From contig JAATFP010000106.1 in assembly GCA_015655125.1 (NCBI GenBank), positions 62,001-126,000 on the forward strand: 64,000 bases of DNA, read 5' to 3'. Positions 1 through 64,000 of the stretch are shown piece after piece. How positions within the stretch are numbered: the first letter of the stretch is position 1; every line of letters begins with the position of its first letter. A program made the translations under genes and the position numbers. The DNA is from Chitinophagales bacterium (GTDB lineage Bacteria > Bacteroidota > Bacteroidia > Chitinophagales > Chitinophagaceae). The notes below the pieces were generated by a model, which was given only the letters and a program-made list of their open reading frames with translations, was not told the DNA's origin and searched no databases.

Positions 1-1530
1 GGAATCCGGAAGCCAAAATTAGACCTTGGAAGCATGGTTTTCGGAAAAATTCCGCCGCAGGCTAAGGAGTTGGAAGAAGCGATCCTCGGTGCGATCATGC
101 TCGAGAAAAGTGCCTTCGATACAGTAATTGAGATTCTGAAACCGGAATGTTTTAATGTAGATGCCCACCAGCGTATTTACAAGGCGATGCAAAGCCTGGC
201 AGTTAAAAGTTTGCCGATCGATCTGCTCACCGTTGTAGAAGAACTGAAAGTGCGCGAAGAACTGGAACTTGTGGGCGGTCCGTATTACGTTACAAAATTA
301 ACTAACTCGGTAGTTTCTTCTGCCAATATCGACGCGCACTCGCGCATCGTTTTACAAAAATTCATCCAGCGTGAACTGATCCGCATCAGTGGCGAAATAA
401 TCGGCGACGCTTATGAAGACAGCACGGATGTGTTTGATATGCTCGACGATGCCGAAAGCAAATTGTTCGAGATCACCAATAGTCATCTTCGAAAGAATTT
501 TGATGACATCGACACCGTTCTCGTTAAAACGATCCAGCGTATCGAAGATATGCGCAACCGCGACGACGATATTACCGGCGTGCCTACCGGATTTCCTACT
601 TTGGACAAGATAACTTATGGCTGGCAGCCAACGGATCTCATCATTTTGGCAGCCAGGCCTTCAGTGGGTAAAACAGCATTTGCGCTCAACCTTGCGCGTA
701 CTGCGGCTTTGAACACCAAAAAGCCTACGGCGGTTGCGTTTTTTAGCCTGGAAATGAGCAGCAGCCAACTGGTGCAACGTATCCTGAGTGCGGAAAGCGA
801 AATCCATCTTGAAAAGATCTCCCGTGGTAAACTGGAAGAACACGAGATGAAACAATTGTATAAAAAAGGAATCGACCGCCTAACAAAGGCGCCGATCTTC
901 ATCGATGATTCTGCCGCATTGAACATTTTTGAGTTGAGGGCAAAGTGCCGCCGTTTGAAGAACAAGCACAATGTTGGTATCATTATCATTGATTACCTGC
1001 AACTGATGAGCGGCAGCGCCGATCGCAACAGCAACCGCGAGCAGGAGATCAGCAAGATATCGCGAGACCTGAAAGGTCTTGCGAAAGAATTGCAGGTGCC
1101 AATCATCGCGCTTTCACAGTTGAGTCGTGAAGTGGAAAAAAGAAAAGAAGGAAACAAGATGCCGCAGTTGAGTGATCTTCGCGAATCCGGTGCGATTGAG
1201 CAGGATGCCGATATGGTAATGTTCCTGTATCGCCCGGAATATTATGATATCACTGCCAATGAATTTGGTGAAAACAATAAAGGGGAAACGCATGTAAAAA
1301 TTGCGAAGCACAGGAACGGTAGTCTTGAAACCGTGAAACTGCGTGCCTTGCTGCACATACAGAAATTTGTGGAAGATGAGGCCGGCAGCGACTTCAATCC
1401 TGGTGGCGCGATGGGCGGCGGAAACTGGAAACCGGTGCAGGGCGGTGGAGACGAAGGCGGCGGAAGCTTATATATTCAGAAAGGAAGCAAGATGAACAAT
1501 GGCGAATTTGACGATGATGCACCTTTTTAA
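1..1530 (+). CDS. dnaB: Replicative DNA helicase DnaB (5' end outside window)
   Basis: Hexameric helicase that unwinds DNA ahead of the replication fork. The frame is open from base 1, and the 11 codons before the ATG at 34 read GIRKPKLDLGS, a lysine-rich lead-in of the kind I recall in related DnaB proteins. I therefore treat the gene as starting before the window, not at 34. Counted from the ATG at 34, an N-terminal DnaB domain (PPQAKELEEAILGAI) is followed by the RecA-like ATPase with Walker A ARPSVGKTA at about residue 207, SLEMSSSQLVQR, the Walker B stretch IIIIDYLQLMSG and SDLRESGAIEQDAD. The glycine-rich C-terminus is usual. No intein is seen in the ATPase domain. The stop codon lies in the left arm of an inverted repeat. 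Identification is secure; only the true start is unseen. Confidence 0.97.
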   Translation, partial: GIRKPKLDLGSMVFGKIPPQAKELEEAILGAIMLEKSAFDTVIEILKPECFNVDAHQRIYKAMQSLAVKSLPIDLLTVVEELKVREELELVGGPYYVTKLTNSVVSSANIDAHSRIVLQKFIQRELIRISGEIIGDAYEDSTDVFDMLDDAESKLFEITNSHLRKNFDDIDTVLVKTIQRIEDMRNRDDDITGVPTGFPTLDKITYGWQPTDLIILAARPSVGKTAFALNLARTAALNTKKPTAVAFFSLEMSSSQLVQRILSAESEIHLEKISRGKLEEHEMKQLYKKGIDRLTKAPIFIDDSAALNIFELRAKCRRLKNKHNVGIIIIDYLQLMSGSADRNSNREQEISKISRDLKGLAKELQVPIIALSQLSREVEKRKEGNKMPQLSDLRESGAIEQDADMVMFLYRPEYYDITANEFGENNKGETHVKIAKHRNGSLETVKLRALLHIQKFVEDEAGSDFNPGGAMGGGNWKPVQGGGDEGGGSLYIQKGSKMNNGEFDDDAPF

Positions 1531-1651
1531 TGGATAATTTAATAACTAATAATGGAGATACTTTAAAACTGTCTCCATTTTTCATTTATTAATCTTTTAA
1601 ACTGACGACCTTTAAAAAATTATCAAGTATCCATTATAAAATTATCCATTA
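1528..1651. repeat. Inverted repeat after dnaB
   Basis: A perfect 13-base inverted repeat, TAATGGATAATTT at 1528-1540 and AAATTATCCATTA at 1639-1651, encloses the dnaB-rsmE gap. The left arm contains the dnaB stop codon, and the right arm ends six bases before the rsmE start codon. A smaller GGAGA/TCTCC pair lies inside. There is no clean T-tract, so it is a transcribed structure of unknown role, not an obvious terminator. Confidence 0.6.
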
Positions 1652-1656
1652 AAGAA

Positions 1657-2364
1657 ATGCCGCTTCCTTTCTTTTACATAGAACAAACTGACTCGTCGGG
1701 CATTATTCAGTTAAATGAAGACACATCTAAGCACGTGGTGCAGGTATTGCGGATGAAGAACGATGAACAACTGCAATTGACGGACGGAAAAGGAAATCTA
1801 TTTTCCTGTATGATCATAGACGATCATCGCAAGAAATGTGTGGTAAAAGTAACGGATGTTGCTCATACACCACGGCCTGCAAAGCAAATTTCTCTTGGAA
1901 TTTCTCTTGTTAAAAATAATACCCGGTTCGAATGGTTCCTTGAAAAAGCAACGGAGATCGGTGTTTCAGCAGTTGTGCCGTTGTTGTGTTTCAGGACCGA
2001 AAAACAACATTTTCGCTTTGACCGGATGCATTCGATCCTGGTGAGCGCCATGCTGCAGAGCCAGCAAACATGGTTACCCGAACTGTGGGAACCGCAAAAA
2101 TTTAGTTCGTTTGTGGATGGAAATCAGTCTCAACAAAAATTAATTGCTCATTGTGAAAATGAAGCTACAAAGGTGGAACTGATCACACAGTTATCTCCGG
2201 AAAAAACCGAAAGGCTCTTGCTGGTCGGGCCGGAAGGCGATTTTACAGCGAAAGAAATTTCTCTGGCACTGCAAAACAATTTCATCGCCGTAAGTCTTGG
2301 TGCAACGCGGTTGCGCACAGAAACCGCCGGTGTGGTGGCCGCTACCTTACTGGCAATTATTTAA
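1657..2364 (+). CDS. rsmE: 16S rRNA (uracil-1498-N3) methyltransferase RsmE
   Basis: Predicted SPOUT-class enzyme that methylates N3 of U1498 in 16S rRNA using S-adenosylmethionine. At 235 residues it matches the family length. The N-terminal PUA-like part carries HVVQVLRMK. The C-terminal knot has KATEIGVSAVVPL, LLLVGPEGDF (family consensus GPEGG, here with Asp) and SLGATRLRTETA, which form the SAM-binding trefoil knot. The ATG at 1657 follows an inverted repeat and gives a normal N-terminus. The peptidase gene downstream begins 22 bases after the stop, so the two are probably co-transcribed. Confidence 0.93.
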   Translation: MPLPFFYIEQTDSSGIIQLNEDTSKHVVQVLRMKNDEQLQLTDGKGNLFSCMIIDDHRKKCVVKVTDVAHTPRPAKQISLGISLVKNNTRFEWFLEKATEIGVSAVVPLLCFRTEKQHFRFDRMHSILVSAMLQSQQTWLPELWEPQKFSSFVDGNQSQQKLIAHCENEATKVELITQLSPEKTERLLLVGPEGDFTAKEISLALQNNFIAVSLGATRLRTETAGVVAATLLAII

Positions 2365-2386
2365 GAAAAATACCTATTTTTAAAAG

Positions 2387-3328
2387 ATGAAAAAGATGTT
2401 AGTTGCGGCAGCTGTAATCGTTTTATTCGCGACCTGTAAACAAGACGAGCTCACTAACCAGGATCCGCCGGTGATAACACCGGTTGCACCGGCTTTCAGA
2501 ATTCTTGATAGTACCCAGATGACCAACGATCTGAGGTCCTTATCCAGTGACGCTTTCGGAGGCCGTAAGGCCGGTACGCCGCAAGTGACTTTGTCATATG
2601 ATCTGATACAAAACAGGCTGCATTCTGCGGGCGTAGATAGTTTTGCAACCGGCTTCGTACAGGAGTTTACCTATAACTCTGTTGCGCGCAAAAATTTTCT
2701 CGGCCTGGTTAAAGGTTCTGTTCACCCTGACCAGTATATCGTAGTGTCTGCACATTTTGATCATCTCGGAACAGATGGAACCGGCGCAATATATCATGGG
2801 GCGGATGACAATGCAAGCGGCGTAGCTGCAACATTGGCGATCGCAAAATATTTTCAACAGCATAAGCCCTCGTATTCTATCATTTTTGCTTTGTGGGATG
2901 CAGAAGAAGTTGGCCTGCGCGGCTCCAATTATTTTGTAAATAATCTTCCTTCCGGAATTACGCTTTCAAAAATTAAATTCAATCTCAATGCGGATATGTT
3001 GGCGCGAAGCGATAACAACAGCATCTGGGCCTGCGGGCTTTCACATTACCCGGCGTACAGCTACCTGGTAGACAGCATCAAAACAAAAGCAACGGTGACA
3101 GCACTTAAAAGTGGTTACGATAAATCAACAGATGTTCAGGACTGGACGTACCTTAGCGACCAGGGAAGTTTTTACAGTAAGGGAATTGCATTTCTTTATT
3201 TAGGAGTAGAAGACCATCCTGATTATCACAAACCGACGGATACATTTGACAAGATCGATCTCAACAGGTTCACAGAGAACGCGAATATTTTTGCGCAGAT
3301 GGCGGTTCTGTTAGATCGTAAATTGTAG
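2387..3328 (+). CDS. M28-family zinc aminopeptidase lipoprotein
   Basis: Predicted exported metallo-aminopeptidase. A lipoprotein signal ends at Cys17 (VLFATC). Zinc ligands of the M28 fold are visible in order: His123 in SAHFDHLG, Asp140/141 in HGADDNASG, the Glu pair 173-174 in WDAEEVGLRGS, Asp203 in NADML, and a late His in EDHPDYHKPTDTFD. These are the co-catalytic two-zinc residues of the family. At 313 residues it is a bare peptidase domain without PA or sorting domains. It sits 22 bases after rsmE on the same strand. Substrate is not predictable; peptide scavenging at the outer or inner membrane is inferred. Confidence 0.9.
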   Translation: MKKMLVAAAVIVLFATCKQDELTNQDPPVITPVAPAFRILDSTQMTNDLRSLSSDAFGGRKAGTPQVTLSYDLIQNRLHSAGVDSFATGFVQEFTYNSVARKNFLGLVKGSVHPDQYIVVSAHFDHLGTDGTGAIYHGADDNASGVAATLAIAKYFQQHKPSYSIIFALWDAEEVGLRGSNYFVNNLPSGITLSKIKFNLNADMLARSDNNSIWACGLSHYPAYSYLVDSIKTKATVTALKSGYDKSTDVQDWTYLSDQGSFYSKGIAFLYLGVEDHPDYHKPTDTFDKIDLNRFTENANIFAQMAVLLDRKL

Positions 3329-3385
3329 TTAGCGTTTCAGAGATGAGCAGTTAATTAAAGTAAATCACCCCTAACCTCTAAACAA

Positions 3386-4204
3386 TTAATGTGCAGTATC
3401 GCTGTAGTCATCCTGCTCTTTATTTTTTGAGAGCGTTGGTTCATTCAATTGAACAACCCTTCTCTTCTTGGCTCTGTTGAGCATTGTCATATTAAGTAAT
3501 TCAACGATGAAGGAAAATGCCATTCCGAAATAGATATAATTTTTCAGACCAAGTTCATGTGCTTTTTCCGGCGCCCAGCCTTCCATCAAAAGACTTAACC
3601 CGATCATCACAAGGAAAGAAAGTGCAAGCATTTTAAGCGTTGGATGTTTGTGTATGAACGCGGAAATTTTCGGACTAAACAAAAACATGATCGTCATGGC
3701 GATGATAACGGCTGCGATCATGATTTCCACGTGCTTTGCGGTACCGCCCGCAGTGATGATGCTGTCGAATGAAAAGACAGCGTCTATTATAACGATCTGT
3801 GTGAGTGCTTTGCCGAGTGTAAGTTTATTGGCTTTTAATTCTTCTTCCGAATGATCTTCACCTTCCAGTTTGCCATGAATTTCTTTTACGGATTTGTAAA
3901 TGAGAAACAAGCCTCCGCCAAGCATAACGAGGCTCGCAAGGTCAAATCCTTTGCCGAACCATCTTTCAGGAATGATGTAGTTCCCTTTTTGCGAAAGCAA
4001 CCATCCAAGGCCCAGTAATAAAAGACTGCGAACGATAATGCCGGAGATCATCCAGAACCTGCGTGCTGCTTTTTGTTCTTTTTGGGTTGGAAGCCTGTTC
4101 ATGATAATGCTTACGAAAATTACATTATCGATTCCAAGTACTATTTCCAGAACAACGAGTACAAAAAAGCTGATAATGCTTTCTGAAGTGAATAATTCTG
4201 CCAT
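3386..4204 (-). CDS. TerC family integral membrane protein
   Basis: TerC/Alx-type membrane protein of 272 residues with about seven hydrophobic segments. The signature acidic membrane motifs are present: EIVLGIDNVIFVS near residue 20 and IIDAVFSFDSIITAGG in the middle, with aspartates characteristic of the family. Members are linked to tellurite resistance and, more recently, to metal (notably manganese) export and membrane protein maturation; which applies here is not shown by the sequence. The C-terminal 30 residues are hydrophilic. A TATTTTTG box lies five bases before the start codon (4210-4217), so the transcript may be nearly leaderless. The gene converges with the M28 peptidase gene. 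Confidence 0.9.
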   Translation of the reverse strand: MAELFTSESIISFFVLVVLEIVLGIDNVIFVSIIMNRLPTQKEQKAARRFWMISGIIVRSLLLLGLGWLLSQKGNYIIPERWFGKGFDLASLVMLGGGLFLIYKSVKEIHGKLEGEDHSEEELKANKLTLGKALTQIVIIDAVFSFDSIITAGGTAKHVEIMIAAVIIAMTIMFLFSPKISAFIHKHPTLKMLALSFLVMIGLSLLMEGWAPEKAHELGLKNYIYFGMAFSFIVELLNMTMLNRAKKRRVVQLNEPTLSKNKEQDDYSDTAH

Positions 4205-4209
4205 AAGTA

Positions 4210-4217
4210 CAAAAATA
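4210..4217 (-). promoter_or_regulatory. -7 box for terC
   Basis: On the minus strand TATTTTTG matches the Bacteroidota TAnnTTTG box and ends five bases before the TerC ATG. No good TTG -33 element is visible: the upstream A/G-rich strand repeats ATAAGGAAT-like words (about 4218-4265). Confidence 0.45.
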
Positions 4218-4294
4218 AGAAATAAGGAATAGGAAATAAGGAATGAGAAAGAAGGAATGCGAAATGAGTGCCCGAAAGTGCGGGGTTCTATATT

Positions 4295-5392
4295 TTATCG
4301 GTTCTTTTTTTGGGTGATATTCTTCACAATGGAAGGCCCTTCATAAATGAAGCCTGTCCAAACCTGCACCAATGCGGCTCCCGCAGCAAATTTTTGGTCT
4401 GCATCTGCTGCTGTGAATATGCCGCCACTTGCAATAACGGGAACCTTACCACCGGTTTGCTGATGTATGTATTGTACGATCTCGGTACTCCTGGTTTTGA
4501 GCGGTTGGCCGCTTAATCCACCGGCGCCGATTTTTTCGCATTGTAGTTTTGACGAATTAGTCAACAGGCTTCGGTCGATGGTGGTATTGGCCGCCACGAG
4601 TCCGTCTAGTTTTATTTCCAGCGCCAGGTCGATTACATCGTCGATCTGCTCCTTTGTAAGATCCGGCGCGATCTTTAGTAATATCGGTTTGGGTGAATTA
4701 TCTAAAGTTGGATTGATAGATTGCAGTGTTGTGAGAATTTTGCGCAACGCGTCTTTTTCCTGCAATTCCCGGAGACCGGGAGTATTTGGACTGCTTACAT
4801 TTACCACGAAATAATCTACATAGGGATGAAGTTTGCGGAAGCAGATCTCATAGTCTTTCCAGGCATCTTCATTTGGCGTGATCTTGTTTTTGCCGATATT
4901 ACCGCCGATGATCATTCCAATAGAAGGTGAAAGGTTAAGAGTGGGGTGGCTGTTTTCATCTTTGTTAACGATCAGCAACCTGTTATTCTTTACCAATAAT
5001 TTCTTCAACCTTTCCACAACAGCATCTACGCCTTCATTATTAAATCCCATCCTATTGATCAATGCCTTGTCTTTCGGCAAACGGAACAGCCTTGGTTTTT
5101 CATTGCCCTCTTGTGGAAGTGGCGTAACCGTTCCTATTTCTACGAAACCAAAACCGAGTGCCTGCAATTCGTTGATATATTTAGCATTTTTATCAAAGCC
5201 TGCTCCCAAACCCACGCGGTTCCTGAATTTTAACCCAAATACCTCGTGAGGTACGTTTTCAGGCGTGTACATTTTTACGATGATCTTCCTGATGAAATCA
5301 ATGCTGCAGAGGCTTTTCAGGATATTCATTGAAAGGTAATGGACTTTCTCAGGGTCGAAAAGGAAGAGGATGGAACGAAGCAGATTATACAT
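4295..5392 (-). CDS. pyrD: Quinone-dependent dihydroorotate dehydrogenase (class 2)
   Basis: Oxidises dihydroorotate to orotate in pyrimidine synthesis, passing electrons from FMN to quinone at the inner membrane. The open frame runs further upstream to 5776, but that stretch has no homologous look and covers the thiolase start on the other strand. The start at 5392 (MYNLLRSILFLFDPEKVHYL) gives the amphipathic N-terminal helix typical of class 2 enzymes and 365 residues. Visible motifs include GLGAGFDKNAKYINEL, VEIGTVTPLPQEGN, VNVSSPNTPGLRELQ with the catalytic-region serines, KIAPDLT, VAANTTI, GAGGLSGQPL and VIASGGIFTAADA. pyrC is 12 kb away. Its upstream region holds the hairpin at 5435-5485. 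Confidence 0.96.
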   Translation of the reverse strand: MYNLLRSILFLFDPEKVHYLSMNILKSLCSIDFIRKIIVKMYTPENVPHEVFGLKFRNRVGLGAGFDKNAKYINELQALGFGFVEIGTVTPLPQEGNEKPRLFRLPKDKALINRMGFNNEGVDAVVERLKKLLVKNNRLLIVNKDENSHPTLNLSPSIGMIIGGNIGKNKITPNEDAWKDYEICFRKLHPYVDYFVVNVSSPNTPGLRELQEKDALRKILTTLQSINPTLDNSPKPILLKIAPDLTKEQIDDVIDLALEIKLDGLVAANTTIDRSLLTNSSKLQCEKIGAGGLSGQPLKTRSTEIVQYIHQQTGGKVPVIASGGIFTAADADQKFAAGAALVQVWTGFIYEGPSIVKNITQKKNR

Positions 5393-5434
5393 AATGCTGC
5401 AAAAGTAAACTATGATTGGCTTGGTTGGAAGTAA

Positions 5435-5485
5435 ATTTGGGTTGACATCCTTGGGTTGACATCCCCAAGGGATGTCAACCCAAAT
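5435..5485. repeat. GGGTTGACATCC hairpin with duplicated left arm
   Basis: TTGGGTTGACATCCC at 5451-5465 and GGGATGTCAACCCAA at 5469-5483 form a perfect 15-bp stem with a CAA loop. A second copy of the left arm, ATTTGGGTTGACATCC at 5435-5450, can pair with the same right arm (5470-5485), so two mutually exclusive hairpins are possible. It lies between the divergent pyrD and thiolase genes and belongs to the same word family as 45186-45266, 49648-49696 and 63528-63559. Confidence 0.75.
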
Positions 5486-5493
5486 CGCATCTT

Positions 5494-5527
5494 TTGTTTT
5501 TTTCTTCCAAAAGAAACGATAACTTTG
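5494..5527 (+). promoter_or_regulatory. Promoter of the thiolase gene
   Basis: TTG at 5494-5496 and TAACTTTG at 5520-5527 are 23 bases apart, within the range known for Bacteroidota housekeeping promoters. Transcription would start near 5533, giving a leader of about 40 bases. The upstream hairpin at 5435-5485 would not be transcribed with this gene. Confidence 0.5.
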
Positions 5528-5575
5528 ATATATGGTTGCATAAACAACCAATTTTATATCTAAAAATAAATTGTT

Positions 5576-6754
5576 ATGCAGGAAGCATATATAGTAGCCG
5601 GATTTCGCACGGCGGTAGCAAAAAGTAAAAAAGGTGGGTTCCGTTTTACAAGACCTGATGACCTGGCCATAGATGTTATCAAAGGCCTGGTGGCAACAGT
5701 TCCGCAATTGGATCCCGGACGTGTAGACGACGTGATCGTGGGCAACGCCGTTCCGGAAGCAGAACAGGGCTTGCAATTTGGCCGTATCATCGCCGCAAAA
5801 GCGCTTAGTATAAAAGTATCGGGCATCACCGTAAATCGTTATTGCGGCAGCGGACTCGAAACGATCGCCATGGCCACATCCCGTATCCGTTGCGGCATGG
5901 CAGAATGTATCATCGCCGGCGGAACAGAAAGTATGAGCCTCGTTCCCACTGCAGGCTGGAAAACCGTTCCATCTTACGCAATTGCCGTAAACGAACCTGA
6001 TTATTACCTGAGCATGGGATTAACTGCAGAAGCAGTTGCCTCAGAATACAACGTGAGCCGCGAAGATCAGGACGTATTTAGTTACAATAGCCACTTAAAA
6101 GCTGCAAAAGCAATCAATGAAGGATACTTCAAAAGTGGAATTTTACCTATCAATGTGGAACAGGTTTACCTCGATGCCAATGGTAAAAAGCAAAAAAAGA
6201 ATTATGTAGTTGAAACCGATGAAGGCGTACGTACAGATACAACGCCGGAAGGATTGGCAAAATTAAAACCCGCATTTGCCGCAGGAGGCGTAGTTACTGC
6301 AGGTAATTCTTCGCAAACCAGCGATGGCGCAGCTTTTGTCATTGTGATGAGTGAACGAATGGTTAATGAACTTGGGTTAAAACCGATCGCCCGATTGGTG
6401 AATTGTGCAAGTGCCGGTGTAGAACCACGTTTGATGGGAATCGGCCCGGTTGAAGCCGTTCCAAAAGTTTTAAAACAGGCCGGGATGAATCTCGGCGATA
6501 TCGATCTGATAGAATTGAACGAAGCATTTGCATCGCAATCATTGGCAGTGATCCGCACGTTGGGACTAAACAATGATATTGTAAACATCAATGGTGGAGC
6601 CATTGCGCTTGGTCATCCTTTAGGTTGCACGGGCGCGAAGCTTACGATCCAGATCATAAACGATATGAAACGACTGAATAAAAAATACGGAATGGTAACT
6701 GCCTGTATCGGTGGCGGACAAGGTATCGCGGGAATAATTGAAAATATTGATTGA
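5576..6754 (+). CDS. Acetyl-CoA C-acyltransferase (thiolase)
   Basis: Thiolase that cleaves 3-ketoacyl-CoA (fatty acid beta-oxidation) or condenses two acetyl-CoA. All catalytic elements are present: nucleophile Cys90 in NRYCGSGLE, GGTESMS, NEAFASQS, His347 in GHPLGCTGA and Cys377 in CIGGGQG. Length (392) is standard. A direct choice between FadA/FadI-type degradative and AtoB-type biosynthetic use cannot be made. No 3-hydroxyacyl-CoA dehydrogenase or acyl-CoA dehydrogenase gene is adjacent; the Bacteroidota fadB-like partner often sits next to such a thiolase, so this copy is isolated in this window. Promoter at 5494-5527. Confidence 0.93.
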   Translation: MQEAYIVAGFRTAVAKSKKGGFRFTRPDDLAIDVIKGLVATVPQLDPGRVDDVIVGNAVPEAEQGLQFGRIIAAKALSIKVSGITVNRYCGSGLETIAMATSRIRCGMAECIIAGGTESMSLVPTAGWKTVPSYAIAVNEPDYYLSMGLTAEAVASEYNVSREDQDVFSYNSHLKAAKAINEGYFKSGILPINVEQVYLDANGKKQKKNYVVETDEGVRTDTTPEGLAKLKPAFAAGGVVTAGNSSQTSDGAAFVIVMSERMVNELGLKPIARLVNCASAGVEPRLMGIGPVEAVPKVLKQAGMNLGDIDLIELNEAFASQSLAVIRTLGLNNDIVNINGGAIALGHPLGCTGAKLTIQIINDMKRLNKKYGMVTACIGGGQGIAGIIENID

Positions 6755-6891
6755 TCCCGGTTCGCGGAATGTATGCATGCAGATTTCGCCGGTGACGCAT
6801 AAAAGAAAATCATAATAGTGCTTATTTATTGCCTTACAAAGTGAATATTATTTACGCGTCTGCAGCAACCAAAATACAGCGAAGGGGATTC

Positions 6892-6938
6892 GAATCTGCG
6901 TAATCATTCAATCAATCTCCGCGAAGCTGGAAAAAATC
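6892..6938. repeat. Partial AATCTGCG/CGCGAAGC repeat
   Basis: GAATCTGCGTAATCATTCAA followed by TCAATCTCCGCGAAGC closely matches 20313-20350, one arm of a large palindrome. Here only that arm is obvious; TTTACGCGTCTGCAG at about 6850 may be a decayed counterpart. It lies in the convergent gap between the thiolase and DUF983 genes. Confidence 0.5.
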
Positions 6939-6957
6939 AGTGATTTAAACTTTGCTT

Positions 6958-7395
6958 TTATTCAAACTCTTTCGGTTTTGTTTTGTCATAATCCGGATCG
7001 TAGCTGATGAAGAACCGCATATAGATTACCCGGCTTAATCGCATGATCCACGGTTGTAAAGCTACCAGCACAATTGCATTCAAACCGAGCCACCAAAAGA
7101 TGCGATTATCGCTTGTTGAAATGCCCACTAATACCCACCACGCTACAAATGTGCTTACAGAAATGGCCACCGCCAATGCATAACTTACATATCCCGTTCC
7201 GTACCAGAAGCCCGGCTCTATATCATATATTTGCCCGCATTCCGGGCAATGTTCCGGCATATCGAAAATGTATTTCAACGATAATTTTTTGTAGGGATTG
7301 GCATAAGTGAACATCTCGCCACGCCTGCATCGCGGACACTTCATTGTGAGCATGCTCCATAGTGAGTTAGGGGTTGTCTTTTTTTCTTTTTCCAT
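6958..7395 (-). CDS. DUF983 membrane protein with two CxxC pairs
   Basis: DUF983-type protein of 145 residues. The N-terminal half holds a zinc-ribbon-like pair of motifs, CPRCRRGEMF near residue 19 and CPECGQIYDIEPGFWYGTGY near residue 50; the C-terminal half has two transmembrane segments separated by a short loop. The EPGFWYGTGY stretch is characteristic of the family, whose function is unknown; some members lie near cytochrome oxidase genes. The gene starts one base after the SemiSWEET stop, so the two form an operon. Confidence 0.85.
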   Translation of the reverse strand: MEKEKKTTPNSLWSMLTMKCPRCRRGEMFTYANPYKKLSLKYIFDMPEHCPECGQIYDIEPGFWYGTGYVSYALAVAISVSTFVAWWVLVGISTSDNRIFWWLGLNAIVLVALQPWIMRLSRVIYMRFFISYDPDYDKTKPKEFE

Positions 7396-7396
7396 T

Positions 7397-7660
7397 CTAT
7401 AATTTATTGTTTTTGTACCTGATCTTGAAATATATCATCGCCAATACCATCGACAAAACAATCGCGTTGGTGATCCAAAGTGGCCGGTTGTTGATGGAAA
7501 TACCGTATGTTAACCAGAGCGTCACGTTGGCTGTGAGCAATAATAAAGTCGGCATTGACAGATCATGTGCCGACTTCGTTTTCCATATTTTTATTACCTG
7601 CGGTAAAAAAGATACCGAAGAAAAAATGCCGCCGATGTAACCGATGATGTCCGGATTCAT
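7397..7660 (-). CDS. SemiSWEET-type small transporter (PQ-loop)
   Basis: An 87-residue protein with three transmembrane helices, the size of a SemiSWEET sugar transporter that acts as a homodimer. The first helix carries GYIGGIFSSVSFLPQVIKIW with the diagnostic PQ pair. Helix two contains TANVTLWLTYG, including the asparagine that usually lines the sugar pocket. Transport of sugars is family knowledge; substrate is unknown. It is the first gene of a two-gene unit with DUF983. Confidence 0.88.
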   Translation of the reverse strand: MNPDIIGYIGGIFSSVSFLPQVIKIWKTKSAHDLSMPTLLLLTANVTLWLTYGISINNRPLWITNAIVLSMVLAMIYFKIRYKNNKL

Positions 7661-7775
7661 ATTTTAATGTAGGTTTTTACCAGGCAGAAAAGAAAAGGTT
7701 ACTCTCTTTAAAAGAATTATCAGGATAATCGAAAGACGAGAACAACCATTTACTTTTTATCTCCCCGCTCAAAAT

Positions 7776-9536
7776 TTATTTTTTTCTTTCGCCGATTTGC
7801 TGCCGCCACATAGCGTAATACAATCCTTTCTTCTGAAGTAATTCTTCATGCGTTCCTGTTTCTTCTACTTCGCCTTTTTCTAAAACATAGATCCTGTCGG
7901 CGTGCATGATGGTACTCAATCTGTGTGCGATCAGTATCGTAATCTGGTCCTTGAGTTCGGAAACTTCGCGGATCGTATTGGTGATCTCTTCTTCCGTAAT
8001 AGAATCGAGGGCCGATGTAGCTTCATCAAATATCAGCAAATGTGGTTTGCGAAGCAATGCCCGCGCGATAGAAATACGTTGTTTTTCACCGCCGGATAAT
8101 TTCAGGCCACCTTCCCCGATCATAGTGTCGATACCATTTTCGGCTCTTTGAAGCAGATAATTACAGGATGCTTTTTGCAACGCTTCCATCAGGTCTGTTT
8201 CTGTTGCTGCCGGATTAACGAACATCAGGTTTTCGCGGATGGTGCCGCTGAACAGGTTTGTATCCTGCGTCACAAAGCCGATCTGTTTACGAAGGTCGTC
8301 AAAATGTATTTCGGTTTCATCCAGATTATTGTATAATATTTTTCCTTCCAGCGGCCGATAGAGCCCTACCAGCAGTTTCATCAGGGTCGATTTGCCACTA
8401 CCGCTGGGGCCTACAAACGCGATCGTTTCGCCGGTCGTAACATCGAAGCTGATATCGTCAATCGCTTTGTGAGATGCCGTTTGGTGTTTAAAGCTGACTT
8501 GTTGGAAGGACAATTTCCTGATGTCGCCCAACGCCTTTGGTTGTTCAGGTTCTTTTTCCGGCGCTTTTGCCATCAATGTGTCAAAATTATTAAGGGAGGC
8601 CTGCGCTTCACGATAAGAGAGAATGATGTTGCCGATTTCCTGTAACGGACCGAACACGAAAAAGGAAAATATCTGCATCGTTGCCAGTTGGCCAGGGTCA
8701 AGCAAGCGATGATATACCACCCACATCAGCATAAAAAGTATCAACTGGCGCAATGTGTTTACAAAAGTTCCCTGGATGAAGCTGATGCTGCGCATTCGTT
8801 TCACTTTCGTGATCTCGAGGCCGAGGATCTTGAAAGTATTTTTATTGAGCCTTTCCACTTCCTGGTGTGTAAGGCCGAGACTTTTTACCAATTCGATATT
8901 GCGGAGCGACTCCGTTGTAGCGCCGGCTAATGCGGTGGTTTGCGCAACGATGTTTTTTTGAACCGTCTTGATCTTTTTACTGAGTAAATTGGAAATTACG
9001 ACCAGTAAAAATATTCCACCGAAGTAAATAATAGGCAAGCTCCAGTGAATGGAAGCTGCATAAATCGCCACGATCACGATACCTACAATAACCGGAAATA
9101 ATATATTGATAAAGGAAGCAAGAAATTTTTCTGTGTCGGCGCGAACCTTCGTTAAAATCGATAAGGTTTCGCCGCTGCGTTGATCCTCAAAATCCTGATA
9201 GGGCAGTTTCATGGCATGCTGAAGGCCCTTCGTAAAAACAGTAGCGCCAAATTTTTGCGTAAGCAAACTAAGAAAATAATCCTGGAAAGCCTTCGCGACC
9301 CGGCTCACCATTGCCACGCCCACGGAAAGACCAAGCAGGTAAAAAACAGGTGTTGCATAATCCCAGAAAAAGTTGTTGAATACCCGCGGTCCATGCCAAG
9401 CCTCGGCAGCGAGATTAATAAGACGGCCGAAAATGATGGGATCAATGAGAGAAAAACCTATATTAATTGCTGCCAGTAAAAGTGTAAACAATACGAGCCA
9501 CCGGTATGGCTTCATATACTGCAGTAAAAGTTTCAT
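7776..9536 (-). CDS. ABC exporter, fused permease-ATPase
   Basis: Half-size ABC exporter of 586 residues (MsbA/MDR-like). I prefer the start at 9536 (MKLLLQYMKPYRW) over the upstream 9584 because the extra 16 residues are not membrane-like. Six transmembrane helices occupy roughly residues 10-310, then the ATPase: Walker A GPSGSGKST, Q-loop GFVTQDTNLFS, signature LSGGEKQR, Walker B LLIFDEATSALD and H-loop LIAHRLST. Homodimer at the inner membrane exporting lipid or small hydrophobic compounds is inferred; the substrate is not evident. It is divergent from the AI-2E family gene. Confidence 0.93.
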   Translation of the reverse strand: MKLLLQYMKPYRWLVLFTLLLAAINIGFSLIDPIIFGRLINLAAEAWHGPRVFNNFFWDYATPVFYLLGLSVGVAMVSRVAKAFQDYFLSLLTQKFGATVFTKGLQHAMKLPYQDFEDQRSGETLSILTKVRADTEKFLASFINILFPVIVGIVIVAIYAASIHWSLPIIYFGGIFLLVVISNLLSKKIKTVQKNIVAQTTALAGATTESLRNIELVKSLGLTHQEVERLNKNTFKILGLEITKVKRMRSISFIQGTFVNTLRQLILFMLMWVVYHRLLDPGQLATMQIFSFFVFGPLQEIGNIILSYREAQASLNNFDTLMAKAPEKEPEQPKALGDIRKLSFQQVSFKHQTASHKAIDDISFDVTTGETIAFVGPSGSGKSTLMKLLVGLYRPLEGKILYNNLDETEIHFDDLRKQIGFVTQDTNLFSGTIRENLMFVNPAATETDLMEALQKASCNYLLQRAENGIDTMIGEGGLKLSGGEKQRISIARALLRKPHLLIFDEATSALDSITEEEITNTIREVSELKDQITILIAHRLSTIMHADRIYVLEKGEVEETGTHEELLQKKGLYYAMWRQQIGERKK

Positions 9537-9837
9537 GCGATAATAATTTGTGAAAGATGCTGTGCTATAGCAAATCCGGTGCAAGTTCGTTAAAAATGAC
9601 GGAAAGGCAGAAAAGGATTTAGGTGTTAGGTTGTAGGCAACGGGTTTCAGGTAGAGGCTGGGTTTCGGTTTTATGTACCGGCTTTACATATAAAAGTTAA
9701 AAACAGCTGGCCATTCCGAAGGCTACACTACATCCTAAACCTAACACCAGGTTGCACGCTGGTACCCTCTCAAAACCTTTTTTACATTGAATACAAAGGA
9801 AGATTATCTTTATATTTTCATCACTATATTTTCGATT

Positions 9838-10980
9838 ATGAAGCCAGTATTGAAGCAATATCCGTTTTATATAAAGAGTACCGTTGTTTTGCTAGGACTT
9901 ATGCTTTTTTGCATTGCATTATTTACACTCAAAGAAATCCTTGCGCCGATAGCATTTTCGATGATCATTGCCATTTTGTTGAATCCGCTTGTCAACAAAC
10001 TACAGAATAAAGGCATGGGGAAAATTCTTTCCATCTCTCTTTCGCTTGCGTTGGCATTTCTCATCGTGGCGGGAATTCTTTATTTCATCTCTTCGCAGGT
10101 GATGAATTTTGGTGACAACCTTCCGGCGTTAAAAGTGAAGTTCAATGAGCATCTGGCACAATTGCAGCAATGGATAGCGGGGAATTTCAATGTTTCGGTT
10201 CCTAAACAACAGGAAGCGCTGAACGATGCGTTGAATAACAGTAAGGCCCTTCTGGGGACAGCCGTTGGTGGATTGCTTGGTACCATAGGGCTTATCGTAC
10301 TGATACCTATTTACGTATTCCTGCTTTTATTTTATAAAACGCTAATCATAAATTTTTTTCATGAAGTGTTTGCGGAAGAAAACGCTGCTAAGGTTTCGGA
10401 AGTACTGGGCGAAACAAAATCTGCCATTCAAAGCTATATGGTAGGTTTATTGCTGGAAGCGTTGGTGGTGGCCGTAATGAACTCTGTTGCATTATTGTTG
10501 CTCGGGGTTGAATATGCCATTTTATTGGGTGTGATAGGGGCATTGTTGAATATGTTACCGTACATCGGAGGAATAATCGCCATCGCCTTGCCTGTTATCA
10601 TCGCGGCGGTAACGAAAGACGGATTTACTACCCCTTTACTGATCGTTGCAGCATACACCGTTATTCAATTTATCGATAATAATTTTTTAGTTCCGTTCCT
10701 TGTTTCTTCGCGCGTAAAGATCAATGCCTTCTTTTCCGTTGTGGTAGTATTGCTTGGCGGCGCACTTTGGGGAGTCGCAGGTATGTTTCTTTCTATTCCT
10801 TTTGTGGCAATATTGAAAATCATCTTTGATCGCCTGCCGGAAATGAAACCCTGGGGCAAATTACTGGGCGATGAGGTTCCAACCCGTCATAAAGGCGAAA
10901 TATGGATGCGCAGGCAAAAACGAAGGCAGGAGAAAGAATCGCTATCAGAAAAGATCGTAGAAAGCAGTGAAAGAAAATAG
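9838..10980 (+). CDS. AI-2E family transporter
   Basis: Polytopic membrane protein of the AI-2E (PerM/TqsA) family, about 380 residues with seven to eight helices. Characteristic pieces are an early double helix ending PIAFSMIIAILLNPLV, the GLIVLIPIYVFLLLFYKT segment, GVIGALLNMLPYIGG and a late ALWGVAGMFLSIPFVAILK. Members export small solutes, including autoinducer-2 or sodium/protons in different bacteria; the substrate here is unknown. An upstream ATG-free extension to 9787 (TTG start) is possible, but MKPVLKQYPFY at 9838 gives a normal N-terminus. The C-terminal 45 residues are highly charged and cytoplasmic. Confidence 0.88.
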   Translation: MKPVLKQYPFYIKSTVVLLGLMLFCIALFTLKEILAPIAFSMIIAILLNPLVNKLQNKGMGKILSISLSLALAFLIVAGILYFISSQVMNFGDNLPALKVKFNEHLAQLQQWIAGNFNVSVPKQQEALNDALNNSKALLGTAVGGLLGTIGLIVLIPIYVFLLLFYKTLIINFFHEVFAEENAAKVSEVLGETKSAIQSYMVGLLLEALVVAVMNSVALLLLGVEYAILLGVIGALLNMLPYIGGIIAIALPVIIAAVTKDGFTTPLLIVAAYTVIQFIDNNFLVPFLVSSRVKINAFFSVVVVLLGGALWGVAGMFLSIPFVAILKIIFDRLPEMKPWGKLLGDEVPTRHKGEIWMRRQKRRQEKESLSEKIVESSERK

Positions 10981-10997
10981 AGTTTTTCGATGCTTTC

Positions 10998-12548
10998 CTA
11001 CACCGATGATCCCCATGCGCCACGGTCAAGGCTACGGAACTGGATAGCTTCGGCAAGATGCTCCGCCGTTATGTCTGAACTGGACGAAAGGTCCGCGATG
11101 GTTCGGCTCACTTTTAATATCCGGTCATAGGCTCTTGCTGAAAGGTTCAGTTTTTCCATGGCGGCTTTCAATAGATGTTGCCCGCTTTCTGAAATAGCGC
11201 AGATGTCTTTGAGTGTCTGGCTGCTCATTTGCGCATTGGTATACACACCTTCCATCTTTTCGTAACGTTGTGCCTGGATGTTTCGGGCACTAATGACGCG
11301 GCGTCGGATATCAAAACTTTTCTCGTAAAATTTCTCAGCGGATAATTCACTGAATGCGACCGGCGTCACTTCAACATGCAGGTCAATGCGATCCAGCAAA
11401 GGCCCGGAGATTTTATTCAGGTACTTTTGAACAATCCCGGGGCCGCAAACACATTCTTTGTCTGGATGATTAAAGAACCCGCACGGACATGGGTTCATGC
11501 TTGCAACCAGCATGAAGTTTGACGGAAAATCCAACGCTATTCTTGCCCTGCTGATCGTGACCTTTCTTTCTTCCATCGGCTGACGCATCACTTCGAGTAC
11601 AGATCGCTTGAATTCAGGCAATTCATCGAGAAACAACACCCCATTATGTGCCAGCGAGATTTCTCCGGGTTGGGGATTTCCGCCACCTCCCACAAGAGCC
11701 ACATCGGAAATCGTGTGGTGCGGACTTCTGAATGGTCGCCTGCTTACCAATGTTGCATTTTCCGGAAGCTTGCCTGCAACACTATGTATCTTCGTTGTTT
11801 CTAATGCCTCCGGTAAAGTGAGCGGCGGCAGGATCGTAGGCAATCTTTTTGCCAACATCGTTTTGCCTGCGCCGGGCGGACCAATCAATATGGCGTTGTG
11901 CGCGCCCGCCGCTGCGATTTCCAAAGCACGTTTTATATTTTCCTGCCCCTTGACGTCAGAAAAATCGACTTCGAAATTATTTTGCCGGTAAGAAAATTCC
12001 CGCACAATATCCACTACCGTTGGCTGGAGATCAGCCTCGTCTTTAAAAAAGCGAATTACTTCCTTCAGGTGTGTAATTCCATACACTTTAAGGTCGCCTA
12101 CCATCGCCGCCTCGCGGGCGTTCGCCGCAGGCACTATCAGGCCTTCAAAATTTTCCTTTTTTGCCTGGATGGCGATCGGTAAAGCCCCCCTGATGGGGCG
12201 CACTTCTCCGTCGAGGCTTAACTCGCCCATAATAACAAACCGTTCGAGTTTTTCAGGATGATAAAGTTGCTCCGTTGCACCAAGTGTACCAATCGCGATC
12301 GGCAGATCGAAAGCAGAACCGGTCTTTTTAATGTCTGCCGGTGCGAGGTTTACAACAAGTTTTGTACGCGGCATGTAATAATGATTGCTTTTGATGGCGC
12401 TTTCCACGCGTTGCAGGCTTTCCTTCACCGCATTGTCTGGCAAGCCAACGATAAAATAATGCTGGCCCTGGCTGGTGACGTTTACTTCTACCGTAATAGT
12501 CATCGCTTCCACACCATGAACCGCCATCCCGAAAGTTTTTACTAACAT
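10998..12548 (-). CDS. YifB/ComM family Mg-chelatase-like ATPase
   Basis: ComM/YifB protein, 516 residues. An N-terminal Lon-protease-like domain (VGLPDNAVKESLQRV) is followed by the AAA+ module: Walker A IGPPGAGKT at 223-230, Walker B GVLFLDELPEF, and the C-terminal magnesium-chelatase lid with LSARAYDRILKVSRTIADL. A four-cysteine CPCGFFNHPDKECVCGP segment is typical. In naturally transformable bacteria ComM is a helicase that extends branch migration during integration of foreign DNA; role here is inferred. It converges with the AI-2E gene. Confidence 0.93.
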   Translation of the reverse strand: MLVKTFGMAVHGVEAMTITVEVNVTSQGQHYFIVGLPDNAVKESLQRVESAIKSNHYYMPRTKLVVNLAPADIKKTGSAFDLPIAIGTLGATEQLYHPEKLERFVIMGELSLDGEVRPIRGALPIAIQAKKENFEGLIVPAANAREAAMVGDLKVYGITHLKEVIRFFKDEADLQPTVVDIVREFSYRQNNFEVDFSDVKGQENIKRALEIAAAGAHNAILIGPPGAGKTMLAKRLPTILPPLTLPEALETTKIHSVAGKLPENATLVSRRPFRSPHHTISDVALVGGGGNPQPGEISLAHNGVLFLDELPEFKRSVLEVMRQPMEERKVTISRARIALDFPSNFMLVASMNPCPCGFFNHPDKECVCGPGIVQKYLNKISGPLLDRIDLHVEVTPVAFSELSAEKFYEKSFDIRRRVISARNIQAQRYEKMEGVYTNAQMSSQTLKDICAISESGQHLLKAAMEKLNLSARAYDRILKVSRTIADLSSSSDITAEHLAEAIQFRSLDRGAWGSSV

Positions 12549-12675
12549 GCGTAAAGGTTGATGTTATTAAAGAGATGGCATGGGGTTTTTCACCAGAAAT
12601 AAGCGAGATTTTTCTGAAAAGAGCGGGTATGTGAGATCACAATATTATTATCTGAAAATTTTCCACCGATAGATG

Positions 12676-14310
12676 CTAATCTGCGTATGGTTTTTCTTCG
12701 CCTGTTTTTTTTATTAAACGATAAAGAATAAAGGCACCGGATTTTTTTACAATGGTATATTGGAGTTGATTGCTGTAAATAAAATCTTTTGTCTTGTTTT
12801 CCTGTTCTTTATGGTGGGTGCTATCTTCCAGAAGGTACAGGTTATCTGCGTTGCCGGATTTAAATGAATCTATAGAATAAAATCGAACATTTTTGTTTTT
12901 AAAACCTAAAAAATATTCATTCATTTCCGCTGAAAAATCATTTTCTGTCACTACAATTGCCGGCCGCAGATTATTTTTAAAAACATCCCTGATCACTTTT
13001 TTCTGGTCCTCATGATACGGATATCCCGGCTTCACGATATCGAGCCAATAATTAATTGAAAAAAATACCATGAACGAAGCAGCAAACATTTTGAGCCATT
13101 GATTATTTTTTGCAAATGGCACAAGGGCCAATCTTGAAAAAAGTAAAATACTGAAGAGCGCATACAAGTATTTTGTAGTGCCGCCTTGCATCCAGAAAAT
13201 GGCGATAGTAGCGATTGCGGAAAATACCGGCAGGAAGAAAAACTTTCGGGGTTCCTTTAAATAAATGTATAACATTGGCCCGCCCAACACAGCGGCAAAT
13301 GGAAACAGGAACAAAAAATGCCGCGGATCATGACAAAGCGGCACATAAGAAGTAAACGAGATCGTCATAAAATTGGAACACAGCAAAAGGATCAGAAATG
13401 CTACAACATCTTTTTTGATGGCTCCTTCGGGATAAATCTTCTTCCGGTAAAAAATAGCCGCGATGGCAGGCAACATCATCAACAGGTCGCCATTAAGCAG
13501 CATTGCTTTCCATAGTTCATATCCGATCCTTTTTAAAGTGGCACTGACGGGCAATTCGCCAAAACTGCATTCATTGAAGTAACCGTTTTGAATTAAAATA
13601 TGATAGCGGTAAAAAAGATCACCAGTAGTGAATCTGAAATATAAAATGTAGGCAAGAAAAAAAAGACCTGAAAAAGCGACGCTCCATTTCCAGAAGTCGC
13701 CATTTTGTTTACGCGCAATATCGGAAATGAAAAAACACCCGAAAAGCGGTAACGCAATAACGATCGTTTCTTTGGTGATCAATGCCAGCAAGAATGCGAT
13801 TGAAAATTGCAGCGCATAAAATTTTGCTTTCTCTTTTCTTTCTGAAAAATTGCGGTATGAAAAATACATCCAGAAAACGGCAAGGCACATCGTTGCGTCC
13901 GGCAATAGCCGGTGCGAATAAAAAATGATGCTGTGCGCCCAAAAAAACAATGTTGCGGAGAATAAAAAGACCATAGGTTTGGTAGCGCAACCAACCTTGT
14001 ACAACAGCCAGCCGCAACCCGCCAGGCTCATTGCTGTGCAAAGGCAGGAAGTGACGTCGTTTACCCCAAATAATTTGTAAAAAAAAGCGGTGCTGTAAAC
14101 TGTACTCCACCGAAGAAGAAACTGGTCCGTTACCGGATGATAATTTCTACCATGTAACCCTATGTTGGCTGCATGCCGCGCATAATTTATGTCATCGTTT
14201 CCGTAAAAACCGGCAAACACCAACACGATGTGTACGGCCATTAAAAGAACAAATCCCCCGAGGATCCATTTTTTTTGTGCAGCAACTATTTGTTTGGAAA
14301 CAAGATCCAT
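12676..14310 (-). CDS. Membrane glycosyltransferase, GT39/ArnT-like
   Basis: A 544-residue protein with about 11-12 hydrophobic helices and the large acidic first loop of the GT-C fold: FYGNDDINYARHAANIG near residue 35, where the paired aspartates are the expected catalytic/metal residues. The C-terminal 120 residues form a soluble domain. Such enzymes move sugars from polyprenyl-phosphate donors onto lipids or proteins at the periplasmic face. No LPS or polysaccharide cluster surrounds it, so the acceptor is unknown. The gene is AT-richer than its neighbours, which may hint at separate ancestry. Confidence 0.8.
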   Translation of the reverse strand: MDLVSKQIVAAQKKWILGGFVLLMAVHIVLVFAGFYGNDDINYARHAANIGLHGRNYHPVTDQFLLRWSTVYSTAFFYKLFGVNDVTSCLCTAMSLAGCGWLLYKVGCATKPMVFLFSATLFFWAHSIIFYSHRLLPDATMCLAVFWMYFSYRNFSERKEKAKFYALQFSIAFLLALITKETIVIALPLFGCFFISDIARKQNGDFWKWSVAFSGLFFLAYILYFRFTTGDLFYRYHILIQNGYFNECSFGELPVSATLKRIGYELWKAMLLNGDLLMMLPAIAAIFYRKKIYPEGAIKKDVVAFLILLLCSNFMTISFTSYVPLCHDPRHFLFLFPFAAVLGGPMLYIYLKEPRKFFFLPVFSAIATIAIFWMQGGTTKYLYALFSILLFSRLALVPFAKNNQWLKMFAASFMVFFSINYWLDIVKPGYPYHEDQKKVIRDVFKNNLRPAIVVTENDFSAEMNEYFLGFKNKNVRFYSIDSFKSGNADNLYLLEDSTHHKEQENKTKDFIYSNQLQYTIVKKSGAFILYRLIKKTGEEKPYAD

Positions 14311-14464
14311 ATTCCCACTTGTTTTGATATTAATGCGTAATGTAATAATTTTTTTTCCGGGAATTTTTTGTATATAATTTTTGTAGTACTTGCTGACGTA
14401 TGATTATGAACGAATGTTACTAAATTTTTTAGGGTAAAAATCGCGCTTGTTTGTACATACATCC

Positions 14465-14472
14465 TAGATTTG
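14465..14472 (+). promoter_or_regulatory. -7 box four bases before a start codon
   Basis: TAGATTTG matches TAnnTTTG and ends four bases before the ATG at 14477. A TTG at 14447-14449 is only 15 bases upstream, closer than usual. If used, transcription would begin at or next to the start codon. Confidence 0.5.
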
Positions 14473-14476
14473 CAGA

Positions 14477-15292
14477 ATGTCTCTTTTCATCACTTCCCTC
14501 AATAGTGGCAGCAATGGCAATTGCTATTATATCGGCAATGACCGGGAAGCGATCCTGGTGGACGCGGGACTCACCTGCCGTGAAACGGAAAAGCGCATGC
14601 GGCGACTGGATCTGTCGATGGAAAAAGTGAAGGCGATTTTTATTTCGCACGAGCATGGCGATCATATCAAAGGGCTGGCGGTGCTGGCGGATAAATTTTC
14701 ATTGCCTGTCTATATTACCGCTGCCACATTGCGCGGCTGTGAATCGCTCAAACGGCAGTATGTTGAAAGTTTTACAGCATATGAGCCGATACAACTTGGG
14801 TCGCTCACTATCACTGCCTTTCCAAAGTTTCACGATGCCGCCGATCCGCATAGTTTCATCATCCGGTGCAATAGTGTAACGGTGGGTGTTTTTACCGATA
14901 TTGGTAAGAGCTGCGAACATCTCATCAGGCATTTCAAACAATGCGACGCTGTTTTCCTGGAAGCGAATTACGACGAGGAGATGCTGGAGAAGGGCCGCTA
15001 TCCTTATTTTTTGAAGAACCGTATCCGTGGTGGTTACGGACATTTGTCAAATAAGCAGGCGCTCGAGCTTTTCATTCAGCATCGGCCGCAAAATCTCACC
15101 CATTTATTATTGTCGCATTTATCAAAAGACAACAACGATCCTGTGATTGCAAAAGGAATGTTTGATCAACATGCCGGAAATACCCACGTGATCGTTGCCA
15201 GTCGTTATGAAGAAACGCCGGTGTATTGTATCTCCAAAAACGAACCGGTGATAAAGGCAATGTTGCAGCCGGTTCAATTGCAGATTTTTTGA
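14477..15292 (+). CDS. WalJ/YycJ-like metallo-beta-lactamase fold hydrolase
   Basis: A 271-residue metallo-beta-lactamase fold protein. The N-terminus ITSLNSGSNGNCYYIG is typical of the WalJ (YycJ) branch. Metal site: His58, His60, Asp62 and His63 in SHEHGDHIKG, with later ligands in the TDIGKS and LLLSHLSKDNN regions. YycJ of Firmicutes is a 5'-3' exonuclease linked to mismatch repair, which gives this single-domain protein a possible nucleic acid role. It converges with a MutS-like ATPase gene across a large palindrome, but that pairing may be chance. Confidence 0.87.
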   Translation: MSLFITSLNSGSNGNCYYIGNDREAILVDAGLTCRETEKRMRRLDLSMEKVKAIFISHEHGDHIKGLAVLADKFSLPVYITAATLRGCESLKRQYVESFTAYEPIQLGSLTITAFPKFHDAADPHSFIIRCNSVTVGVFTDIGKSCEHLIRHFKQCDAVFLEANYDEEMLEKGRYPYFLKNRIRGGYGHLSNKQALELFIQHRPQNLTHLLLSHLSKDNNDPVIAKGMFDQHAGNTHVIVASRYEETPVYCISKNEPVIKAMLQPVQLQIF

Positions 15293-15296
15293 AGAA

Positions 15297-15533
15297 GGAA
15301 CACAGATTTTCAATAGAGATTTTATCGCAGATTTTTTCCCGCTTCGCAGAAATTGATTAGGTGATTCCGCAGATTTTATTTTTGCAAAGCAAAAATTCTG
15401 GTTCAGACAATCACCGAAGAAGAATGCAATCTGTGTAATTAATCAATTGCGAAGCAATCAAAATCTGCGATAAAATTATCGTTGCCAACTTCGTTTTCTG
15501 TGTAATCAAAAAATCAATTAAAATCTGTGTTCC
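15297..15533. repeat. Large nested palindrome between convergent genes
   Basis: The whole 240-base gap is a nested inverted repeat. Outer arms GGAACACAGATTTT (15297-15310) and AAAATCTGTGTTCC (15520-15533) are perfect; inner arms ATTTTATCGCAGATTTT (15319-15335) and AAAATCTGCGATAAAAT (15460-15476) are also perfect. Local hairpins with GCAAAGC and GCGAAGC loops lie inside. It shares its words with the element at 20096-20423 and fills the convergent gap completely, reaching within a few bases of both stop codons. Confidence 0.8.
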
Positions 15534-15535
15534 AC

Positions 15536-16852
15536 TTATAAATCCTCCAACATTTTCACCACGCCTTCTTTTTTTAAAATGAGGTATCCCAACCTGTCAT
15601 TGCTGATCCCGCTTCGCAATTGGTAGTTAAAACTCAGTTGATCATTGATTACACTTGTTTCAAAATAATTAAAGCTGATATTGTTGTGTTTTTTGAGGTC
15701 GTCGCCGATCTCGTACAGATGAGTGGAGAGGATGAAGAGCGAATTTTTTATTTTAAGCAAGCCTTCAATTACTGCCGTACTGCATTTCATGGCGTCCTGC
15801 ACATTGGTTCCCTTGAATAATTCGTCGATGAGGATGAGCCATTTTCTTCCGTCGCTGATCTTACTCACCGTGCTTTTTATCCTTTGCACCTCGTTGAAGA
15901 AATAGCTTTCGCCTTTCATAATATTGTCTATCACATTGATGTTGCTCAACATTCCGTCGAATACGCTCAGCGTCATACGCTGTGCCGGCACACCCATGCC
16001 GGTATGCGCCAGGAAAACCGCACTGCCCACCGCTTTGATGAAAGTGCTTTTGCCGGCCATATTTGCGCCGGTTAAAAAAAGAAAATTGGTTTGCTTGTCC
16101 AGCGACACGTCGTAGGCAACAGGCTCCTTCAACAAAATATGATATAATCCTTTGGCGTCGATCAACGGTTGGTGCGAATCGACAATTTCAGGAAAAGTGA
16201 GTTTATGTTCGATCACTGCCATCGCCATTCCGTACCAGGCATCCAGTTGTGAAAAAATACCCAGCAAGCCAATCATGTTGTGTTTATATTGGTATCGCAA
16301 AAAATGACCGAGGTAAAGCATTTCATGTGACGGAATATCGGTGGCGCGTTTATATGTTGAAATGGCGTCCAGCCTGTCCTGCGCCATGATCTTTTCTGCG
16401 GCTTTCAGCACCATTACAAGCAATTCCGGCGTTTCAGGTTTAAGAAAATGAGCAAGCAGATGCTGCATGCCTTTGATGAAATCGAAATAATGATTGATGG
16501 AATATTTTACAAGAGAAAAATCATGGCCGTTTATCATCTTGTAAGTGATGGCCGAGACTTTCGATGGCCGCGACGGGATAGGAGAGATGTTTGATTCAAA
16601 AAAACGCTCCACTACCATTATGGTACCATTACTGATCACTGTGGGCCAGTTGGCTTTTTCTTTGATAATATATTGAAGTACGTGCTGAACTTCCCTGATA
16701 TCGGCCGCGCTTTGCAAAGGCTTGTTGAGAGTTGCCCGTAGCTGTTCCTTCCCGCGTGTGGTAACGCATTGGTTGATCTTGCTGAAAACGGAAAATTCTT
16801 CTTCAGAACTGAATATCGACAGGTCGGTGATGGTGGTTTTGTCTATCTCCAT
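15536..16852 (-). CDS. Short MutS-like ATPase without mismatch-binding domain
   Basis: A 438-residue protein made of the MutS core (domain III lever) and the ABC-type domain V. Walker A is TGANMAGKST at 261-270, the signature region is NIMKGESYFFNEVQRIK, Walker B is LILIDELFKGTN, and the H-loop is STHLYEI. The mismatch-recognition domain with its Phe-x-Glu motif and domain II are absent, so classic mismatch binding is not expected. Bacteroidota often carry such stand-alone MutS paralogues near the full MutS. Possible roles are branched DNA binding or recombination control; function is unknown. The start at 16852 is clear. Confidence 0.85.
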   Translation of the reverse strand: MEIDKTTITDLSIFSSEEEFSVFSKINQCVTTRGKEQLRATLNKPLQSAADIREVQHVLQYIIKEKANWPTVISNGTIMVVERFFESNISPIPSRPSKVSAITYKMINGHDFSLVKYSINHYFDFIKGMQHLLAHFLKPETPELLVMVLKAAEKIMAQDRLDAISTYKRATDIPSHEMLYLGHFLRYQYKHNMIGLLGIFSQLDAWYGMAMAVIEHKLTFPEIVDSHQPLIDAKGLYHILLKEPVAYDVSLDKQTNFLFLTGANMAGKSTFIKAVGSAVFLAHTGMGVPAQRMTLSVFDGMLSNINVIDNIMKGESYFFNEVQRIKSTVSKISDGRKWLILIDELFKGTNVQDAMKCSTAVIEGLLKIKNSLFILSTHLYEIGDDLKKHNNISFNYFETSVINDQLSFNYQLRSGISNDRLGYLILKKEGVVKMLEDL

Positions 16853-16854
16853 GA

Positions 16855-16900
16855 AGTGAATGGTGAATAAGTGAATGGTAAATGATCAATAGTGAAATCC
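16855..16900. repeat. GTGAATGGT(A)AATAGTGAA word repeat
   Basis: Directly before the MutS-like start codon, GTGAATGGTGAATAAGTGAA is followed by GGTAAATGATCAATAGTGAAA. It is one of six copies of this word family in the window (22832-22860, 32246-32280, 37856-37884, 37994-38028, 56171-56200). Role unknown. Confidence 0.5.
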
Positions 16901-16977
16901 GTAAAAGATCTGTTTTTCGGTTGATTATTCAGTCGTTTGGAACAATTAAACGTTGAAATATTTCGCTCCAAACCAAC

Positions 16978-18321
16978 TTATTTTCTATTGAATAAGATCC
17001 GTTGGCCCCTATGAGATTCATTGACCATACCTTTTTCATAAACGATGTTACCATTTATCATCGTGGTGTCGATCGTTGCCGGAAATTGAAATCCTTCAAG
17101 CGGGCTCCAGCCGCATTTATACAGGAGATTTCCGTTTGTAACCAGGTATACCCGGTTAAGATCGGCTATCACCAGGTCGGCAAAATAGCCTTCGCGGATG
17201 TATCCGCGTTCCTTTATCTGGAAACAATCAGCCAGCGCGTGACTCATTTTTTGAGCGATCTTCTCAAGCGTGATCTTGCCGAGACTATGATAATACAACA
17301 TCAGTTGCAACGAATGTTGTACCAACGGCAAACCCGAGTGCGCATGTTCGTAAGGACCCTCCTTTTCGCTTAGCAGATGCGGCGCGTGGTCGGTGGCGAT
17401 CACGTCGAGGCGGTTGTCGTTGAGCGCTTCCCAGAGTGCAGCTTTATTGTGAGGGGCTTTGATGGCCGGATTGCATTTTATTTTATAACCCAGTTTTTCA
17501 TAATCATCTGCCGTAAAATGAAGATGATGCACGCACACTTCAGACGTAATGCGTTTGTCTTTGAGCGGCAGCATGTTTCCAAACAACTGCAGTTCTTTTT
17601 CTGTGCTGATATGTAAAATATGAAGGCGGCTGTTGTATTTCTGCGCAAACTGGATGGCAACCAGCGAAGATTCAAAGCATGCCTCCTCATCGCGGATGAT
17701 GGGGTGATCAGATACCGACAGCTCGCCTTTTGCCTGTTTGATCCGTTCATAATTTCTTTTAATGATGCGTTCGTCTTCACAATGCGTGGCAATCAGCAGT
17801 TCGCTTTCACTGAAAACGCGGTTGAGCGTACTGTGGTTATCCACGAGCATATTACCAGTGCTGCTGCCCATGAAGATCTTCAGCCCGCACACTTCGTTTT
17901 TAAAATCATTCGTCCGGATCGCCGCTTCGGCGTTATCATTGCTCACACCCATAAAAAAGGAATAATTGGCCACGGAACTTTTAGATGCCATTTTATATTT
18001 GTCTTCCAGCAGGTCGCGGGTGAGTGCGTTCGGGATCGTATTGGGCATATCCATGAAAGTGGTAGTACCTCCGGCCACGGCTGCGCGGCTCTCGGTATGG
18101 ATATTGGCTTTGTGTGTAAGCCCGGGTTCGCGGAAGTGTACCTGGTCGTCGATTACGCCGGGAAAAAGATGTTTGCCTTCGCCGTTGATTTCAATGGCTG
18201 CACCTTTTACATTGATGGAACCCGCAACCTTTTCAATGCGTTCACCGTTTATTAATACATCAAGGGATTCAATTTTGCTTTCATTTACTACCATTATGTT
18301 CTTGAAAAGATATTTTTGCAT
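16978..18321 (-). CDS. pyrC: Dihydroorotase
   Basis: Cyclises N-carbamoyl-aspartate to dihydroorotate, third step of pyrimidine synthesis. The 447-residue protein has the amidohydrolase barrel: VIDDQVHFREPG at 57-67, lysine 148 in CGLKIFMGSS (the carbamylated lysine position), HCEDE, HILHISTEKE and ATDHAPHLLSEKEGP with the catalytic Asp. Unusually, the first His of the HxH metal pair is Gln60; I recall the same DDQVHF in other Bacteroidota enzymes, so it may be a lineage trait, not inactivation. Dihydropyrimidinase/allantoinase are alternatives but fit less well. Transcribed away from the Wzi-like gene, 39 bases apart. Confidence 0.9.
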   Translation of the reverse strand: MQKYLFKNIMVVNESKIESLDVLINGERIEKVAGSINVKGAAIEINGEGKHLFPGVIDDQVHFREPGLTHKANIHTESRAAVAGGTTTFMDMPNTIPNALTRDLLEDKYKMASKSSVANYSFFMGVSNDNAEAAIRTNDFKNEVCGLKIFMGSSTGNMLVDNHSTLNRVFSESELLIATHCEDERIIKRNYERIKQAKGELSVSDHPIIRDEEACFESSLVAIQFAQKYNSRLHILHISTEKELQLFGNMLPLKDKRITSEVCVHHLHFTADDYEKLGYKIKCNPAIKAPHNKAALWEALNDNRLDVIATDHAPHLLSEKEGPYEHAHSGLPLVQHSLQLMLYYHSLGKITLEKIAQKMSHALADCFQIKERGYIREGYFADLVIADLNRVYLVTNGNLLYKCGWSPLEGFQFPATIDTTMINGNIVYEKGMVNESHRGQRILFNRK

Positions 18322-18360
18322 ACCTTGAATTTAAAGATTTATTAAAAATTACCAAACAAT

Positions 18361-20085
18361 ATGCAAATTATCAAAAGCCTGCTCAAACTGATTGTTTTTG
18401 TTTGTCCGATCACGGCTGCGGCACAATCTACTTATTTGAACCAGGGTTCCAAAGAAAATCATTTCATCGAGCGATTGGAGATAAAGCAGCAGAGAAATAC
18501 GGATCTCAATTTTTCCGCCCTTAAACCTTATAACAGAAAAGATATCGTTCGCGAAGCGGAATTTCTCGACAGCGCACGGATGGGCTACAGCGATTCTACC
18601 GGCGTAGACATGCACAAGGAATGGACGGATCTTGACCTGACCGCAGTAGACGAATACAATCTTCGTAGCCTGCTGATGAACAACAGCGAATGGGTAAGCA
18701 CACCCCGGGAAGATTTTGCAAGCAAGCATCCGCTCTGGAACACGTTCTACAAAACACAGGCAAACCTACTGGAAGTGAATGAGAAAGATTTCTTTCTTGC
18801 TGTGAACCCGATCCTCAATTTCAAACAGGCCGTGGAGCCGGGCTATGATGAAAGCATTTTTCTGAATACCCGCGGTGTAAGCGTACGCGGACTGATTGCA
18901 AAGAAGATCGGATTTTCTTCCATCATCACCGAAAATCAGGAACGTGGCCCCACATTTTTTAATGAATATGTGAAAGCAAACAGGGCTGTACCCGGGTATG
19001 GTTTTTATAAAAATTTTAAAAAAACCGCCTTTGACTATTTTGACGCGCGTGGCTATATTACTTTTGGTGCTACAAAATATATAAACGTTCAATTTGGGTA
19101 TGATAAAAATTTTATTGGCGATGGCTATCGCAGTATGTTCCTGAGCGATTGGGGGAACAGCAATTTATTTTTAAAATTGAATACCAAGATCTGGAAGCTG
19201 AATTATCAGAATCTTTTCATGGAACTGATGCCGCAGTTTGATAAAAACCACGGCGATGTTTTGCTCGACCGGAAATATGCGGCCATGCATCACCTGAGCA
19301 TGAATGTTACCAAATGGCTGAATGTGGGCCTGTTTGAAGGGATCATTTTTGGCCGGCGCAACCGTTTCGACTTTCAATATCTGAACCCGATCATTTTTTA
19401 CAGGCATGTTGAAGGGACGATCGGTAGCCCGGATAATGCTGTTGCGGGCCTTGACCTTAAAGCCAATGTTGCTCACCGGTTGCAGTTTTACGGCCAGTTC
19501 CTGCTGGATGAATTCCGCATTAAGGACCTCGTAAAAAATTCAAAAAGTTGGGTGAACAAATATGCTTACCAGGTGGGAATGAAATACGTGGATGCGTTTG
19601 GCGTGAAGAACCTCGATCTTCAGGGCGAAATAAACCGCGTGCGGCCGTTCATGTATTCGCATAACGACAGCACTGCTAACTACACACATTACAATCAACC
19701 GCTGGCGCATCCTTTGGGTGCTAACTTCCAGGAGTTTATCGGGATCGTGCGTTATCAACCCGCCCCAAAATGGACATTGGATGCCACTGCCATTTATTAT
19801 TATAAAGGACTGGATAGTGCCAATACCAACTTCGGTGGTGATATTTTTAAAGATTACACTACCAGAAATCAACCGGATAATAATTTTATTGTAGGTGGGG
19901 GCGCGAAAGCGAAATGCCTGAATTTTATGATGAATATCGCTTATGAGTTCCGGCAGAACCTTTTCTTCGAAGCTTCGTTCCAGCATCGCAATTATAAGGT
20001 TGAAGGGGCAAGTGGAGAAGGGAACACCACGATGGTGACGGCGGGTATTAGATTGAATATATTCCGAAGAGCATATGATTTTTAA
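18361..20085 (+). CDS. Outer-membrane beta-barrel, Wzi/RemB-like
   Basis: A secreted protein of 574 residues with a signal peptide ending CPITAAAQS. The body has alternating hydrophobic strands with aromatic girdles (FGATKYINVQFGYDKNFIG, FFEASFQHRNYKVEG) and ends in a charged-aromatic final strand, RLNIFRRAYDF. This architecture matches the Wzi capsule-assembly superfamily, which includes RemB of gliding Flavobacterium. RemB-like proteins support cell-surface motility or polysaccharide attachment; here that is inference. It precedes porT in convergent orientation, and the two stops are separated by a 340-base palindromic gap. Confidence 0.7.
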   Translation: MQIIKSLLKLIVFVCPITAAAQSTYLNQGSKENHFIERLEIKQQRNTDLNFSALKPYNRKDIVREAEFLDSARMGYSDSTGVDMHKEWTDLDLTAVDEYNLRSLLMNNSEWVSTPREDFASKHPLWNTFYKTQANLLEVNEKDFFLAVNPILNFKQAVEPGYDESIFLNTRGVSVRGLIAKKIGFSSIITENQERGPTFFNEYVKANRAVPGYGFYKNFKKTAFDYFDARGYITFGATKYINVQFGYDKNFIGDGYRSMFLSDWGNSNLFLKLNTKIWKLNYQNLFMELMPQFDKNHGDVLLDRKYAAMHHLSMNVTKWLNVGLFEGIIFGRRNRFDFQYLNPIIFYRHVEGTIGSPDNAVAGLDLKANVAHRLQFYGQFLLDEFRIKDLVKNSKSWVNKYAYQVGMKYVDAFGVKNLDLQGEINRVRPFMYSHNDSTANYTHYNQPLAHPLGANFQEFIGIVRYQPAPKWTLDATAIYYYKGLDSANTNFGGDIFKDYTTRNQPDNNFIVGGGAKAKCLNFMMNIAYEFRQNLFFEASFQHRNYKVEGASGEGNTTMVTAGIRLNIFRRAYDF

Positions 20086-20095
20086 TCAGGAAAAC

Positions 20096-20423
20096 GAACA
20101 CAGATTTAAATTGATTTTTTGATCACACTGAATTCAGATCCCACCTTTGGTGGGATTTTTTTATTTTATCGCAGATTTTTTCCCGCAAAGCGGGATGATT
20201 AAATGATTACGCAGATTGGGATTCACCTGCGGTGAATTTTGTGCCCGAGGATTTCGCAGAGAACGCAGATTTTCTCTGGCTGGATCCTCGCGCCGTTTCG
20301 CAAGGCGAAATACAATCTGCGTAATCATTTAATCAGTTTTCGCGCAGCGGAAAAAAATAATCTGCGATAAAAAAATCCCGCGAAGCGGGATGAATTATGT
20401 CTAATCAATTCAAATCAGTGTTC
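20096..20423. repeat. Large modular palindrome between convergent genes
   Basis: The 338-base gap is almost wholly palindromic. Outer arms begin GAACACAGATTT at 20096 and end AAATCAGTGTTC at 20423. Inner modules pair ATTTTATCGCAGATT (20163-20177) with AATCTGCGATAA (20359-20370), and ATTAAATGATTACGCAGATT (about 20198-20217) with AATCTGCGTAATCATTTAAT (20314-20333). Small complete hairpins (TCCCGCAAAGCGGGA, TCCCGCGAAGCGGGA, TTCGCAAGGCGAA) sit between modules, and TCCCACCTTTGGTGGGATTTTTTT (20138-20161) resembles a plus-strand terminator for the Wzi-like gene. No coding potential seen. Confidence 0.8.
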
Positions 20424-21170
20424 CTATTCTACCGTCAGCGAAAACGTGATCGTTCTCGAATTAACCTTATCGATCACATTGGAATATTTAAGATCCGGAT
20501 CGCGCTTGTGCATGTTGCGCAGGCCGTAGCCAATCTTTAACTCGGGTGTTAATACAAAGACCGGGAAATATAAATGAAAGCCCAGGCCGGCTTCCACGCC
20601 ATAATCAAGCTTTTGTAATTTAATAAGATCTGCATTTTTTGCCGAAGCCTTATTAGCCGCCATATCATATTCTATCTTTCCACCGGCCATCATGTATACT
20701 TTAAAATTTGCGATGCGGTCGCTACTGAATTTTACCTGCAATGGCAAGGCAAGTGTGATACCCTGGACTTTTTTTGTGGTAACAGTATCTTCACCCAACA
20801 CGCGGTTTGGATAAGACAGATGATATTGAAATGCTTTCTCTGTAAAAACAAGATCGAGAGGATAGGTTCGCAGATCAAAATGTTCACTGATGTTGAGATT
20901 CACCAGCCATGCCATATTGATACCTGTGCTGTTGACACTTTCCACAACGGTTATCGTGTCGTTATTGCTGCCGTTTGGTAAAGTTAGAAAGCGCGGGTGA
21001 AATGTAAAATTATAGTGGGCGCGGTTGGCACCCACATTGATGCCAAAATGAACCCGCTTGGAATCATGGTCGGGAAGATTCAACTCTATTTCGCTTGCCA
21101 CCTGTGCGGCGGCACCAAAGAAGGTTCCCAATAAAAGAATCAATAAACTGTATCTCATTTTTGTCCGCAA
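20424..21170 (-). CDS. porT: PorT family protein (type IX secretion)
   Basis: Predicted outer-membrane beta-barrel needed for type IX secretion in Bacteroidota. The 248-residue protein has a signal peptide (LLILLLGTFFGAAAQ), an early FGINVGANRAHYNF strand, FDLRTYPLDLVFTEKAFQYHL and a closing RTITFSLTVE strand. The gene overlaps the end of ubiE by 16 bases (or starts at 21158 with MRYSL), the conserved ubiE-porT pairing of the phylum. Two T9SS cargo genes lie elsewhere in the window (23613-25193 and 53482-56166), consistent with an active system. Confidence 0.88.
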   Translation of the reverse strand: MRTKMRYSLLILLLGTFFGAAAQVASEIELNLPDHDSKRVHFGINVGANRAHYNFTFHPRFLTLPNGSNNDTITVVESVNSTGINMAWLVNLNISEHFDLRTYPLDLVFTEKAFQYHLSYPNRVLGEDTVTTKKVQGITLALPLQVKFSSDRIANFKVYMMAGGKIEYDMAANKASAKNADLIKLQKLDYGVEAGLGFHLYFPVFVLTPELKIGYGLRNMHKRDPDLKYSNVIDKVNSRTITFSLTVE

Positions 21171-21898
21171 TAAATACTACAAATACCAAAGCTAAGCGCC
21201 TGGCTCTGTATGTTGTTATAACCTAGGTTTTCTAAAATCTGAGTAAAGTTTTTGCCTTCGGGAAATTTTTTTATTGATTCGTCTAAATATGAATATGCAT
21301 GCTTGTTCTTCGAAAAAAGTTTACCCATGCTGGGCGTTACGATCTTCATGTAGATATTGTAAAAGCCTTTTACGAGCGGCCCGCGTGGTTGACTGAATTC
21401 GAGTACCACCAGTTTTCCGCCCGGTTTCAGCACCCTCAGAATTTCAGACAAGCCTTTTTCGAGATGTTGAAAGTTGCGTACTCCGAAAGCCACCGTTACT
21501 GCGTCAAACGAGTTGTTATCGAAACTTATTGTTTCGCTATCGCCCTTTAACAATTCTATCTGTAGCTCTAAACCTGCTTCTTTTATTTTCTTTCTCCCTA
21601 TCTCCAGCATTCCTTCACTGATATCGATTCCCGTGATCTTGTCTGGCTTTAACAAACCCGATGCCATAATGGCCACGTCGCCGGTACCTGTGGCTACATC
21701 CAGGATTTTTTTTGGCCGGATATCTTTTAAATATCCGAGCGCCTTTTTGCGCCAGCCGATATCAATTCCCGCACTCAGGAACCTGTTCAGGAAATCGTAG
21801 CGGTGGGCGATATCGTCAAACATTTCCGCTACCTGCTGTTTTTTGCTGAGATCAGAGTCTTTATCCGGAACAACCGTGTCGTGCTCAAATTTTGTCAT
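21155..21898 (-). CDS. ubiE: Demethylmenaquinone methyltransferase UbiE/MenG
   Basis: SAM-dependent methyltransferase that performs the last step of menaquinone synthesis. At 247 residues it is family length. Motif I is ILDVATGTGDVAI, followed by KITGIDISEGMLEIG, DAVTVAFGVRNF and LKPGGKLVVLEFSQP, the UbiE signature blocks. The start at 21898 (MTKFEHDTVVP) is preferred over 21928, because a TATATTTG box lies at 21908-21915, nine bases upstream. First gene of the ubiE-porT operon, divergent from engB. Confidence 0.95.
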   Translation of the reverse strand: MTKFEHDTVVPDKDSDLSKKQQVAEMFDDIAHRYDFLNRFLSAGIDIGWRKKALGYLKDIRPKKILDVATGTGDVAIMASGLLKPDKITGIDISEGMLEIGRKKIKEAGLELQIELLKGDSETISFDNNSFDAVTVAFGVRNFQHLEKGLSEILRVLKPGGKLVVLEFSQPRGPLVKGFYNIYMKIVTPSMGKLFSKNKHAYSYLDESIKKFPEGKNFTQILENLGYNNIQSQALSFGICSIYCGQK

Positions 21899-21907
21899 AC
21901 AATGGTG

Positions 21908-21915
21908 CAAATATA
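21908..21915 (-). promoter_or_regulatory. -7 box of ubiE-porT
   Basis: TATATTTG on the minus strand, nine bases before the ubiE start codon, matches the TAnnTTTG box. No clear TTG lies 17-23 bases upstream. Confidence 0.5.
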
Positions 21916-21999
21916 AGCCCTTTACCATTTTGTAAGAAGATGGAAATGATTTTCATGGTCAGAGAAAGGTTAAATTTGCCTTCGAACAGCAACATATTA

Positions 22000-22056
22000 C
22001 ACAGATTTCTACGGATTACTTTCTTTTCGCCTGCGAAAACCCGTGGAAATCTGTGG
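22000..22056. repeat. CACAGATTTC palindrome before engB
   Basis: CACAGATTTCTACGG (22000-22014) pairs with CCGTGGAAATCTGTG (22041-22055) at 14 of 15 positions, with an inner TTCGCCTGCGAA hairpin. It ends 14 bases before the engB ATG and shares the ACAGATTT word with 15297-15533 and 20096-20423. It would be a hairpin in the engB leader if transcribed. Confidence 0.65.
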
Positions 22057-22070
22057 CTCAAAAAGTTTTT

Positions 22071-22721
22071 ATGCAGATCAAAAAAGCAGTGTATATAATT
22101 AGTAGTCCTGATTTTGAAAAATGTCCCGTTCCGGATAAGCCGGAATACGCATTTATCGGGCGAAGCAATGTGGGCAAATCGTCGCTGATAAATATGCTTT
22201 GTAACAATGAAAAGCTGGCAAAAACATCGGCATCTCCGGGAAAAACGCAGATGATCAACCACTTTGATATTGTAAGTACGGCTTTTACGGAAGAAAACAA
22301 AAAGACCGAATCTGTCTACCATTGGTATCTTGTGGATCTTCCCGGGTATGGTTTTGCAAAAGTGAGCATGCGTAGCCGCAACCGGTGGGAACAGATGATA
22401 GAAAATTATCTTCGCAAGCGCGAAAATCTCGTACAGGTTTTTGTTTTGATAGATGCCCGCCACAGCCCTCAAAAAATAGATCTTGAATTTTTAGAAAATC
22501 TCAAAAAGTGGGATGTTCCGTTCAGTCTTGTTTTTACAAAAAGCGATAAGGAAAATCAAAGGATCGTTTCAAAAAATGTAAAAGCATTTCTGGAGGCGAT
22601 GAAAAAAACATGGCAGTTTCTGCCGCGTCATTTTGTAACGAGTGCGGTAAAGAAAACGGGGAAGGATAAGATACTTACGTTTATTGCGGAAACGAATGAA
22701 GAGAACACCATTAAGAATTAA
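22071..22721 (+). CDS. engB: Ribosome biogenesis GTPase YihA/YsxC (EngB)
   Basis: TRAFAC-class GTPase needed for 50S ribosomal subunit assembly. G-motifs: G1 GRSNVGKSSL, G2 around SASPGKTQ, G3 VDLPGYGFAKVS, G4 FTKSDKE, G5 VTSAVKKTG. I use the ATG at 22071 (MQIKKAVYIISSPDFEKCP), giving 216 residues; a GTG at 22053 lies inside the palindrome and is less likely. Divergent from ubiE, and followed by a convergent YkuK-type gene. Confidence 0.94.
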   Translation: MQIKKAVYIISSPDFEKCPVPDKPEYAFIGRSNVGKSSLINMLCNNEKLAKTSASPGKTQMINHFDIVSTAFTEENKKTESVYHWYLVDLPGYGFAKVSMRSRNRWEQMIENYLRKRENLVQVFVLIDARHSPQKIDLEFLENLKKWDVPFSLVFTKSDKENQRIVSKNVKAFLEAMKKTWQFLPRHFVTSAVKKTGKDKILTFIAETNEENTIKN

Positions 22722-22831
22722 GAATTGCTTTTTCTTACAATCGTTTTTTTGGGTCGTTGCAATATGAACCAGCACTGCGGTAATTTCTTTTCAAATATTC
22801 AGGGGATATGCTGTCAGGTGAGTTCCCCGGA

Positions 22832-22860
22832 AGATTTCACCATTGACTATTCACCATTCG
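22832..22860. repeat. ACCATTGACTATTCACCATTC word repeat
   Basis: TTCACCATTGACTATTCACC in the convergent gap between engB and the YkuK-type gene. It is the reverse-oriented form of the word at 16855-16900 and matches 37994-38028 most closely. Confidence 0.5.
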
Positions 22861-22890
22861 CCGTACTTGAAACGGGAGCTTTACGATATA

Positions 22891-23364
22891 TTAATTCACA
22901 ACTTTATTCGCGCAGCTACTGCTGGCAAATGCTTCCGGCTTTGCTTTGAATGCAAAGCCCATTCCGAGGATATATCCCATGGCTTCCTTGAGCGCTTCAT
23001 TGCTTTTAAAATTCGGACTGGTGTTGATGTCTGCATGTACTTCCATTTCCACATTGTATTGTGTAAATATGTTGCAGAGTTCATACGCGATCTCTATGCT
23101 TTTGGCAACTTCCACGAGCATCCTTTCTTTGATGCTGTAGGAGATCAGCGTTTTTTCGTTGTGGATGAACATGAAGCCGCCTTGTCCTTCGCGTAAAAAA
23201 ACAATGACGGTGGCAAATTCTGTTTCTTTTCCTTTCACCTGGCTGTCGGTGCCGATGCAAACTTTCAGCTTGTGGCCTGCAGCTGTTTCTCTTTTGATGG
23301 CCTGCGATACCGCATCTTTGATGGGAAGATGGATGGCATCACCATTGAATTTTCTCCATAGCAT
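22891..23364 (-). CDS. YkuK-type RNase H-like fold protein
   Basis: A 157-residue protein of the YkuK family (RNase H-like fold, DUF458). Diagnostic blocks are CIGTDSQVKGKETEFATVIV with an aspartate at the RNase H position, ERMLVEVAKSIEIAYEL, EVHADINTSPNFKS and a closing GMGFAFKAKPEAFASSSCA. The bacterial family has no established activity: the fold suggests nucleic acid processing, and the conserved aspartates (GTDSQ, HADIN) are compatible with metal binding. Cytoplasmic; first gene of a long minus-strand stretch when read from the right. Confidence 0.82.
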   Translation of the reverse strand: MLWRKFNGDAIHLPIKDAVSQAIKRETAAGHKLKVCIGTDSQVKGKETEFATVIVFLREGQGGFMFIHNEKTLISYSIKERMLVEVAKSIEIAYELCNIFTQYNVEMEVHADINTSPNFKSNEALKEAMGYILGMGFAFKAKPEAFASSSCANKVVN

Positions 23365-23455
23365 AATTAGTGGGGTTTTCTAAATTTACGAATAAATTGA
23401 AAGCCGAATGTTATGTAAATGCTATGGGACACAGAAATGTGAATATGTGGAAATC

Positions 23456-23556
23456 TATGATCTATGAAGTATGATCTATGATTTTCTTTAAATCATTGCA
23501 GCGTTACAAATAAAATCCTCTAAAAATTTCAGAAGATCATAGATCATACTTCATAC
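23456..23556. repeat. TATGATCTATGAT inverted repeat
   Basis: TATGAAGTATGATCTATGAT (left arm, about 23465-23484) faces ATCATAGATCATACTTCATA (right arm, about 23536-23555), an essentially complete inverted repeat. A second copy of the left word precedes it. The same words form the palindrome at 39722-39833. It lies downstream of the metalloprotease terminator. Confidence 0.65.
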
Positions 23557-23558
23557 AT

Positions 23559-23591
23559 AAAAAAAGGGGCCAGTCCCTAACACTGACCCCT
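23559..23591 (-). terminator. Rho-independent terminator of the metalloprotease gene
   Basis: On the minus strand AGGGGTCAGT, a 7-base loop, and ACTGGCCCCT (one mismatch) form a 10-bp GC-rich stem followed by seven T residues. It lies 22 bases after the stop codon of the metalloprotease gene. Confidence 0.85.
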
Positions 23592-23612
23592 AAACTTACA
23601 CATGAATCTACC

Positions 23613-25193
23613 TTACTGTTTTATAATCCTTTCTGTTTGTTTATTGTTGTCGCTGATGACCTGCAATACATACATGCCCGCAGGTTGATTGTAAAGATTG
23701 ATCGTGTTCATTCCTTTTGCACCGTTTCCTATCGCGATCATTTTTCCGTTTACATCCATTAGTTTGTATTGATATTTTTCAGCTGCGTTCACCGCAATAT
23801 TTTCACGAACGAATGTTGAAATGCTGAATAATTTTTTGATACCGGTTGATTTTAAAACGGTTACATTTGAGTAAGCTGTCTGATCAATTACGGAAGTAAC
23901 TTTCAGGCGATAGTAAAGGTTACCCGTTTGAACCGGAACATAGCTGTAATCCACCCGTGATGCGGTTAACGGCGTAAGTGTATTGAAGTGAATTCCATCT
24001 TCCGATACCTCCAGCGTCTGTGATTTGATCGGCTCATCGGAAATGACTTTCCAGTTGAGGTTGTGTTTTCCATCATTGCTGTTTCCGCTCAGGGTAATGT
24101 CTTTGATCGGCAACACGCCTGCCGTTCCCTTGATCGTGTACGCACCAAGGCTTCCGTATTCTGACGTGTTTGCATTACCAACACCGGTTACAACCATGTA
24201 ATAAGTGCCGGCAGATAAAGCCACATCGGTGATCACGGCTAATGCATCCGCAGGATTGAAAGTGTTGATGAGCGTTTTGGAAGAATTGAACAATTCAACT
24301 TTTACGTCAAGATTTGCTGCGTCGCGACCTCCATTCAAACCGTATGGTGACACTTCCAGGTGAAGTGTGGAATTTTGTGAAATCATAAATTTGAAAGCAT
24401 CCTTGTCGGTATCGGTTGTGATAAGACCGGCGTCGGAAAAATTATTTGTTCCAAGCGAATACGTGCTGTTATCTAAGGTTTCGGTATAATCGTCGGTACG
24501 ATATCCAAATCCGTTCGAAGTGGTGATGATCGTAAGGTTGTCCTGTGTCAGCGAACAGCCATAAGGTGTGGGACCATAGTTCCAGCCAGTCATGTTTTTG
24601 TAGTAACTGTTGCCCATGATTGGCGCCCAACCTATTTCTCCACTGCCGGTACCAAGCGCATATGTTTCTGTAAGATTGCAATTGGCATCATAAGATGACT
24701 GATGCGAAAGGCCAACTGTATGGCCACCTTCATGCGAGCAACATTCAGCAATATACTTGGGATTGTTTGCCAGCCGGTCGGTAAATACAAAGCCCGGCAC
24801 ATCATCGCCCCATGTAAAGGACCCGATATAAGATATTCCGCCAACGCCCTGGTACCATGCACTTGTAGGCGTTACGATCAACCGCATCCGTTGTGCCAAC
24901 GGTGCCGCAATGAACTTTGTGGAATCTGTTGTGATGTTGATATTGAAAGGGCGATAATCCTCAGAAACCCTGTTGAATATTTCGGTGATCTGATCTGAAG
25001 TCATGCCGCTTGGTGCACATACAAAAGACGTGTTGCCGTTCCAGGCATATGATTTTACGGTCTGGCCGTCAAAATCGAGATACATGGTTGCTGTTGCAGA
25101 AGGAAGGCTGTTGAGCTTGGGCGTTTGGGCCACCGCTTTAAGCGAAGTTGCCAGCGCCAGGATGAAAAATATTTTTTGTGTAAAGTTTTTCAT
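23613..25193 (-). CDS. Secreted metzincin-like zinc protease with T9SS type A end
   Basis: Extracellular metalloprotease of 526 residues. A signal peptide ends at about residue 22 (LKAVAQ). The zinc site HEGGHTVGLSH spans 154-164 and matches HExxHxxGxxH of metzincins, with the catalytic Glu155. A later stretch, DKDAFKFMISQNSTLHLEV, resembles a PPC-type beta domain; a Fn3-like segment follows. The last 80 residues (VNAAEKYQYKLMDVNGKMI, NLYNQPAGMYVLQV, ERIIKQ) match a T9SS type A sorting domain, so it should be exported by the Por system and anchored or released. An uncharacterised 151-residue secreted protein gene lies 72 bases upstream. Confidence 0.9.
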   Translation of the reverse strand: MKNFTQKIFFILALATSLKAVAQTPKLNSLPSATATMYLDFDGQTVKSYAWNGNTSFVCAPSGMTSDQITEIFNRVSEDYRPFNINITTDSTKFIAAPLAQRMRLIVTPTSAWYQGVGGISYIGSFTWGDDVPGFVFTDRLANNPKYIAECCSHEGGHTVGLSHQSSYDANCNLTETYALGTGSGEIGWAPIMGNSYYKNMTGWNYGPTPYGCSLTQDNLTIITTSNGFGYRTDDYTETLDNSTYSLGTNNFSDAGLITTDTDKDAFKFMISQNSTLHLEVSPYGLNGGRDAANLDVKVELFNSSKTLINTFNPADALAVITDVALSAGTYYMVVTGVGNANTSEYGSLGAYTIKGTAGVLPIKDITLSGNSNDGKHNLNWKVISDEPIKSQTLEVSEDGIHFNTLTPLTASRVDYSYVPVQTGNLYYRLKVTSVIDQTAYSNVTVLKSTGIKKLFSISTFVRENIAVNAAEKYQYKLMDVNGKMIAIGNGAKGMNTINLYNQPAGMYVLQVISDNNKQTERIIKQ

Positions 25194-25265
25194 TGTTGGA
25201 TGTTTTAAGCCGATAGGGCGGCTGTTTATTTTTATAGTGTTTGGATGTATCGGATGCAGATAAAG

Positions 25266-25721
25266 CTAGTTGTAACTACAGTCTTGCAATATTTTGTCTG
25301 TTTGAAATTTTTGAAGACGATAATCTCCTGTAACTGATTTTTTTATTTCATAACCATCGGAAGCCCCTGGATTGATAATGCGGCCCACATAGGTAATTGT
25401 ATTATCGCTGTTGGTGATCATCGACACGGCGAGAATAGAATTATTGAGTTCAGAAGATATAACCGTTACTGTCCGGAGATTTTTATATTTTATTTCGTTG
25501 CTCGAAACTTTTCCGTTGAATACGAGTCCGCCGCCAAAGGCGAGAGAAATATTTAGCCCCACCGGCACATAGAAAACTTTTTCCAAAGTATTAGTTTCTA
25601 CGGCAATGTTTTCGGGTAGATTTGCAAACAATTTTGGCTTGACAGAACTTGTTTGCGAGAAGGCAGCTGCTGTGGTAAGGCAAAGCAGCAGCGTAAGCAA
25701 ATGTTTACTTAGCGGTTTCAT
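25266..25721 (-). CDS. Uncharacterised secreted protein
   Basis: A 151-residue protein with a clear signal peptide (LLTLLLCLTTAAAFSQ) and no domain that I recognise. The mature part is mostly beta-strand forming (KNLRTVTVISSELNNSILAV, NTITYVGRIINPG) and contains a single cysteine near the C-terminus. It precedes the metalloprotease gene by 72 bases on the same strand, so the two are probably co-expressed; an inhibitor, chaperone or unrelated protein are all possible. No function is assigned. Confidence 0.65.
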   Translation of the reverse strand: MKPLSKHLLTLLLCLTTAAAFSQTSSVKPKLFANLPENIAVETNTLEKVFYVPVGLNISLAFGGGLVFNGKVSSNEIKYKNLRTVTVISSELNNSILAVSMITNSDNTITYVGRIINPGASDGYEIKKSVTGDYRLQKFQTDKILQDCSYN

Positions 25722-25833
25722 GGTAATTGGTTTTATTGATTGATATTGGATAAAACTCTTATTACATGAAACGTGATGTTGTATTCTCTAGTATGTACAA
25801 AACCTTTTTTTTGATGAAACGCCCTAAAATAGA

Positions 25834-25925
25834 AGATTAACTACAATTTTGATAGAAGAAGCCCCATAGTGAAAGGTGGTTGGATAGTGGTTCTACGTAG
25901 TAGATTAACCACAATGGTTTTGATT
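25834..25925. repeat. Short direct repeat in the gap
   Basis: AGATTAACTACAATTTTGAT (25834-25853) and AGATTAACCACAATGGTTTTGAT (25902-25924) are imperfect direct copies. CCCATAGT (25863-25870) and ACTATGGG (25933-25940) may also pair. Nothing coding is seen in 25722-25946. Confidence 0.35.
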
Positions 25926-25946
25926 CGTTATTACTATGGGAAAAAA

Positions 25947-26312
25947 TTAAAACTGATTTGTAGATAACATTACCAATGTACAGGCCTCTATCGTATTGAT
26001 GCCGTTTTTTTTCGCAAGGCCTTCGAGTTCGGGATTCTCGGTTCCGGGATTAAAAATGATACGTTGGGGTTTCAAAGAAAGGATATAATCGTAATACGGC
26101 TTTTGATTGATGGGGTTTAGATATAGGGTAACAGTATTGATATCATTCAGTTCCGGCATACCGGTTTGGATATTTACATCGTTTACAAAACCCGTTCTTT
26201 TACCTATCGCAACAACTTCATGCTGATTTTTGCGCAATTTATTCACTACTAAAAAACTGTATCTCGATGGATTTTCAGAAGCTCCGATTACTAATGTTTT
26301 TTTAGATGACAT
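25947..26312 (-). CDS. CoA-binding domain protein (YccU-like)
   Basis: A 121-residue single-domain protein of the CoA_binding_2 type: LVIGASENPSRYSF forms the Rossmann-like first loop, and EVVAIGKR, ITVTLYLNP-like and RIIFNPGTENPEL follow as in YccU. An upstream in-frame ATG at 26384 would overlap the preceding gene by 94 bases and add non-homologous residues, so I start at 26312, which leaves a 22-base overlap. Last gene of the DCC operon. Family function is not settled; CoA or nucleotide binding is expected, not shown. Confidence 0.82.
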   Translation of the reverse strand: MSSKKTLVIGASENPSRYSFLVVNKLRKNQHEVVAIGKRTGFVNDVNIQTGMPELNDINTVTLYLNPINQKPYYDYILSLKPQRIIFNPGTENPELEGLAKKNGINTIEACTLVMLSTNQF

Positions 26313-26719
26313 GAGTGCTGGTTTAAGAATCTCGATTTTAATTCCGGTGTTGGTATCATGCAATGATCGCGTTCCCCAAACCATTTGTACCTGTTTTTTG
26401 CAATAATCTTATACACCCGGTTTCGAATGAAAGGCGGTACAATAATGAAGCCATATATCAATTTTGAAAACCCCTTTAGTTGTTTCGCAACGTTCAATGC
26501 TGCGGTTGATTGAGTGAACGCCCTTCCATTCTGAATCAATACGAAGGAATTGAAATTGTTTTGTGGTAATCCCAGATTTTTCAACAATTGTCGGCCGCTT
26601 TCGCTTTGCAGCGAAGCGAATCTGAACAATGCGGCAGGATCATGACGGATCACATATTGAACCGAACCGTTGCACAAATTACAAATGCCATCAAATAATA
26701 TAATCGGATGATTGGTCAT
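26291..26719 (-). CDS. DCC family thiol-disulfide oxidoreductase
   Basis: Soluble DCC-family protein of 142 residues. The name motif FDGICNLC (Cys13, Cys16) sits at the N-terminus in a thioredoxin-like fold, followed by RFASLQSESGRQLL and FVLIQNGRAFTQSTAALNVAK. Typical family ending FIRNRVYKIIAKNRYKWFG. Predicted to reduce or exchange disulfides; partners unknown. It follows the membrane DCC gene by 25 bases and overlaps the CoA-binding gene by 22 bases, consistent with translation coupling. Confidence 0.88.
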   Translation of the reverse strand: MTNHPIILFDGICNLCNGSVQYVIRHDPAALFRFASLQSESGRQLLKNLGLPQNNFNSFVLIQNGRAFTQSTAALNVAKQLKGFSKLIYGFIIVPPFIRNRVYKIIAKNRYKWFGERDHCMIPTPELKSRFLNQHSCHLKKH

Positions 26720-26744
26720 TGCATGAAAGTTACAAATAGTTTAT

Positions 26745-27578
26745 TTAAGCAGCCAGGTAAAATGCAAAAGCTGCCACGCCCAATATATTTATCAGTACGA
26801 TCATTTTGTGTTCGTAAAAGATATGCGCATATTTCATTCGCCGGTGATATTCTTTGATGACCAACAATGTCATCATTAACAAATAAATGTTGTTGATGTA
26901 TGGATTGCTGATTCCGGTGGTGCGAATGAATAGATACAACGGCAACATCAGCAAAATGCTGGTAAGCGCAAGCATGTTTACCTGCCCGAGATATTCGAAC
27001 ATCTCTGTTCGGCGCAATGACACGGCTGATGAAATATTTACAATGGCCAGTAAGCAATGCGCCATTTGCAATTCTGTAAACGTTTTATGTTCGATAAAAC
27101 TGCTACTGAAAATAGAAGTATAATATGGCCATAACATCATACTGTTAAATACAAAAAAGAATATGAGGAAAGCCATTCGGTAGGGAAGATTAAAATCGGG
27201 ACTGCAATCGTAGGTTCCATTTTGAGTCGGAACCGCCACGATCACTTTTCTATTGTAGGAAATAAATTTGTATAATTTCACCGGCAACCACTTTACAGGG
27301 GCCATATTTCCGGCCTTTTTTATAGCGGGCATTTTTGTACCCAGCACTTCCAGCAAGGCATCAACACCGTACCATACCCGTTTTGTTTCGGTATCGATCA
27401 ATGGAATTTCGGTATGACACTTCGATTTATCGATGTGTAGGAACAAACTGGCATCGATATCAGAGAAATTTTTCCGTCCTTGTTTTTCCAGTAAACCGGT
27501 TTGCACAAATGCAGAAGTATAGGCGGAGCAAAGAGGGCAATTGTTGTCGTAAATGATGATCTTGTTATTTTTTTTCAT
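26745..27578 (-). CDS. DCC thiol domain fused to a five-helix membrane domain
   Basis: A 277-residue protein. Residues 1-115 form a DCC-type thioredoxin-like domain with IIIYDNNCPLCSAY (Cys14, Cys17) and the follow-on DTETKRVWYGVDALLEVLG. From about residue 130 come roughly five transmembrane helices (MAFLIFFFVFNSMMLW, ALTSILLMLPLYLFI, IVLINILGVAAFAFYLA). This anchors a thiol-exchange domain at the membrane. The gene lies six bases after a four-helix membrane protein gene and 25 bases before a soluble DCC gene, so they are co-transcribed. Function beyond thiol chemistry is unknown. Confidence 0.8.
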   Translation of the reverse strand: MKKNNKIIIYDNNCPLCSAYTSAFVQTGLLEKQGRKNFSDIDASLFLHIDKSKCHTEIPLIDTETKRVWYGVDALLEVLGTKMPAIKKAGNMAPVKWLPVKLYKFISYNRKVIVAVPTQNGTYDCSPDFNLPYRMAFLIFFFVFNSMMLWPYYTSIFSSSFIEHKTFTELQMAHCLLAIVNISSAVSLRRTEMFEYLGQVNMLALTSILLMLPLYLFIRTTGISNPYINNIYLLMMTLLVIKEYHRRMKYAHIFYEHKMIVLINILGVAAFAFYLAA

Positions 27579-27584
27579 TGCAGT

Positions 27585-27959
27585 TTATTTTAAGAGTGCA
27601 AGGGGCCGGCGCATTTTTACATATATTTCATTATAACAAAGGGTAGTGTAAAAAATGGCCATTGGCGCGGCGGCAAAGAACATAACGATCGCTACGACCC
27701 ACATTACAGGCTCGATAACAAATCCAATACAGAACATCGTTAAAATAACGGCCACCACATAATGGTAGTGCAAACGTTTGCTTCCTTTTTGTATGAACCA
27801 ACCGTTCATGGCGTGAACGATCATGCTGATCAGTTGCCAGCCGCCAACAATAAAATAACAGATCAGGAATGTTCCGTCAAGTCTTACCAGGCTGCCGATC
27901 ACGCTTGCGATGATAAGGCCGATGCTGATCCACGTGTCGTACAATTTAAACTTTCTCAT
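27585..27959 (-). CDS. Uncharacterised four-helix membrane protein
   Basis: A 124-residue protein with four hydrophobic segments (WISIGLIIASVIGSLV, LICYFIVGGWQLISMIV, HYVVAVILTMFCIGFVIEPV, WVVAIVMFFAAAPMAIFYTT) and short charged ends. I do not recognise the family. The second gene of a probable five-gene operon: it follows the GbsR-type regulator by 95 bases and precedes the membrane DCC protein by six. A partner to the DCC proteins at the inner membrane is inferred from the context only. Confidence 0.75.
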   Translation of the reverse strand: MRKFKLYDTWISIGLIIASVIGSLVRLDGTFLICYFIVGGWQLISMIVHAMNGWFIQKGSKRLHYHYVVAVILTMFCIGFVIEPVMWVVAIVMFFAAAPMAIFYTTLCYNEIYVKMRRPLALLK

Positions 27960-28054
27960 ATAAATGTATTTGTATTTTCAGAAAAAATTGAAATATTGTT
28001 TTTAAAAGAAAGCCGTTTTAAAGCGGCTCATTATCTGTGCATAAGCGGGTACAC

Positions 28055-28561
28055 TTATTTCCACATCTTGAGGATGTTCGCTGTGAACCAATTCTCCTCA
28101 GCTTTTACCATTATGTCGAGCATTTTGTCGGCCTGGCCGCCTAGTTTTTTTATACCGCCAATAACTTCTGTGAATTGTTTTATATCCTTATCTTTTTTAT
28201 CTCCTTCCACGTTTTCCAGTTGTGTAAGCAATTTGATCATCGGATCAAGTTCTCTTTTTTTTCTTTCCTTGATGATCTTGGTGGCAACTTTCCAGATATC
28301 TTTTTCTGCGGTAAAATATTCTTTCCTTTCGCCGGTGATGATCACTCTTTCCACCAAACCCCAGCCGATAAGATCACGGATGTTCATGTTTACGTTTCCA
28401 CGACTGATTGTGAGCTGCTCCATGATATCGTCCTGGGTAATCGGATCAACGCTCACGAGTAACAGGGCATGTATCTGCGCCATCGTGCGGTTAATGCCCC
28501 AATGCGTTCCGAAGGCACCCCAGCTGCTGATAAATTGTTGTTTGGCTTCTGATAATTTCAT
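28055..28561 (-). CDS. GbsR/MarR family transcriptional regulator
   Basis: A 168-residue winged-helix regulator of the GbsR subgroup. The recognition region is ITQDDIMEQLTISRGNVNMNIRDLIGWGLVERV-like, at about residues 40-75 (key pieces MEQLTISRGNVNMN and GWGLVER). A C-terminal helical dimerisation region follows. GbsR proteins are repressors whose ligands range from choline to unknown compounds. It is the first gene of the DCC operon, so it may regulate its own transcript. The promoter is a textbook TTG-N19-TATATTTG (28566-28595) that ends four bases before the ATG. Confidence 0.86.
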   Translation of the reverse strand: MKLSEAKQQFISSWGAFGTHWGINRTMAQIHALLLVSVDPITQDDIMEQLTISRGNVNMNIRDLIGWGLVERVIITGERKEYFTAEKDIWKVATKIIKERKKRELDPMIKLLTQLENVEGDKKDKDIKQFTEVIGGIKKLGGQADKMLDIMVKAEENWFTANILKMWK

Positions 28562-28565
28562 GACA

Positions 28566-28595
28566 CAAATATAATTCGTGTTTCTGAATTTTCAA
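28566..28595 (-). promoter_or_regulatory. Promoter of the GbsR/DCC operon
   Basis: On the minus strand TTG (28593-28595), 19 bases, then TATATTTG (28566-28573): an exact match to the Bacteroidota consensus. Only TGTC separates the box from the ATG at 28561, so the mRNA should be leaderless or nearly so. Confidence 0.75.
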
Positions 28596-28628
28596 AATAA
28601 ATTGAAAGTAAAAGATGGCTGATGGTTC

Positions 28629-28672
28629 AAAAAGCAGAAAGGTTAGGTAATTTCAGATTACCTAACCTTTCT
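28629..28672 (-). terminator. Terminator after the E2 gene
   Basis: AGAAAGGTTAGGTAAT (28636-28651) and ATTACCTAACCTTTCT (28657-28672) form a perfect 16-bp stem with a 5-base loop. Reading the minus strand, TGC-TTTTT follows soon after, consistent with a terminator for the E2 gene that ends at 28730. Confidence 0.65.
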
Positions 28673-28729
28673 ATAAATAAAAGTTGTTACTATTTTACAA
28701 TCCATCAACCATTAACTATCAACCTTCAA

Positions 28730-30397
28730 CTATACCAGCATCGTCACCGGATTCTCCATATATTTCTTAAATGTTTGCAGGAAAGCTGCGCCTACAGCGC
28801 CATCCACGCTGCGGTGATCGCAGCTCAACGTTACTTTCATGATATTGGCAACGCCAAAACCATCACCTTTCTTCACCACTACTTCTTTTATAGCACCAAC
28901 GGCCATGATAGCGCTGTCTGGCGGATTAATGATGGCAGTGAACTGATCAATATCCATCATACCGAGATTGGATACAGTAAACGTATTGCCGCTGAATTCG
29001 GCTGGTTGCAATTTTTTATCTTTCGCTTTTCCGTACAATGTTTTTGCATCGGCAGCAATTTGGGATAGTGTTTTTTGGTCAGCAAAACGGATCACCGGAA
29101 CGATGAGTCCTTCGGGCAATGCAAGTGCAGAGCCGATGTGTATGTGTTGGTTCTGGCGAATGAAATCGCCCATCCAACTGCTGTTCACCGCAGGGTGCAG
29201 ACGCAAGGCTGTTGCACATGCTTTGATCACCATGTCGTTGAAAGAGATCTTCACCGGACTCACTTCGTTCATCGCTGTGCGGGCAGTGATAGCATTGTCC
29301 ATATTAATTTCCATCGTGAGATAGAAATGTGGCGCGCTGAATTTGCTTTCACTTAATCTGCGCGCAATCACTTTGCGCATTTGAGTAAGTTCAGTATCTA
29401 TATGCCCTTCCTGTCCGTTGGCAGTAAACGCCGCTACCTGTGCCACTGGCGCAGCAGGTTTAGAAGCCACTGTAGAAGCTGCGGCAGTGGCTGCAGAAGG
29501 CGTATAGCTATCTACATCTTTTTTTGTTACTCTCCCGTTATCGCCACTGCCGCTTACTTTAGCAAGATCGATGCCTTTTTCTGCAGCAAGTTTTTTGGCA
29601 AGAGGAGAAGCTTTTACTCTTCCGCCTGCTTCTGTGGTTGCCGGAGTTTCAGTTCCCGCGTTTGCAGAAGCATTTGTTTGTTGAGTTGTTTCAGTAATTG
29701 GTTGTTCATTGCCAGTCGTCGGCACCTGCGCAGCAGCGCCTGCATTTGCACCACTTTTTTCAGCAGCTACATAAGCACTCACATCAGTTCCCGGTTTTCC
29801 AACGATCGCAATGATCTCATTGACTTTTGCGGCTTTACCGGCTTCTACGCCAACATATAGCAGGGTTCCTTCTTCGTATCCAACCACTTCCATAGTAGCT
29901 TTGTCGGTTTCCACGTCGGCCAAAACATCGTCTGCCTTTACCTTATCCCCTACTTTTTTATTCCACGAAACGATCTTGCCTTCCGTCATCGTATCGCTCA
30001 GCAATGGCATTCTTATTTCCTTTGCACCATCAGGCAGGGTCACTTTTGCAGAGCCGGTTGCAGGCGCAGCTTTTTCTCCTTTAGGCGCCTCGGTGGTCGG
30101 TTGTCCGTTGTTGGCGGCCGCAGGCGCCGCACTGTCCAGCAGAGATTCATAGGCTTCGCCTTCCTTCCCCACGATAGCAATGATCTGGTTCACCTTCGCC
30201 GCCTGACCCGCAGGAACGCCGATATATAATAATGTACCATCTACATAACCATTTACTTCCATCGTAGCCTTATCTGTTTCCACATCGGCCAGCACGTCAT
30301 CAGCTTTTACTTTATCACCTACCTTTTTGTTCCACGTTACTATCTTTCCTTCGGTCATAGTATCGCTCAACAGCGGCATGCGTATCACTTCTGCCAT
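28730..30397 (-). CDS. 2-oxoacid dehydrogenase E2 (dihydrolipoyl acetyltransferase)
   Basis: E2 core of the pyruvate dehydrogenase complex, most likely, since it starts like aceF and has two lipoyl domains. Lipoylated lysines are Lys43 and Lys167, both in DVETDKATMEV. A peripheral subunit-binding domain follows at about 268-305 (VKASPLAKKLAAEKGIDL, GRVTKKDV), and the catalytic domain ends with His528 and Asp532 in DHRSVDG. The linkers are Ala/Pro-rich. It transfers acetyl groups from lipoamide to CoA. The two lipoyl domains are almost identical in protein, but their codons differ. E1 genes are not adjacent in the window. dnaX lies 72 bases upstream on the same strand. Confidence 0.93.
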   Translation of the reverse strand: MAEVIRMPLLSDTMTEGKIVTWNKKVGDKVKADDVLADVETDKATMEVNGYVDGTLLYIGVPAGQAAKVNQIIAIVGKEGEAYESLLDSAAPAAANNGQPTTEAPKGEKAAPATGSAKVTLPDGAKEIRMPLLSDTMTEGKIVSWNKKVGDKVKADDVLADVETDKATMEVVGYEEGTLLYVGVEAGKAAKVNEIIAIVGKPGTDVSAYVAAEKSGANAGAAAQVPTTGNEQPITETTQQTNASANAGTETPATTEAGGRVKASPLAKKLAAEKGIDLAKVSGSGDNGRVTKKDVDSYTPSAATAAASTVASKPAAPVAQVAAFTANGQEGHIDTELTQMRKVIARRLSESKFSAPHFYLTMEINMDNAITARTAMNEVSPVKISFNDMVIKACATALRLHPAVNSSWMGDFIRQNQHIHIGSALALPEGLIVPVIRFADQKTLSQIAADAKTLYGKAKDKKLQPAEFSGNTFTVSNLGMMDIDQFTAIINPPDSAIMAVGAIKEVVVKKGDGFGVANIMKVTLSCDHRSVDGAVGAAFLQTFKKYMENPVTMLV

Positions 30398-30469
30398 AAT
30401 ATTTGTTTCTTATTTTAAATTGATGCCCGAAATTAAGGCAAAAAGTGTAAAGATTAATAACCTTTTCCA

Positions 30470-32233
30470 CTAATCCACCTCCAGTCTGAGCCTTTCGCGC
30501 AGTTCCTTGATTTTCGGGTATTGCTCGGTCATCAGCTGGTATTGCTGCTTACGGTTGAGTTGTTTTTCTTCCGGTTCGTTTGCACCCTCTTTTTTATTTA
30601 CCACTATAGTGTATTTGAGTGCGCGGTTGTTGAAATAGGATTGCAGGTGATGGATCAATTCCGAACGCTCCGCTTCGATCACTTTTTGCTGCAACGTATT
30701 ATCCGTGATGATAGTGAAAGTGTTATCATCTACGATCTCGAATCCCGACGTTTTCAACACGCCGGCACCAAGATTGTTTTTTTTTGCCAGTAATTTCGAA
30801 ATATGAATTTCTACCGCTTTTGTGAGATCGTCCGGAACCAAAGGTTTCGGACCGCTTACCGATTTGTTTTGCTCGGCTACTTTTGCGCGGATGTTGGCGA
30901 GCGAACCCATGCCGGTTGCGGGGGAAGGTAAAGTCGCCGCCGGTTCTTTCTTTGCAACGGGCGCCGCTGGTTTTTCTTGTTCAATGATCAGGGTTGCCGT
31001 TCTTCCGGCAGTTTGGGGGGGCGGAACAATATTTTCTTCCTGTATTCTCCTGATGGGGATCGACCGGAACGCGACCGGTTTTACGCTATCCGTTAATTTT
31101 TTTTTTGAGATGCCACCATCGGTGGACGTTATTTCCAATGCCTGTTGCAGATAACTCAATTTGATCAGCGACATTTCAACAAAGAGCTTTTTATTGCGTG
31201 CCTGCTTGTAGCCGATGGTGCTGTCAGTTAGCAGGTTCAATGCGGCCAGCATCCATGATGCTTCCGTTTCAAGTGAAACCTGTAAATATTTTTGTTTGAA
31301 GTCTTCCGCAACATCCAGCAATACTGCAGCTTTCGGGTCCTTACTCACAAGCAGGTTGCGAACGAATTCTGTAAACCCTTCTAAAAATGTATCACCTTCA
31401 AATCCTTTTTGATTGATCGTATCGAACAATAGCAATGCATCGCTCAGGTGCTGTTTCCGCATATGATCCAGCATTGTGAAGTAATAATCTTCATCCAGGA
31501 TATTCAGATGCTCGAGCGTATTGCTATAGGTGATCTTTCCGCCGGTGAAGCTCACTATCTTATCGAGGATGCTCAGCGCATCGCGCATGCAACCTTCGCT
31601 TTTTTGGGCAATGATATGAAGCGCAGTTTTTTCTGCGGTGATTTCTTCCTTGTCGCAGATTTCCCGGAGATGCTCCACTGTATCGTTGGTGGTGATCCTT
31701 TTAAAATCAAAGATCTGGCAGCGGCTCAGGATAGTAGGCAGTATCTTATGTTTTTCTGTTGTGGCTAAAATGAAGATCGCGTAGGGTGGCGGCTCTTCCA
31801 GTGTTTTAAGGAAAGCGTTGAACGCTGCTGCACTCAGCATATGAACCTCATCCACGATATACACTTTGTAATCACCCGCCTGCGGTGCAAATCTTACTTG
31901 TTCTACCAAAGATCTGATGTCATCAACGGAATTGTTACTGGCAGCATCCAGTTCATGAATATTCATGGATGAGCCGTTGTCAAAAGAAATACAACTGTTG
32001 CAGGTATTACATGCTTCGCCGTCTTTTGTTTTGTTTTCGCAATTGATCGTTTTGGCGAGGATGCGGGCACAGGTAGTTTTACCCACACCACGCGGACCAC
32101 AAAACAAAAATGCATGCGCTAACTGGTTGTTGTTAATGGCATTTTTTAGGGTAGTGGTAATATGCGACTGACCGACGACCGTACTGAAATTTTGCGGCCG
32201 GTACTTACGTGCGGAAACGATGAATTTGTCCAT
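30470..32233 (-). CDS. dnaX: DNA polymerase III subunit gamma/tau
   Basis: Clamp-loader ATPase subunit. Walker A CGPRGVGKTT (GPRGVGKT at 46-53), the zinc module with Cys65, Cys75, Cys78 and Cys81 in NCENKTKDGEACNTCNSC-type spacing, Walker B DEVHML, sensor LATTEKHKI and arginine finger LSRCQ are all present. The 587-residue length includes a Pro/Ala-rich linker and a tau-like C-terminal domain, without an obvious A-rich frameshift slippery site at the expected place. A TAAATTTG box (32238-32245) ends four bases before the ATG, suggesting a leaderless mRNA. Confidence 0.95.
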   Translation of the reverse strand: MDKFIVSARKYRPQNFSTVVGQSHITTTLKNAINNNQLAHAFLFCGPRGVGKTTCARILAKTINCENKTKDGEACNTCNSCISFDNGSSMNIHELDAASNNSVDDIRSLVEQVRFAPQAGDYKVYIVDEVHMLSAAAFNAFLKTLEEPPPYAIFILATTEKHKILPTILSRCQIFDFKRITTNDTVEHLREICDKEEITAEKTALHIIAQKSEGCMRDALSILDKIVSFTGGKITYSNTLEHLNILDEDYYFTMLDHMRKQHLSDALLLFDTINQKGFEGDTFLEGFTEFVRNLLVSKDPKAAVLLDVAEDFKQKYLQVSLETEASWMLAALNLLTDSTIGYKQARNKKLFVEMSLIKLSYLQQALEITSTDGGISKKKLTDSVKPVAFRSIPIRRIQEENIVPPPQTAGRTATLIIEQEKPAAPVAKKEPAATLPSPATGMGSLANIRAKVAEQNKSVSGPKPLVPDDLTKAVEIHISKLLAKKNNLGAGVLKTSGFEIVDDNTFTIITDNTLQQKVIEAERSELIHHLQSYFNNRALKYTIVVNKKEGANEPEEKQLNRKQQYQLMTEQYPKIKELRERLRLEVD

Positions 32234-32237
32234 GCTG

Positions 32238-32271
32238 CAAATTTAGTGAATAGTGAATTGTGAATGGTCAA
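32238..32271 (-). promoter_or_regulatory. Promoter of dnaX
   Basis: TTG (32269-32271) lies 23 bases from TAAATTTG (32238-32245) on the minus strand. The box ends four bases (CAGC) before the dnaX ATG. The spacer consists of the interspersed word TTCACAATTCACTATTCAC, so a repeat copy appears to supply part of this promoter. Confidence 0.55.
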
Positions 32272-32280
32272 ATCTTCATA
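32246..32280. repeat. GTGAATAGTGAATTGTGAATGG word repeat
   Basis: Copy of the same word family as 16855-16900 and 56171-56200; it shares the tail AAATCTTCATAAG with the latter. It overlaps the promoter elements of dnaX. Confidence 0.5.
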
Positions 32281-32401
32281 AGAGAACGAATGAACCGTGG
32301 TGTTTTCGAATGGAGAATTTCTTCACTTTAAACAGGGTGCTTTGAGGCCGGCAGCATGAATTTTAAACATTATCAATTCTCCATTTTACAGCGGCACCAA
32401 A

Positions 32402-33577
32402 CTAACGCAGGATCGGATGACGACGGAATTCTTTTGTTCTGTCAAACAAATAGCGGAAAGTCGTCAACTGGCGCCCGCGTTTCACTTCGCCCAGGCTGGC
32501 GGCAATATTGAGCATTTTAGGATTGAAATCGCCGATCCACTGCATTTCATATTCTGTGTACGATACATCCGGTTGTTGTATCACTTTGGCAGATTCGCCG
32601 ATGATGTAGGCATCCACGCCTTTGCCCTGCCATTCCGGAACTACGCCGAATACCAGGCCGGTGAATTTTTTATTAGGCTTGAATTGCTTCATCCATAGAA
32701 ATTTCAGTTTTTGCAGCAAGCCGAATTTTCCGTTCAGGTGCCTGAACCACTGATTAAGATCCGGCAGGTTCACAAACATCGCTATCGGTTCGTTCTTATG
32801 ATAGGCAAACCAAATGATCTTTTCATCCATCACCGGTTTCATGGTTTTGAATAATATCAGCACCTGCTCTTTTGCCATTTGCTTTAATCCACCGTGACCG
32901 GCCCAGGCCTTGTTGTATACCTCGGCAAAATCACCGGCAAATTTTTCCAATTGATTTTTCCGGATATGACTGGAAGAAAAATCCGGATTGACAGCAATGG
33001 CAGCATGTCGATCCCAGATCTTTTTTTCGAGTGGAGCCTTTGGTTGCATGTCAAAACAGATTTGTTCAAAAAATGGTTGAAAACCATAATTTGCAAAAAG
33101 CTCCACGTAATAAGGCGGGTTGTAATTCATGCAATAAAGTGGTTCGATATAGCCTTTTGTAACCATTCCCCACCAACGGTCGCGTTCGCCGAAATTGATC
33201 GGTCCATCCATCGCTTCCATTCCTTCCTGTTGCAACCAATGTTTGGCGGTGTCCAATAATACATTGGCTGCCAACTGATCGTTGATACACTCAAAAAAGC
33301 CGATTCCGCCTACCGGAACATCGTCGCCCTTGTTTTTGTATTTTTTGTTAACGAATGCCGCAATGCGGCCAACTACCTCGCCACCGGAGCCTTTAAGTAT
33401 CCAGCGTTGTATCTTACCAAAACGGAAGGATTTGTTTTTCTCAGGATCAAAAACCATCCTAACATCTTTGTACAACGGTTGGATCCAGTTGGGATCGTTT
33501 TTGTAGATCGAAAGTGGAAGAAGTAAAAAAGCCTGGTTGTCGGCTGCACTTGAAACTGGAGAAATTTGCATCCGCAA
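32402..33577 (-). CDS. GNAT-fold acetyltransferase-like protein
   Basis: A 391-residue protein with the layout of GNAT-superfamily proteins annotated in Bacteroidota. The N-terminal region (DNQAFLLLPLSIYKNDPNWI, GGEVVGRIAAFVNKKY, GGIGFFECIND) resembles a GNAT core with the acceptor loops; a long C-terminal section (GPINFGERDRWWGMVTKGY, YNPPYYVELFANYGFQPFFE, PEWQGKGVDAYIIGES) contains another GNAT-like GKG acetyl-CoA loop. Substrate is unknown. It may start at the second Met (33571). A fatty acid hydroxylase gene is upstream on the same strand, too far to claim an operon. Confidence 0.72.
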   Translation of the reverse strand: MRMQISPVSSAADNQAFLLLPLSIYKNDPNWIQPLYKDVRMVFDPEKNKSFRFGKIQRWILKGSGGEVVGRIAAFVNKKYKNKGDDVPVGGIGFFECINDQLAANVLLDTAKHWLQQEGMEAMDGPINFGERDRWWGMVTKGYIEPLYCMNYNPPYYVELFANYGFQPFFEQICFDMQPKAPLEKKIWDRHAAIAVNPDFSSSHIRKNQLEKFAGDFAEVYNKAWAGHGGLKQMAKEQVLILFKTMKPVMDEKIIWFAYHKNEPIAMFVNLPDLNQWFRHLNGKFGLLQKLKFLWMKQFKPNKKFTGLVFGVVPEWQGKGVDAYIIGESAKVIQQPDVSYTEYEMQWIGDFNPKMLNIAASLGEVKRGRQLTTFRYLFDRTKEFRRHPILR

Positions 33578-33674
33578 ATTTAATTAATAGCTAATAATTA
33601 ATAATGAGTAATTCTCTCCGGTTGATTACAGTAAGCCATATAGCAAAGCCGCCGAATTTAAAAAAAATTATTAA

Positions 33675-34574
33675 TTATTCTTTATTAGCTATTAACTCCT
33701 TCCTCAACTGATCAGCCGTTTTGCTGCTTCCGTCATGGCTCCAGCCAGGCGGCATAAAAATATACTTCAATCTTGTGGTAAACGGAATTTTTTTTCGCAG
33801 GTCGGTGCCGATATTCTGCCATTCATGAAAAATTATTTTAAATGGATTGCCGGCGTGGGCCACAGGTTTTGTTAACCCATAACGGATCGGCTCTCCCGGC
33901 AATTCTTCCTGGAAAGTGCCGAACAATTTGTCCCAGATAATGAGACACATACCCATATTTTTATCAAGGTAGCGGATATTGCTGGCATGGTGTACGCGGT
34001 GGTGGCCCGGACTTACAAAAACAGCTTCGAACCAGCGCGGCATTTTATTGATATATTTTGTGTGAACAAGAATTCCGTATGTCTGTGTGATGGAATACAT
34101 GAACACGATGTCTGCAGGGTGAAATCCCATCAATGCTATCGGAACAAAATAAATGAAGCGATATACGGGTTGAAAAACGGATGACCTGAAGCCTGTTGTA
34201 AGATTGAATTCCTCCGACGAATGATGGGTAACGTGTACGGCCCAAAATATGCGGCAGTAATGATCGATGCGATGTTCTATGTAAAAAGCAAAATCTTCCA
34301 GAAAAAATAAAAGTGTCCAGTATATCCAGGTATTTTCGATTGCAAAAAAATGATGCCGATAGCTCCACATCAGTACGCTGAGATAAAACAGGCCACGGAG
34401 CAGGAGATCGAGTCCGCCGTTGATAAGCGACAGGTAGATATTCTGAAAAGTGTCTTTAAGCGTATAAAATCTTTTCCCCTGCCTGTTACTAAGGAAGATC
34501 TCCACACCTATCACGATGAGATAGAACGGCACCGAGGCAAAGAGGAACCAGGCTTCGCGAGTGGAGGTATTCAT
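33675..34574 (-). CDS. Fatty acid/sterol hydroxylase family (di-iron membrane oxygenase)
   Basis: Integral membrane di-iron enzyme of the fatty acid hydroxylase superfamily, 299 residues. Four to five helices, with histidine clusters IEHRIDHYCRIFWAVHVTHH-type (His motifs HRIDH and HVTHH) and HHRVHHASN. These bind the two irons used to hydroxylate or desaturate a lipid with oxygen. The substrate (sphingolipid, ornithine lipid, or sterol-like lipid) cannot be told from sequence. A CTAACCTCTAAAC-type repeat flanks the gene upstream. Confidence 0.85.
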   Translation of the reverse strand: MNTSTREAWFLFASVPFYLIVIGVEIFLSNRQGKRFYTLKDTFQNIYLSLINGGLDLLLRGLFYLSVLMWSYRHHFFAIENTWIYWTLLFFLEDFAFYIEHRIDHYCRIFWAVHVTHHSSEEFNLTTGFRSSVFQPVYRFIYFVPIALMGFHPADIVFMYSITQTYGILVHTKYINKMPRWFEAVFVSPGHHRVHHASNIRYLDKNMGMCLIIWDKLFGTFQEELPGEPIRYGLTKPVAHAGNPFKIIFHEWQNIGTDLRKKIPFTTRLKYIFMPPGWSHDGSSKTADQLRKELIANKE

Positions 34575-34589
34575 TTAGTAGTTTAATGT

Positions 34590-34780
34590 TTAGAGATTAG
34601 TGGTTAGGAGAAGTTTAGATGGGTTAGCAGGTTTGGAATGTTTAGGCGCTTGCATTATAAAAAGCACAAAAACTTTTTGAATAGCCAAGATCAAAACCAA
34701 ATGTTCTTTTTTTTCTAAATAATGCATGCATCATAAAGGGGTACAACTACTAACCTCTAAACGCTACTCTCTAAACCTTG
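34590..34780. repeat. GTTTAGAGATTAG/CTAACCTCTAAAC inverted words
   Basis: GTTTAGAGATTAGTGGTTAG (about 34589-34608) faces ACTAACCTCTAAACGCTACT-type words at 34749-34768. The same word appears after the M28 gene (about 3370) and before the FNR-like gene (62725-62750). No coding potential in this 208-base gap. Confidence 0.5.
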
Positions 34781-34782
34781 CT

Positions 34783-35346
34783 TTACACTGCCATAATCTC
34801 TTTTTCTTTTGCCGCCAGGTGTTTTTCCACCAGGGCAATGAATTTGTCGGTCAGTGCCTGTGCCTCTACTTCCGCATCTTTGCATTCGTCTTCGCTCAGG
34901 CCGTCTTTCTGTAATTTCTTGATGCCTTCGATGGAGTCGCGACGGATGTTGCGGATAGAAACTTTGGCATTTTCACCTTCGCCGTTACATCTTTTCACGA
35001 GTTCTTTTCTACGCTCTTCTGTAAGCGGTGGTAAAAATAACCGGATAATGTTACCATCATTTTGTGGATTGATACCGATGTTGGCGGCAATAATGGCTCG
35101 CTCGATCACATGCAGCATATTTTTTTCCCATGGTTGAACAGAAATGGTACGTGCGTCCATCGTAGTGATGTTCGCTACCTGGCTGATGGGCGTAGGATTT
35201 CCATAATATTCAGCCAGGATGCCATCAAGCATTTGCGGCGTTGCTTTTCCGGCGCGGATCTTGGCCAGTTCAGCTTCCAGGTGATTGATTGCCTTGTCCA
35301 TCGATGTGGCCGTATCTTCTATTATCAGTTTTAATTCTTCTGTCAT
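34783..35346 (-). CDS. frr: Ribosome recycling factor
   Basis: Releases ribosomes from mRNA after termination, together with EF-G. The 187-residue length is typical. Blocks such as AINHLEAELAKIRAGKATPQ, LDGILAEYYGNPTPISQVAN, PWEKNMLHVIERAI, INPQNDGNIIRLFLPPLTEE and RRKELVK match RRF from end to end. A TACATTTG box at 35366-35373 lies 19 bases upstream. The pyrH gene that commonly precedes frr is not adjacent; a WecA-type gene precedes it on the same strand. Confidence 0.97.
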   Translation of the reverse strand: MTEELKLIIEDTATSMDKAINHLEAELAKIRAGKATPQMLDGILAEYYGNPTPISQVANITTMDARTISVQPWEKNMLHVIERAIIAANIGINPQNDGNIIRLFLPPLTEERRKELVKRCNGEGENAKVSIRNIRRDSIEGIKKLQKDGLSEDECKDAEVEAQALTDKFIALVEKHLAAKEKEIMAV

Positions 35347-35365
35347 GGTAAAAATTGCTTGGGTG

Positions 35366-35373
35366 CAAATGTA
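35366..35373 (-). promoter_or_regulatory. -7 box of frr
   Basis: TACATTTG on the minus strand, 19 bases before the frr start, matches TAnnTTTG. The upstream -33 element is not evident. Confidence 0.45.
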
Positions 35374-35525
35374 TAAAAAACGGATGACTTTTGTAAATGG
35401 TGGGAAATGGAATTAATAGTTAATAATGAATGACGAACAAAGTTCAAAATGTAAGTGCAAGCAAAATTGATTTCTCCTTACACAGAAGAAATTATTAAAT
35501 ATTCACATTCTTAATTAAATTGATT

Positions 35526-36653
35526 TTACTCTGCTTCAATCGTCTGCTCAGTAGCAAAGGCGATGATCTTGTGTGACTTGATGATTTCGTTTTCCGAAGT
35601 GGCATTGATGTAGCTGCGCCTTGATTTTTGCCTGAGGCGATAAACAAGGCCGGTAAGACTAAAAGAAACGACCAGCAAAGTGCCGATGATTACCGTAGTA
35701 TCAAGCTGCCGCATAAGAAATGCGATGGCGATAAATCCGATGGCCACTATGGCACATGAGAGCGTAATCTTGCGGTGGGAAAAGCCAAGGTCCAATAAAA
35801 AATGATGGATATGGTTCCTGTCGGGACTGAAAGGGGAGCGCCTGTCCAATATTCTTATTGCAAAGACACGTAGAGTATCGAAAAGAGGTATCAGCAATAC
35901 GGCAAAACCGATCGCCGGGGAGCAGCTAAGCGGAAAGGCACTTCCTGGTGTGCCGGCAACATTGATGAATTTGATCACGAGAATGGAATTGACCGTTCCC
36001 AGCAACAAAGACCCTGTATCGCCCATGAATATTTTCGCCGGTGAAAAATTGTAGATCAGGAAACTTCCAAGGCTTCCGGAAAGTGAAAATGCGAGTACTG
36101 CATAGGCCGTTTGCCCGATATAAAGAAAATAAGAACCAAAGGTGAGTGTAGTGATAAGACCGAGGGTACCCGCCAGTCCATCTACGCCGTCAATGAGGTT
36201 AAATGAATTTGTAATGACAATGATGGTAAAAAAAGACAGGATAATTCCTGCAAAATACGGGATCTCATGGATGCCTAAAAAACCATGCATGTTGTTGATA
36301 TGTATACCGCCGAACCGGATAAGGATGCCAGCGGCAATGAGCTGCCCGATAAATTTTTTACTGGCGGAAAGAATCATGATGTCATCTTTGATACCAAGAA
36401 AGAAAATTACGATGGCAGCTGCTACAAAGTATTGAAATTCAGGATTTAATCCAGCAGGGACGCCCATCAGTACAGCGATAATAAACCCCGCAAAAATGCC
36501 AAGCCCGCCAAGCGTAGGGACAACGTTTTTGTGTACCTTCCGTTCATCCGGTTCATCAAAAAGCTTTTTTGCTTTTGCCACCTGTATAATTACAGGAATG
36601 GAAAAAAAAGTGATGATGAACGAAAGAGCTGCGCTAAGTAAGATATTATCCAT
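35526..36653 (-). CDS. WecA/TagO-type undecaprenyl-phosphate sugar-1-phosphate transferase
   Basis: Polyprenyl-phosphate N-acetylhexosamine-1-phosphate transferase (glycosyltransferase family 4), 375 residues with about ten helices. Core motifs: LFDEPDERKVHKNVVPTLGG, FLGIKDDIM, NLIDGVDGLAG, FMGDTGSLLLG and RNHIHHFLLDLG. They hold the magnesium and the sugar nucleotide at the cytoplasmic face. The enzyme loads the first sugar onto undecaprenyl phosphate for O-antigen or related polymers. No polysaccharide cluster surrounds it, so it is probably a housekeeping copy. MraY is the sister alternative, but the HIHH motif favours WecA. Confidence 0.9.
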   Translation of the reverse strand: MDNILLSAALSFIITFFSIPVIIQVAKAKKLFDEPDERKVHKNVVPTLGGLGIFAGFIIAVLMGVPAGLNPEFQYFVAAAIVIFFLGIKDDIMILSASKKFIGQLIAAGILIRFGGIHINNMHGFLGIHEIPYFAGIILSFFTIIVITNSFNLIDGVDGLAGTLGLITTLTFGSYFLYIGQTAYAVLAFSLSGSLGSFLIYNFSPAKIFMGDTGSLLLGTVNSILVIKFINVAGTPGSAFPLSCSPAIGFAVLLIPLFDTLRVFAIRILDRRSPFSPDRNHIHHFLLDLGFSHRKITLSCAIVAIGFIAIAFLMRQLDTTVIIGTLLVVSFSLTGLVYRLRQKSRRSYINATSENEIIKSHKIIAFATEQTIEAE

Positions 36654-37023
36654 GCAAAAGGTTTATTTACCCCAGGTGTTACACAAAAGTATTGAATATG
36701 TTCTGTAGAAATACATTTTTTTAACAAAAGATATTAACTACACGTATTGGTACCCAAGATTGTATATCACAATGTTGTTTTTAATTTAACGGCTATTTTC
36801 TGAACTTATTATTAAGCATTCTAATTTCAATCATTTTTCTTTTGTGGCTCAATCGTTTTCAAGTAGGTTTGCAAGGTAAAGCAAGGTTTAAAAAATTTAA
36901 AAGGTCGGGAAGTTTAAGAGGTAGTGATCATGCCAATAATCTGATCATTTTCATCTTAAATGCCGAAATAGCCGTTTAAACCTGTTGAACCTTTCAAACT
37001 TTTTGAACCTTTAAACTTGAAAT
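36654..37023 (+). other. 370-base intergenic region with promoter and structured leader
   Basis: No gene is seen here. A textbook promoter (36841-36871) points to the transketolase gene. Downstream of it lies an imperfect inverted repeat of TTTAAA/AAGGTTCAAA words (about 36873-37019): AGGTTTAAAAAATTTAAAAG on the left, with TTGAACCTTTCAAACTTTTT on the right. The resulting leader would be about 145 bases and strongly foldable. Confidence 0.6.
36841..36871 (+). promoter_or_regulatory. Promoter of the transketolase gene
   Basis: TTTG at 36841-36844, a 19-base spacer and TAGGTTTG at 36864-36871 match the Bacteroidota consensus. Start of transcription would be near 36877, leaving a leader of roughly 145 bases. 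Confidence 0.6.
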
Positions 37024-37857
37024 ATGAGCACACTCACAGAAACTGCGTCACAAATAAGACGAGATATCGTAAGAATGGTACACGGTGTACAAAGTGGCCA
37101 CCCGGGTGGATCCCTGGGTTGTACTGAGTTTTTTACCGCACTTTATTTTGAAGTGATGAAGCATAATCCTGATTTCAAAATGGATGGCATCGGTGAAGAT
37201 GTTTTCTTTTTAAGCAATGGTCATATTTCTCCCGTATTTTACAGTTCCCTGGCGAGGAGTGGTTATTTCCCCGTTTCAGAACTGGCAACTTTCCGTAAGA
37301 TCAACAGCCGGTTACAGGGACATCCTACCACGCACGAGCATTTACCGGGGATAAGAGTGGCTAGCGGATCTCTTGGTCAGGGCATGAGCGTAGCCATTGG
37401 CGCAGCTCTGGCAAAAAAACTGAATAAAGACAATTCTACCGTTTACTCGCTTCACGGTGACGGTGAACTCGACGAGGGCCAGAACTGGGAGGCCATCATG
37501 TTTGCAGGAGCGAAGGGTGTAGACAACCTCATTTCTACAGTTGACTGGAACGGGCAGCAGATTGACGGCCCTACAAAAAAAGTAATGGATCTTAAGAACC
37601 TGCACGCAAAATTCGAAGCATTTGGTTGGGAAGTAACGGAAATGGAAGGTAATGACATGGATGCGGTTGTGGCAGGATTGAACAAAGCAAAATCTTTATC
37701 AGGTAACGGCAAACCGGTGGCGATATTAATGAGGACCGTTATGGGTAAAGGAGTCGATTTTATGGAAGGCTCACACGAATGGCACGGCATTGCACCAAAC
37801 GACGAACAGCTGAAAGCAGCGCTGGCACAATTGCCGGAAACGTTGGGGGATTACTAG
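37024..37857 (+). CDS. Transketolase, N-terminal subunit
   Basis: N-terminal half of a split transketolase (277 residues), carrying the thiamine diphosphate-binding part. HPGGSLGCTEFFTALY, GSLGQGMSVAIGAALA and the cofactor motif HGDGELDEGQNWEAI are visible, then VDWNGQQIDGP. The C-terminal half, which completes the active site, is normally encoded directly downstream; here the next gene is a LolE-like permease on the opposite strand. The partner must lie elsewhere or be missing. The enzyme moves two-carbon units in the pentose phosphate pathway. Transcription ends at a strong hairpin. Confidence 0.92.
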   Translation: MSTLTETASQIRRDIVRMVHGVQSGHPGGSLGCTEFFTALYFEVMKHNPDFKMDGIGEDVFFLSNGHISPVFYSSLARSGYFPVSELATFRKINSRLQGHPTTHEHLPGIRVASGSLGQGMSVAIGAALAKKLNKDNSTVYSLHGDGELDEGQNWEAIMFAGAKGVDNLISTVDWNGQQIDGPTKKVMDLKNLHAKFEAFGWEVTEMEGNDMDAVVAGLNKAKSLSGNGKPVAILMRTVMGKGVDFMEGSHEWHGIAPNDEQLKAALAQLPETLGDY

Positions 37858-38028
37858 TGAATGGTCAATAGTGAAACCTTCGAAGAGTTTACCCGAGCTT
37901 CAAACGTTTTAAAATATTAAAAGAAAAGGGATGAATTATTTTCATCTCTTTTCTTTTAATATCTGTATAATTGATATACAATGAAATTTTTTAAGATTTG
38001 ACCATTGACTATTCACCATTCACTACTT
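37856..38028. repeat. Inverted GTGAATGGTCAATAG words around a hairpin
   Basis: GTGAATGGTCAATAGTGAAA (from 37857) and TGACCATTGACTATTCACC (38000-38018) lie in opposite orientation around the transketolase terminator. The left word starts at the stop codon of transketolase; the right word ends just before the stop codon of the permease gene. Confidence 0.6.
37916..37960 (+). terminator. Hairpin terminator after transketolase
   Basis: ATTAAAAGAAAAGGGATGAA (37916-37935) pairs with TTCATCTCTTTTCTTTTAAT (37941-37960) with a single mismatch. The T-rich right arm can act as the U-tract for the plus strand; the A-rich left arm does so for the convergent gene. Confidence 0.6.
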
Positions 38029-39303
38029 CAGTTCTATCGGTTGCCGCGAAGCTTTGAATGATGGGAACCATGAAGCAATGAATGCGATGACAATAGCCGT
38101 TGCGCTAACGAGTACAAAGTCGGTGGCGATCAGTTTTACAGGAAAATAATCTATCAAAAATGAGCCACCTTGTAGTTTGATAAACTTATATTTTAACTGC
38201 AACAAACAAATGGCGGTTGCCAATAGAATTCCTGAGGCGGTTCCGATGGAGCCGAGTAAAAGGCCTTCGCTTAAAAATATCTTCTGGATGCTCCAGCGCG
38301 TGCTGCCCATACTTTGCATGATGCTGATGTCTTTTTGTTTTTCCAGCACGAGCATAGTAAGCGCGCTTACCATGTTAAAAGCAGCGATGATAAGGATAAG
38401 CGTAAGCACGGCATAAATGGCCCATTTTTCCAGGCGCATCGTGGTATACAGATTGGTGTTTTGCTGGTAACGGGTTTGCACCTTGAATTTATCGCCCAAT
38501 ATCTTTTGAAGGCTCTCACTTACTTTTGCGATGTCTGCCCCGCCTTTTAATTTAATTTCTGCAGCAGAAAATTCATTCCCGGCAAAACCCATCTGCTGTT
38601 TTATAAAACCTATATTGGTGATGGCGTAATTGTTATCAAAATCCTGCTGTATGCTGAAAATGCCGCTCGTTGTGACATTTCCTTCACTCAACGACTGCAA
38701 CGGATCGGAGCTGCCGCTGTTTTTCTTGGGTAAGGTTACCGTAAGCTGGTCCTTATTAAAAGCAGGATTCATGTTGATGCCGATTGCGCCCTGGATACCA
38801 TAACCGGCAATGATCTGCGGGTCATCAATTGTTCCCGGATCGAATTTTCCATTGCTCACCTTTGCGGGAACACCGCTTACTTTTGAAAAATTTTCATCCA
38901 CTCCTTTCATAGTCAGCGCCGTTTGCGCATCGTTTGCCTGGTTGTAAAGGATGGCCTTGTCTTCTGCAATCATCGATACGGCAAATATGGATGGCTGATT
39001 CCTTATTTCCTGCAACCCGGAGGGATCCAGTATAAAGGTTTTCCCTTTTGCGGGTACAATTTTAAGATCTGTGTAAAAAGAAGAGTAGAGTGATTTAACC
39101 AAATCTTCGAAGCCGTTAAAAACGCTTAACACAAGTATCTGGCAGCAGGTTGCCAAGGCTATCACGCAAGTGGTCACCCATGCGATGATATTGATCGCAT
39201 TCGCTGATTTTTTTGCTTTGAAGTATCGCCAGGCGAATAAAAAATGCAATAGCGCAGGTTTAAAGTTTATAATTCCACCCTTGCAAGGAAGGATCAGAAG
39301 CAT
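38023..39303 (-). CDS. LolE/FtsX-type ABC permease
   Basis: Inner-membrane permease of the LolC/LolE (MacB-like) family, 426 residues: one helix near the N-terminus (NIIAWVTTCVIALATCCQIL), a large periplasmic domain (about residues 60-285), then three C-terminal helices starting AIYAVLTLILIIAAFNMVSALTMLV. The EKQKDISIMQSMGSTRWSIQ stretch is the coupling region of the family. Lipoprotein release to the outer membrane is the likely role; the ATPase partner is not in the window. The start at 39303 is uncertain. The rbfA gene ends 18 bases upstream on the same strand. Confidence 0.88.
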   Translation of the reverse strand: MLLILPCKGGIINFKPALLHFLFAWRYFKAKKSANAINIIAWVTTCVIALATCCQILVLSVFNGFEDLVKSLYSSFYTDLKIVPAKGKTFILDPSGLQEIRNQPSIFAVSMIAEDKAILYNQANDAQTALTMKGVDENFSKVSGVPAKVSNGKFDPGTIDDPQIIAGYGIQGAIGINMNPAFNKDQLTVTLPKKNSGSSDPLQSLSEGNVTTSGIFSIQQDFDNNYAITNIGFIKQQMGFAGNEFSAAEIKLKGGADIAKVSESLQKILGDKFKVQTRYQQNTNLYTTMRLEKWAIYAVLTLILIIAAFNMVSALTMLVLEKQKDISIMQSMGSTRWSIQKIFLSEGLLLGSIGTASGILLATAICLLQLKYKFIKLQGGSFLIDYFPVKLIATDFVLVSATAIVIAFIASWFPSFKASRQPIELK

Positions 39304-39321
39304 TATTTCCCTCGACGGTTG

Positions 39322-39690
39322 TCAACTCTGCTTTCCCTCGTCCTTCTTAATATCCTTGAATAACTGCTCTATCTTATCAACATAATCCAATGTGTCATCG
39401 ATGTAAAAACTGAGTTTAGGCATGCTGCGCAATTGGTTCTTTACACGAACCGCAAGTTCTCGTTTGATTTCCCAGGCGCGCTCTTCGATGGCTTTAAGCG
39501 TGTTGACTGAGTCCTTCACCTTAAAAAAACTGAGGTATACCCGCGCGTCGAAAAGGTCCGGCGTGATCTTCACCGATGCGATGGAGATCATACCGCCATC
39601 CATCATCGATAATCCCAGGCGCTGAAATATTTCATTCAGATCTTTTTCCAATACTGCTGCCACCTGCTTTTGCCTTTTGCCTTCTAACAT
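39322..39690 (-). CDS. rbfA: Ribosome-binding factor A
   Basis: KH-like fold protein (122 residues) that helps mature the 30S subunit. The family outline is seen: KRQKQVAAVLEKDLNEIFQR, GMISIASVKITPDLFDARVYLS and SMPKLSFYIDDTLDYVDKIEQL. It precedes a LolE-like gene by 18 bases, a pair commonly seen in this phylum as far as I recall. A TAATTTTG box is at 39707-39714, 16 bases before the start. Confidence 0.93.
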   Translation of the reverse strand: MLEGKRQKQVAAVLEKDLNEIFQRLGLSMMDGGMISIASVKITPDLFDARVYLSFFKVKDSVNTLKAIEERAWEIKRELAVRVKNQLRSMPKLSFYIDDTLDYVDKIEQLFKDIKKDEGKQS

Positions 39691-39706
39691 AATTTGTTGT
39701 TTGCCG

Positions 39707-39714
39707 CAAAATTA
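39707..39714 (-). promoter_or_regulatory. -7 box of rbfA
   Basis: TAATTTTG on the minus strand, 16 bases before the rbfA ATG, matches TAnnTTTG. The -33 region is occupied by the TATGATCTATGAT repeat and shows no clear TTG. Confidence 0.4.
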
Positions 39715-39721
39715 GCTTAAA

Positions 39722-39833
39722 TCTATGATCTATGATGTATGATCTATGATGGCCTCAAATTTTCAGAGACTTTAAAATTTGCAAGCATTGCAAATTTTGA
39801 GGAAATCATAGATCACAGATCATACATCATATA
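39722..39833. repeat. TATGATCTATGAT palindrome
   Basis: CTATGATGTATGATCTATGAT words (39733-39751) pair with ATCATAGATCACAGATCATA-type words (39805-39825). Inside, CTCAAATTTT and AAAATTTG..CAAATTTTGAG form a second stem. It shares the words of 23456-23556. Confidence 0.65.
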
Positions 39834-39835
39834 TT

Positions 39836-39863
39836 AAAAAAGGAGAATGCTTTCACATTCTCC
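39836..39863 (-). terminator. Terminator of the ileS/dksA-like operon
   Basis: On the minus strand GGAGAATG, a 6-base loop, CATTCTCC and then six T residues: a clean Rho-independent terminator 22 bases after the stop codon at 39886. Confidence 0.85.
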
Positions 39864-39885
39864 CGACTTCTCAATTTCTAATTTT

Positions 39886-40842
39886 TTATTTCGCGATTCC
39901 CATCTTTGCTTCAATGCTCAATGTAGCATGTGGAACTGCGCGTAATCTTGCTTTGTCAATCAGTTTGCCGGTAACGCGACAGATACCGTATGTTTTGTTT
40001 TCAATACGCATCAATGCTTTTTCCAGGTGATCAATGAAAGTGATCTGGCGGCTGGCCATCTGGCTCAATTGCTCTCTTTCCATGCTGAGGCTTCCGTCTT
40101 CCATGGTCATATAACGATTGTCGCTTTCATCGCCGCCCATTTCGTCCTTGCGGGTGATCAACCCCTGTAAATAAGCAAGTTCTTTCTTTGCGGCACCCAG
40201 CTTGCGTTGGATAAGTTCGCGAAACTCCTGCAAATCAGCATCGCTGTATCTTACAATCGGCGCTCCCGGATCATTTTTCACTTCATCCAAAACAGATTTT
40301 GTGAAATCAGGAGAATATTTACGGGAAGTCTTTGTATTTATCTTTGGAATCACTACTGGTTTAGGAGGAGCGACCTTTATATCTTTTGGATTTTTAGCAA
40401 TAGCTTTTGCAGATACAGCAGCTTTTTCAGGTGCCTTGGCTGCTTTTGCCGGAACTTTTTCTGGTGTTTTTGGAGTCGTTTTTTTCAAATCTGGTTTGTT
40501 TGGTGCTTTTTGTACAATAACTGGCTTTTTGGCCGAAGCCTTTACGGCAGGTTTAGCAACTTTTGCCACTGGTTTGGCAACTATTTTTTTAGGGGCAACT
40601 TTAGCAACGGGCTTTACCACCTTTTTAGGGGCTGGTTTTGCTGCTTTTTTTGGAGCAGGCTTTGCAACGGGCTTTACCGCTTTTTTAGGGGCAGCTTTCA
40701 CAGCAGGCTTAACGGCCTTCTTATTGGCCGGTTTAACTGCTTTTTTTGCCGGTGACGCTGCTTTTTTTACCGGTTTTGCCACAACTTTTTTCGGAGCTGG
40801 CTTTTTTGCCGCTGCTTTTGCTGCTGGTTTTTTAGTTGCCAT
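39886..40842 (-). CDS. DksA/TraR-like protein with a histone-H1-like N-terminal tail
   Basis: A 318-residue protein in two parts. Residues 1-190 are a Lys/Ala/Pro-rich low-complexity tail (repeats of KPAAKAAAKKPAPKK and AKPVAKPAPKKA type), like histone H1 or bacterial HC1-type proteins, and expected to bind DNA or RNA electrostatically. Residues 195-318 are a DksA/TraR coiled coil and the closing TYGICRVTGKLIDKARLRA. Only one cysteine (Cys288) remains, so a classical four-Cys zinc finger cannot form. The gene follows ileS by three bases and is presumably co-transcribed. A role in transcription or nucleoid organisation is inferred. Confidence 0.85.
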   Translation of the reverse strand: MATKKPAAKAAAKKPAPKKVVAKPVKKAASPAKKAVKPANKKAVKPAVKAAPKKAVKPVAKPAPKKAAKPAPKKVVKPVAKVAPKKIVAKPVAKVAKPAVKASAKKPVIVQKAPNKPDLKKTTPKTPEKVPAKAAKAPEKAAVSAKAIAKNPKDIKVAPPKPVVIPKINTKTSRKYSPDFTKSVLDEVKNDPGAPIVRYSDADLQEFRELIQRKLGAAKKELAYLQGLITRKDEMGGDESDNRYMTMEDGSLSMEREQLSQMASRQITFIDHLEKALMRIENKTYGICRVTGKLIDKARLRAVPHATLSIEAKMGIAK

Positions 40843-40845
40843 ATA

Positions 40846-43800
40846 CTACTCGCTTTTTTTTATCACATTCAGTATTAAGGGAATATCGTTTACTTCAATT
40901 TGAATGCCAGTTGCCAGATTGGGTATAAATTCAAGTGTATCCGCTAAAATTTCGCGGCAAATATAATCTTTAAATTGAATTAATGACGGTTGCAGCTCAG
41001 CATTTTCGTTTATGGTAACGTTTACCCGATCGGTAAGTTCAAAACCGTTGTCTTTGCGGATATTCTGGATCCTGTTTACCAGTTCGCGGGCATTGCCTTC
41101 ATTGTGTAATTCAGGTGTAAGCGTAATATCCAGTGCTACGGTCAGAGATCCTTTCCCAGCTATTTCAAAGCCCGGAATCTCATCGGTGACAACCTCCAGG
41201 TCTTCAGAACTTATCAATATCGGCTCTTCGCCATTCACAACTCCCTCTTTATTAAGTACATAGTCGCCCTTCTGTACTTCCTCTATCAGGGTATTATCAA
41301 ATTTTTCTATTTCTCCTGCGGCCCATTTCATTTTCGCGCCAAGTTTTTTTCCGAGGGTTTTGAAATTGGCCTTGGCTTTTTTACGGATGAAGTCATTATC
41401 GGCAGATAAAATATCTACTTCCTTGATATTCGTTTCCGCCTTGATGATGTCTTCCACCAGACGTATATTGTCCGCCATGTCGGCATCGAGGGCCGGTATG
41501 AATACTTTCTGCAACGGTTGCCGAACCTTGATATTCACCTTTTTACGCAAAGAAAGGATAAGCGACGAGGCATCTTGCGCCAGTTGCATTCTTTTTTCAA
41601 GTCCGGTATTAATAAATGCCTCGTCAGCTTTTGGAAAATAGCTATGGTGAACCGAAGCCACGTCAAAACGATGGGTTACTTCATTGAGGTTATTATATAG
41701 CCAGTCCGCAAAGAAAGGCGCCACGGGCGCAATAAGGCGGCTGATCGTTTCGAGGCATTCATATAATGTCTGATATGCAGATATTTTATCATGCTCATAT
41801 TCGCCTTTCCAGAACCGGCGACGGCAAAGCCGCACGTACCAGTTGCTGAGATGGGTATCTACGAATTCTTCAATGGCGCGACCGGCCTGCGTAGGTTCAT
41901 AAGCGTCAAAATTTTCCTGAACGCTCTTGATAAGCGTGTTTAAAGACGACAGGATCCATTGATCTATTTCCGGCCGCTCGCCCGGCGGGATATAGCCTTC
42001 GGCAAACGTGAATTTGTCAACGTTTGCGTACAAAGCAAAAAATTGATAGGTATTATATAATGTACCAAAAAATTTGCGCTGCACTTCCCTGATACCTTCT
42101 TCATCAAATTTCAGACTGTCCCAGGGGGATGCGTTGGTAATGAGGTACCAGCGGGTGGCGTCGGCACCGTAACTATTGATCGTTGCAAACGGATCGACCA
42201 CGTTGCCGAGACGCTTGCTCATCTTGTTGCCGCTTTTGTCGAGCACGAGACCGTTGCTTACCACATTTTTGTAGGCAACGCTGTCAAACAGCAATACGGC
42301 CAGTGCATGTAAGGTGTAAAACCAGCCACGGGTTTGATCCACGCCTTCGGCGATAAAATCTGCCGGGAAATTTTGCTTGAATGTTTCTTTATTTTCAAAT
42401 GGAAAGTGCCATTGTGCATACGGCATCGCCCCGCTGTCGAACCAAACGTCCACGAGGTCCGGCACGCGTTTCATCGGTGCGCCGCCATTGCTTACCAAAG
42501 TAATGTCATCTACATAAGGTTTGTGAAGATCCAGGATTCCTTCATGCAGATAATGTGTGTTGGTATTGCCGCCGAGTACTTCGGCAGCTTTCCTTATTTC
42601 GGCATTTAATTCTTCAATAGAACCGATGCATTTTTGTTCGCCGCCTTCTTTTTCATCGATGAATTTTCCATCGGCACCTACACTTTTCCAGATCGGCAAA
42701 GGGGTTCCCCAGAAACGGCTGCGGCTCAGGTTCCAGTCCACCATATTTTCCAGCCAGTTTCCGAAGCGGCCCGTGCCGGTGGAGGCAGGTTTCCAGTTGA
42801 TGGTCTTGTTCAGTTCTACCATGCGATCTTTTACCGCGGTTGTTTTAATGAACCACGCATCCAGCGGATAATAAATGATCGGCTTATCGGTGCGCCAGCA
42901 ATGCGGATAATTGTGTTCGTATTTTTCTACTTTGAAAGCCCGGTTGTCCGTTTTCAGTTTTATGCTGATGTCCACATTCACATCTTTGTAATCGGCGGCG
43001 TCTTTATAATCTTTTACAAAACGGCCACTGAATTCGCCCACACCGTCTACAAACTTTCCTTCTTTATCCACCAGCGTTAAAATGCCAAGATTGTTTTTCT
43101 TACCAACCTTGTAATCGTCTGCACCAAAAGCCGGCGCAGTATGTACGATTCCGGTACCGTCTTCGGTGGTTACAAAATCGCCCGCGATCACTTTGAATGG
43201 TTCCGCATCTGGTGTTATTTCCTGGATGCGTTCCAATGTATTTGCATCGGAAGGCATCAACTGATAATAAGTGGCGCCTTCAATATCCTTTCCTTTAAAT
43301 CCGGTTATGATCTTCCATGGAACAGCTTTATCGCCTTCCTTGTAAGAAGCGAAATCTCCGTTCTCATTTTCCGATTTGAAATATTTGGAAACGAGATTTT
43401 TTGCGAGTACCAGATTGTTCGGCAAATAAGTATAAGGATTAAACGTTTTTACCAACACGTAATCGATGTTCGGGCCAACCGTCAAACCAAGATTGGAAGG
43501 CAAGGTCCATGGCGTGGTGGTCCAGGCCATAAAAAACAGCTCCTCGTTGTTTACTGCATCAAATAAGAATTTCGTTTTATCGCTGTGAACGGCTTTGAAC
43601 ATTGCCACCGCGCTCGTATCCTTTACATCTTTATAAGTGCCTGGCTGGTTCAGTTCATGCGAACTCAATCCCGTTCCCGCCGCAGGCGAGTAGGGCTGGA
43701 TGCTTACGCTTTCATACAGATATCCTTTCTTGTATAATTCGCTGAGGCACCACCAGAGCGTTTCTATGTAATTGTTTTCAAAAGTTACATACGGATGTTC

Positions 43801-44238
43801 AAGATCCACCCAATAGCCCATTTGCTTCGTGATCTCATCCCACTTGTCTTTATATTGCATCACCACTTCGCGGCACTTTTTGTTGTAATCTTCCACCGAG
43901 ATCTTTTTCCCGATATCTTCTTTGGTGATGCCGAGCAATTTCTCCACGCCTAGTTCGATCGGCAAGCCATGCGTATCCCAGCCGCCTTTGCGTTTTACCT
44001 GGAAGCCCTGCATGGTTTTATAACGGCAAATGAGATCTTTTAAGGTTCTGGAAATAACATGGTGAATACCGGGCATGCCATTGGCACTTGGCGGTCCTTC
44101 GAAAAATACGAAGGGCGTATTTCCTTCCCGGATATCAACACTCTTTTGAAAAGTGCCGGATTCGTTCCATTTGGCAAGGATTTCGCTGCTGATGTTGGGC
44201 AAATTGAGTTGCTGGTATTCCCTGTACTTCGATGACAT
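40846..44238 (-). CDS. ileS: Isoleucyl-tRNA synthetase
   Basis: Class I aminoacyl-tRNA synthetase charging tRNA-Ile, 1130 residues. The HIGH-type motif is PPSANGMPGIHHVISR at 49-64 (GIHH), and the KMSKR motif is DKSGNKMSKRLGN. Editing (CP1) domain features, such as AWTTTPWTLPSNLGL and VHTAPAFGADDY, are intact, as is the anticodon-binding C-terminal region. The zinc-binding C-terminal ribbon of the E. coli type is absent, as in long eukaryote-like IleRS. A TACCTTTG box is at 44274-44281. The DksA-like gene follows after three bases. Confidence 0.97.
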   Translation of the reverse strand: MSSKYREYQQLNLPNISSEILAKWNESGTFQKSVDIREGNTPFVFFEGPPSANGMPGIHHVISRTLKDLICRYKTMQGFQVKRKGGWDTHGLPIELGVEKLLGITKEDIGKKISVEDYNKKCREVVMQYKDKWDEITKQMGYWVDLEHPYVTFENNYIETLWWCLSELYKKGYLYESVSIQPYSPAAGTGLSSHELNQPGTYKDVKDTSAVAMFKAVHSDKTKFLFDAVNNEELFFMAWTTTPWTLPSNLGLTVGPNIDYVLVKTFNPYTYLPNNLVLAKNLVSKYFKSENENGDFASYKEGDKAVPWKIITGFKGKDIEGATYYQLMPSDANTLERIQEITPDAEPFKVIAGDFVTTEDGTGIVHTAPAFGADDYKVGKKNNLGILTLVDKEGKFVDGVGEFSGRFVKDYKDAADYKDVNVDISIKLKTDNRAFKVEKYEHNYPHCWRTDKPIIYYPLDAWFIKTTAVKDRMVELNKTINWKPASTGTGRFGNWLENMVDWNLSRSRFWGTPLPIWKSVGADGKFIDEKEGGEQKCIGSIEELNAEIRKAAEVLGGNTNTHYLHEGILDLHKPYVDDITLVSNGGAPMKRVPDLVDVWFDSGAMPYAQWHFPFENKETFKQNFPADFIAEGVDQTRGWFYTLHALAVLLFDSVAYKNVVSNGLVLDKSGNKMSKRLGNVVDPFATINSYGADATRWYLITNASPWDSLKFDEEGIREVQRKFFGTLYNTYQFFALYANVDKFTFAEGYIPPGERPEIDQWILSSLNTLIKSVQENFDAYEPTQAGRAIEEFVDTHLSNWYVRLCRRRFWKGEYEHDKISAYQTLYECLETISRLIAPVAPFFADWLYNNLNEVTHRFDVASVHHSYFPKADEAFINTGLEKRMQLAQDASSLILSLRKKVNIKVRQPLQKVFIPALDADMADNIRLVEDIIKAETNIKEVDILSADNDFIRKKAKANFKTLGKKLGAKMKWAAGEIEKFDNTLIEEVQKGDYVLNKEGVVNGEEPILISSEDLEVVTDEIPGFEIAGKGSLTVALDITLTPELHNEGNARELVNRIQNIRKDNGFELTDRVNVTINENAELQPSLIQFKDYICREILADTLEFIPNLATGIQIEVNDIPLILNVIKKSE

Positions 44239-44273
44239 GATATTATCTTCTTTAATTCTTTTGAATGAGTTTG

Positions 44274-44281
44274 CAAAGGTA
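44274..44281 (-). promoter_or_regulatory. -7 box of ileS
   Basis: TACCTTTG on the minus strand, 35 bases before the ileS ATG. A matching TTG is not seen at 17-23 bases. Confidence 0.4.
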
Positions 44282-44470
44282 ATAAATAATGCATTCGGGC
44301 TGGTAAATAGAACAAACGTTGAAATTCAAAGCCTATAGAAAGTGAGGTAGTAATTTTTAAAGCGGTTTGTAGTTTTGTTTCTAAAAATACTGCAGTTTTC
44401 CACAAAGAGAGTTGTTTGGCATAGTATTGGCAAATTAGTCAACGCAAACAATTCAGATTATTCTATAAAA

Positions 44471-44941
44471 ATGAAACGTATGAAAAATGCTCTTTTGATA
44501 CTGTGTGCGGGGCTTATGTTAAGCGTCTCTGCACAGGCACAAACGAAAAAGAAAAAAGTAGCTGAACCAAAATTGAGCGTACCTGAAAATATAAATGCAT
44601 CTTTTGCCAGCCAGAATGCCGGTGTGGAAAACAGCAAGTGGAGCAAAAATTATACTGGAAATTATGTTGCCAGTTTTACGAATGCTTCCAGTCTTCAGCA
44701 AAGCGCCGAGTACAATGCAAAAGGTGATTTGGTAAAAACTACCACTATATATGATATAAACGCGTTGCCGGCAAATATCACTACTGCTTTGCAACCAGGT
44801 TATGCTGATGCGAAAGTTACGGAGGCAAGCAAAGTGGAAGTTCCGGGTGTTGCTCCTTTTTACAAAGTGAAAGTGGAAGTGGGAGAAAATAAAAAACAAA
44901 AACAATTACTGATTTCTGAAGAAGGATCAGTTACAGAATAA
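44471..44941 (+). CDS. Secreted PepSY-like domain protein
   Basis: A small periplasmic or surface protein of 156 residues. A signal peptide (NALLILCAGLMLSVSAQAQ) is followed by a lysine-rich linker and one domain with FASQNAGVENSKWSKNYTGN and PANITTALQPGYADAKVTEA, then FYKVKVEVGENKKQKQLLIS, the outline of the PepSY-like (BLIP-fold) periplasmic family. Function unknown; such proteins are abundant in Bacteroidota. I start at 44471; upstream Met codons in the frame add non-signal residues. A hairpin terminator lies at 45126-45155. Confidence 0.78.
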   Translation: MKRMKNALLILCAGLMLSVSAQAQTKKKKVAEPKLSVPENINASFASQNAGVENSKWSKNYTGNYVASFTNASSLQQSAEYNAKGDLVKTTTIYDINALPANITTALQPGYADAKVTEASKVEVPGVAPFYKVKVEVGENKKQKQLLISEEGSVTE

Positions 44942-45125
44942 AGATTTTGCTGGTTTAGGGTTTTATTAGGGTAAAACGGGGGTAATCTTGCTCCCGTTAT
45001 TTTAAATTTAACAATTTCTATTCCTATACAAAAGTTCTTAGAATTGGTTCCGTTTTAAATTCAATTCCCCAGAACGAAGAAAGTGCGAGCCTCTGAAATA
45101 CATCTCACACTTCAAACACAAGCAC

Positions 45126-45155
45126 AAAAAAGCATCTTTAAAAGATGCTTTTTTT
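45126..45155. terminator. Bidirectional terminator
   Basis: AGCATCTTT and AAAGATGCT form a stem bracketed by an A-run upstream and a T-run downstream (45131-45149). It could end transcription from the PepSY-like gene (plus strand) and the di-haem gene (minus strand). Confidence 0.7.
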
Positions 45156-45185
45156 GTTAAAAGTGTTTACTGAATTTAATTGGTT

Positions 45186-45266
45186 GGGATGTCAACCCTT
45201 CGGGATATCAACCCTTCGGGATATCAACCCTTCGGGATGTCAACCCTTCTGGATGTCAACCCTTTT
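45186..45266. repeat. Five tandem 16-bp GGGATGTCAACCCTTC units
   Basis: Units start at 45186, 45202, 45218, 45234 and 45250. Units 1 and 4 read GGGATGTCAACCCTTC, units 2 and 3 GGGATATCAACCCTTC, and unit 5 TGGATGTCAACCCTTT. The array ends four bases before the stop codon of the di-haem gene (45270, minus strand). Every unit has the word that forms hairpins elsewhere in the window. Without unique spacers, it is not a CRISPR array. Confidence 0.85.
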
Positions 45267-45269
45267 CGC

Positions 45270-46658
45270 TTACAAAGATTTTATAAACTTCACCAGTGCC
45301 TTCCTATCAGAGGTACTCAATTCTTTGAATTTGTTCTTAGACGTTTCCGCTTCGCCTCCGTGCCATAAGATGGCTTCCTCAATGGTTCTTGCACGGCCAT
45401 CGTGCAGGTAAAATGGGGTGCCATTCGTCCTTTCAAACAAGCCGATGCCCCATAAGGCAGGCGTCTTCCATTCGCTGCCTGTAGCCAGAAAATCCGGGCG
45501 GTTATCAGCAAGGCCGGCCCCCATGTCGTGCAACAAAAGATCGGTATACGGATGGATCCGCTGATTGCTCAGCTGAGGAAATGTGACATCCACACCCGTT
45601 TGTACCGTTGGCAAATGGCAACTGCTGCAATTGATCTGTTTGAATATCTGTTCGCCCGAAATATTTACGGGGTCAAGCACATTGCGGCGCGCCGGCACAG
45701 CCAGGCTCTTGATATAAAAAGCCACACCATTCAATACACTATCCTGTAACTCGGTATCGTCGTTCCTGTTGTCATACTGTGGCTGTCCAAAACTGCTTTC
45801 GGTAGGGAAGAGATAATTAGTAACACCCATGTCCTGGCTGTAAGCCGCAGCAACCTGCGTAAGTATTGTTGCTGTGTTTGCTTTCATTCCAAAGCGACCG
45901 ATCATTGTTTTATTCAAATACGCATCCCATACGTAATTTGCCTTGCCGCTGATACCATCGCCGTCGCTGTCGGTTTCATCCGCGTGCGAAAGGATCGTTG
46001 TTTCAGAAATGTTTTGCAAAAGACCAAGGCCGAAAAACGGCGGGGCCATGCGCGGACTAAAAAGATACGTGCCGGGCAAAGGCGTGTAAGGATTATTGAT
46101 CGTGTAAGCAGGAACCCGTAGCGTAACTATTTCGCCATCGGGAAAAGTAATTATCTGGTTGCTGTAACTGATCGCAACTTTTGCTTCCGGCGTTACGCCG
46201 AAAGTGGCGAGGTCCTGCAATTGCAAACCAAATCCCGGAACCGGTAACGGCCCTCCATGTGCATCTGTGCCAAGAATGCTTAGTCTGAACAGCATAGATG
46301 AATTAACGAACCCGCTTGTTGGACTACCTTTTCCGTCATTGTGATGACAACTGATGCAGCTTACATTGCTAAAAACCGGCCCGAGACCGCTGTTTACAGG
46401 TGCAGGTGCGGTTACGAATGTTTGTTCAACGGAACGGTCACCTACTTCATGCGCATGAATATCGGCCTCATTCATGCCGTCGATTTCATGACCAAATGCC
46501 CGTGAAGTTTCATCGAATACCGTTGCGAGACCGCCGGATAAACGCGGGTCATATTGGGTTTCGTCAAATTGATCTGCCTTGCGGCACATCATTAGAAATA
46601 CCGGAAGGCACAGCAATGCTGTTACTATGTAAACTTTCCGAATTTTTATTTTAGTCAT
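45270..46658 (-). CDS. Di-haem c-type cytochrome lipoprotein (DUF1111)
   Basis: Secreted cytochrome of the DUF1111 (di-haem thiol oxidoreductase) family, 462 residues. Two haem c motifs: CISCH at 101-105 and CSSCH at 344-348, in the order typical of the family, with partners such as the distal Met/His not identified. A lipoprotein signal ends at Cys25 (PVFLMMC), so it is anchored in the membrane. I start at 46658 because upstream residues MFRMAMFVHT derive from an intergenic hairpin. Last gene of a four-gene unit porin-Rieske-imelysin-cytochrome; imelysin/DUF1111 pairs recur in other bacteria. Probable role: iron or haem-linked redox at the cell envelope. Confidence 0.87.
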   Translation of the reverse strand: MTKIKIRKVYIVTALLCLPVFLMMCRKADQFDETQYDPRLSGGLATVFDETSRAFGHEIDGMNEADIHAHEVGDRSVEQTFVTAPAPVNSGLGPVFSNVSCISCHHNDGKGSPTSGFVNSSMLFRLSILGTDAHGGPLPVPGFGLQLQDLATFGVTPEAKVAISYSNQIITFPDGEIVTLRVPAYTINNPYTPLPGTYLFSPRMAPPFFGLGLLQNISETTILSHADETDSDGDGISGKANYVWDAYLNKTMIGRFGMKANTATILTQVAAAYSQDMGVTNYLFPTESSFGQPQYDNRNDDTELQDSVLNGVAFYIKSLAVPARRNVLDPVNISGEQIFKQINCSSCHLPTVQTGVDVTFPQLSNQRIHPYTDLLLHDMGAGLADNRPDFLATGSEWKTPALWGIGLFERTNGTPFYLHDGRARTIEEAILWHGGEAETSKNKFKELSTSDRKALVKFIKSL

Positions 46659-46670
46659 TGTATGTACGAA

Positions 46671-46709
46671 CATTGCCATCCGAAACATGATCTGCTCCGG
46701 ATGGCAATG
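46671..46709. repeat. 12-bp perfect hairpin within the operon
   Basis: CATTGCCATCCG (46671-46682) and CGGATGGCAATG (46698-46709) form a perfect 12-bp stem with a 15-base loop, between the imelysin gene and the di-haem gene, and 12 bases before the latter's ATG. No T-run follows, so a terminator is unlikely; RNA processing or translation control is possible. Confidence 0.75.
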
Positions 46710-46732
46710 TAAATTTTTTTGTTGATCAGAGC

Positions 46733-47827
46733 TTAGTCAGTTACCTGAGCGATGATGAACGGTTTCAATTTAGTGTCAAGCGTGTTTGCGAGATCATTTA
46801 TTGCGGTCATTGTAGCAAGACATTGCGAACGTTGGCTCACAATAGCCTGCTCGTAAGGAACCGTGATGTTGCTGAAGGAATTGATAGCTGCATCAAACTT
46901 TTGCTCGATCTCTGAATTCAATGCGCTGTTTCTTGCTTTAACAAGATCCTGCAAGCCTGTGCCATCGTCATTGAATTTTCCCTGATAAGAGTTGTACGCA
47001 CCGATGATGTTGTTTTTAAAATCGATGGCAGAATTTCCGCTGAATGGAGATTCTACAAGCTGCGCACCTTCCGTTGGATTAGTGAGTGCCGCATCATATG
47101 GTTCCTTCATTTTACCATCGCCCACTTCACCACAGATACCTGAAAGTCCTTCATAGATAGCAAGGAACGCATCCTGTTTTTTTTCAAAAACAGTACTGCC
47201 TGTACCGGCTTTTAAAAACTTGTCAGCGTAATTCAACCCGCTTGGTGCCCAATCGTTGTACAAGGCATCTGCCTGAGATTTCAAGTGTAAAGAAAGTCCG
47301 GTCAGGTACTCTTTTTGGCGCGTCGTAAACTCGGCTGCTGTTTTGATGCCGGTCTGACCCCACAACATATATTCGATCGGGTGATAACCTTTCAGTGAAC
47401 GGTCATTTAGCGCCTCAATGTCAGCTACGGTGCCTAATGGCTGGGCTGTTGCGAGCAACGCATCCATATCGTTGAAATTTACCGGCCATGTATCGGTGTC
47501 AGGATCGTATTCGCCATCTTCAACCGGTCCAAAAAGAAAACCTTCCGTTCTTTCCCACGTGGTACGCAAATCTTTCCAGGCATTTTTTGCAGTGGTAAGA
47601 TTTGCATCAGTTGTACTTGCATTCAGTGCGACAACTGCGTTATTCAAGGCAGTTGCTTTTGTTTGCAATTCTGCGTATCCCGGAAGCGCCACTTTGCTTA
47701 CAAAGTCGGTAATGGCACCGGTTTTAGCTGTTTCAAACTCAACATTCGGGGTAGTGTTGTCATCGTCTTTGGAACAACTCGCAAAAACGGTTGCTGCCAT
47801 CAGGGCAGGAAGCAATAATTTTTTCAT
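46733..47827 (-). CDS. Imelysin family lipoprotein
   Basis: Imelysin (peptidase M75/ICMP) domain protein, 364 residues, iron-regulated or iron-uptake-related in several bacteria. The lipobox is FASC at Cys18. The core GxHxxE motif, GYHPIEYML, spans 147-155 (His149, Glu152) and is required for metal binding in the family. WERTEGFLFGPVEDGEYDPD and TDTWPVNFND are also typical of the family. It follows the Rieske gene by 15 bases and precedes the di-haem gene by about 75. Confidence 0.93.
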   Translation of the reverse strand: MKKLLLPALMAATVFASCSKDDDNTTPNVEFETAKTGAITDFVSKVALPGYAELQTKATALNNAVVALNASTTDANLTTAKNAWKDLRTTWERTEGFLFGPVEDGEYDPDTDTWPVNFNDMDALLATAQPLGTVADIEALNDRSLKGYHPIEYMLWGQTGIKTAAEFTTRQKEYLTGLSLHLKSQADALYNDWAPSGLNYADKFLKAGTGSTVFEKKQDAFLAIYEGLSGICGEVGDGKMKEPYDAALTNPTEGAQLVESPFSGNSAIDFKNNIIGAYNSYQGKFNDDGTGLQDLVKARNSALNSEIEQKFDAAINSFSNITVPYEQAIVSQRSQCLATMTAINDLANTLDTKLKPFIIAQVTD

Positions 47828-47842
47828 AAAAGTTATTTTTTT

Positions 47843-48274
47843 TTACAGGTATATTAATAAATGATCATTGAGTGTTTCTGTTTTCAATTGCCGGAGATTT
47901 CGCTCTGCGGGTCCTTTTGTTACGACTCCGTCTTTTGAAAATTTACTGCCATGCAAAGAACATGTGTAACCATTTCCGGTAGGTGTTAATTGGTTATCGT
48001 AGTGTGTGCATTTCAGGAGCAAAGCCTTGTAAGTATTCTCCGCTTTTTCAACTGAAATTTCGTATTCATATTTCGCCGGGGAAATGACCACCAACGGTTG
48101 TTTTTCAAACAATGTGAACGGCACTTCTACCTGGTTATTCACCACAGCCGGACTATAGGCCAACTGCCTGGCAACAGCCGGGCTACACGATGACAAACTA
48201 TCCGCTACCGCTAATGCGCCGGCACCCATCAGGCAAGCTCTGCAAGCCGTTTTTAAGAATGATCTGCGTTCCAT
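47843..48274 (-). CDS. Tat-exported Rieske [2Fe-2S] lipoprotein
   Basis: A 143-residue Rieske protein. The N-terminus MERRSFLKTAC has the twin-arginine motif, and the hydrophobic stretch ends at the lipobox SLSSC (Cys30). The cluster ligands are Cys89 and His91 in KCTHYD, and Cys105 and His108 in CSLHG, the standard spacing. Export with an assembled cluster would fit Tat. The start at 48274 is used because the frame extended to 48304 would run into the porin gene. It lies ten bases after the porin stop. Predicted electron carrier in the periplasm, with no obvious cytochrome b partner. Confidence 0.9.
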   Translation of the reverse strand: MERRSFLKTACRACLMGAGALAVADSLSSCSPAVARQLAYSPAVVNNQVEVPFTLFEKQPLVVISPAKYEYEISVEKAENTYKALLLKCTHYDNQLTPTGNGYTCSLHGSKFSKDGVVTKGPAERNLRQLKTETLNDHLLIYL

Positions 48275-48284
48275 GGTTTCGTTT

Positions 48285-49520
48285 TTAAAAAGAATAACCG
48301 ACACCTATATTCAAGAACTGGTTGTTTTGACGATAGGGCAACCTCACCGGACTTGGATTGATGACCAGTGCCGGATTTTCTGCGCCAGTGTGCAATAATC
48401 TCACATCTGCTTTTATCACCACATTTCTGATAGGCAGGTATGAAAATCCAATAATAAGATGCTCTTGTTTTTCTGTTCCGTCGTAGATGCCGTTGGCCGG
48501 AATTTTTGAATTCAGGTCCAGCATTTCCAGTCTGCTGAAAAGATTCAATTGCTGCTCTTTCATTTTTTCACTGTGCTCAAAGAGGTTGTATGAAACTTCT
48601 GCATACGCGCCATACATGGCGGTGGCGGTGTTATTTGCGTAAGTTTTATTAATATCGGAAGCATCCGGGAAAGAGATGTAGGCGCCCATTACCTTGGCGC
48701 TGATGCCATTTTTTGCCCATTGAATATTTGCTTCACCGAGGTATATCGGCAGGGCAAAAAATCCGGACTCAATATTCAGGCTGTCGCTTGCTCTTTTATT
48801 CAAACCGTTGGTTCCACCTGCATAACCGGACACCTGGAAGGTAAAATCTTTATAATAGTATTGAATCGCGCCGGTGATGGCCAGTGCGTTGGCATTGGCG
48901 TCGCTGCCCTCAAAACGCCCTTCGCGAATGCCCGTTCCGTGTACGAATGCGGAAGAATTCAATCCGTTGAAGAGGGCAATGCTGTAGTTGAGCGGAAGTT
49001 TTTTGGAGCGCCCGTAAAATCCCACGCCCAATTCGCGCCAGGTAGAAGGGATGATTACCTGTTCAACGATAGGCCTTTCTACGCCGTTGAAATTTACAGG
49101 CAAATGACTTTCATTGATCAGCCCGATGCGTGGCAGGAAAAGCCCTGCGGTAATATATTGATGCGAATTAAGATTGAATTTAAGATAAGCCTGTTCCATT
49201 GAGATCTCGCCATTGCCGCTGCCGGTAACTTTTGCATTCTCGATTTCCATTTCCGAGAAGAAGGCAATTTTTGAATTAAACTGGTGCCCTACAAAAAGCA
49301 CTACGCGTTCAAGATTGATAGATGACCGTTTGTCAACAAAATTGCGTTGATAGAAGGCGCTTCCGTAACCAGAAATAACTGTTTTTGAACTGTGGGCTCC
49401 GGCATTGAGCGAATCTTCATTGGTGAGCAACAACTGCTGTGCGGGCGTACGAACCTGTGCTTTTGAAACAAGGAAAAACAAACTGAAGATTACCGAAAGG
49501 GCCGAAGCAGTATTTTTCAT
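48285..49520 (-). CDS. Outer-membrane porin-like beta-barrel protein
   Basis: A 411-residue secreted protein with a signal peptide (VIFSLFFLVSKAQ) and a body of alternating strands: VISGYGSAFYQRNFV, VLFVGHQFNSKIAFFSEMEI, AYLKFNLNSHQYITAGLFLPRIG, and a closing NQFLNIGVGYSF. It resembles phosphate-selective porin or other 16-strand barrels; identity at family level is uncertain. First gene of the Rieske-imelysin-cytochrome unit. A near-consensus -7 box (GACATTTG, one mismatch) lies five bases before the start. Passage of iron complexes is a guess from context. Confidence 0.77.
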   Translation of the reverse strand: MKNTASALSVIFSLFFLVSKAQVRTPAQQLLLTNEDSLNAGAHSSKTVISGYGSAFYQRNFVDKRSSINLERVVLFVGHQFNSKIAFFSEMEIENAKVTGSGNGEISMEQAYLKFNLNSHQYITAGLFLPRIGLINESHLPVNFNGVERPIVEQVIIPSTWRELGVGFYGRSKKLPLNYSIALFNGLNSSAFVHGTGIREGRFEGSDANANALAITGAIQYYYKDFTFQVSGYAGGTNGLNKRASDSLNIESGFFALPIYLGEANIQWAKNGISAKVMGAYISFPDASDINKTYANNTATAMYGAYAEVSYNLFEHSEKMKEQQLNLFSRLEMLDLNSKIPANGIYDGTEKQEHLIIGFSYLPIRNVVIKADVRLLHTGAENPALVINPSPVRLPYRQNNQFLNIGVGYSF

Positions 49521-49647
49521 GGCGCAAATGTCAGGGAAGGGCGGCTCCGTCGTTTTCGTTATCGGGAAAAAGAAATGGATATGCGGAAAAATGCGCGTGG
49601 ATTGTCAGAGCAGTGTAAAAATGAGATAAAAACGATACGGAATGATG

Positions 49648-49696
49648 TTTTTCTTCCGGGTTGTCAACCCTGTGGGTTGACAACCCGGAAGAAAAA
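49648..49696. repeat. Perfect 23-bp palindrome of the GGGTTGACAACCC family
   Basis: Left arm at 49648-49670 (TTTTTCTTCCGGGTTGTCAACCC with its right arm at 49674-49696) and a TGT loop give a perfect 23-bp stem. The arms end in A/T runs, so it may be a bidirectional terminator. It lies between the AraC-type regulator gene and the porin gene. Confidence 0.85.
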
Positions 49697-49716
49697 CAAA
49701 TGCTGACAGCACCACC

Positions 49717-50658
49717 CTAGTGGATCAGCAACTCACAAGGCTTGATACCTGTATGCTTTTTAAATGCTGTACTGAAATGAGAGATGTAAGAATACCCCAA
49801 CAGCAAAGACACTTCCGTTACGCTCAACCCCTTATCATACAACAGATATTTTGCGTGTTCCATGCGTTGACTCTGGTAAAAATCGAAAATTGTAGTTCCG
49901 AAAATTTCCTTGAACCCCTTCTTCAGATAGCATTCGTTGATTGCCACCTTCCTGCTGAGAGCCTTGATGGTAATGGGTTCGCCGATATGTTGCAGTAATA
50001 TTTCCCTTGCCTTGATGATCTTTTCCCTGTCGGCTTCATTTGCCAGGAACTTACAGGTGAAAGTACTTTCAATCTTTTCGCCCAACATACAATCCATGCT
50101 GTAAAGCAACAGGATCTGCGTTTGTGCATTCACGAAAATATTGGCTAAAGTATCTGTATAATTATGATTAAGTAAAGCTTCTATCGCCATCCGGGTTTTA
50201 CCGCACAAGGGCAACATCTTGCTGAATGAACTGGTATGTTTGAAAGCCAGCACATTGTCTGTAAGGCTCGATGGAGAATGGTTTGCTTTCGCAAACTGGT
50301 TGAGGTAGTTGGCCGAAAAACTAAAACTCAAAACATCCACGCTATCAACTTTTTCTATGCACGTCTTGCTTTTGTTCAGTTTGCAATAATCGCATTCAGT
50401 GGCTTTTTCGCGGCAATACACATTTCCGCTAACGCAAAAGCGAAGTTCCAGATAGTTTTGCTCCGGAGCATTTTTGACATAATGATACACCAAAACACCG
50501 GTATCCTCGATGGCCCATTGCGGCTGTTTCTTATATCGGGTAATTCCATAACGGACAGACCCGGGTACATTGCGGACGATCTCCTGAAGGGTTTCTACTT
50601 CTTCATGCATGAACGGCTGCTTGTGTGCCAACGATAATATGCTGAGTGGTTGATACAT
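49717..50658 (-). CDS. AraC-family regulator with N-terminal cysteine cluster
   Basis: A 313-residue transcription factor. The C-terminal AraC double helix-turn-helix is clear: IKALSRKVAINECYLKKGFK, GTTIFDFYQSQRMEHAKYLL and VTEVSLLLGYSYISHFSTAF. The N-terminal sensor part holds five cysteines between 75 and 100: C75, C82, C89, C92 and C100, in the pattern C-x6-C-x6-C-x2-C-x7-C (stretch around ECDYCKLNKSKTC). This suggests an Fe-S cluster, zinc or a redox sensor. Promoter TTG-N19-TATATTTG at 50674-50703 supports the start at 50658 over an upstream frame end. Encoded on the same strand just before the porin unit, and divergent from gyrB. Confidence 0.88.
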   Translation of the reverse strand: MYQPLSILSLAHKQPFMHEEVETLQEIVRNVPGSVRYGITRYKKQPQWAIEDTGVLVYHYVKNAPEQNYLELRFCVSGNVYCREKATECDYCKLNKSKTCIEKVDSVDVLSFSFSANYLNQFAKANHSPSSLTDNVLAFKHTSSFSKMLPLCGKTRMAIEALLNHNYTDTLANIFVNAQTQILLLYSMDCMLGEKIESTFTCKFLANEADREKIIKAREILLQHIGEPITIKALSRKVAINECYLKKGFKEIFGTTIFDFYQSQRMEHAKYLLYDKGLSVTEVSLLLGYSYISHFSTAFKKHTGIKPCELLIH

Positions 50659-50673
50659 TGAAAAATTTCGATG

Positions 50674-50703
50674 CAAATATACAACATACATTTGAATAAT
50701 CAA
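50674..50703 (-). promoter_or_regulatory. Promoter of the AraC-type regulator gene
   Basis: TTG (50701-50703), a 19-base spacer and TATATTTG (50674-50681) on the minus strand: an exact consensus promoter. The box ends 15 bases before the ATG at 50658, which decides the start codon of the gene. Confidence 0.75.
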
Positions 50704-53033
<2,330 letters not shown>

Positions 53034-53151
53034 TATTTTATTTTAATACTTTGCTGTTTTCCACCTAATTTTGGCGATACCAATAATTTTAGTAGCTTGT
53101 ACGTGAAAACGGTTCGCTGACCCATATTTATAAACAATAAATTCTATTAAA

Positions 53152-53352
53152 ATGAGTAACATGTTAACAGCTTATTGCATGAAAACAAAGGAAAAGAATG
53201 TTCCAATGCAGGATGCGGTAATTACTAAAACATCCCGTGGTGGCTATATGGCACAAGGGCATGATGGCAAAGGAAATAAAATGACAACTATGCTTGCTGA
53301 AGCTAAAGCTTTGCAGGCCGTAAAAGACGGTGTAGCAAAAAAAAGCTGGTAG
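53152..53352 (+). CDS. Small DUF5679-like protein lacking zinc cysteines
   Basis: A 66-residue protein whose layout, AYCMKTKEKNVPMQDAVITK then RGGYMAQGHDGKGNKM, resembles the short DUF5679-type treble ribbon (typically YC-x2-C...GxCPxCG). Here only one cysteine remains (Cys9), so metal binding is lost. The body ends in a helix-forming LAEAKALQAVKDGVAKKSW. It is isolated between gyrB and the PKD gene, with its own terminator at 53376-53400, so it is a real short transcript unit. A TAATTTTG box at 53066-53073 could be its promoter. Function unknown. Confidence 0.65.
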   Translation: MSNMLTAYCMKTKEKNVPMQDAVITKTSRGGYMAQGHDGKGNKMTTMLAEAKALQAVKDGVAKKSW

Positions 53353-53375
53353 ATTAGTTATAAAGTTTTTTAAGG

Positions 53376-53400
53376 GCCATCCGTCAGGATGGCTTTTTTT
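53376..53400 (+). terminator. Terminator of the 66-residue protein gene
   Basis: GCCATCC-GTCA-GGATGGC followed by seven T residues: a perfect 7-bp stem with a tetraloop, 24 bases after the stop codon. Confidence 0.85.
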
Positions 53401-53469
53401 ATAAGAGGCATCGCTTAAAGATAATCTAATCTTGCTTTTTAAAATTTTTAGAAAGTCCCGCCGCTGTAT

Positions 53470-53477
53470 TATATTTG
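53470..53477 (+). promoter_or_regulatory. -7 box four bases before the PKD gene
   Basis: TATATTTG ends four bases (GTAA) before the ATG at 53482. No TTG is seen at 17-23 bases upstream, so the -33 side is weak. If used, the message would begin at or next to the start codon. Confidence 0.45.
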
Positions 53478-53481
53478 GTAA

Positions 53482-56166
53482 ATGAAAAAACGGCTATACC
53501 TCCCCCTGTTTTTCGTACTCCTGAATTTGTATTCTATCGCACAAACTTACACTGTCAATGGCAATGCCTTTCAGGAAAGTTGTAACTGCTACCGGCTAAC
53601 GCCGGCTGCGGGTACGCAACATGGTTCAGTTTGGAACAATACCAAGATAGATCTCAGCCAATCGTTCGACTTTGTTTTTGACATTTATCTTGGCGATCAT
53701 GAGAGCGGTGCAGATGGGATCGCCTTTGTAATGCAGCCGATCAGCACGAGCGTTGGTACTACGGGCAATGGAATGGGATTCGCCGGCATAAGTCCATCCA
53801 TCGGTATAACGCTGGATACTTACCAGAATTCGGAAGATGGCGATCCATTTTATGATCATATCGCTATTCAACGAAACGGGGATATAAATCATTTAAGTGC
53901 AAACAATCTTGCGGGACCGATTGCTATCCTTTCCACAAGTGATAATATCGAAGATAATACCATTCACAAACTTCGTATCAAATGGAACGCTACTACCAAG
54001 ATATTGGAAACCTATTCCGATGGCGTATTACGGCTCACGCTATCGAATGATCTTGTGAATACCACTTTTGGCGGCAATCCGATGGTATATTGGGGCTTCA
54101 CCGGCGCTACCGGCGGTGAAAACAATCTTCAAAGATTTTGTACGGCACTATCTCCCAACTGGAAATCATTGGACGGGCAAAAGCGATGTGCGGGTTCGCC
54201 CATCACTTTCACAGATTCCACCATTTCATTTACCGCAGTGGCAAAATTTTACTGGGATTTCGGCGATGGCAGCAATATCGATTCGGTGAATCAAAACCCG
54301 GTTCATACGTACACAACGGCCGGCAATTACAATGTCAGCCTAAAAGTACGCGGCGCGGATGGTTGCGAAGCAACTAAAATATTTTCCCTGCGCATTGGAA
54401 GCAAACCCGTTGCGGGTTTCCGGATATCCGACAGTTGTATTACCGCAAATATCAATTTTACAGACACTTCCAGAACAACTGTGGGTACCATCAACAACTG
54501 GTATTGGGATCTTGACAATGGAACTCCGGCTTATACTGTGCAAAATCCTTCGGCCCTTTACACAACCTACGGTGTAAAACATATCCGGCTGGCAGTAAAA
54601 TCACTGGAAGGTTGTATTTCAGATACTTTGGATAAGCTTATCCGGATCCGTTCCTTACCGGTACCAGATTTTACTTTTACCGATTCCGTTTGCCTGGGTT
54701 CACCCACAAACTTTTTTAATGCCACCATAATGCCGGATGGATTGCCGGTGGAAATTCTTTGGCACCTTAACGGTTCTGATATCAGTACGGCCAGTACGCC
54801 GCAATACACGTTCTCCACACCCGGCAGTCATTCAGTGCTGTTAGTAGCGGGTTTAAATAATATGGGGTCTTGTTCTAAAACGATTACAAAAAATGTTTTC
54901 GTAGTCGATAAACCACGTGCTGGTATCAAAAAGCCAACTGTGTGTGAGTTGCAGCAATTCCGGTTACAGGATTCGTCTTATACTACAGACGGTATTGCCA
55001 TTAGCGGTTGGTGGTGGGATCTTGGCAACGGGCAATTTTCGACACAGCAAAATCCATCGGTTACCTACAACGGAACATCGCCGGTCACCATTCGTCATGT
55101 GGCCCGGAACGCACGTGGTTGTATTTCGGATACGATGACGTTTGTGATAAACATCAACCCGAAGCCGGTTGCTAAATTTGGTGTAGGCGAAGCATTGTGC
55201 AACAACAACAAAGTACAGTTTTCAGATTCGTCCATCGTAGCTTCAGGAGCGGTTACTCAATGGCTGTGGATAAATTCCGATACTATCTTCAGCACGGCAC
55301 AGCATACGCAAGCGTTGTTCCCTGCCGGTACGCATCAGGCCGGACTTGTGGTCATTACTGCACAGGGCTGTAGAAGCGATACCGTGTTTCATAATTTTAC
55401 TATCAAGACAAAACCAAACGTGGCCATCACGTATGAAGATGCCTGCAAATTTGCCCCGGTGAATTTCACGGCTGCAGAAACAACTACTAATATCGGCATC
55501 ACGAACTGGGAGTGGATATTCGGCGATGGAACCGTTGGTTCGGGCGCTGTTACTTCGCATATTTACAATGCCAACGGAAATTATACCGTCAAACTTGTCG
55601 GCACTTCTACCGAAGGCTGTTTTTCGGATACGAGTTACGGCGTTGTAAATATTTACGGCACCAATGCTTTTGCCGGTGATGATATCATTGCGGCGGCTGG
55701 TGAACCCGTTCAGTTACACGCCATAGGCGGATTAAGCTATCTGTGGACGCCCGGCGCGCCGTATCTTAACCACGATGATATTGCAGATCCGGTGGCTATA
55801 CTTACCGAAACGCAGATCTTCCATCTTAAGGCATTTACGCCGGAAGGCTGCGAAAGTTATGATGATGTAAAAGTAGATATTTATAAAGGGCCTGATTTTT
55901 ACCTTCCGTCGGCATTTACGCCCAACGGCGATGGCCTGAATGATCGTTTGCGCGGACAGCCGGTCGGCATTCAGAAATTCAATTATATGCGCGTATTCAA
56001 CCGGTGGGGCCAACTGCTATATTCAAGTTCCGATATGAACCGTGGCTGGGATGGGCGTTTCAAAGGTGAAGAACAGGCTGCCGGAACATACGTGGTGCTT
56101 ATCAGCGCGGTGGATTTCCGTGGTAAGCTAATTGAGAAGAAAATGACGGTGCAGCTGATAAGGTAG
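53482..56166 (+). CDS. Lectin/PKD surface protein with T9SS type B end
   Basis: An 894-residue secreted protein. After a signal peptide (LLNLYSIAQT), an L-type lectin-like domain spans about residues 20-235 (FDFVFDIYLGDHESGADGIAF, IGITLDTYQNSEDGDP). Then come about six PKD-type repeats with WDFGDGS/YWDLDNG/WWDLGNG/WIFGDGT blocks, and the C-terminal gliding-motility-associated domain with FYLPSAFTPNGDGLNDRLRG, FNRWGQLLYSS and GTYVVLISAVDFRGK. The last is a T9SS type B sorting end. Likely a surface-attached carbohydrate-binding adhesin. The transcript may be leaderless (TATATTTG at 53470). Confidence 0.9.
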   Translation: MKKRLYLPLFFVLLNLYSIAQTYTVNGNAFQESCNCYRLTPAAGTQHGSVWNNTKIDLSQSFDFVFDIYLGDHESGADGIAFVMQPISTSVGTTGNGMGFAGISPSIGITLDTYQNSEDGDPFYDHIAIQRNGDINHLSANNLAGPIAILSTSDNIEDNTIHKLRIKWNATTKILETYSDGVLRLTLSNDLVNTTFGGNPMVYWGFTGATGGENNLQRFCTALSPNWKSLDGQKRCAGSPITFTDSTISFTAVAKFYWDFGDGSNIDSVNQNPVHTYTTAGNYNVSLKVRGADGCEATKIFSLRIGSKPVAGFRISDSCITANINFTDTSRTTVGTINNWYWDLDNGTPAYTVQNPSALYTTYGVKHIRLAVKSLEGCISDTLDKLIRIRSLPVPDFTFTDSVCLGSPTNFFNATIMPDGLPVEILWHLNGSDISTASTPQYTFSTPGSHSVLLVAGLNNMGSCSKTITKNVFVVDKPRAGIKKPTVCELQQFRLQDSSYTTDGIAISGWWWDLGNGQFSTQQNPSVTYNGTSPVTIRHVARNARGCISDTMTFVININPKPVAKFGVGEALCNNNKVQFSDSSIVASGAVTQWLWINSDTIFSTAQHTQALFPAGTHQAGLVVITAQGCRSDTVFHNFTIKTKPNVAITYEDACKFAPVNFTAAETTTNIGITNWEWIFGDGTVGSGAVTSHIYNANGNYTVKLVGTSTEGCFSDTSYGVVNIYGTNAFAGDDIIAAAGEPVQLHAIGGLSYLWTPGAPYLNHDDIADPVAILTETQIFHLKAFTPEGCESYDDVKVDIYKGPDFYLPSAFTPNGDGLNDRLRGQPVGIQKFNYMRVFNRWGQLLYSSSDMNRGWDGRFKGEEQAAGTYVVLISAVDFRGKLIEKKMTVQLIR

Positions 56167-56170
56167 CCAG

Positions 56171-56200
56171 GTGAATGGTTAATAGTGAAATCTTCATAAG
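56171..56200. repeat. GTGAATGGTTAATAGTGAAATC word repeat
   Basis: Copy of the 16855-16900 word family just after the stop codon of the lectin/PKD gene, with the tail AATCTTCATAAG also found at 32268-32280. Confidence 0.5.
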
Positions 56201-56232
56201 CGTTTCATGATCAGTTGACCGCTTTAGAGAAA

Positions 56233-56291
56233 AGAGAAAATGGAGTTTATGCTGAGGGATGATTTCACGCTGCATAAACTCCATTTTCTCT
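56233..56291. repeat. Perfect 20-bp hairpin between convergent genes
   Basis: AGAGAAAATGGAGTTTATGC (56233-56252) and GCATAAACTCCATTTTCTCT (56272-56291) form a 20-bp stem with a 19-base loop, in the gap between the lectin/PKD and MG2/plug genes. No T-run follows, so its class (terminator or mobile palindrome) is undecided. Confidence 0.75.
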
Positions 56292-56364
56292 GCGGTAAAA
56301 CAGGAGTCTTAAAATATTTAACCGGCTGCTGAATTAAATGTTTTTTGAAGATTTCCTCAGTCAC

Positions 56365-58770
56365 TTACTCGATGATCTTGTCAATGTACAAAAACTTCCC
56401 GTCTGCGGTCACACCTTGCAACACTACCCTCAACTTCGTTGCGTTGTCTGAATTGAAGAAAGGGATCTCAAACTTATGATTGGTTCGGGTTGTTTCCAGG
56501 TATGGATCCCAGTAAAGGGTGGTACGGTTATCTGTTTCTGCGGGGCTGTTTGTCTTGTCATAATCAGGAGAAAAAAATTCTTTTACAACAGAGAAACCTT
56601 CTATTTTCATCGTGTTCATTGTGCCGGAAATGCCAATCGTTCTGTCTTCTGCTTTTTTTGTAAAAATAGCCAGGGCGCCACCAACGCCATTTCCTTCTGC
56701 GCCTACAAATCCGGTACCGAAAACCTTTACCAAAGCGATTTCGGAGATGGGGATGGTAGAGGCCTGCTGGGTGGAAGTGGCTGCGCCATCTACAAATAAT
56801 GCCATCGGTATCGGGCCACCTATCAGGCTTCTGGTGTTCCTGTAGTTGATAAAATAGTTGCCAAGGCTGCCGGTAATATTTACACTCGTGAGCCTTCCTT
56901 TCAGATATTCAAAAATATTGGTCGATAAATTTGTGCGCGGCGGATCATTGATAAAGTCGATCGTATTGTTTCCTGAGCCGGAAAAAATACCTTTTGCATA
57001 ACGTTCTTCCACCACATCATACCGGTTCTTTCCTTTCACAGTGGAAAGGCGAACATCATTGAGCAATGTGGCTTTCTTCTGAAATTCATCCATTACGTCG
57101 GAATATAATCCTTTTGCTGCGCCTTCAGGGCCTGTTTCGTTTAAAGGTTTCACATTTCCAAGAAGGGATCTTGGCGCTGCGGCAAACATGTTCGTCAGCG
57201 GCAAGGAACTCAGGCTGAGGTTCACCGCTCTTTTCTTATCCGTTTGAAAACTGATTGTCGCAGAGTCCTGGAAGATCATTCCTGCAATTTCAAAATTGCC
57301 GTCTTTGTCTACCGGTACATTCATATAATCACTGGCAGAATCCAGGGTGTTAATGATCACGTTTAGGTCGCCGCCAACGAGTTGCTTGTTACTGTTAGCG
57401 GTATACACTTTCCCCGCCATGGTAATATAATTCGGATCCTTATAAGTGAGCGCCGGTATCTTGTTATTCAGCAACTGATCCCATGTATACCTTCTCCAGC
57501 CATTGGTCATCATCACAAGATCGAGGTGGTTTTCACGTGCAGTATCTGCAGATTCAAAATAATAAAGCGGGTTGAAAATTGTTCCCTTAATCTCATTTGT
57601 CAAAAAAACGCGGCTGATGATATTTTCTTTGTTATCGGAAACGATTTCGCGGTTCACATCTGTTACCGACACAGAGAATGTTCCGATCAATGTATCGCCT
57701 ACGTCAAATGAATAGCGGTTTTTCTTTCTTGGCTTTAATGAAACGACGTCTGTTTTGAACGTTCCATTAAGCAAAAATTCACGGTTGTTCACAAACACCA
57801 TTCTTTCGGCGATAGGCTGATTTTGCGCCGTAAAAAGCGTGAGTTGCAAAATGCCCGAGGGTAATTGTGAAAGTGGGATCTCAGCTGAAATATACTTACT
57901 GGCAGCGGACAATTCTTTTTTAAATACCACGATATTGTCCATCACTGCAAGGATGTAGGCAGGTGCCATGGCATCGTTTGCCAACTTTTCATTGTTGATC
58001 ACGATGTATTTTTTATTGCCAGATTGCTGCACCTGGAACCCTACACCCGACATTTTTATCGGTGGCAATGCAACGCGTACTTCTTTGCCGTTTAATCTGC
58101 AAACAGCGGTGTAGGTTTCGTCCGGCAATGGTAAAAAATTGAACTTTCCCATTCCATCGTGTACCGACCTGAACGTTGCAACGTTCTTTCCCTTGCTGTC
58201 GGAGATCTCTCCGGAAGATTCTACCGGCGAGCCATATTTATCGGCACTTTTGAAAGCAATTACATTGGGAATGCCCGCGATCAGGTTACCACCTTCCGGT
58301 AAAAAAAAGATATTGTCGTCGGTGATGGCAGCCGCAATTTTTTTGGAGAAAGGATTTAGTACACTCAACTGGTGTTCGTAAAAATTGAGGTTCCCGAAAT
58401 TCATCATCCTGCGGGTAAATGCCCTAACGGTATAGTTTGCCTGGCGCCCATCGCCTGGTAATGAAAATCCGCCTGCAGCGGCGCTCCGGATGAGCGGTAA
58501 TATTTTTTTGTCGATCACTCTCCCGGAATCGTTCAACAATTCTACGTTGATCACGCTGCTGTAAGTTGAAAGGTAAATGCCGGAAAAAACGTAGGCTTTG
58601 AACCAGATGTTTTCGCCTGCTACATAATTTTCCTTATCAAAATGAATAAAGATATTTTCGGTGGCAAAATTATTCTGAATATTCTCAAGTGCGGCTTCGG
58701 GTGTTGTTTGGGCGGTTGAGGTAAAACAGATACATAGAATTGCCAGAATAGGTAAAAGGCGTTTTAGCAT
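56365..58770 (-). CDS. MG2-domain protein with a TonB-plug-like end but no barrel
   Basis: An 801-residue secreted protein. A signal peptide (LAILCICFTSTAQ) leads to an MG2 (alpha-2-macroglobulin-like) domain with IFIHFDKENYVAGENIWFKA. Further beta-sandwich regions follow in the middle, including SVSVTDVNREIVSDNKENI. From about residue 570 the sequence turns plug-like: NTIDFINDPPRTNLSTNIF, PMALFVDGAATSTQQAS, VKVFGTGFVGAEGNGVGG and ALAIFTKKAED, similar to the plug of TonB-dependent receptors. It stops without any 22-strand barrel. A periplasmic or surface complex with a TonB-dependent receptor is inferred. Confidence 0.82.
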   Translation of the reverse strand: MLKRLLPILAILCICFTSTAQTTPEAALENIQNNFATENIFIHFDKENYVAGENIWFKAYVFSGIYLSTYSSVINVELLNDSGRVIDKKILPLIRSAAAGGFSLPGDGRQANYTVRAFTRRMMNFGNLNFYEHQLSVLNPFSKKIAAAITDDNIFFLPEGGNLIAGIPNVIAFKSADKYGSPVESSGEISDSKGKNVATFRSVHDGMGKFNFLPLPDETYTAVCRLNGKEVRVALPPIKMSGVGFQVQQSGNKKYIVINNEKLANDAMAPAYILAVMDNIVVFKKELSAASKYISAEIPLSQLPSGILQLTLFTAQNQPIAERMVFVNNREFLLNGTFKTDVVSLKPRKKNRYSFDVGDTLIGTFSVSVTDVNREIVSDNKENIISRVFLTNEIKGTIFNPLYYFESADTARENHLDLVMMTNGWRRYTWDQLLNNKIPALTYKDPNYITMAGKVYTANSNKQLVGGDLNVIINTLDSASDYMNVPVDKDGNFEIAGMIFQDSATISFQTDKKRAVNLSLSSLPLTNMFAAAPRSLLGNVKPLNETGPEGAAKGLYSDVMDEFQKKATLLNDVRLSTVKGKNRYDVVEERYAKGIFSGSGNNTIDFINDPPRTNLSTNIFEYLKGRLTSVNITGSLGNYFINYRNTRSLIGGPIPMALFVDGAATSTQQASTIPISEIALVKVFGTGFVGAEGNGVGGALAIFTKKAEDRTIGISGTMNTMKIEGFSVVKEFFSPDYDKTNSPAETDNRTTLYWDPYLETTRTNHKFEIPFFNSDNATKLRVVLQGVTADGKFLYIDKIIE

Positions 58771-59139
58771 AAGGCTTTAAGTTTTGGTATAAGGTTTAAG
58801 GTATCAACTATTACTATTTGATAACGTTTTTTGTTATTGAAATGGTAGATTTTATTCTGCAAACCGTCTTCGACAAGCTCAGACTGACAGTCGACCGCAT
58901 TCTGTGTCATGTCACGAACCGGATCCTGTCATGTTAAGCTTGTCGAAACATAAGCAGAACACGAATTCTCCATTCCGATTTATTTTTACTTGCACACACA
59001 TGTTATTTAATAATACCGGGGGTGTAAGGTATAAAATTTAGCTGATACCTGATCATTTATGCTGATACCGAAGACCTTCTGATATTCCCTTGCCGTCGAA
59101 AATACCGGTCGGGAAAACCGTAAGGGGAAATAGCCAGTG
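58771..59139. other. 370-base gap with a TTCGACAAGCTCAG inverted pair
   Basis: No gene seen. CTTCGACAAGCTCAGACTGACA (left copy, about 58868-58889, key word TTCGACAAGCTCAG) and CTGTCATGTTAAGCTTGTCG-type sequence (58926-58947) are inverted copies with 17 of 22 matches. CTTAAGGTATAAGG-like words flank it. The gap is between two minus-strand genes. Confidence 0.6.
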
Positions 59140-62100
59140 TTACACCTTTATGCCCGCCTTCATCTTGCTCAAAAACCTCCACAGTGTATTCATGTCCTTC
59201 ACATCTTCTACAACAAGAATTCCGTTTTTGCCCACTTGCTTCAGCTTTGCTTTATTGGTGCCGGTTTGCAAAAACTGTAAAATGCCATTGAATGTGTCGC
59301 TTTGGAAATACGGACTATCAGGATTGCTCACAAAGAAGCATTTGAGGTTTTCATTTTTGAGGAATAACTTTTCAAAACCAAGTTCCACGGCCGTTTCGCG
59401 GCAGCGGATGGTGGTGAAAAGATCTTCCACTTCCGGTGGCACAGGGCCAAACCGGTCCTGCATTTCATCATGAAAGTGTTGCAGATCCTGTTCTGTTTCA
59501 CAATTGTCGAGGCGGCTGTACAAACTGAGTCTTTCGGTGATGCTTTCCACATACCTATCGGGTATCAGAATTTCGAGATCGGTATCGATCGTGCAATCTT
59601 TTACAAAGTCGTCCTGCTTTTGTATCTCGTCTTTAAACAATTCCTTGAATTCGCTTCGCTTCAATTCTTTGATCGCTTCGTCGAGAATTTTCTGATACAT
59701 TTCAAAACCAATTTCTGCAATGAAGCCGCTTTGTTCGCCGCCGAGCATATTGCCCGCACCGCGGATGTCCAGATCGCGCATCGCGATCTGGAAGCCGCTT
59801 CCAAGGTCGCTGTACTGCTCCAGGGTACTCAATCTTTTTCTGCTGTCGGGCGGGAGCGTACTCATCGGAGGCGCCAGCAAATAACAGAATGCTTTTTTAT
59901 TGCTGCGGCCCACGCGGCCGCGCAGCTGATGCAGATCGCTCAAACCGAAGCGGTGCGCGTCATTGATGATGATCGTATTCACATTGGGAATATCCACGCC
60001 ACTTTCCACGATGTTGGTACACACCAGCACATCGTATTTTTTATCCATAAAATCGAGGATCGTATCTTCCAGTTGATCGCCTTCCATCTGGCCGTGCGCA
60101 TAGGCAATGCTGATATCCGGACAAAGCCCCTGGATCAACCCTTTCATTTCCGCCAGCCCTTTTACGCGATTGTGAATGAAAAATACCTGTCCGCCGCGTT
60201 CGGTTTCATAATAGATCATGTCGCGGATGGCATCTTCGTTAAACACCTGCACTTCGGTTTGTATCGGTTGCCGGTTCGGCGGCGGGGTATTGATGATGCT
60301 CAGATCGCGCGCGCCCATCAAACTAAATTGTAGCGTTCGCGGGATTGGTGTTGCGGTCAATGTCAGACTATCTACCGTTGTACGCAACAATTTCAATTTT
60401 TCTTTTGCAGAAACGCCGAACTTTTGTTCTTCATCGATGATCATCACGCCGAGATCTTTAAACTTCACGCTGTTGCCGAGCAATGCGTGTGTTCCAACGA
60501 TCACGTCTATCTTTCCTTCTTCTAATTTTTTTAGCGTTTCCTTTTTTTCTTTGGCGGATTTGAACCGGTTAACAAAATCCACTGTCACCGGAAAATCTTT
60601 CAATCTTTCACCAATGGTTTTGTAATGCTGATAAGCAAGGATCGTCGTCGGAACCAATATCGCCGCCTGCTTTCCATCGCACACCGATTTGAAAGCCGCG
60701 CGGATGGCGACTTCCGTTTTACCAAATCCAACATCGCCGCATACGAGCCTGTCCATCGGCGCTTCTTTTTCCATGTCGCGTTTAACATCTTCACTGGCTT
60801 TGGCCTGGTCGGGCGTGTCTTCATAAATGAAGCTGGCTTCCAGCTCGGTTTGCATATAATTATCCGGGCTGTGTGCAAAGCCTTGCAGGCTCTTTCTTTG
60901 CGCGTATAGCTTGATGAGATCGCTGGCGATATCTTTTACCTGCTTTTTCGTTTTTTCTTTCAGCTTCGCCCATACATCGCTGCCGAGTTTGTTCATCTTC
61001 GGTATCGAACCTTCCTTGCCGCTGTACTTGCTGATCTTGTGCAGCGAGGAAATATTTACATACAGCAGATCGCCGTCTTTGTATTGAATGCGCACGGCTT
61101 CCTGCATGCGGCCGTTGGCTTCTATTTTTTGCAAACCGCTGTACACGCCCACACCGTGATCGATGTGGCTCACATAATCGCCGGGCTGCAATTCGCGAAG
61201 CGTTTTTAACGTGAGCGCTTTGTTTTTGCTAAATGCTTGCTTGACCTTGTATTTATGATAGCGTTGAAACAACTGGTGATCGGTGTAGCAAACCAGTTTG
61301 AGGTCGTCATCAATAAATCCTTTGTGGATCGAAACCGGCACGGGTGTTACCTGTATATCTGCTTTAAGGTCGGTGAATATCGTGTGCAGTCTTTCGAGCT
61401 GTTTCGGATTATCGGCGAAGATGAAAATGTTATATTGCTTCGCTTCGTATTCCTGCAGATTTTTTATTAAAAGATCAAATTGACGATTGAACGATGGTTG
61501 CTCTTTTATGGCAAAATCAAAGACTTGTTTCGGATCGTTTTTGGAGAAATAACTTTTGTTGTTGATCTCAATAATATGTCGCTGTAAAATCTGTATTTCA
61601 ATTTCGGCGGCGCCTACAAAATCATTTTCTGAAACATCTGTTTTAACATTCAGTTCGCCTGAATCATCGGTTGTCGGTTGTCGGCGGTCGGTCGTCTGCA
61701 AAAGTTCCATAAACAAATAAAGATCTTCCTCCTGCTGTTCAATTTTTTCTTTGATAAAGTTCCAGTCTTCCGTCCACACTACGGTATTTTCCGGCAAAAA
61801 TTCCAGCAGTGAAACTTTTTCGCCGCTTTCGCTGGCTTCATTTGTTAATTTGTCAACGTTTGGAATGATGTTTACCTGCAATAATTTCCGTTCACTCAAT
61901 TGCGTTTCCGGATCGAAGATGCGGACGCTGTCTACTTCGTTTCCAAACAATTCAAGCCGGTAAGGCTTTTCATTTCCGAAGGAATAAATGTCCAGTATGC
62001 CGCCGCGTACGGCAAATTGTCCGGGTTCGTACACAAAATCAGTTCGTACAAAACCATATTCCACAAATTTTTGCAGCATGCCAGTAATGTCCAGTTCATC

Positions 62101-62556
62101 GGCCTGCTTGATGCTGATGATGTTGTCTGACAAAGTTTTTGACAGCACCACTTTTTCAAACAGCGCTTCGTCATGTGTGACGATAATTTTTTTATTTCCA
62201 CCTGCGGCGAGGCGCGTGAGCGCTTCGGTGCGCAGCATTACGTGACTGCTGTTGAGCAGCTGGTAATTTTTTTTGTTTTTAAACGAAGACGGGAAATAGA
62301 ATATATCGAGCGCATCCGTAATATTTTCGAGGGAATTATGAAAATAAGCGGCTTCTTCCGCGTCGCGCAAAATGATGAGATGATTGGTTTGCGAAGCCAG
62401 CGGTTGGTTAAAAATGGCCGCCAAAACGAATTGGGAAGCGCTTCCGTTGAGGCCTTTTAAGTGTAAATGCTGCGGTTTGGACAAAGTGATGTCTCCCGCT
62501 ATTTGTAAACAGCGGTTGTCGTTCCTGTAAAAATTCATCAGCACGTCCAGGTTCAT
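59140..62556 (-). CDS. mfd: Transcription-repair coupling factor Mfd
   Basis: Removes stalled RNA polymerase and recruits UvrA to DNA lesions, 1138 residues. The RNA polymerase-interaction region, LQPGDYVSHIDHGVGVYSGL, precedes the SF2 translocase: Walker A GDVGFGKTE, DEEQKFGV (the Mfd form of DEAD), TATPIPRTL, and ESGVDIPNVNTII, QLRGRVGRS of motif VI. The C-terminal TRCF domain is present. I start at 62556 (MNLDVLMNFYRND), not 62595, because a TATCTTTG promoter box lies five bases upstream. Divergent from the FNR-like gene. Confidence 0.95.
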   Translation of the reverse strand: MNLDVLMNFYRNDNRCLQIAGDITLSKPQHLHLKGLNGSASQFVLAAIFNQPLASQTNHLIILRDAEEAAYFHNSLENITDALDIFYFPSSFKNKKNYQLLNSSHVMLRTEALTRLAAGGNKKIIVTHDEALFEKVVLSKTLSDNIISIKQADELDITGMLQKFVEYGFVRTDFVYEPGQFAVRGGILDIYSFGNEKPYRLELFGNEVDSVRIFDPETQLSERKLLQVNIIPNVDKLTNEASESGEKVSLLEFLPENTVVWTEDWNFIKEKIEQQEEDLYLFMELLQTTDRRQPTTDDSGELNVKTDVSENDFVGAAEIEIQILQRHIIEINNKSYFSKNDPKQVFDFAIKEQPSFNRQFDLLIKNLQEYEAKQYNIFIFADNPKQLERLHTIFTDLKADIQVTPVPVSIHKGFIDDDLKLVCYTDHQLFQRYHKYKVKQAFSKNKALTLKTLRELQPGDYVSHIDHGVGVYSGLQKIEANGRMQEAVRIQYKDGDLLYVNISSLHKISKYSGKEGSIPKMNKLGSDVWAKLKEKTKKQVKDIASDLIKLYAQRKSLQGFAHSPDNYMQTELEASFIYEDTPDQAKASEDVKRDMEKEAPMDRLVCGDVGFGKTEVAIRAAFKSVCDGKQAAILVPTTILAYQHYKTIGERLKDFPVTVDFVNRFKSAKEKKETLKKLEEGKIDVIVGTHALLGNSVKFKDLGVMIIDEEQKFGVSAKEKLKLLRTTVDSLTLTATPIPRTLQFSLMGARDLSIINTPPPNRQPIQTEVQVFNEDAIRDMIYYETERGGQVFFIHNRVKGLAEMKGLIQGLCPDISIAYAHGQMEGDQLEDTILDFMDKKYDVLVCTNIVESGVDIPNVNTIIINDAHRFGLSDLHQLRGRVGRSNKKAFCYLLAPPMSTLPPDSRKRLSTLEQYSDLGSGFQIAMRDLDIRGAGNMLGGEQSGFIAEIGFEMYQKILDEAIKELKRSEFKELFKDEIQKQDDFVKDCTIDTDLEILIPDRYVESITERLSLYSRLDNCETEQDLQHFHDEMQDRFGPVPPEVEDLFTTIRCRETAVELGFEKLFLKNENLKCFFVSNPDSPYFQSDTFNGILQFLQTGTNKAKLKQVGKNGILVVEDVKDMNTLWRFLSKMKAGIKV

Positions 62557-62561
62557 CGATG

Positions 62562-62595
62562 CAAAGATAGGAAAACGACCACAGACGTCCGACAA
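62562..62595 (-). promoter_or_regulatory. Promoter of mfd
   Basis: TTG (62593-62595), 23 bases, then TATCTTTG (62562-62569) on the minus strand. The box ends five bases before the ATG at 62556, implying a leaderless or nearly leaderless transcript. Confidence 0.55.
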
Positions 62596-62610
62596 GAGAC
62601 CACCGATAAG

Positions 62611-62631
62611 TTACGGGTTACGGGTTACGGG
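62611..62631. repeat. Three tandem TTACGGG units
   Basis: TTACGGG occurs three times in a row at 62611-62631, flanked by CGATAA on the left and TTATCG on the right. It lies in the divergent gap between mfd and the FNR-like gene, where CTAACCTCTAACCCCTAATC-type words also appear (62726-62745). Confidence 0.6.
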
Positions 62632-62779
62632 TTTTTATCGTTTGAGAAAGAAGTGGGAAACACTTTCAGCCTGACAACTTTAACCGGCTTGGTTGTAATC
62701 CACAACGCACCGTTTCCAATCCCTAACCTCTAACCCCTAATCTCTAAACTTTTTCCTAACTTAGTTCAAACTAAAAACG

Positions 62780-63532
62780 ATGCTTCAACCCTGGCGCACC
62801 GGCCGTGTGATAAAAATTGAGCAACAGGCTCCTGCAACGCGCCGTTTTTTTATACAAATACCGGAGCTGGACGTTTTTGATTTTCTTCCCGGGCAGTTCG
62901 TTACCCTTGATCTGCCGATCCATGAAAAGCCCAATCGCCGCTGGCGCAGCTATTCCATTGCCAGTTGGCCGGATGGAACCAATGTATTCGAGTTGTGCAT
63001 TGTGTTGTTGGACGATGGTGCAGGTACCAATTATTTATTCAATGAAATAAAAGAAGGTTCGGAAATTCAATTGCGTGGTCCCATTGGTGTGTTCACTTTA
63101 GATAAGGAGCGGTTGCAAAACGATCTTTTTCTCATCTGTACGGGTACGGGTATTGCGCCGTTCAGAAGCATGTTGCATTACATTAAGCTTCATAATCTTC
63201 CGCATAAAAACGTATACCTCATATTCGGCTGCCGTACAAAAAGCGACCTGTTGTATTTTGAGGAATTGAAACAATTAAGTGATAGTATGCCGGATATTCA
63301 TTATTTGCCAACTCTCAGCAGGGAAGACTGGGAAGGTCCGACGGGCTACGTGCATACGATTTATGAAGACATTTGCAAACGGGGAACAACCGTAAATGAA
63401 GAAGGTGTTTCCGTTCCGTCGCCAGCAAATTTCATGCTTTGCGGATGGAAGAATATGGTGGATGATGCAAAGATCCGGATATTGGAAATGGGGTATGACA
63501 AGAAAGCGATTCACCAGGAGTTGTATGGTTGA
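62780..63532 (+). CDS. Ferredoxin-NADP reductase-like flavoprotein
   Basis: FAD/NAD(P)-binding oxidoreductase of the FNR superfamily, 250 residues. The FAD site is RRWRSYSIASWP (near residue 55) plus the flanking GPIGVFTL loop. The NAD(P) site has LICTGTGIAPFRSMLHY and the late FMLCGWKNMVDDAK with the conserved Cys-Gly. Length suits a single two-domain FNR without a ferredoxin domain. Electron partner is unknown; ferredoxin, flavodoxin or a Rieske-type acceptor are possible. The stop codon lies inside the first GGTTGACAACCC unit of the downstream repeat. Confidence 0.88.
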   Translation: MLQPWRTGRVIKIEQQAPATRRFFIQIPELDVFDFLPGQFVTLDLPIHEKPNRRWRSYSIASWPDGTNVFELCIVLLDDGAGTNYLFNEIKEGSEIQLRGPIGVFTLDKERLQNDLFLICTGTGIAPFRSMLHYIKLHNLPHKNVYLIFGCRTKSDLLYFEELKQLSDSMPDIHYLPTLSREDWEGPTGYVHTIYEDICKRGTTVNEEGVSVPSPANFMLCGWKNMVDDAKIRILEMGYDKKAIHQELYG

Positions 63533-63559
63533 CAACCCATAAGGATGACAACCCGGGAG
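63528..63559. repeat. Two tandem 16-bp GG(T/A)TGACAACCC units
   Basis: GGTTGACAACCCATAA (63528-63543) and GGATGACAACCCGGGA (63544-63559) have the same 16-base period as the array at 45186-45266. The first unit contains the stop codon TGA of the FNR-like gene. Confidence 0.7.
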
Positions 63560-63693
63560 GAAACCACCGTATTTCAACGTCCATTATTCAGTCGCCGCCG
63601 TATGGTCCCTGACTAACGGCGAGCACAAGTTTTTAATTTCCAAACAATCAAAAACCAGCCACTCGTGGTCCGTAACATACAAAACCTGATGAA

Positions 63694-64000
63694 ATGAAAC
63701 AAGTAATTTCACTATCCCTATTTTTCCTGGTAATCTCATTATCCATTTTTGCGCAGGTCGATACTTCTGCACAGCCTTTTGTAAAAAAATATTTTGTGAT
63801 TGTTCAATCTACAACAGATTATGCAACCGCAAAAGCTACTGCAGTATATGCCGCAAAAGAAATGGGTTTCCGTCTTGATTTGCGTGGATTAGAACCGAAC
63901 AAACAAAGCGGACTCACTTTCTCTGAAGGCGATTGTGAAAACGAAGGTGGTTATCCCTGCTATATTGCGCGCGGCCGGTACGATAATGGCTATTATGTAA
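63694..64000 (+). CDS. Small secreted protein, SPOR-like (3' end outside window)
   Basis: The frame starts at ATG 63694 and is open to the window edge (102 codons). A signal peptide (LSLFFLVISLSIFAQ) is followed by a domain that starts with KKYFVIVQSTTDYATAKATA and VYAAKEMGFRLDLRGL, the alternating strand-helix-strand pattern of SPOR-like peptidoglycan-binding domains, then CENEGGYPCYIARGRYD. The fit to SPOR is suggestive only; two cysteines 8 residues apart could form a disulfide. Its C-terminal part cannot be judged. Confidence 0.6.
   Translation, partial: MKQVISLSLFFLVISLSIFAQVDTSAQPFVKKYFVIVQSTTDYATAKATAVYAAKEMGFRLDLRGLEPNKQSGLTFSEGDCENEGGYPCYIARGRYDNGYYV

Follow-up and report, generated by a model that had tools for sequence, protein, structure and literature searches.

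Organization of the locus

The 64,000-nucleotide stretch of Chitinophagales DNA analysed here (the window) carries a tight minus-strand operon at 45270-49520, composed of porin, Tat-type Rieske lipoprotein, imelysin and DHOR (DUF1111) genes. An AraC-family regulator gene lies 196 bp from the porin gene. The features are as follows.

49717..50658, minus strand: AraC-family regulator with a conserved five-cysteine cluster (Pfam HTH_18, E 3.2e-19)
49646..49698, minus strand: terminator-like hairpin between AraC and the operon, from folding
49552..49571, minus strand: putative AraC operator, TTTTTCCCGATAACGAAAAC, from motif search and scans, 31 bp before the porin ATG
48285..49520, minus strand: outer-membrane porin, 411 aa, 16 predicted strands (Pfam PF07396, structure model, Foldseek)
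47843..48274, minus strand: Tat-type Rieske [2Fe-2S] lipoprotein (PF00355, CxH..CxxH ligands, RR motif)
46733..47827, minus strand: imelysin lipoprotein with GYHPIE (Pfam PF09375)
45270..46658, minus strand: DHOR/DUF1111 di-haem lipoprotein with two CxxCH motifs (Pfam PF06537)
45186..45264, no strand assigned: 16-bp tandem repeat, 4.9 copies, just past the operon (TRF)
44375..44941, plus strand: PepSY-like flanking gene, convergent (PF11396 below its cut-off; cluster c22)

Reading frames and Pfam matches recover all five minus-strand genes in the order given by an earlier sequence-only reading, together with the short porin-to-imelysin gaps that it described: the porin stop is followed after 10 bp by the Rieske ATG (48274), and the Rieske gene after 15 bp by the imelysin ATG (47827). 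The DHOR start is placed at ATG 46658 rather than 46688 and that of AraC at ATG 50658 rather than TTG 50703; the revised starts (Rieske, imelysin, DHOR and AraC) rest on reading frame and comparison with relatives. The four-gene order, termed type A, recurs in dozens of genomes with protein identities of roughly 35-78%, so the arrangement is not due to chance and, at the level of sequence, porin-Rieske-imelysin-DHOR constitutes a conserved four-gene operon.

The AraC gene stands apart from this operon. A near-perfect hairpin spanning 53 nt separates the two, and a 76-nt piece containing it (49640-49715) folds at -48.1 kcal/mol (z -9.33), from which we infer two transcription units. AraC is widespread in the family Chitinophagaceae and mostly lies far from the four-gene operon; judged from coordinates, it is a neighbour within 11 kb in 5 of 75 genomes with a Rieske match. 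AraC appears not to belong to the operon, and its membership by conserved adjacency was rejected. The adjacency, which by itself proves little given this distribution, is nevertheless not confined to one strain: AraC lies directly before the operon in L032, L069 and L110, and one or two genes away in L034 and L102. The PepSY-like gene and ileS mark a chromosomal site common to the window, L032, L034 and L069.

Proteins encoded by the operon

The porin matches the Porin_O_P family (PF07396, E 2e-05; 24.5 bits against a cut-off of 20.9). Its structure model, of modest confidence (pLDDT 55.2, pTM 0.60), shows 16 strands by our own count, and its Foldseek matches are porins. Conduits of the MtrAB type combine a large outer-membrane barrel with a multihaem cytochrome plug. 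The window operon likewise joins an outer-membrane barrel to a redox partner, but the barrel is predicted to have 16 strands and the redox components are a Rieske and a di-haem protein; a porin-Rieske conduit of this type was rejected because the barrel of the modest-confidence model is too small, with two haem motifs at the locus.

The Rieske protein (PF00355, E 7.5e-08; 32.6 bits against 20.3) displays RRSFLK and an LSSC lipobox in its translation, and the CxH..CxxH ligand pattern is present in 82 of 82 typed Rieske loci. Assignment as a bc1/b6f subunit was rejected at an equivalog score of 29.2 bits, with 97.4 needed, and the disulphide cysteine pattern of bc1/b6f Rieske proteins occurs in none of 70 operon Rieske proteins.

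The imelysin (PF09375, E 3.2e-59; 201.3 bits against 23.5) carries the GxHxxE pattern as GYHPIE. Its N-terminus, CSKDDDN, fits the Bacteroidota surface-export signal (LES), C-X-K-(D/E)2-X, after the lipobox (PMC5080379). With the lipobox cysteine picked by our own rule, lysine occupies position +3 in 34 of 39 type A imelysins and a D/E pair, with N allowed for one residue, follows in 21 of 39, against none of 38 Rieske proteins; the imelysin is probably located on the cell surface.

DHOR matches its family well above the cut-off (PF06537, E 2.8e-106; 356.4 bits against 22), and both CxxCH motifs are invariant in all five rows of alignment A3. Its structure model is unusable (mean pLDDT 34.5), and a sequence search for a solved relative yielded no useful one, the single match (E 0.005) being a cytochrome c555 construct.

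Two layouts and their link to iron

The 80 Rieske matches in the family comprise 37 type A loci (window included), 23 loci of a second layout, DHOR-Rieske-porin (type B), 7 porin-Rieske pairs without DHOR or imelysin at the locus (one at a contig end), 1 contig-cut locus and 12 unrelated Rieske genes; another 27 type B loci occur in other families. Across a 296-genome sample of the phylum, 55 DHOR matches adjoin Rieske only (29), imelysin only (19), both (4) or neither (3), as counted for 55 DHOR rows, with smaller pieces of the same frames excluded, against the best 48 Rieske rows from a capped list and 39 imelysin rows. Nine of the 19 imelysin-only loci were retrieved for inspection. Two Bacteroidales loci (L035 and L036) show porin-imelysin-DHOR at about 25-27% identity (37% for one DHOR piece) and gave no Rieske match.

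A divergent DtxR-family gene is present at 12 of the 23 family type B loci, and a DtxR-family gene in 9 of the 27 type B stretches outside the family. A DtxR-like box exceeds the maximum from single-base shuffles in 33 of 49 type B upstream regions, and FeoB_C lies immediately upstream of DHOR in five loci (L137, L143, L144, L146 and L158). This frequent placement behind DtxR-type boxes, and in five cases behind FeoB, ties the Rieske/DHOR pair to iron. The window promoter contains no DtxR-type palindrome (6.1 bits versus a shuffle maximum of 14.6); elsewhere in the same genome there is one good FeoB match, in a 709-aa frame.

A candidate operator for the AraC regulator

Each of the AraC cysteines, C90, C97, C104, C107 and C115 in the 328-aa reading, is present in 25 or all of the 26 sequences aligned. 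A conserved putative operator precedes the four-gene operon, and its model was learnt from porin promoters, leaving out L001 and L033 (duplicates of the window and L108), and a palindromic version of the type A motif was replaced by a better-fitting non-palindromic, direct-repeat model. The window operator scores 18.5 and is the sole one-mismatch match in its genome, where one intragenic site comes close at 17.0; a further TTTTTCC begins 20 bp upstream (49585-49591). The pattern is in only moderate excess over a backward control, both in this genome (39 versus 25 matches at up to three mismatches) and in 20 genomes (91 versus 63). Among the 24 of 39 own-genome matches inspected for a wider AraC regulon, only the window site is convincing as a promoter site.

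Box and operator matrices were first scored on their own training regions; two scans beside AraC genes and one of type B operons are independent. In 13 of 56 genomes outside the training set, the operator also lies 3' of the AraC gene: 7 of 20 at a score of at least 20 within 700 bp, and 6 of 36 further stretches above 15.6 within 800 bp (36 usable of 40; AraC was not located in L272, L274 and L292, and L282 is without 3' sequence). None of 445 null windows contains it, these being pieces of type A loci that, at 450 bp, fall short of the 700-800 bp stretches scanned next to AraC genes. Where the gene following the AraC-side operator could be named, it encodes a TonB receptor or a PepSY_TM protein. 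The blind AraC test favours the 3' side over the 5' side (p 0.024), with one 5' site at 21.2; over the whole distribution, the 3' sites do not outscore the wrong strand (p 0.37). In the scan of type B operons, two from genus g65 (L065 and L069) possess the AraC-type operator and no DtxR box. By sequence association, this operator links AraC both with uptake genes and with the four-gene operon, which AraC would probably control.

That AraC is instead an unrelated neighbour, with the operator used by another regulator, would agree with its wide and mostly distant distribution and with a weak association between the two: across type A and porin-Rieske loci, a close AraC relative (at least 45% identity) set against operator presence gives 17/24 versus 8/20 (Fisher p 0.066). 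The operator occurs without such a relative in L116, L049, L053 and L043, and in L032, where AraC is next to the operon, the score is only 11.3. Both the 13 untrained genomes with AraC-side operators and the genus g65 operons speak against this explanation, which we regard as unlikely.

Comparison with known systems

The closest relative described is BT2473-BT2482 of Bacteroides thetaiotaomicron, a locus where a porin and a thiol oxidoreductase occur together with an HTH regulator and a peptidase M75 of the imelysin family, and which is reported to rise 63-324-fold under iron limitation (PMC10434189). Going by its name, we read the thiol oxidoreductase as a DHOR protein. The word Rieske is absent from that paper, and the locus includes CcsA and fimbrillin genes. 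Pseudomonas PA4370-PA4373 (icmP) and EfeUOB likewise place imelysin beside a DUF1111/EfeB-like di-haem protein, and the available text names neither a porin nor a Rieske protein (PMC3143127); the EfeO cupredoxin-like domain and EfeU permease described there are both absent from the window operon. Classification as EfeUOB was rejected (EfeO equivalog 28.1 bits versus 270; no permease among the operon genes).

In a Bizionia argentinensis mliR mutant, a Rieske protein (BZARG_RS03005), a cytochrome c with a neighbouring tag (BZARG_RS03000) and imelysin are lowered along with siderophore-uptake genes (PMC9478572). This regulon resembles the window set in its Rieske protein and imelysin and perhaps in its cytochrome c; it differs in its MerR-like regulator, and the paper takes the Rieske protein as part of complex III. 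In the available literature on imelysin, DUF1111, Rieske and FeoB/DtxR, no description of the porin-Rieske-DHOR set was found, and peptidase M75 together with Rieske gave no match.

A model for iron acquisition

On balance we favour a metal-limitation operon for iron acquisition, controlled by AraC and containing a Rieske/di-haem electron relay. Iron (or possibly copper) shortage would lead the cysteine-rich AraC to activate the operon via TTTCC direct repeats with a spacing of 20-21 bp. At its probable location on the cell surface, imelysin would bind iron, and small iron species would enter through the outer-membrane porin. Single electrons may then pass between the Tat-exported Rieske lipoprotein and di-haem DHOR in the periplasm, altering the redox state of iron; Fe(III) reduction is the direction we favour, with the product Fe(II) going to FeoB. 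Counting against the model are the lack of a DtxR box in the window, the near-equal score of the intragenic operator-like site, the weak AraC-operator association and the porin-Rieske pairs that have no DHOR or imelysin at the locus. The redox/iron path suggested by the sequence-only reading survives in part: it draws on the conserved operon, the iron-induced relative, the type B layout in Feo/DtxR operons and the operator-AraC link, with AraC apparently outside the operon.

The opposite chemistry is conceivable if DHOR acts like EfeB or a bacterial cytochrome c peroxidase, consuming H2O2 with electrons from Rieske (or Fe(II)) while imelysin binds Fe(III) and Fenton damage is avoided. Pfam does label DHOR a 'putative peroxidase'; however, type B occurs within operons of the Feo system, which handles Fe(II), and the window operon lacks an Ftr1-kind permease, which leaves this reading rather doubtful. 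A copper-sensing AraC regulon, with the operon as a redox system tied to copper, for instance a copper-sparing one, and not to iron acquisition proper, would suit the cysteine cluster and the copper roles of a TonB receptor and a PepSY_TM protein in Bordetella (PMC12914433, PMC13038864). In G040, moreover, inspection by eye shows genes for a small cysteine-rich protein and a CusA-like protein after AraC, but the best operator site in that stretch scores 14.8, with none above 15.6. With type B in Feo/DtxR operons, and with receptors L236, L237 and L102 passing the NCBIfam siderophore-receptor cut-off (four more receptors tried, whole or cut, fail it), we judge a copper system quite improbable.

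Beyond iron acquisition by the window operon, Rieske, DHOR and porin might form a widespread, undescribed assimilatory iron reductase, in which electrons from a Rieske protein that belongs to no quinol complex reach an outer-membrane di-haem protein. Fe(II) would go to FeoB in one layout and imelysin would be the partner in the other, the layouts being swapped at one shared chromosomal site that has the same AraC next to it. We offer this wider reading tentatively and give it limited weight.

The mode of action of imelysin-like proteins in iron transport has been called unresolved (PMC3143127). A concrete redox hypothesis for imelysin-type iron systems emerges from the link to Feo, the pair of operators and the Rieske partner, and AraC becomes a candidate regulator with a named putative binding site. 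The same three lines point to a role in iron uptake for some Bacteroidota Rieske genes labelled 'respiratory'.

Operon layout and conservation

The operon and its regulatory surroundings comprise the following elements:

45270-49520, minus strand: operon of porin, Tat-type Rieske lipoprotein, imelysin and DUF1111 di-haem lipoprotein (DHOR)
49552-49571: putative AraC site (operator), with a further TTTTTCC at 49585-49591
49717-50658, minus strand: AraC-family regulator gene with a five-cysteine cluster (AraC), 5' of the operon
49646-49698: hairpin 3' of AraC, formed by sequence similar to the GGGTTGACATCCCGAA unit
45186-45264: tandem repeat of the GGGTTGACATCCCGAA unit (4.9 copies), found again at the distant 5453-5475

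Gene reading and Pfam profiles bore out the five genes in the order proposed by the sequence-only reading, all on the minus strand, with the porin/Rieske (10 bp) and Rieske/imelysin (15 bp) gaps matching its 10-15 bases. The imelysin-to-DHOR distance is 44 bp from the listed DHOR start and 74 bp from the likely start at 46658. Four genes of the proposed module are read as an operon; AraC, separated from the porin by a 196-bp spacer containing a strong hairpin (fold computation) and then the operator, is read as an adjoining regulator gene.

Of the 195 family genomes, 75, the window's own among them, have a match to the window Rieske protein. The surroundings of all 79 non-window matches were retrieved and typed by HMMs, giving 80 with the window: 37 are type A (porin-Rieske-imelysin-DHOR, window counted), 23 are type B (DHOR-Rieske-porin, without imelysin), seven are porin-Rieske without imelysin and DHOR (L059 among these at a contig end), 12 are in unrelated contexts and one (L044) is truncated where its contig ends. 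Types A and B occur together in genomes G028 and G089. At locus L069, AraC lies immediately 5' of a type B operon, at the gyrB-AraC ... PepSY-ileS site common with the window. This gyrB, AraC ... PepSY-like, ileS site holds type B in the genus of L069 and type A in the window, L032 and L034; the two types occur at one chromosomal site, as if the layouts had been swapped.

Across the wider phylum sample, imelysin matches occur in 71 and DHOR matches in 51 of 296 genomes. Compared with the best 48 Rieske and 39 imelysin matches, the 55 DHOR matches neighbour an operon-family Rieske only (29), imelysin only (19), both (4) or neither (3). Forty stretches were retrieved (all 28 Rieske-linked outside the family, nine imelysin-only, three with neither), containing one type A operon (L136), 27 type B operons (L137-L163; the L146 stretch stops before the porin), five porin-imelysin-DHOR sets without Rieske (L164, L165, L166, L171, L175) and two imelysin-DHOR-imelysin sets (L168, L169). 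The imelysin/Rieske/DUF1111 neighbourhood recurs in Bacteroidota (37 family type A loci and L136). From these counts and stretches, DHOR partners imelysin or Rieske, seldom both, and the window operon is a combination of the two partnerships. The imelysin-DUF1111 pairing, claimed as known elsewhere, has long been on record (PMC3143127).

Iron context of the Rieske/DHOR pair

At 12 of the 23 family type B loci, a divergent gene belongs to one cluster, whose representative carries iron-dependent-repressor and FeoA domains; a DtxR-family gene is present in 9 of the 27 type B stretches outside the family. Stretch L144 reads DtxR, DtxR/FeoA protein, FeoB GTPase, FeoB permease, DHOR, Rieske, porin; its FeoB and DHOR genes are about 15 bp apart. 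The FeoB permease likewise directly precedes DHOR in L137, L143, L146 and L158 (FeoB_C by Pfam; FeoB GTPase assigned from size and sequence). In L163, DHOR-Rieske-porin is followed by a gene for an NRAMP-type transporter that includes a universal-stress domain, and by a DtxR gene.

A palindrome before type B DHOR, TTAGACTAGTCTAA, resembles the DtxR/IdeR box and has a likelihood score of 285.6 vs 41-48 in three shuffled sets. Such boxes exceed the shuffle maximum in 33 of the 49 different upstream regions of type B, and type A locus L111 also has one (23.9 bits); the box scan found none before the window operon (6.1 bits).

Putative operator motif and AraC neighbourhoods

A motif search of 46 regions upstream of type A or porin-Rieske loci revealed TTTTTCCcgATTnCGTAAA-ccgn-TTTCCC, a TTTCC direct repeat with 21-bp spacing (width 26; score 262.7 vs 80-81 in two shuffled sets). 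The TTTTTCC repeats of the window start 20 bp apart. On rescoring, 26 of the 46 loci, nearly all of which trained the matrix, exceed 15.6, the maximum of 445 null windows; the window operator scores 18.5. Among 50 type B upstreams, which played no part in training, only L065 (26.5) and L069 (17.7), from one genus and both without a DtxR box, exceed 15.6, the next scoring 8.5.

AraC has matches at E <= 1e-30 in 181 of 195 family genomes, 132 of them at E <= 1e-80 (counted from the match listing), the weaker ones probably being paralogues. Since AraC mostly lies far from the operon, proximity is not used as an argument for regulation. In untrained sequence, 7 of 20 AraC neighbourhoods (genomes G126, G193, G021, G150, G071, G029 and G102) have an operator scoring at least 20 no more than 700 bp 3' of the gene. 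G002 has one of 16.5 within the same distance, G091 and G027 have sites 3.5-3.8 kb from AraC, and the other 10 neighbourhoods have none above 15.6 in the 3' position. Further neighbourhoods yielded sites above 15.6 within 800 bp 3' in 6 of 36, five within 93 bp; in this set such a site (21.2) stands on the 5' side in 1 of 37, and none is on the wrong strand. Overall, 13 of 56 positions 3' of AraC carry an operator vs 0 of 445 null windows, which are shorter (Fisher p 1e-13).

Other comparisons count against a link. The whole score distribution 3' of AraC does not differ significantly from the wrong strand (p 0.37), and a close AraC relative set against the operator gives 17/24 vs 8/20 (p 0.066). 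Pattern matches are in only moderate excess over a backward control, both in the window's own genome (39 vs 25) and over 20 genomes (91 vs 63); one intragenic site in the former scores 17.0.

Genes behind the 3'-of-AraC operators, where nameable, encode TonB-dependent receptors or PepSY_TM proteins; that in G029 has no Pfam match. The receptors of L236, L237 and L102 clear the NCBIfam siderophore-receptor cut-off. L102, a training locus, runs AraC, receptor, PepSY_TM gene, type A operon, with operators before both receptor and porin. Some PepSY_TM proteins reduce ferric siderophores and others serve copper supply, according to PMC12914433 and PMC13038864. By eye, AraC in L246 (G040) is followed by a small protein rich in cysteine and by CusA- and CusB-like genes, hinting at a heavy-metal context there.

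Predicted protein location

The window imelysin N-terminus, CSKDDD, conforms to C-X-K-(D/E)2-X, described in PMC5080379 as the surface-export form of lipoproteins. Lysine at +3 is present in 34 of 39 type A imelysins and 37 of 38 type A DHORs; 21 of these imelysins and 4 of these DHORs have a D/E pair, of which one residue may be N. None of 38 type A Rieske proteins has either feature. From these termini, imelysin would lie on the outside and Rieske on the inside.

In operon-type Rieske proteins, a pair of cysteines spaced 2-4 residues apart stands just past RRxF in the Tat signal (window 48200-48274; loci L032-L120). The pair was found by pattern in 66 of 70, by eye in the remaining four, and by the same pattern in 0 of 12 unrelated Rieske proteins. 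One and the same cysteine is present in all 41 aligned sequences; across the wider phylum the pair is kept only in part. Such a pair is odd in a signal peptide expected to be cleaved off.

Proposed function

B. thetaiotaomicron BT2473-82, a locus holding a porin, thiol oxidoreductase, M75 and HTH regulator, rises 63-324-fold under iron limitation (PMC10434189); in Bizionia, Rieske, cytochrome c, imelysin and siderophore-uptake genes go down when mliR is deleted (PMC9478572). The operon, the operators and the genomic context are observed features; the metal sensed, electron transfer, its direction and membrane sidedness we infer. AraC would sense a metal, presumably iron, and control the operon, and the Rieske/di-haem pair may relay electrons; reduction is favoured because of the Feo context. 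The operon is best read as iron acquisition under AraC control with a Rieske/di-haem relay.
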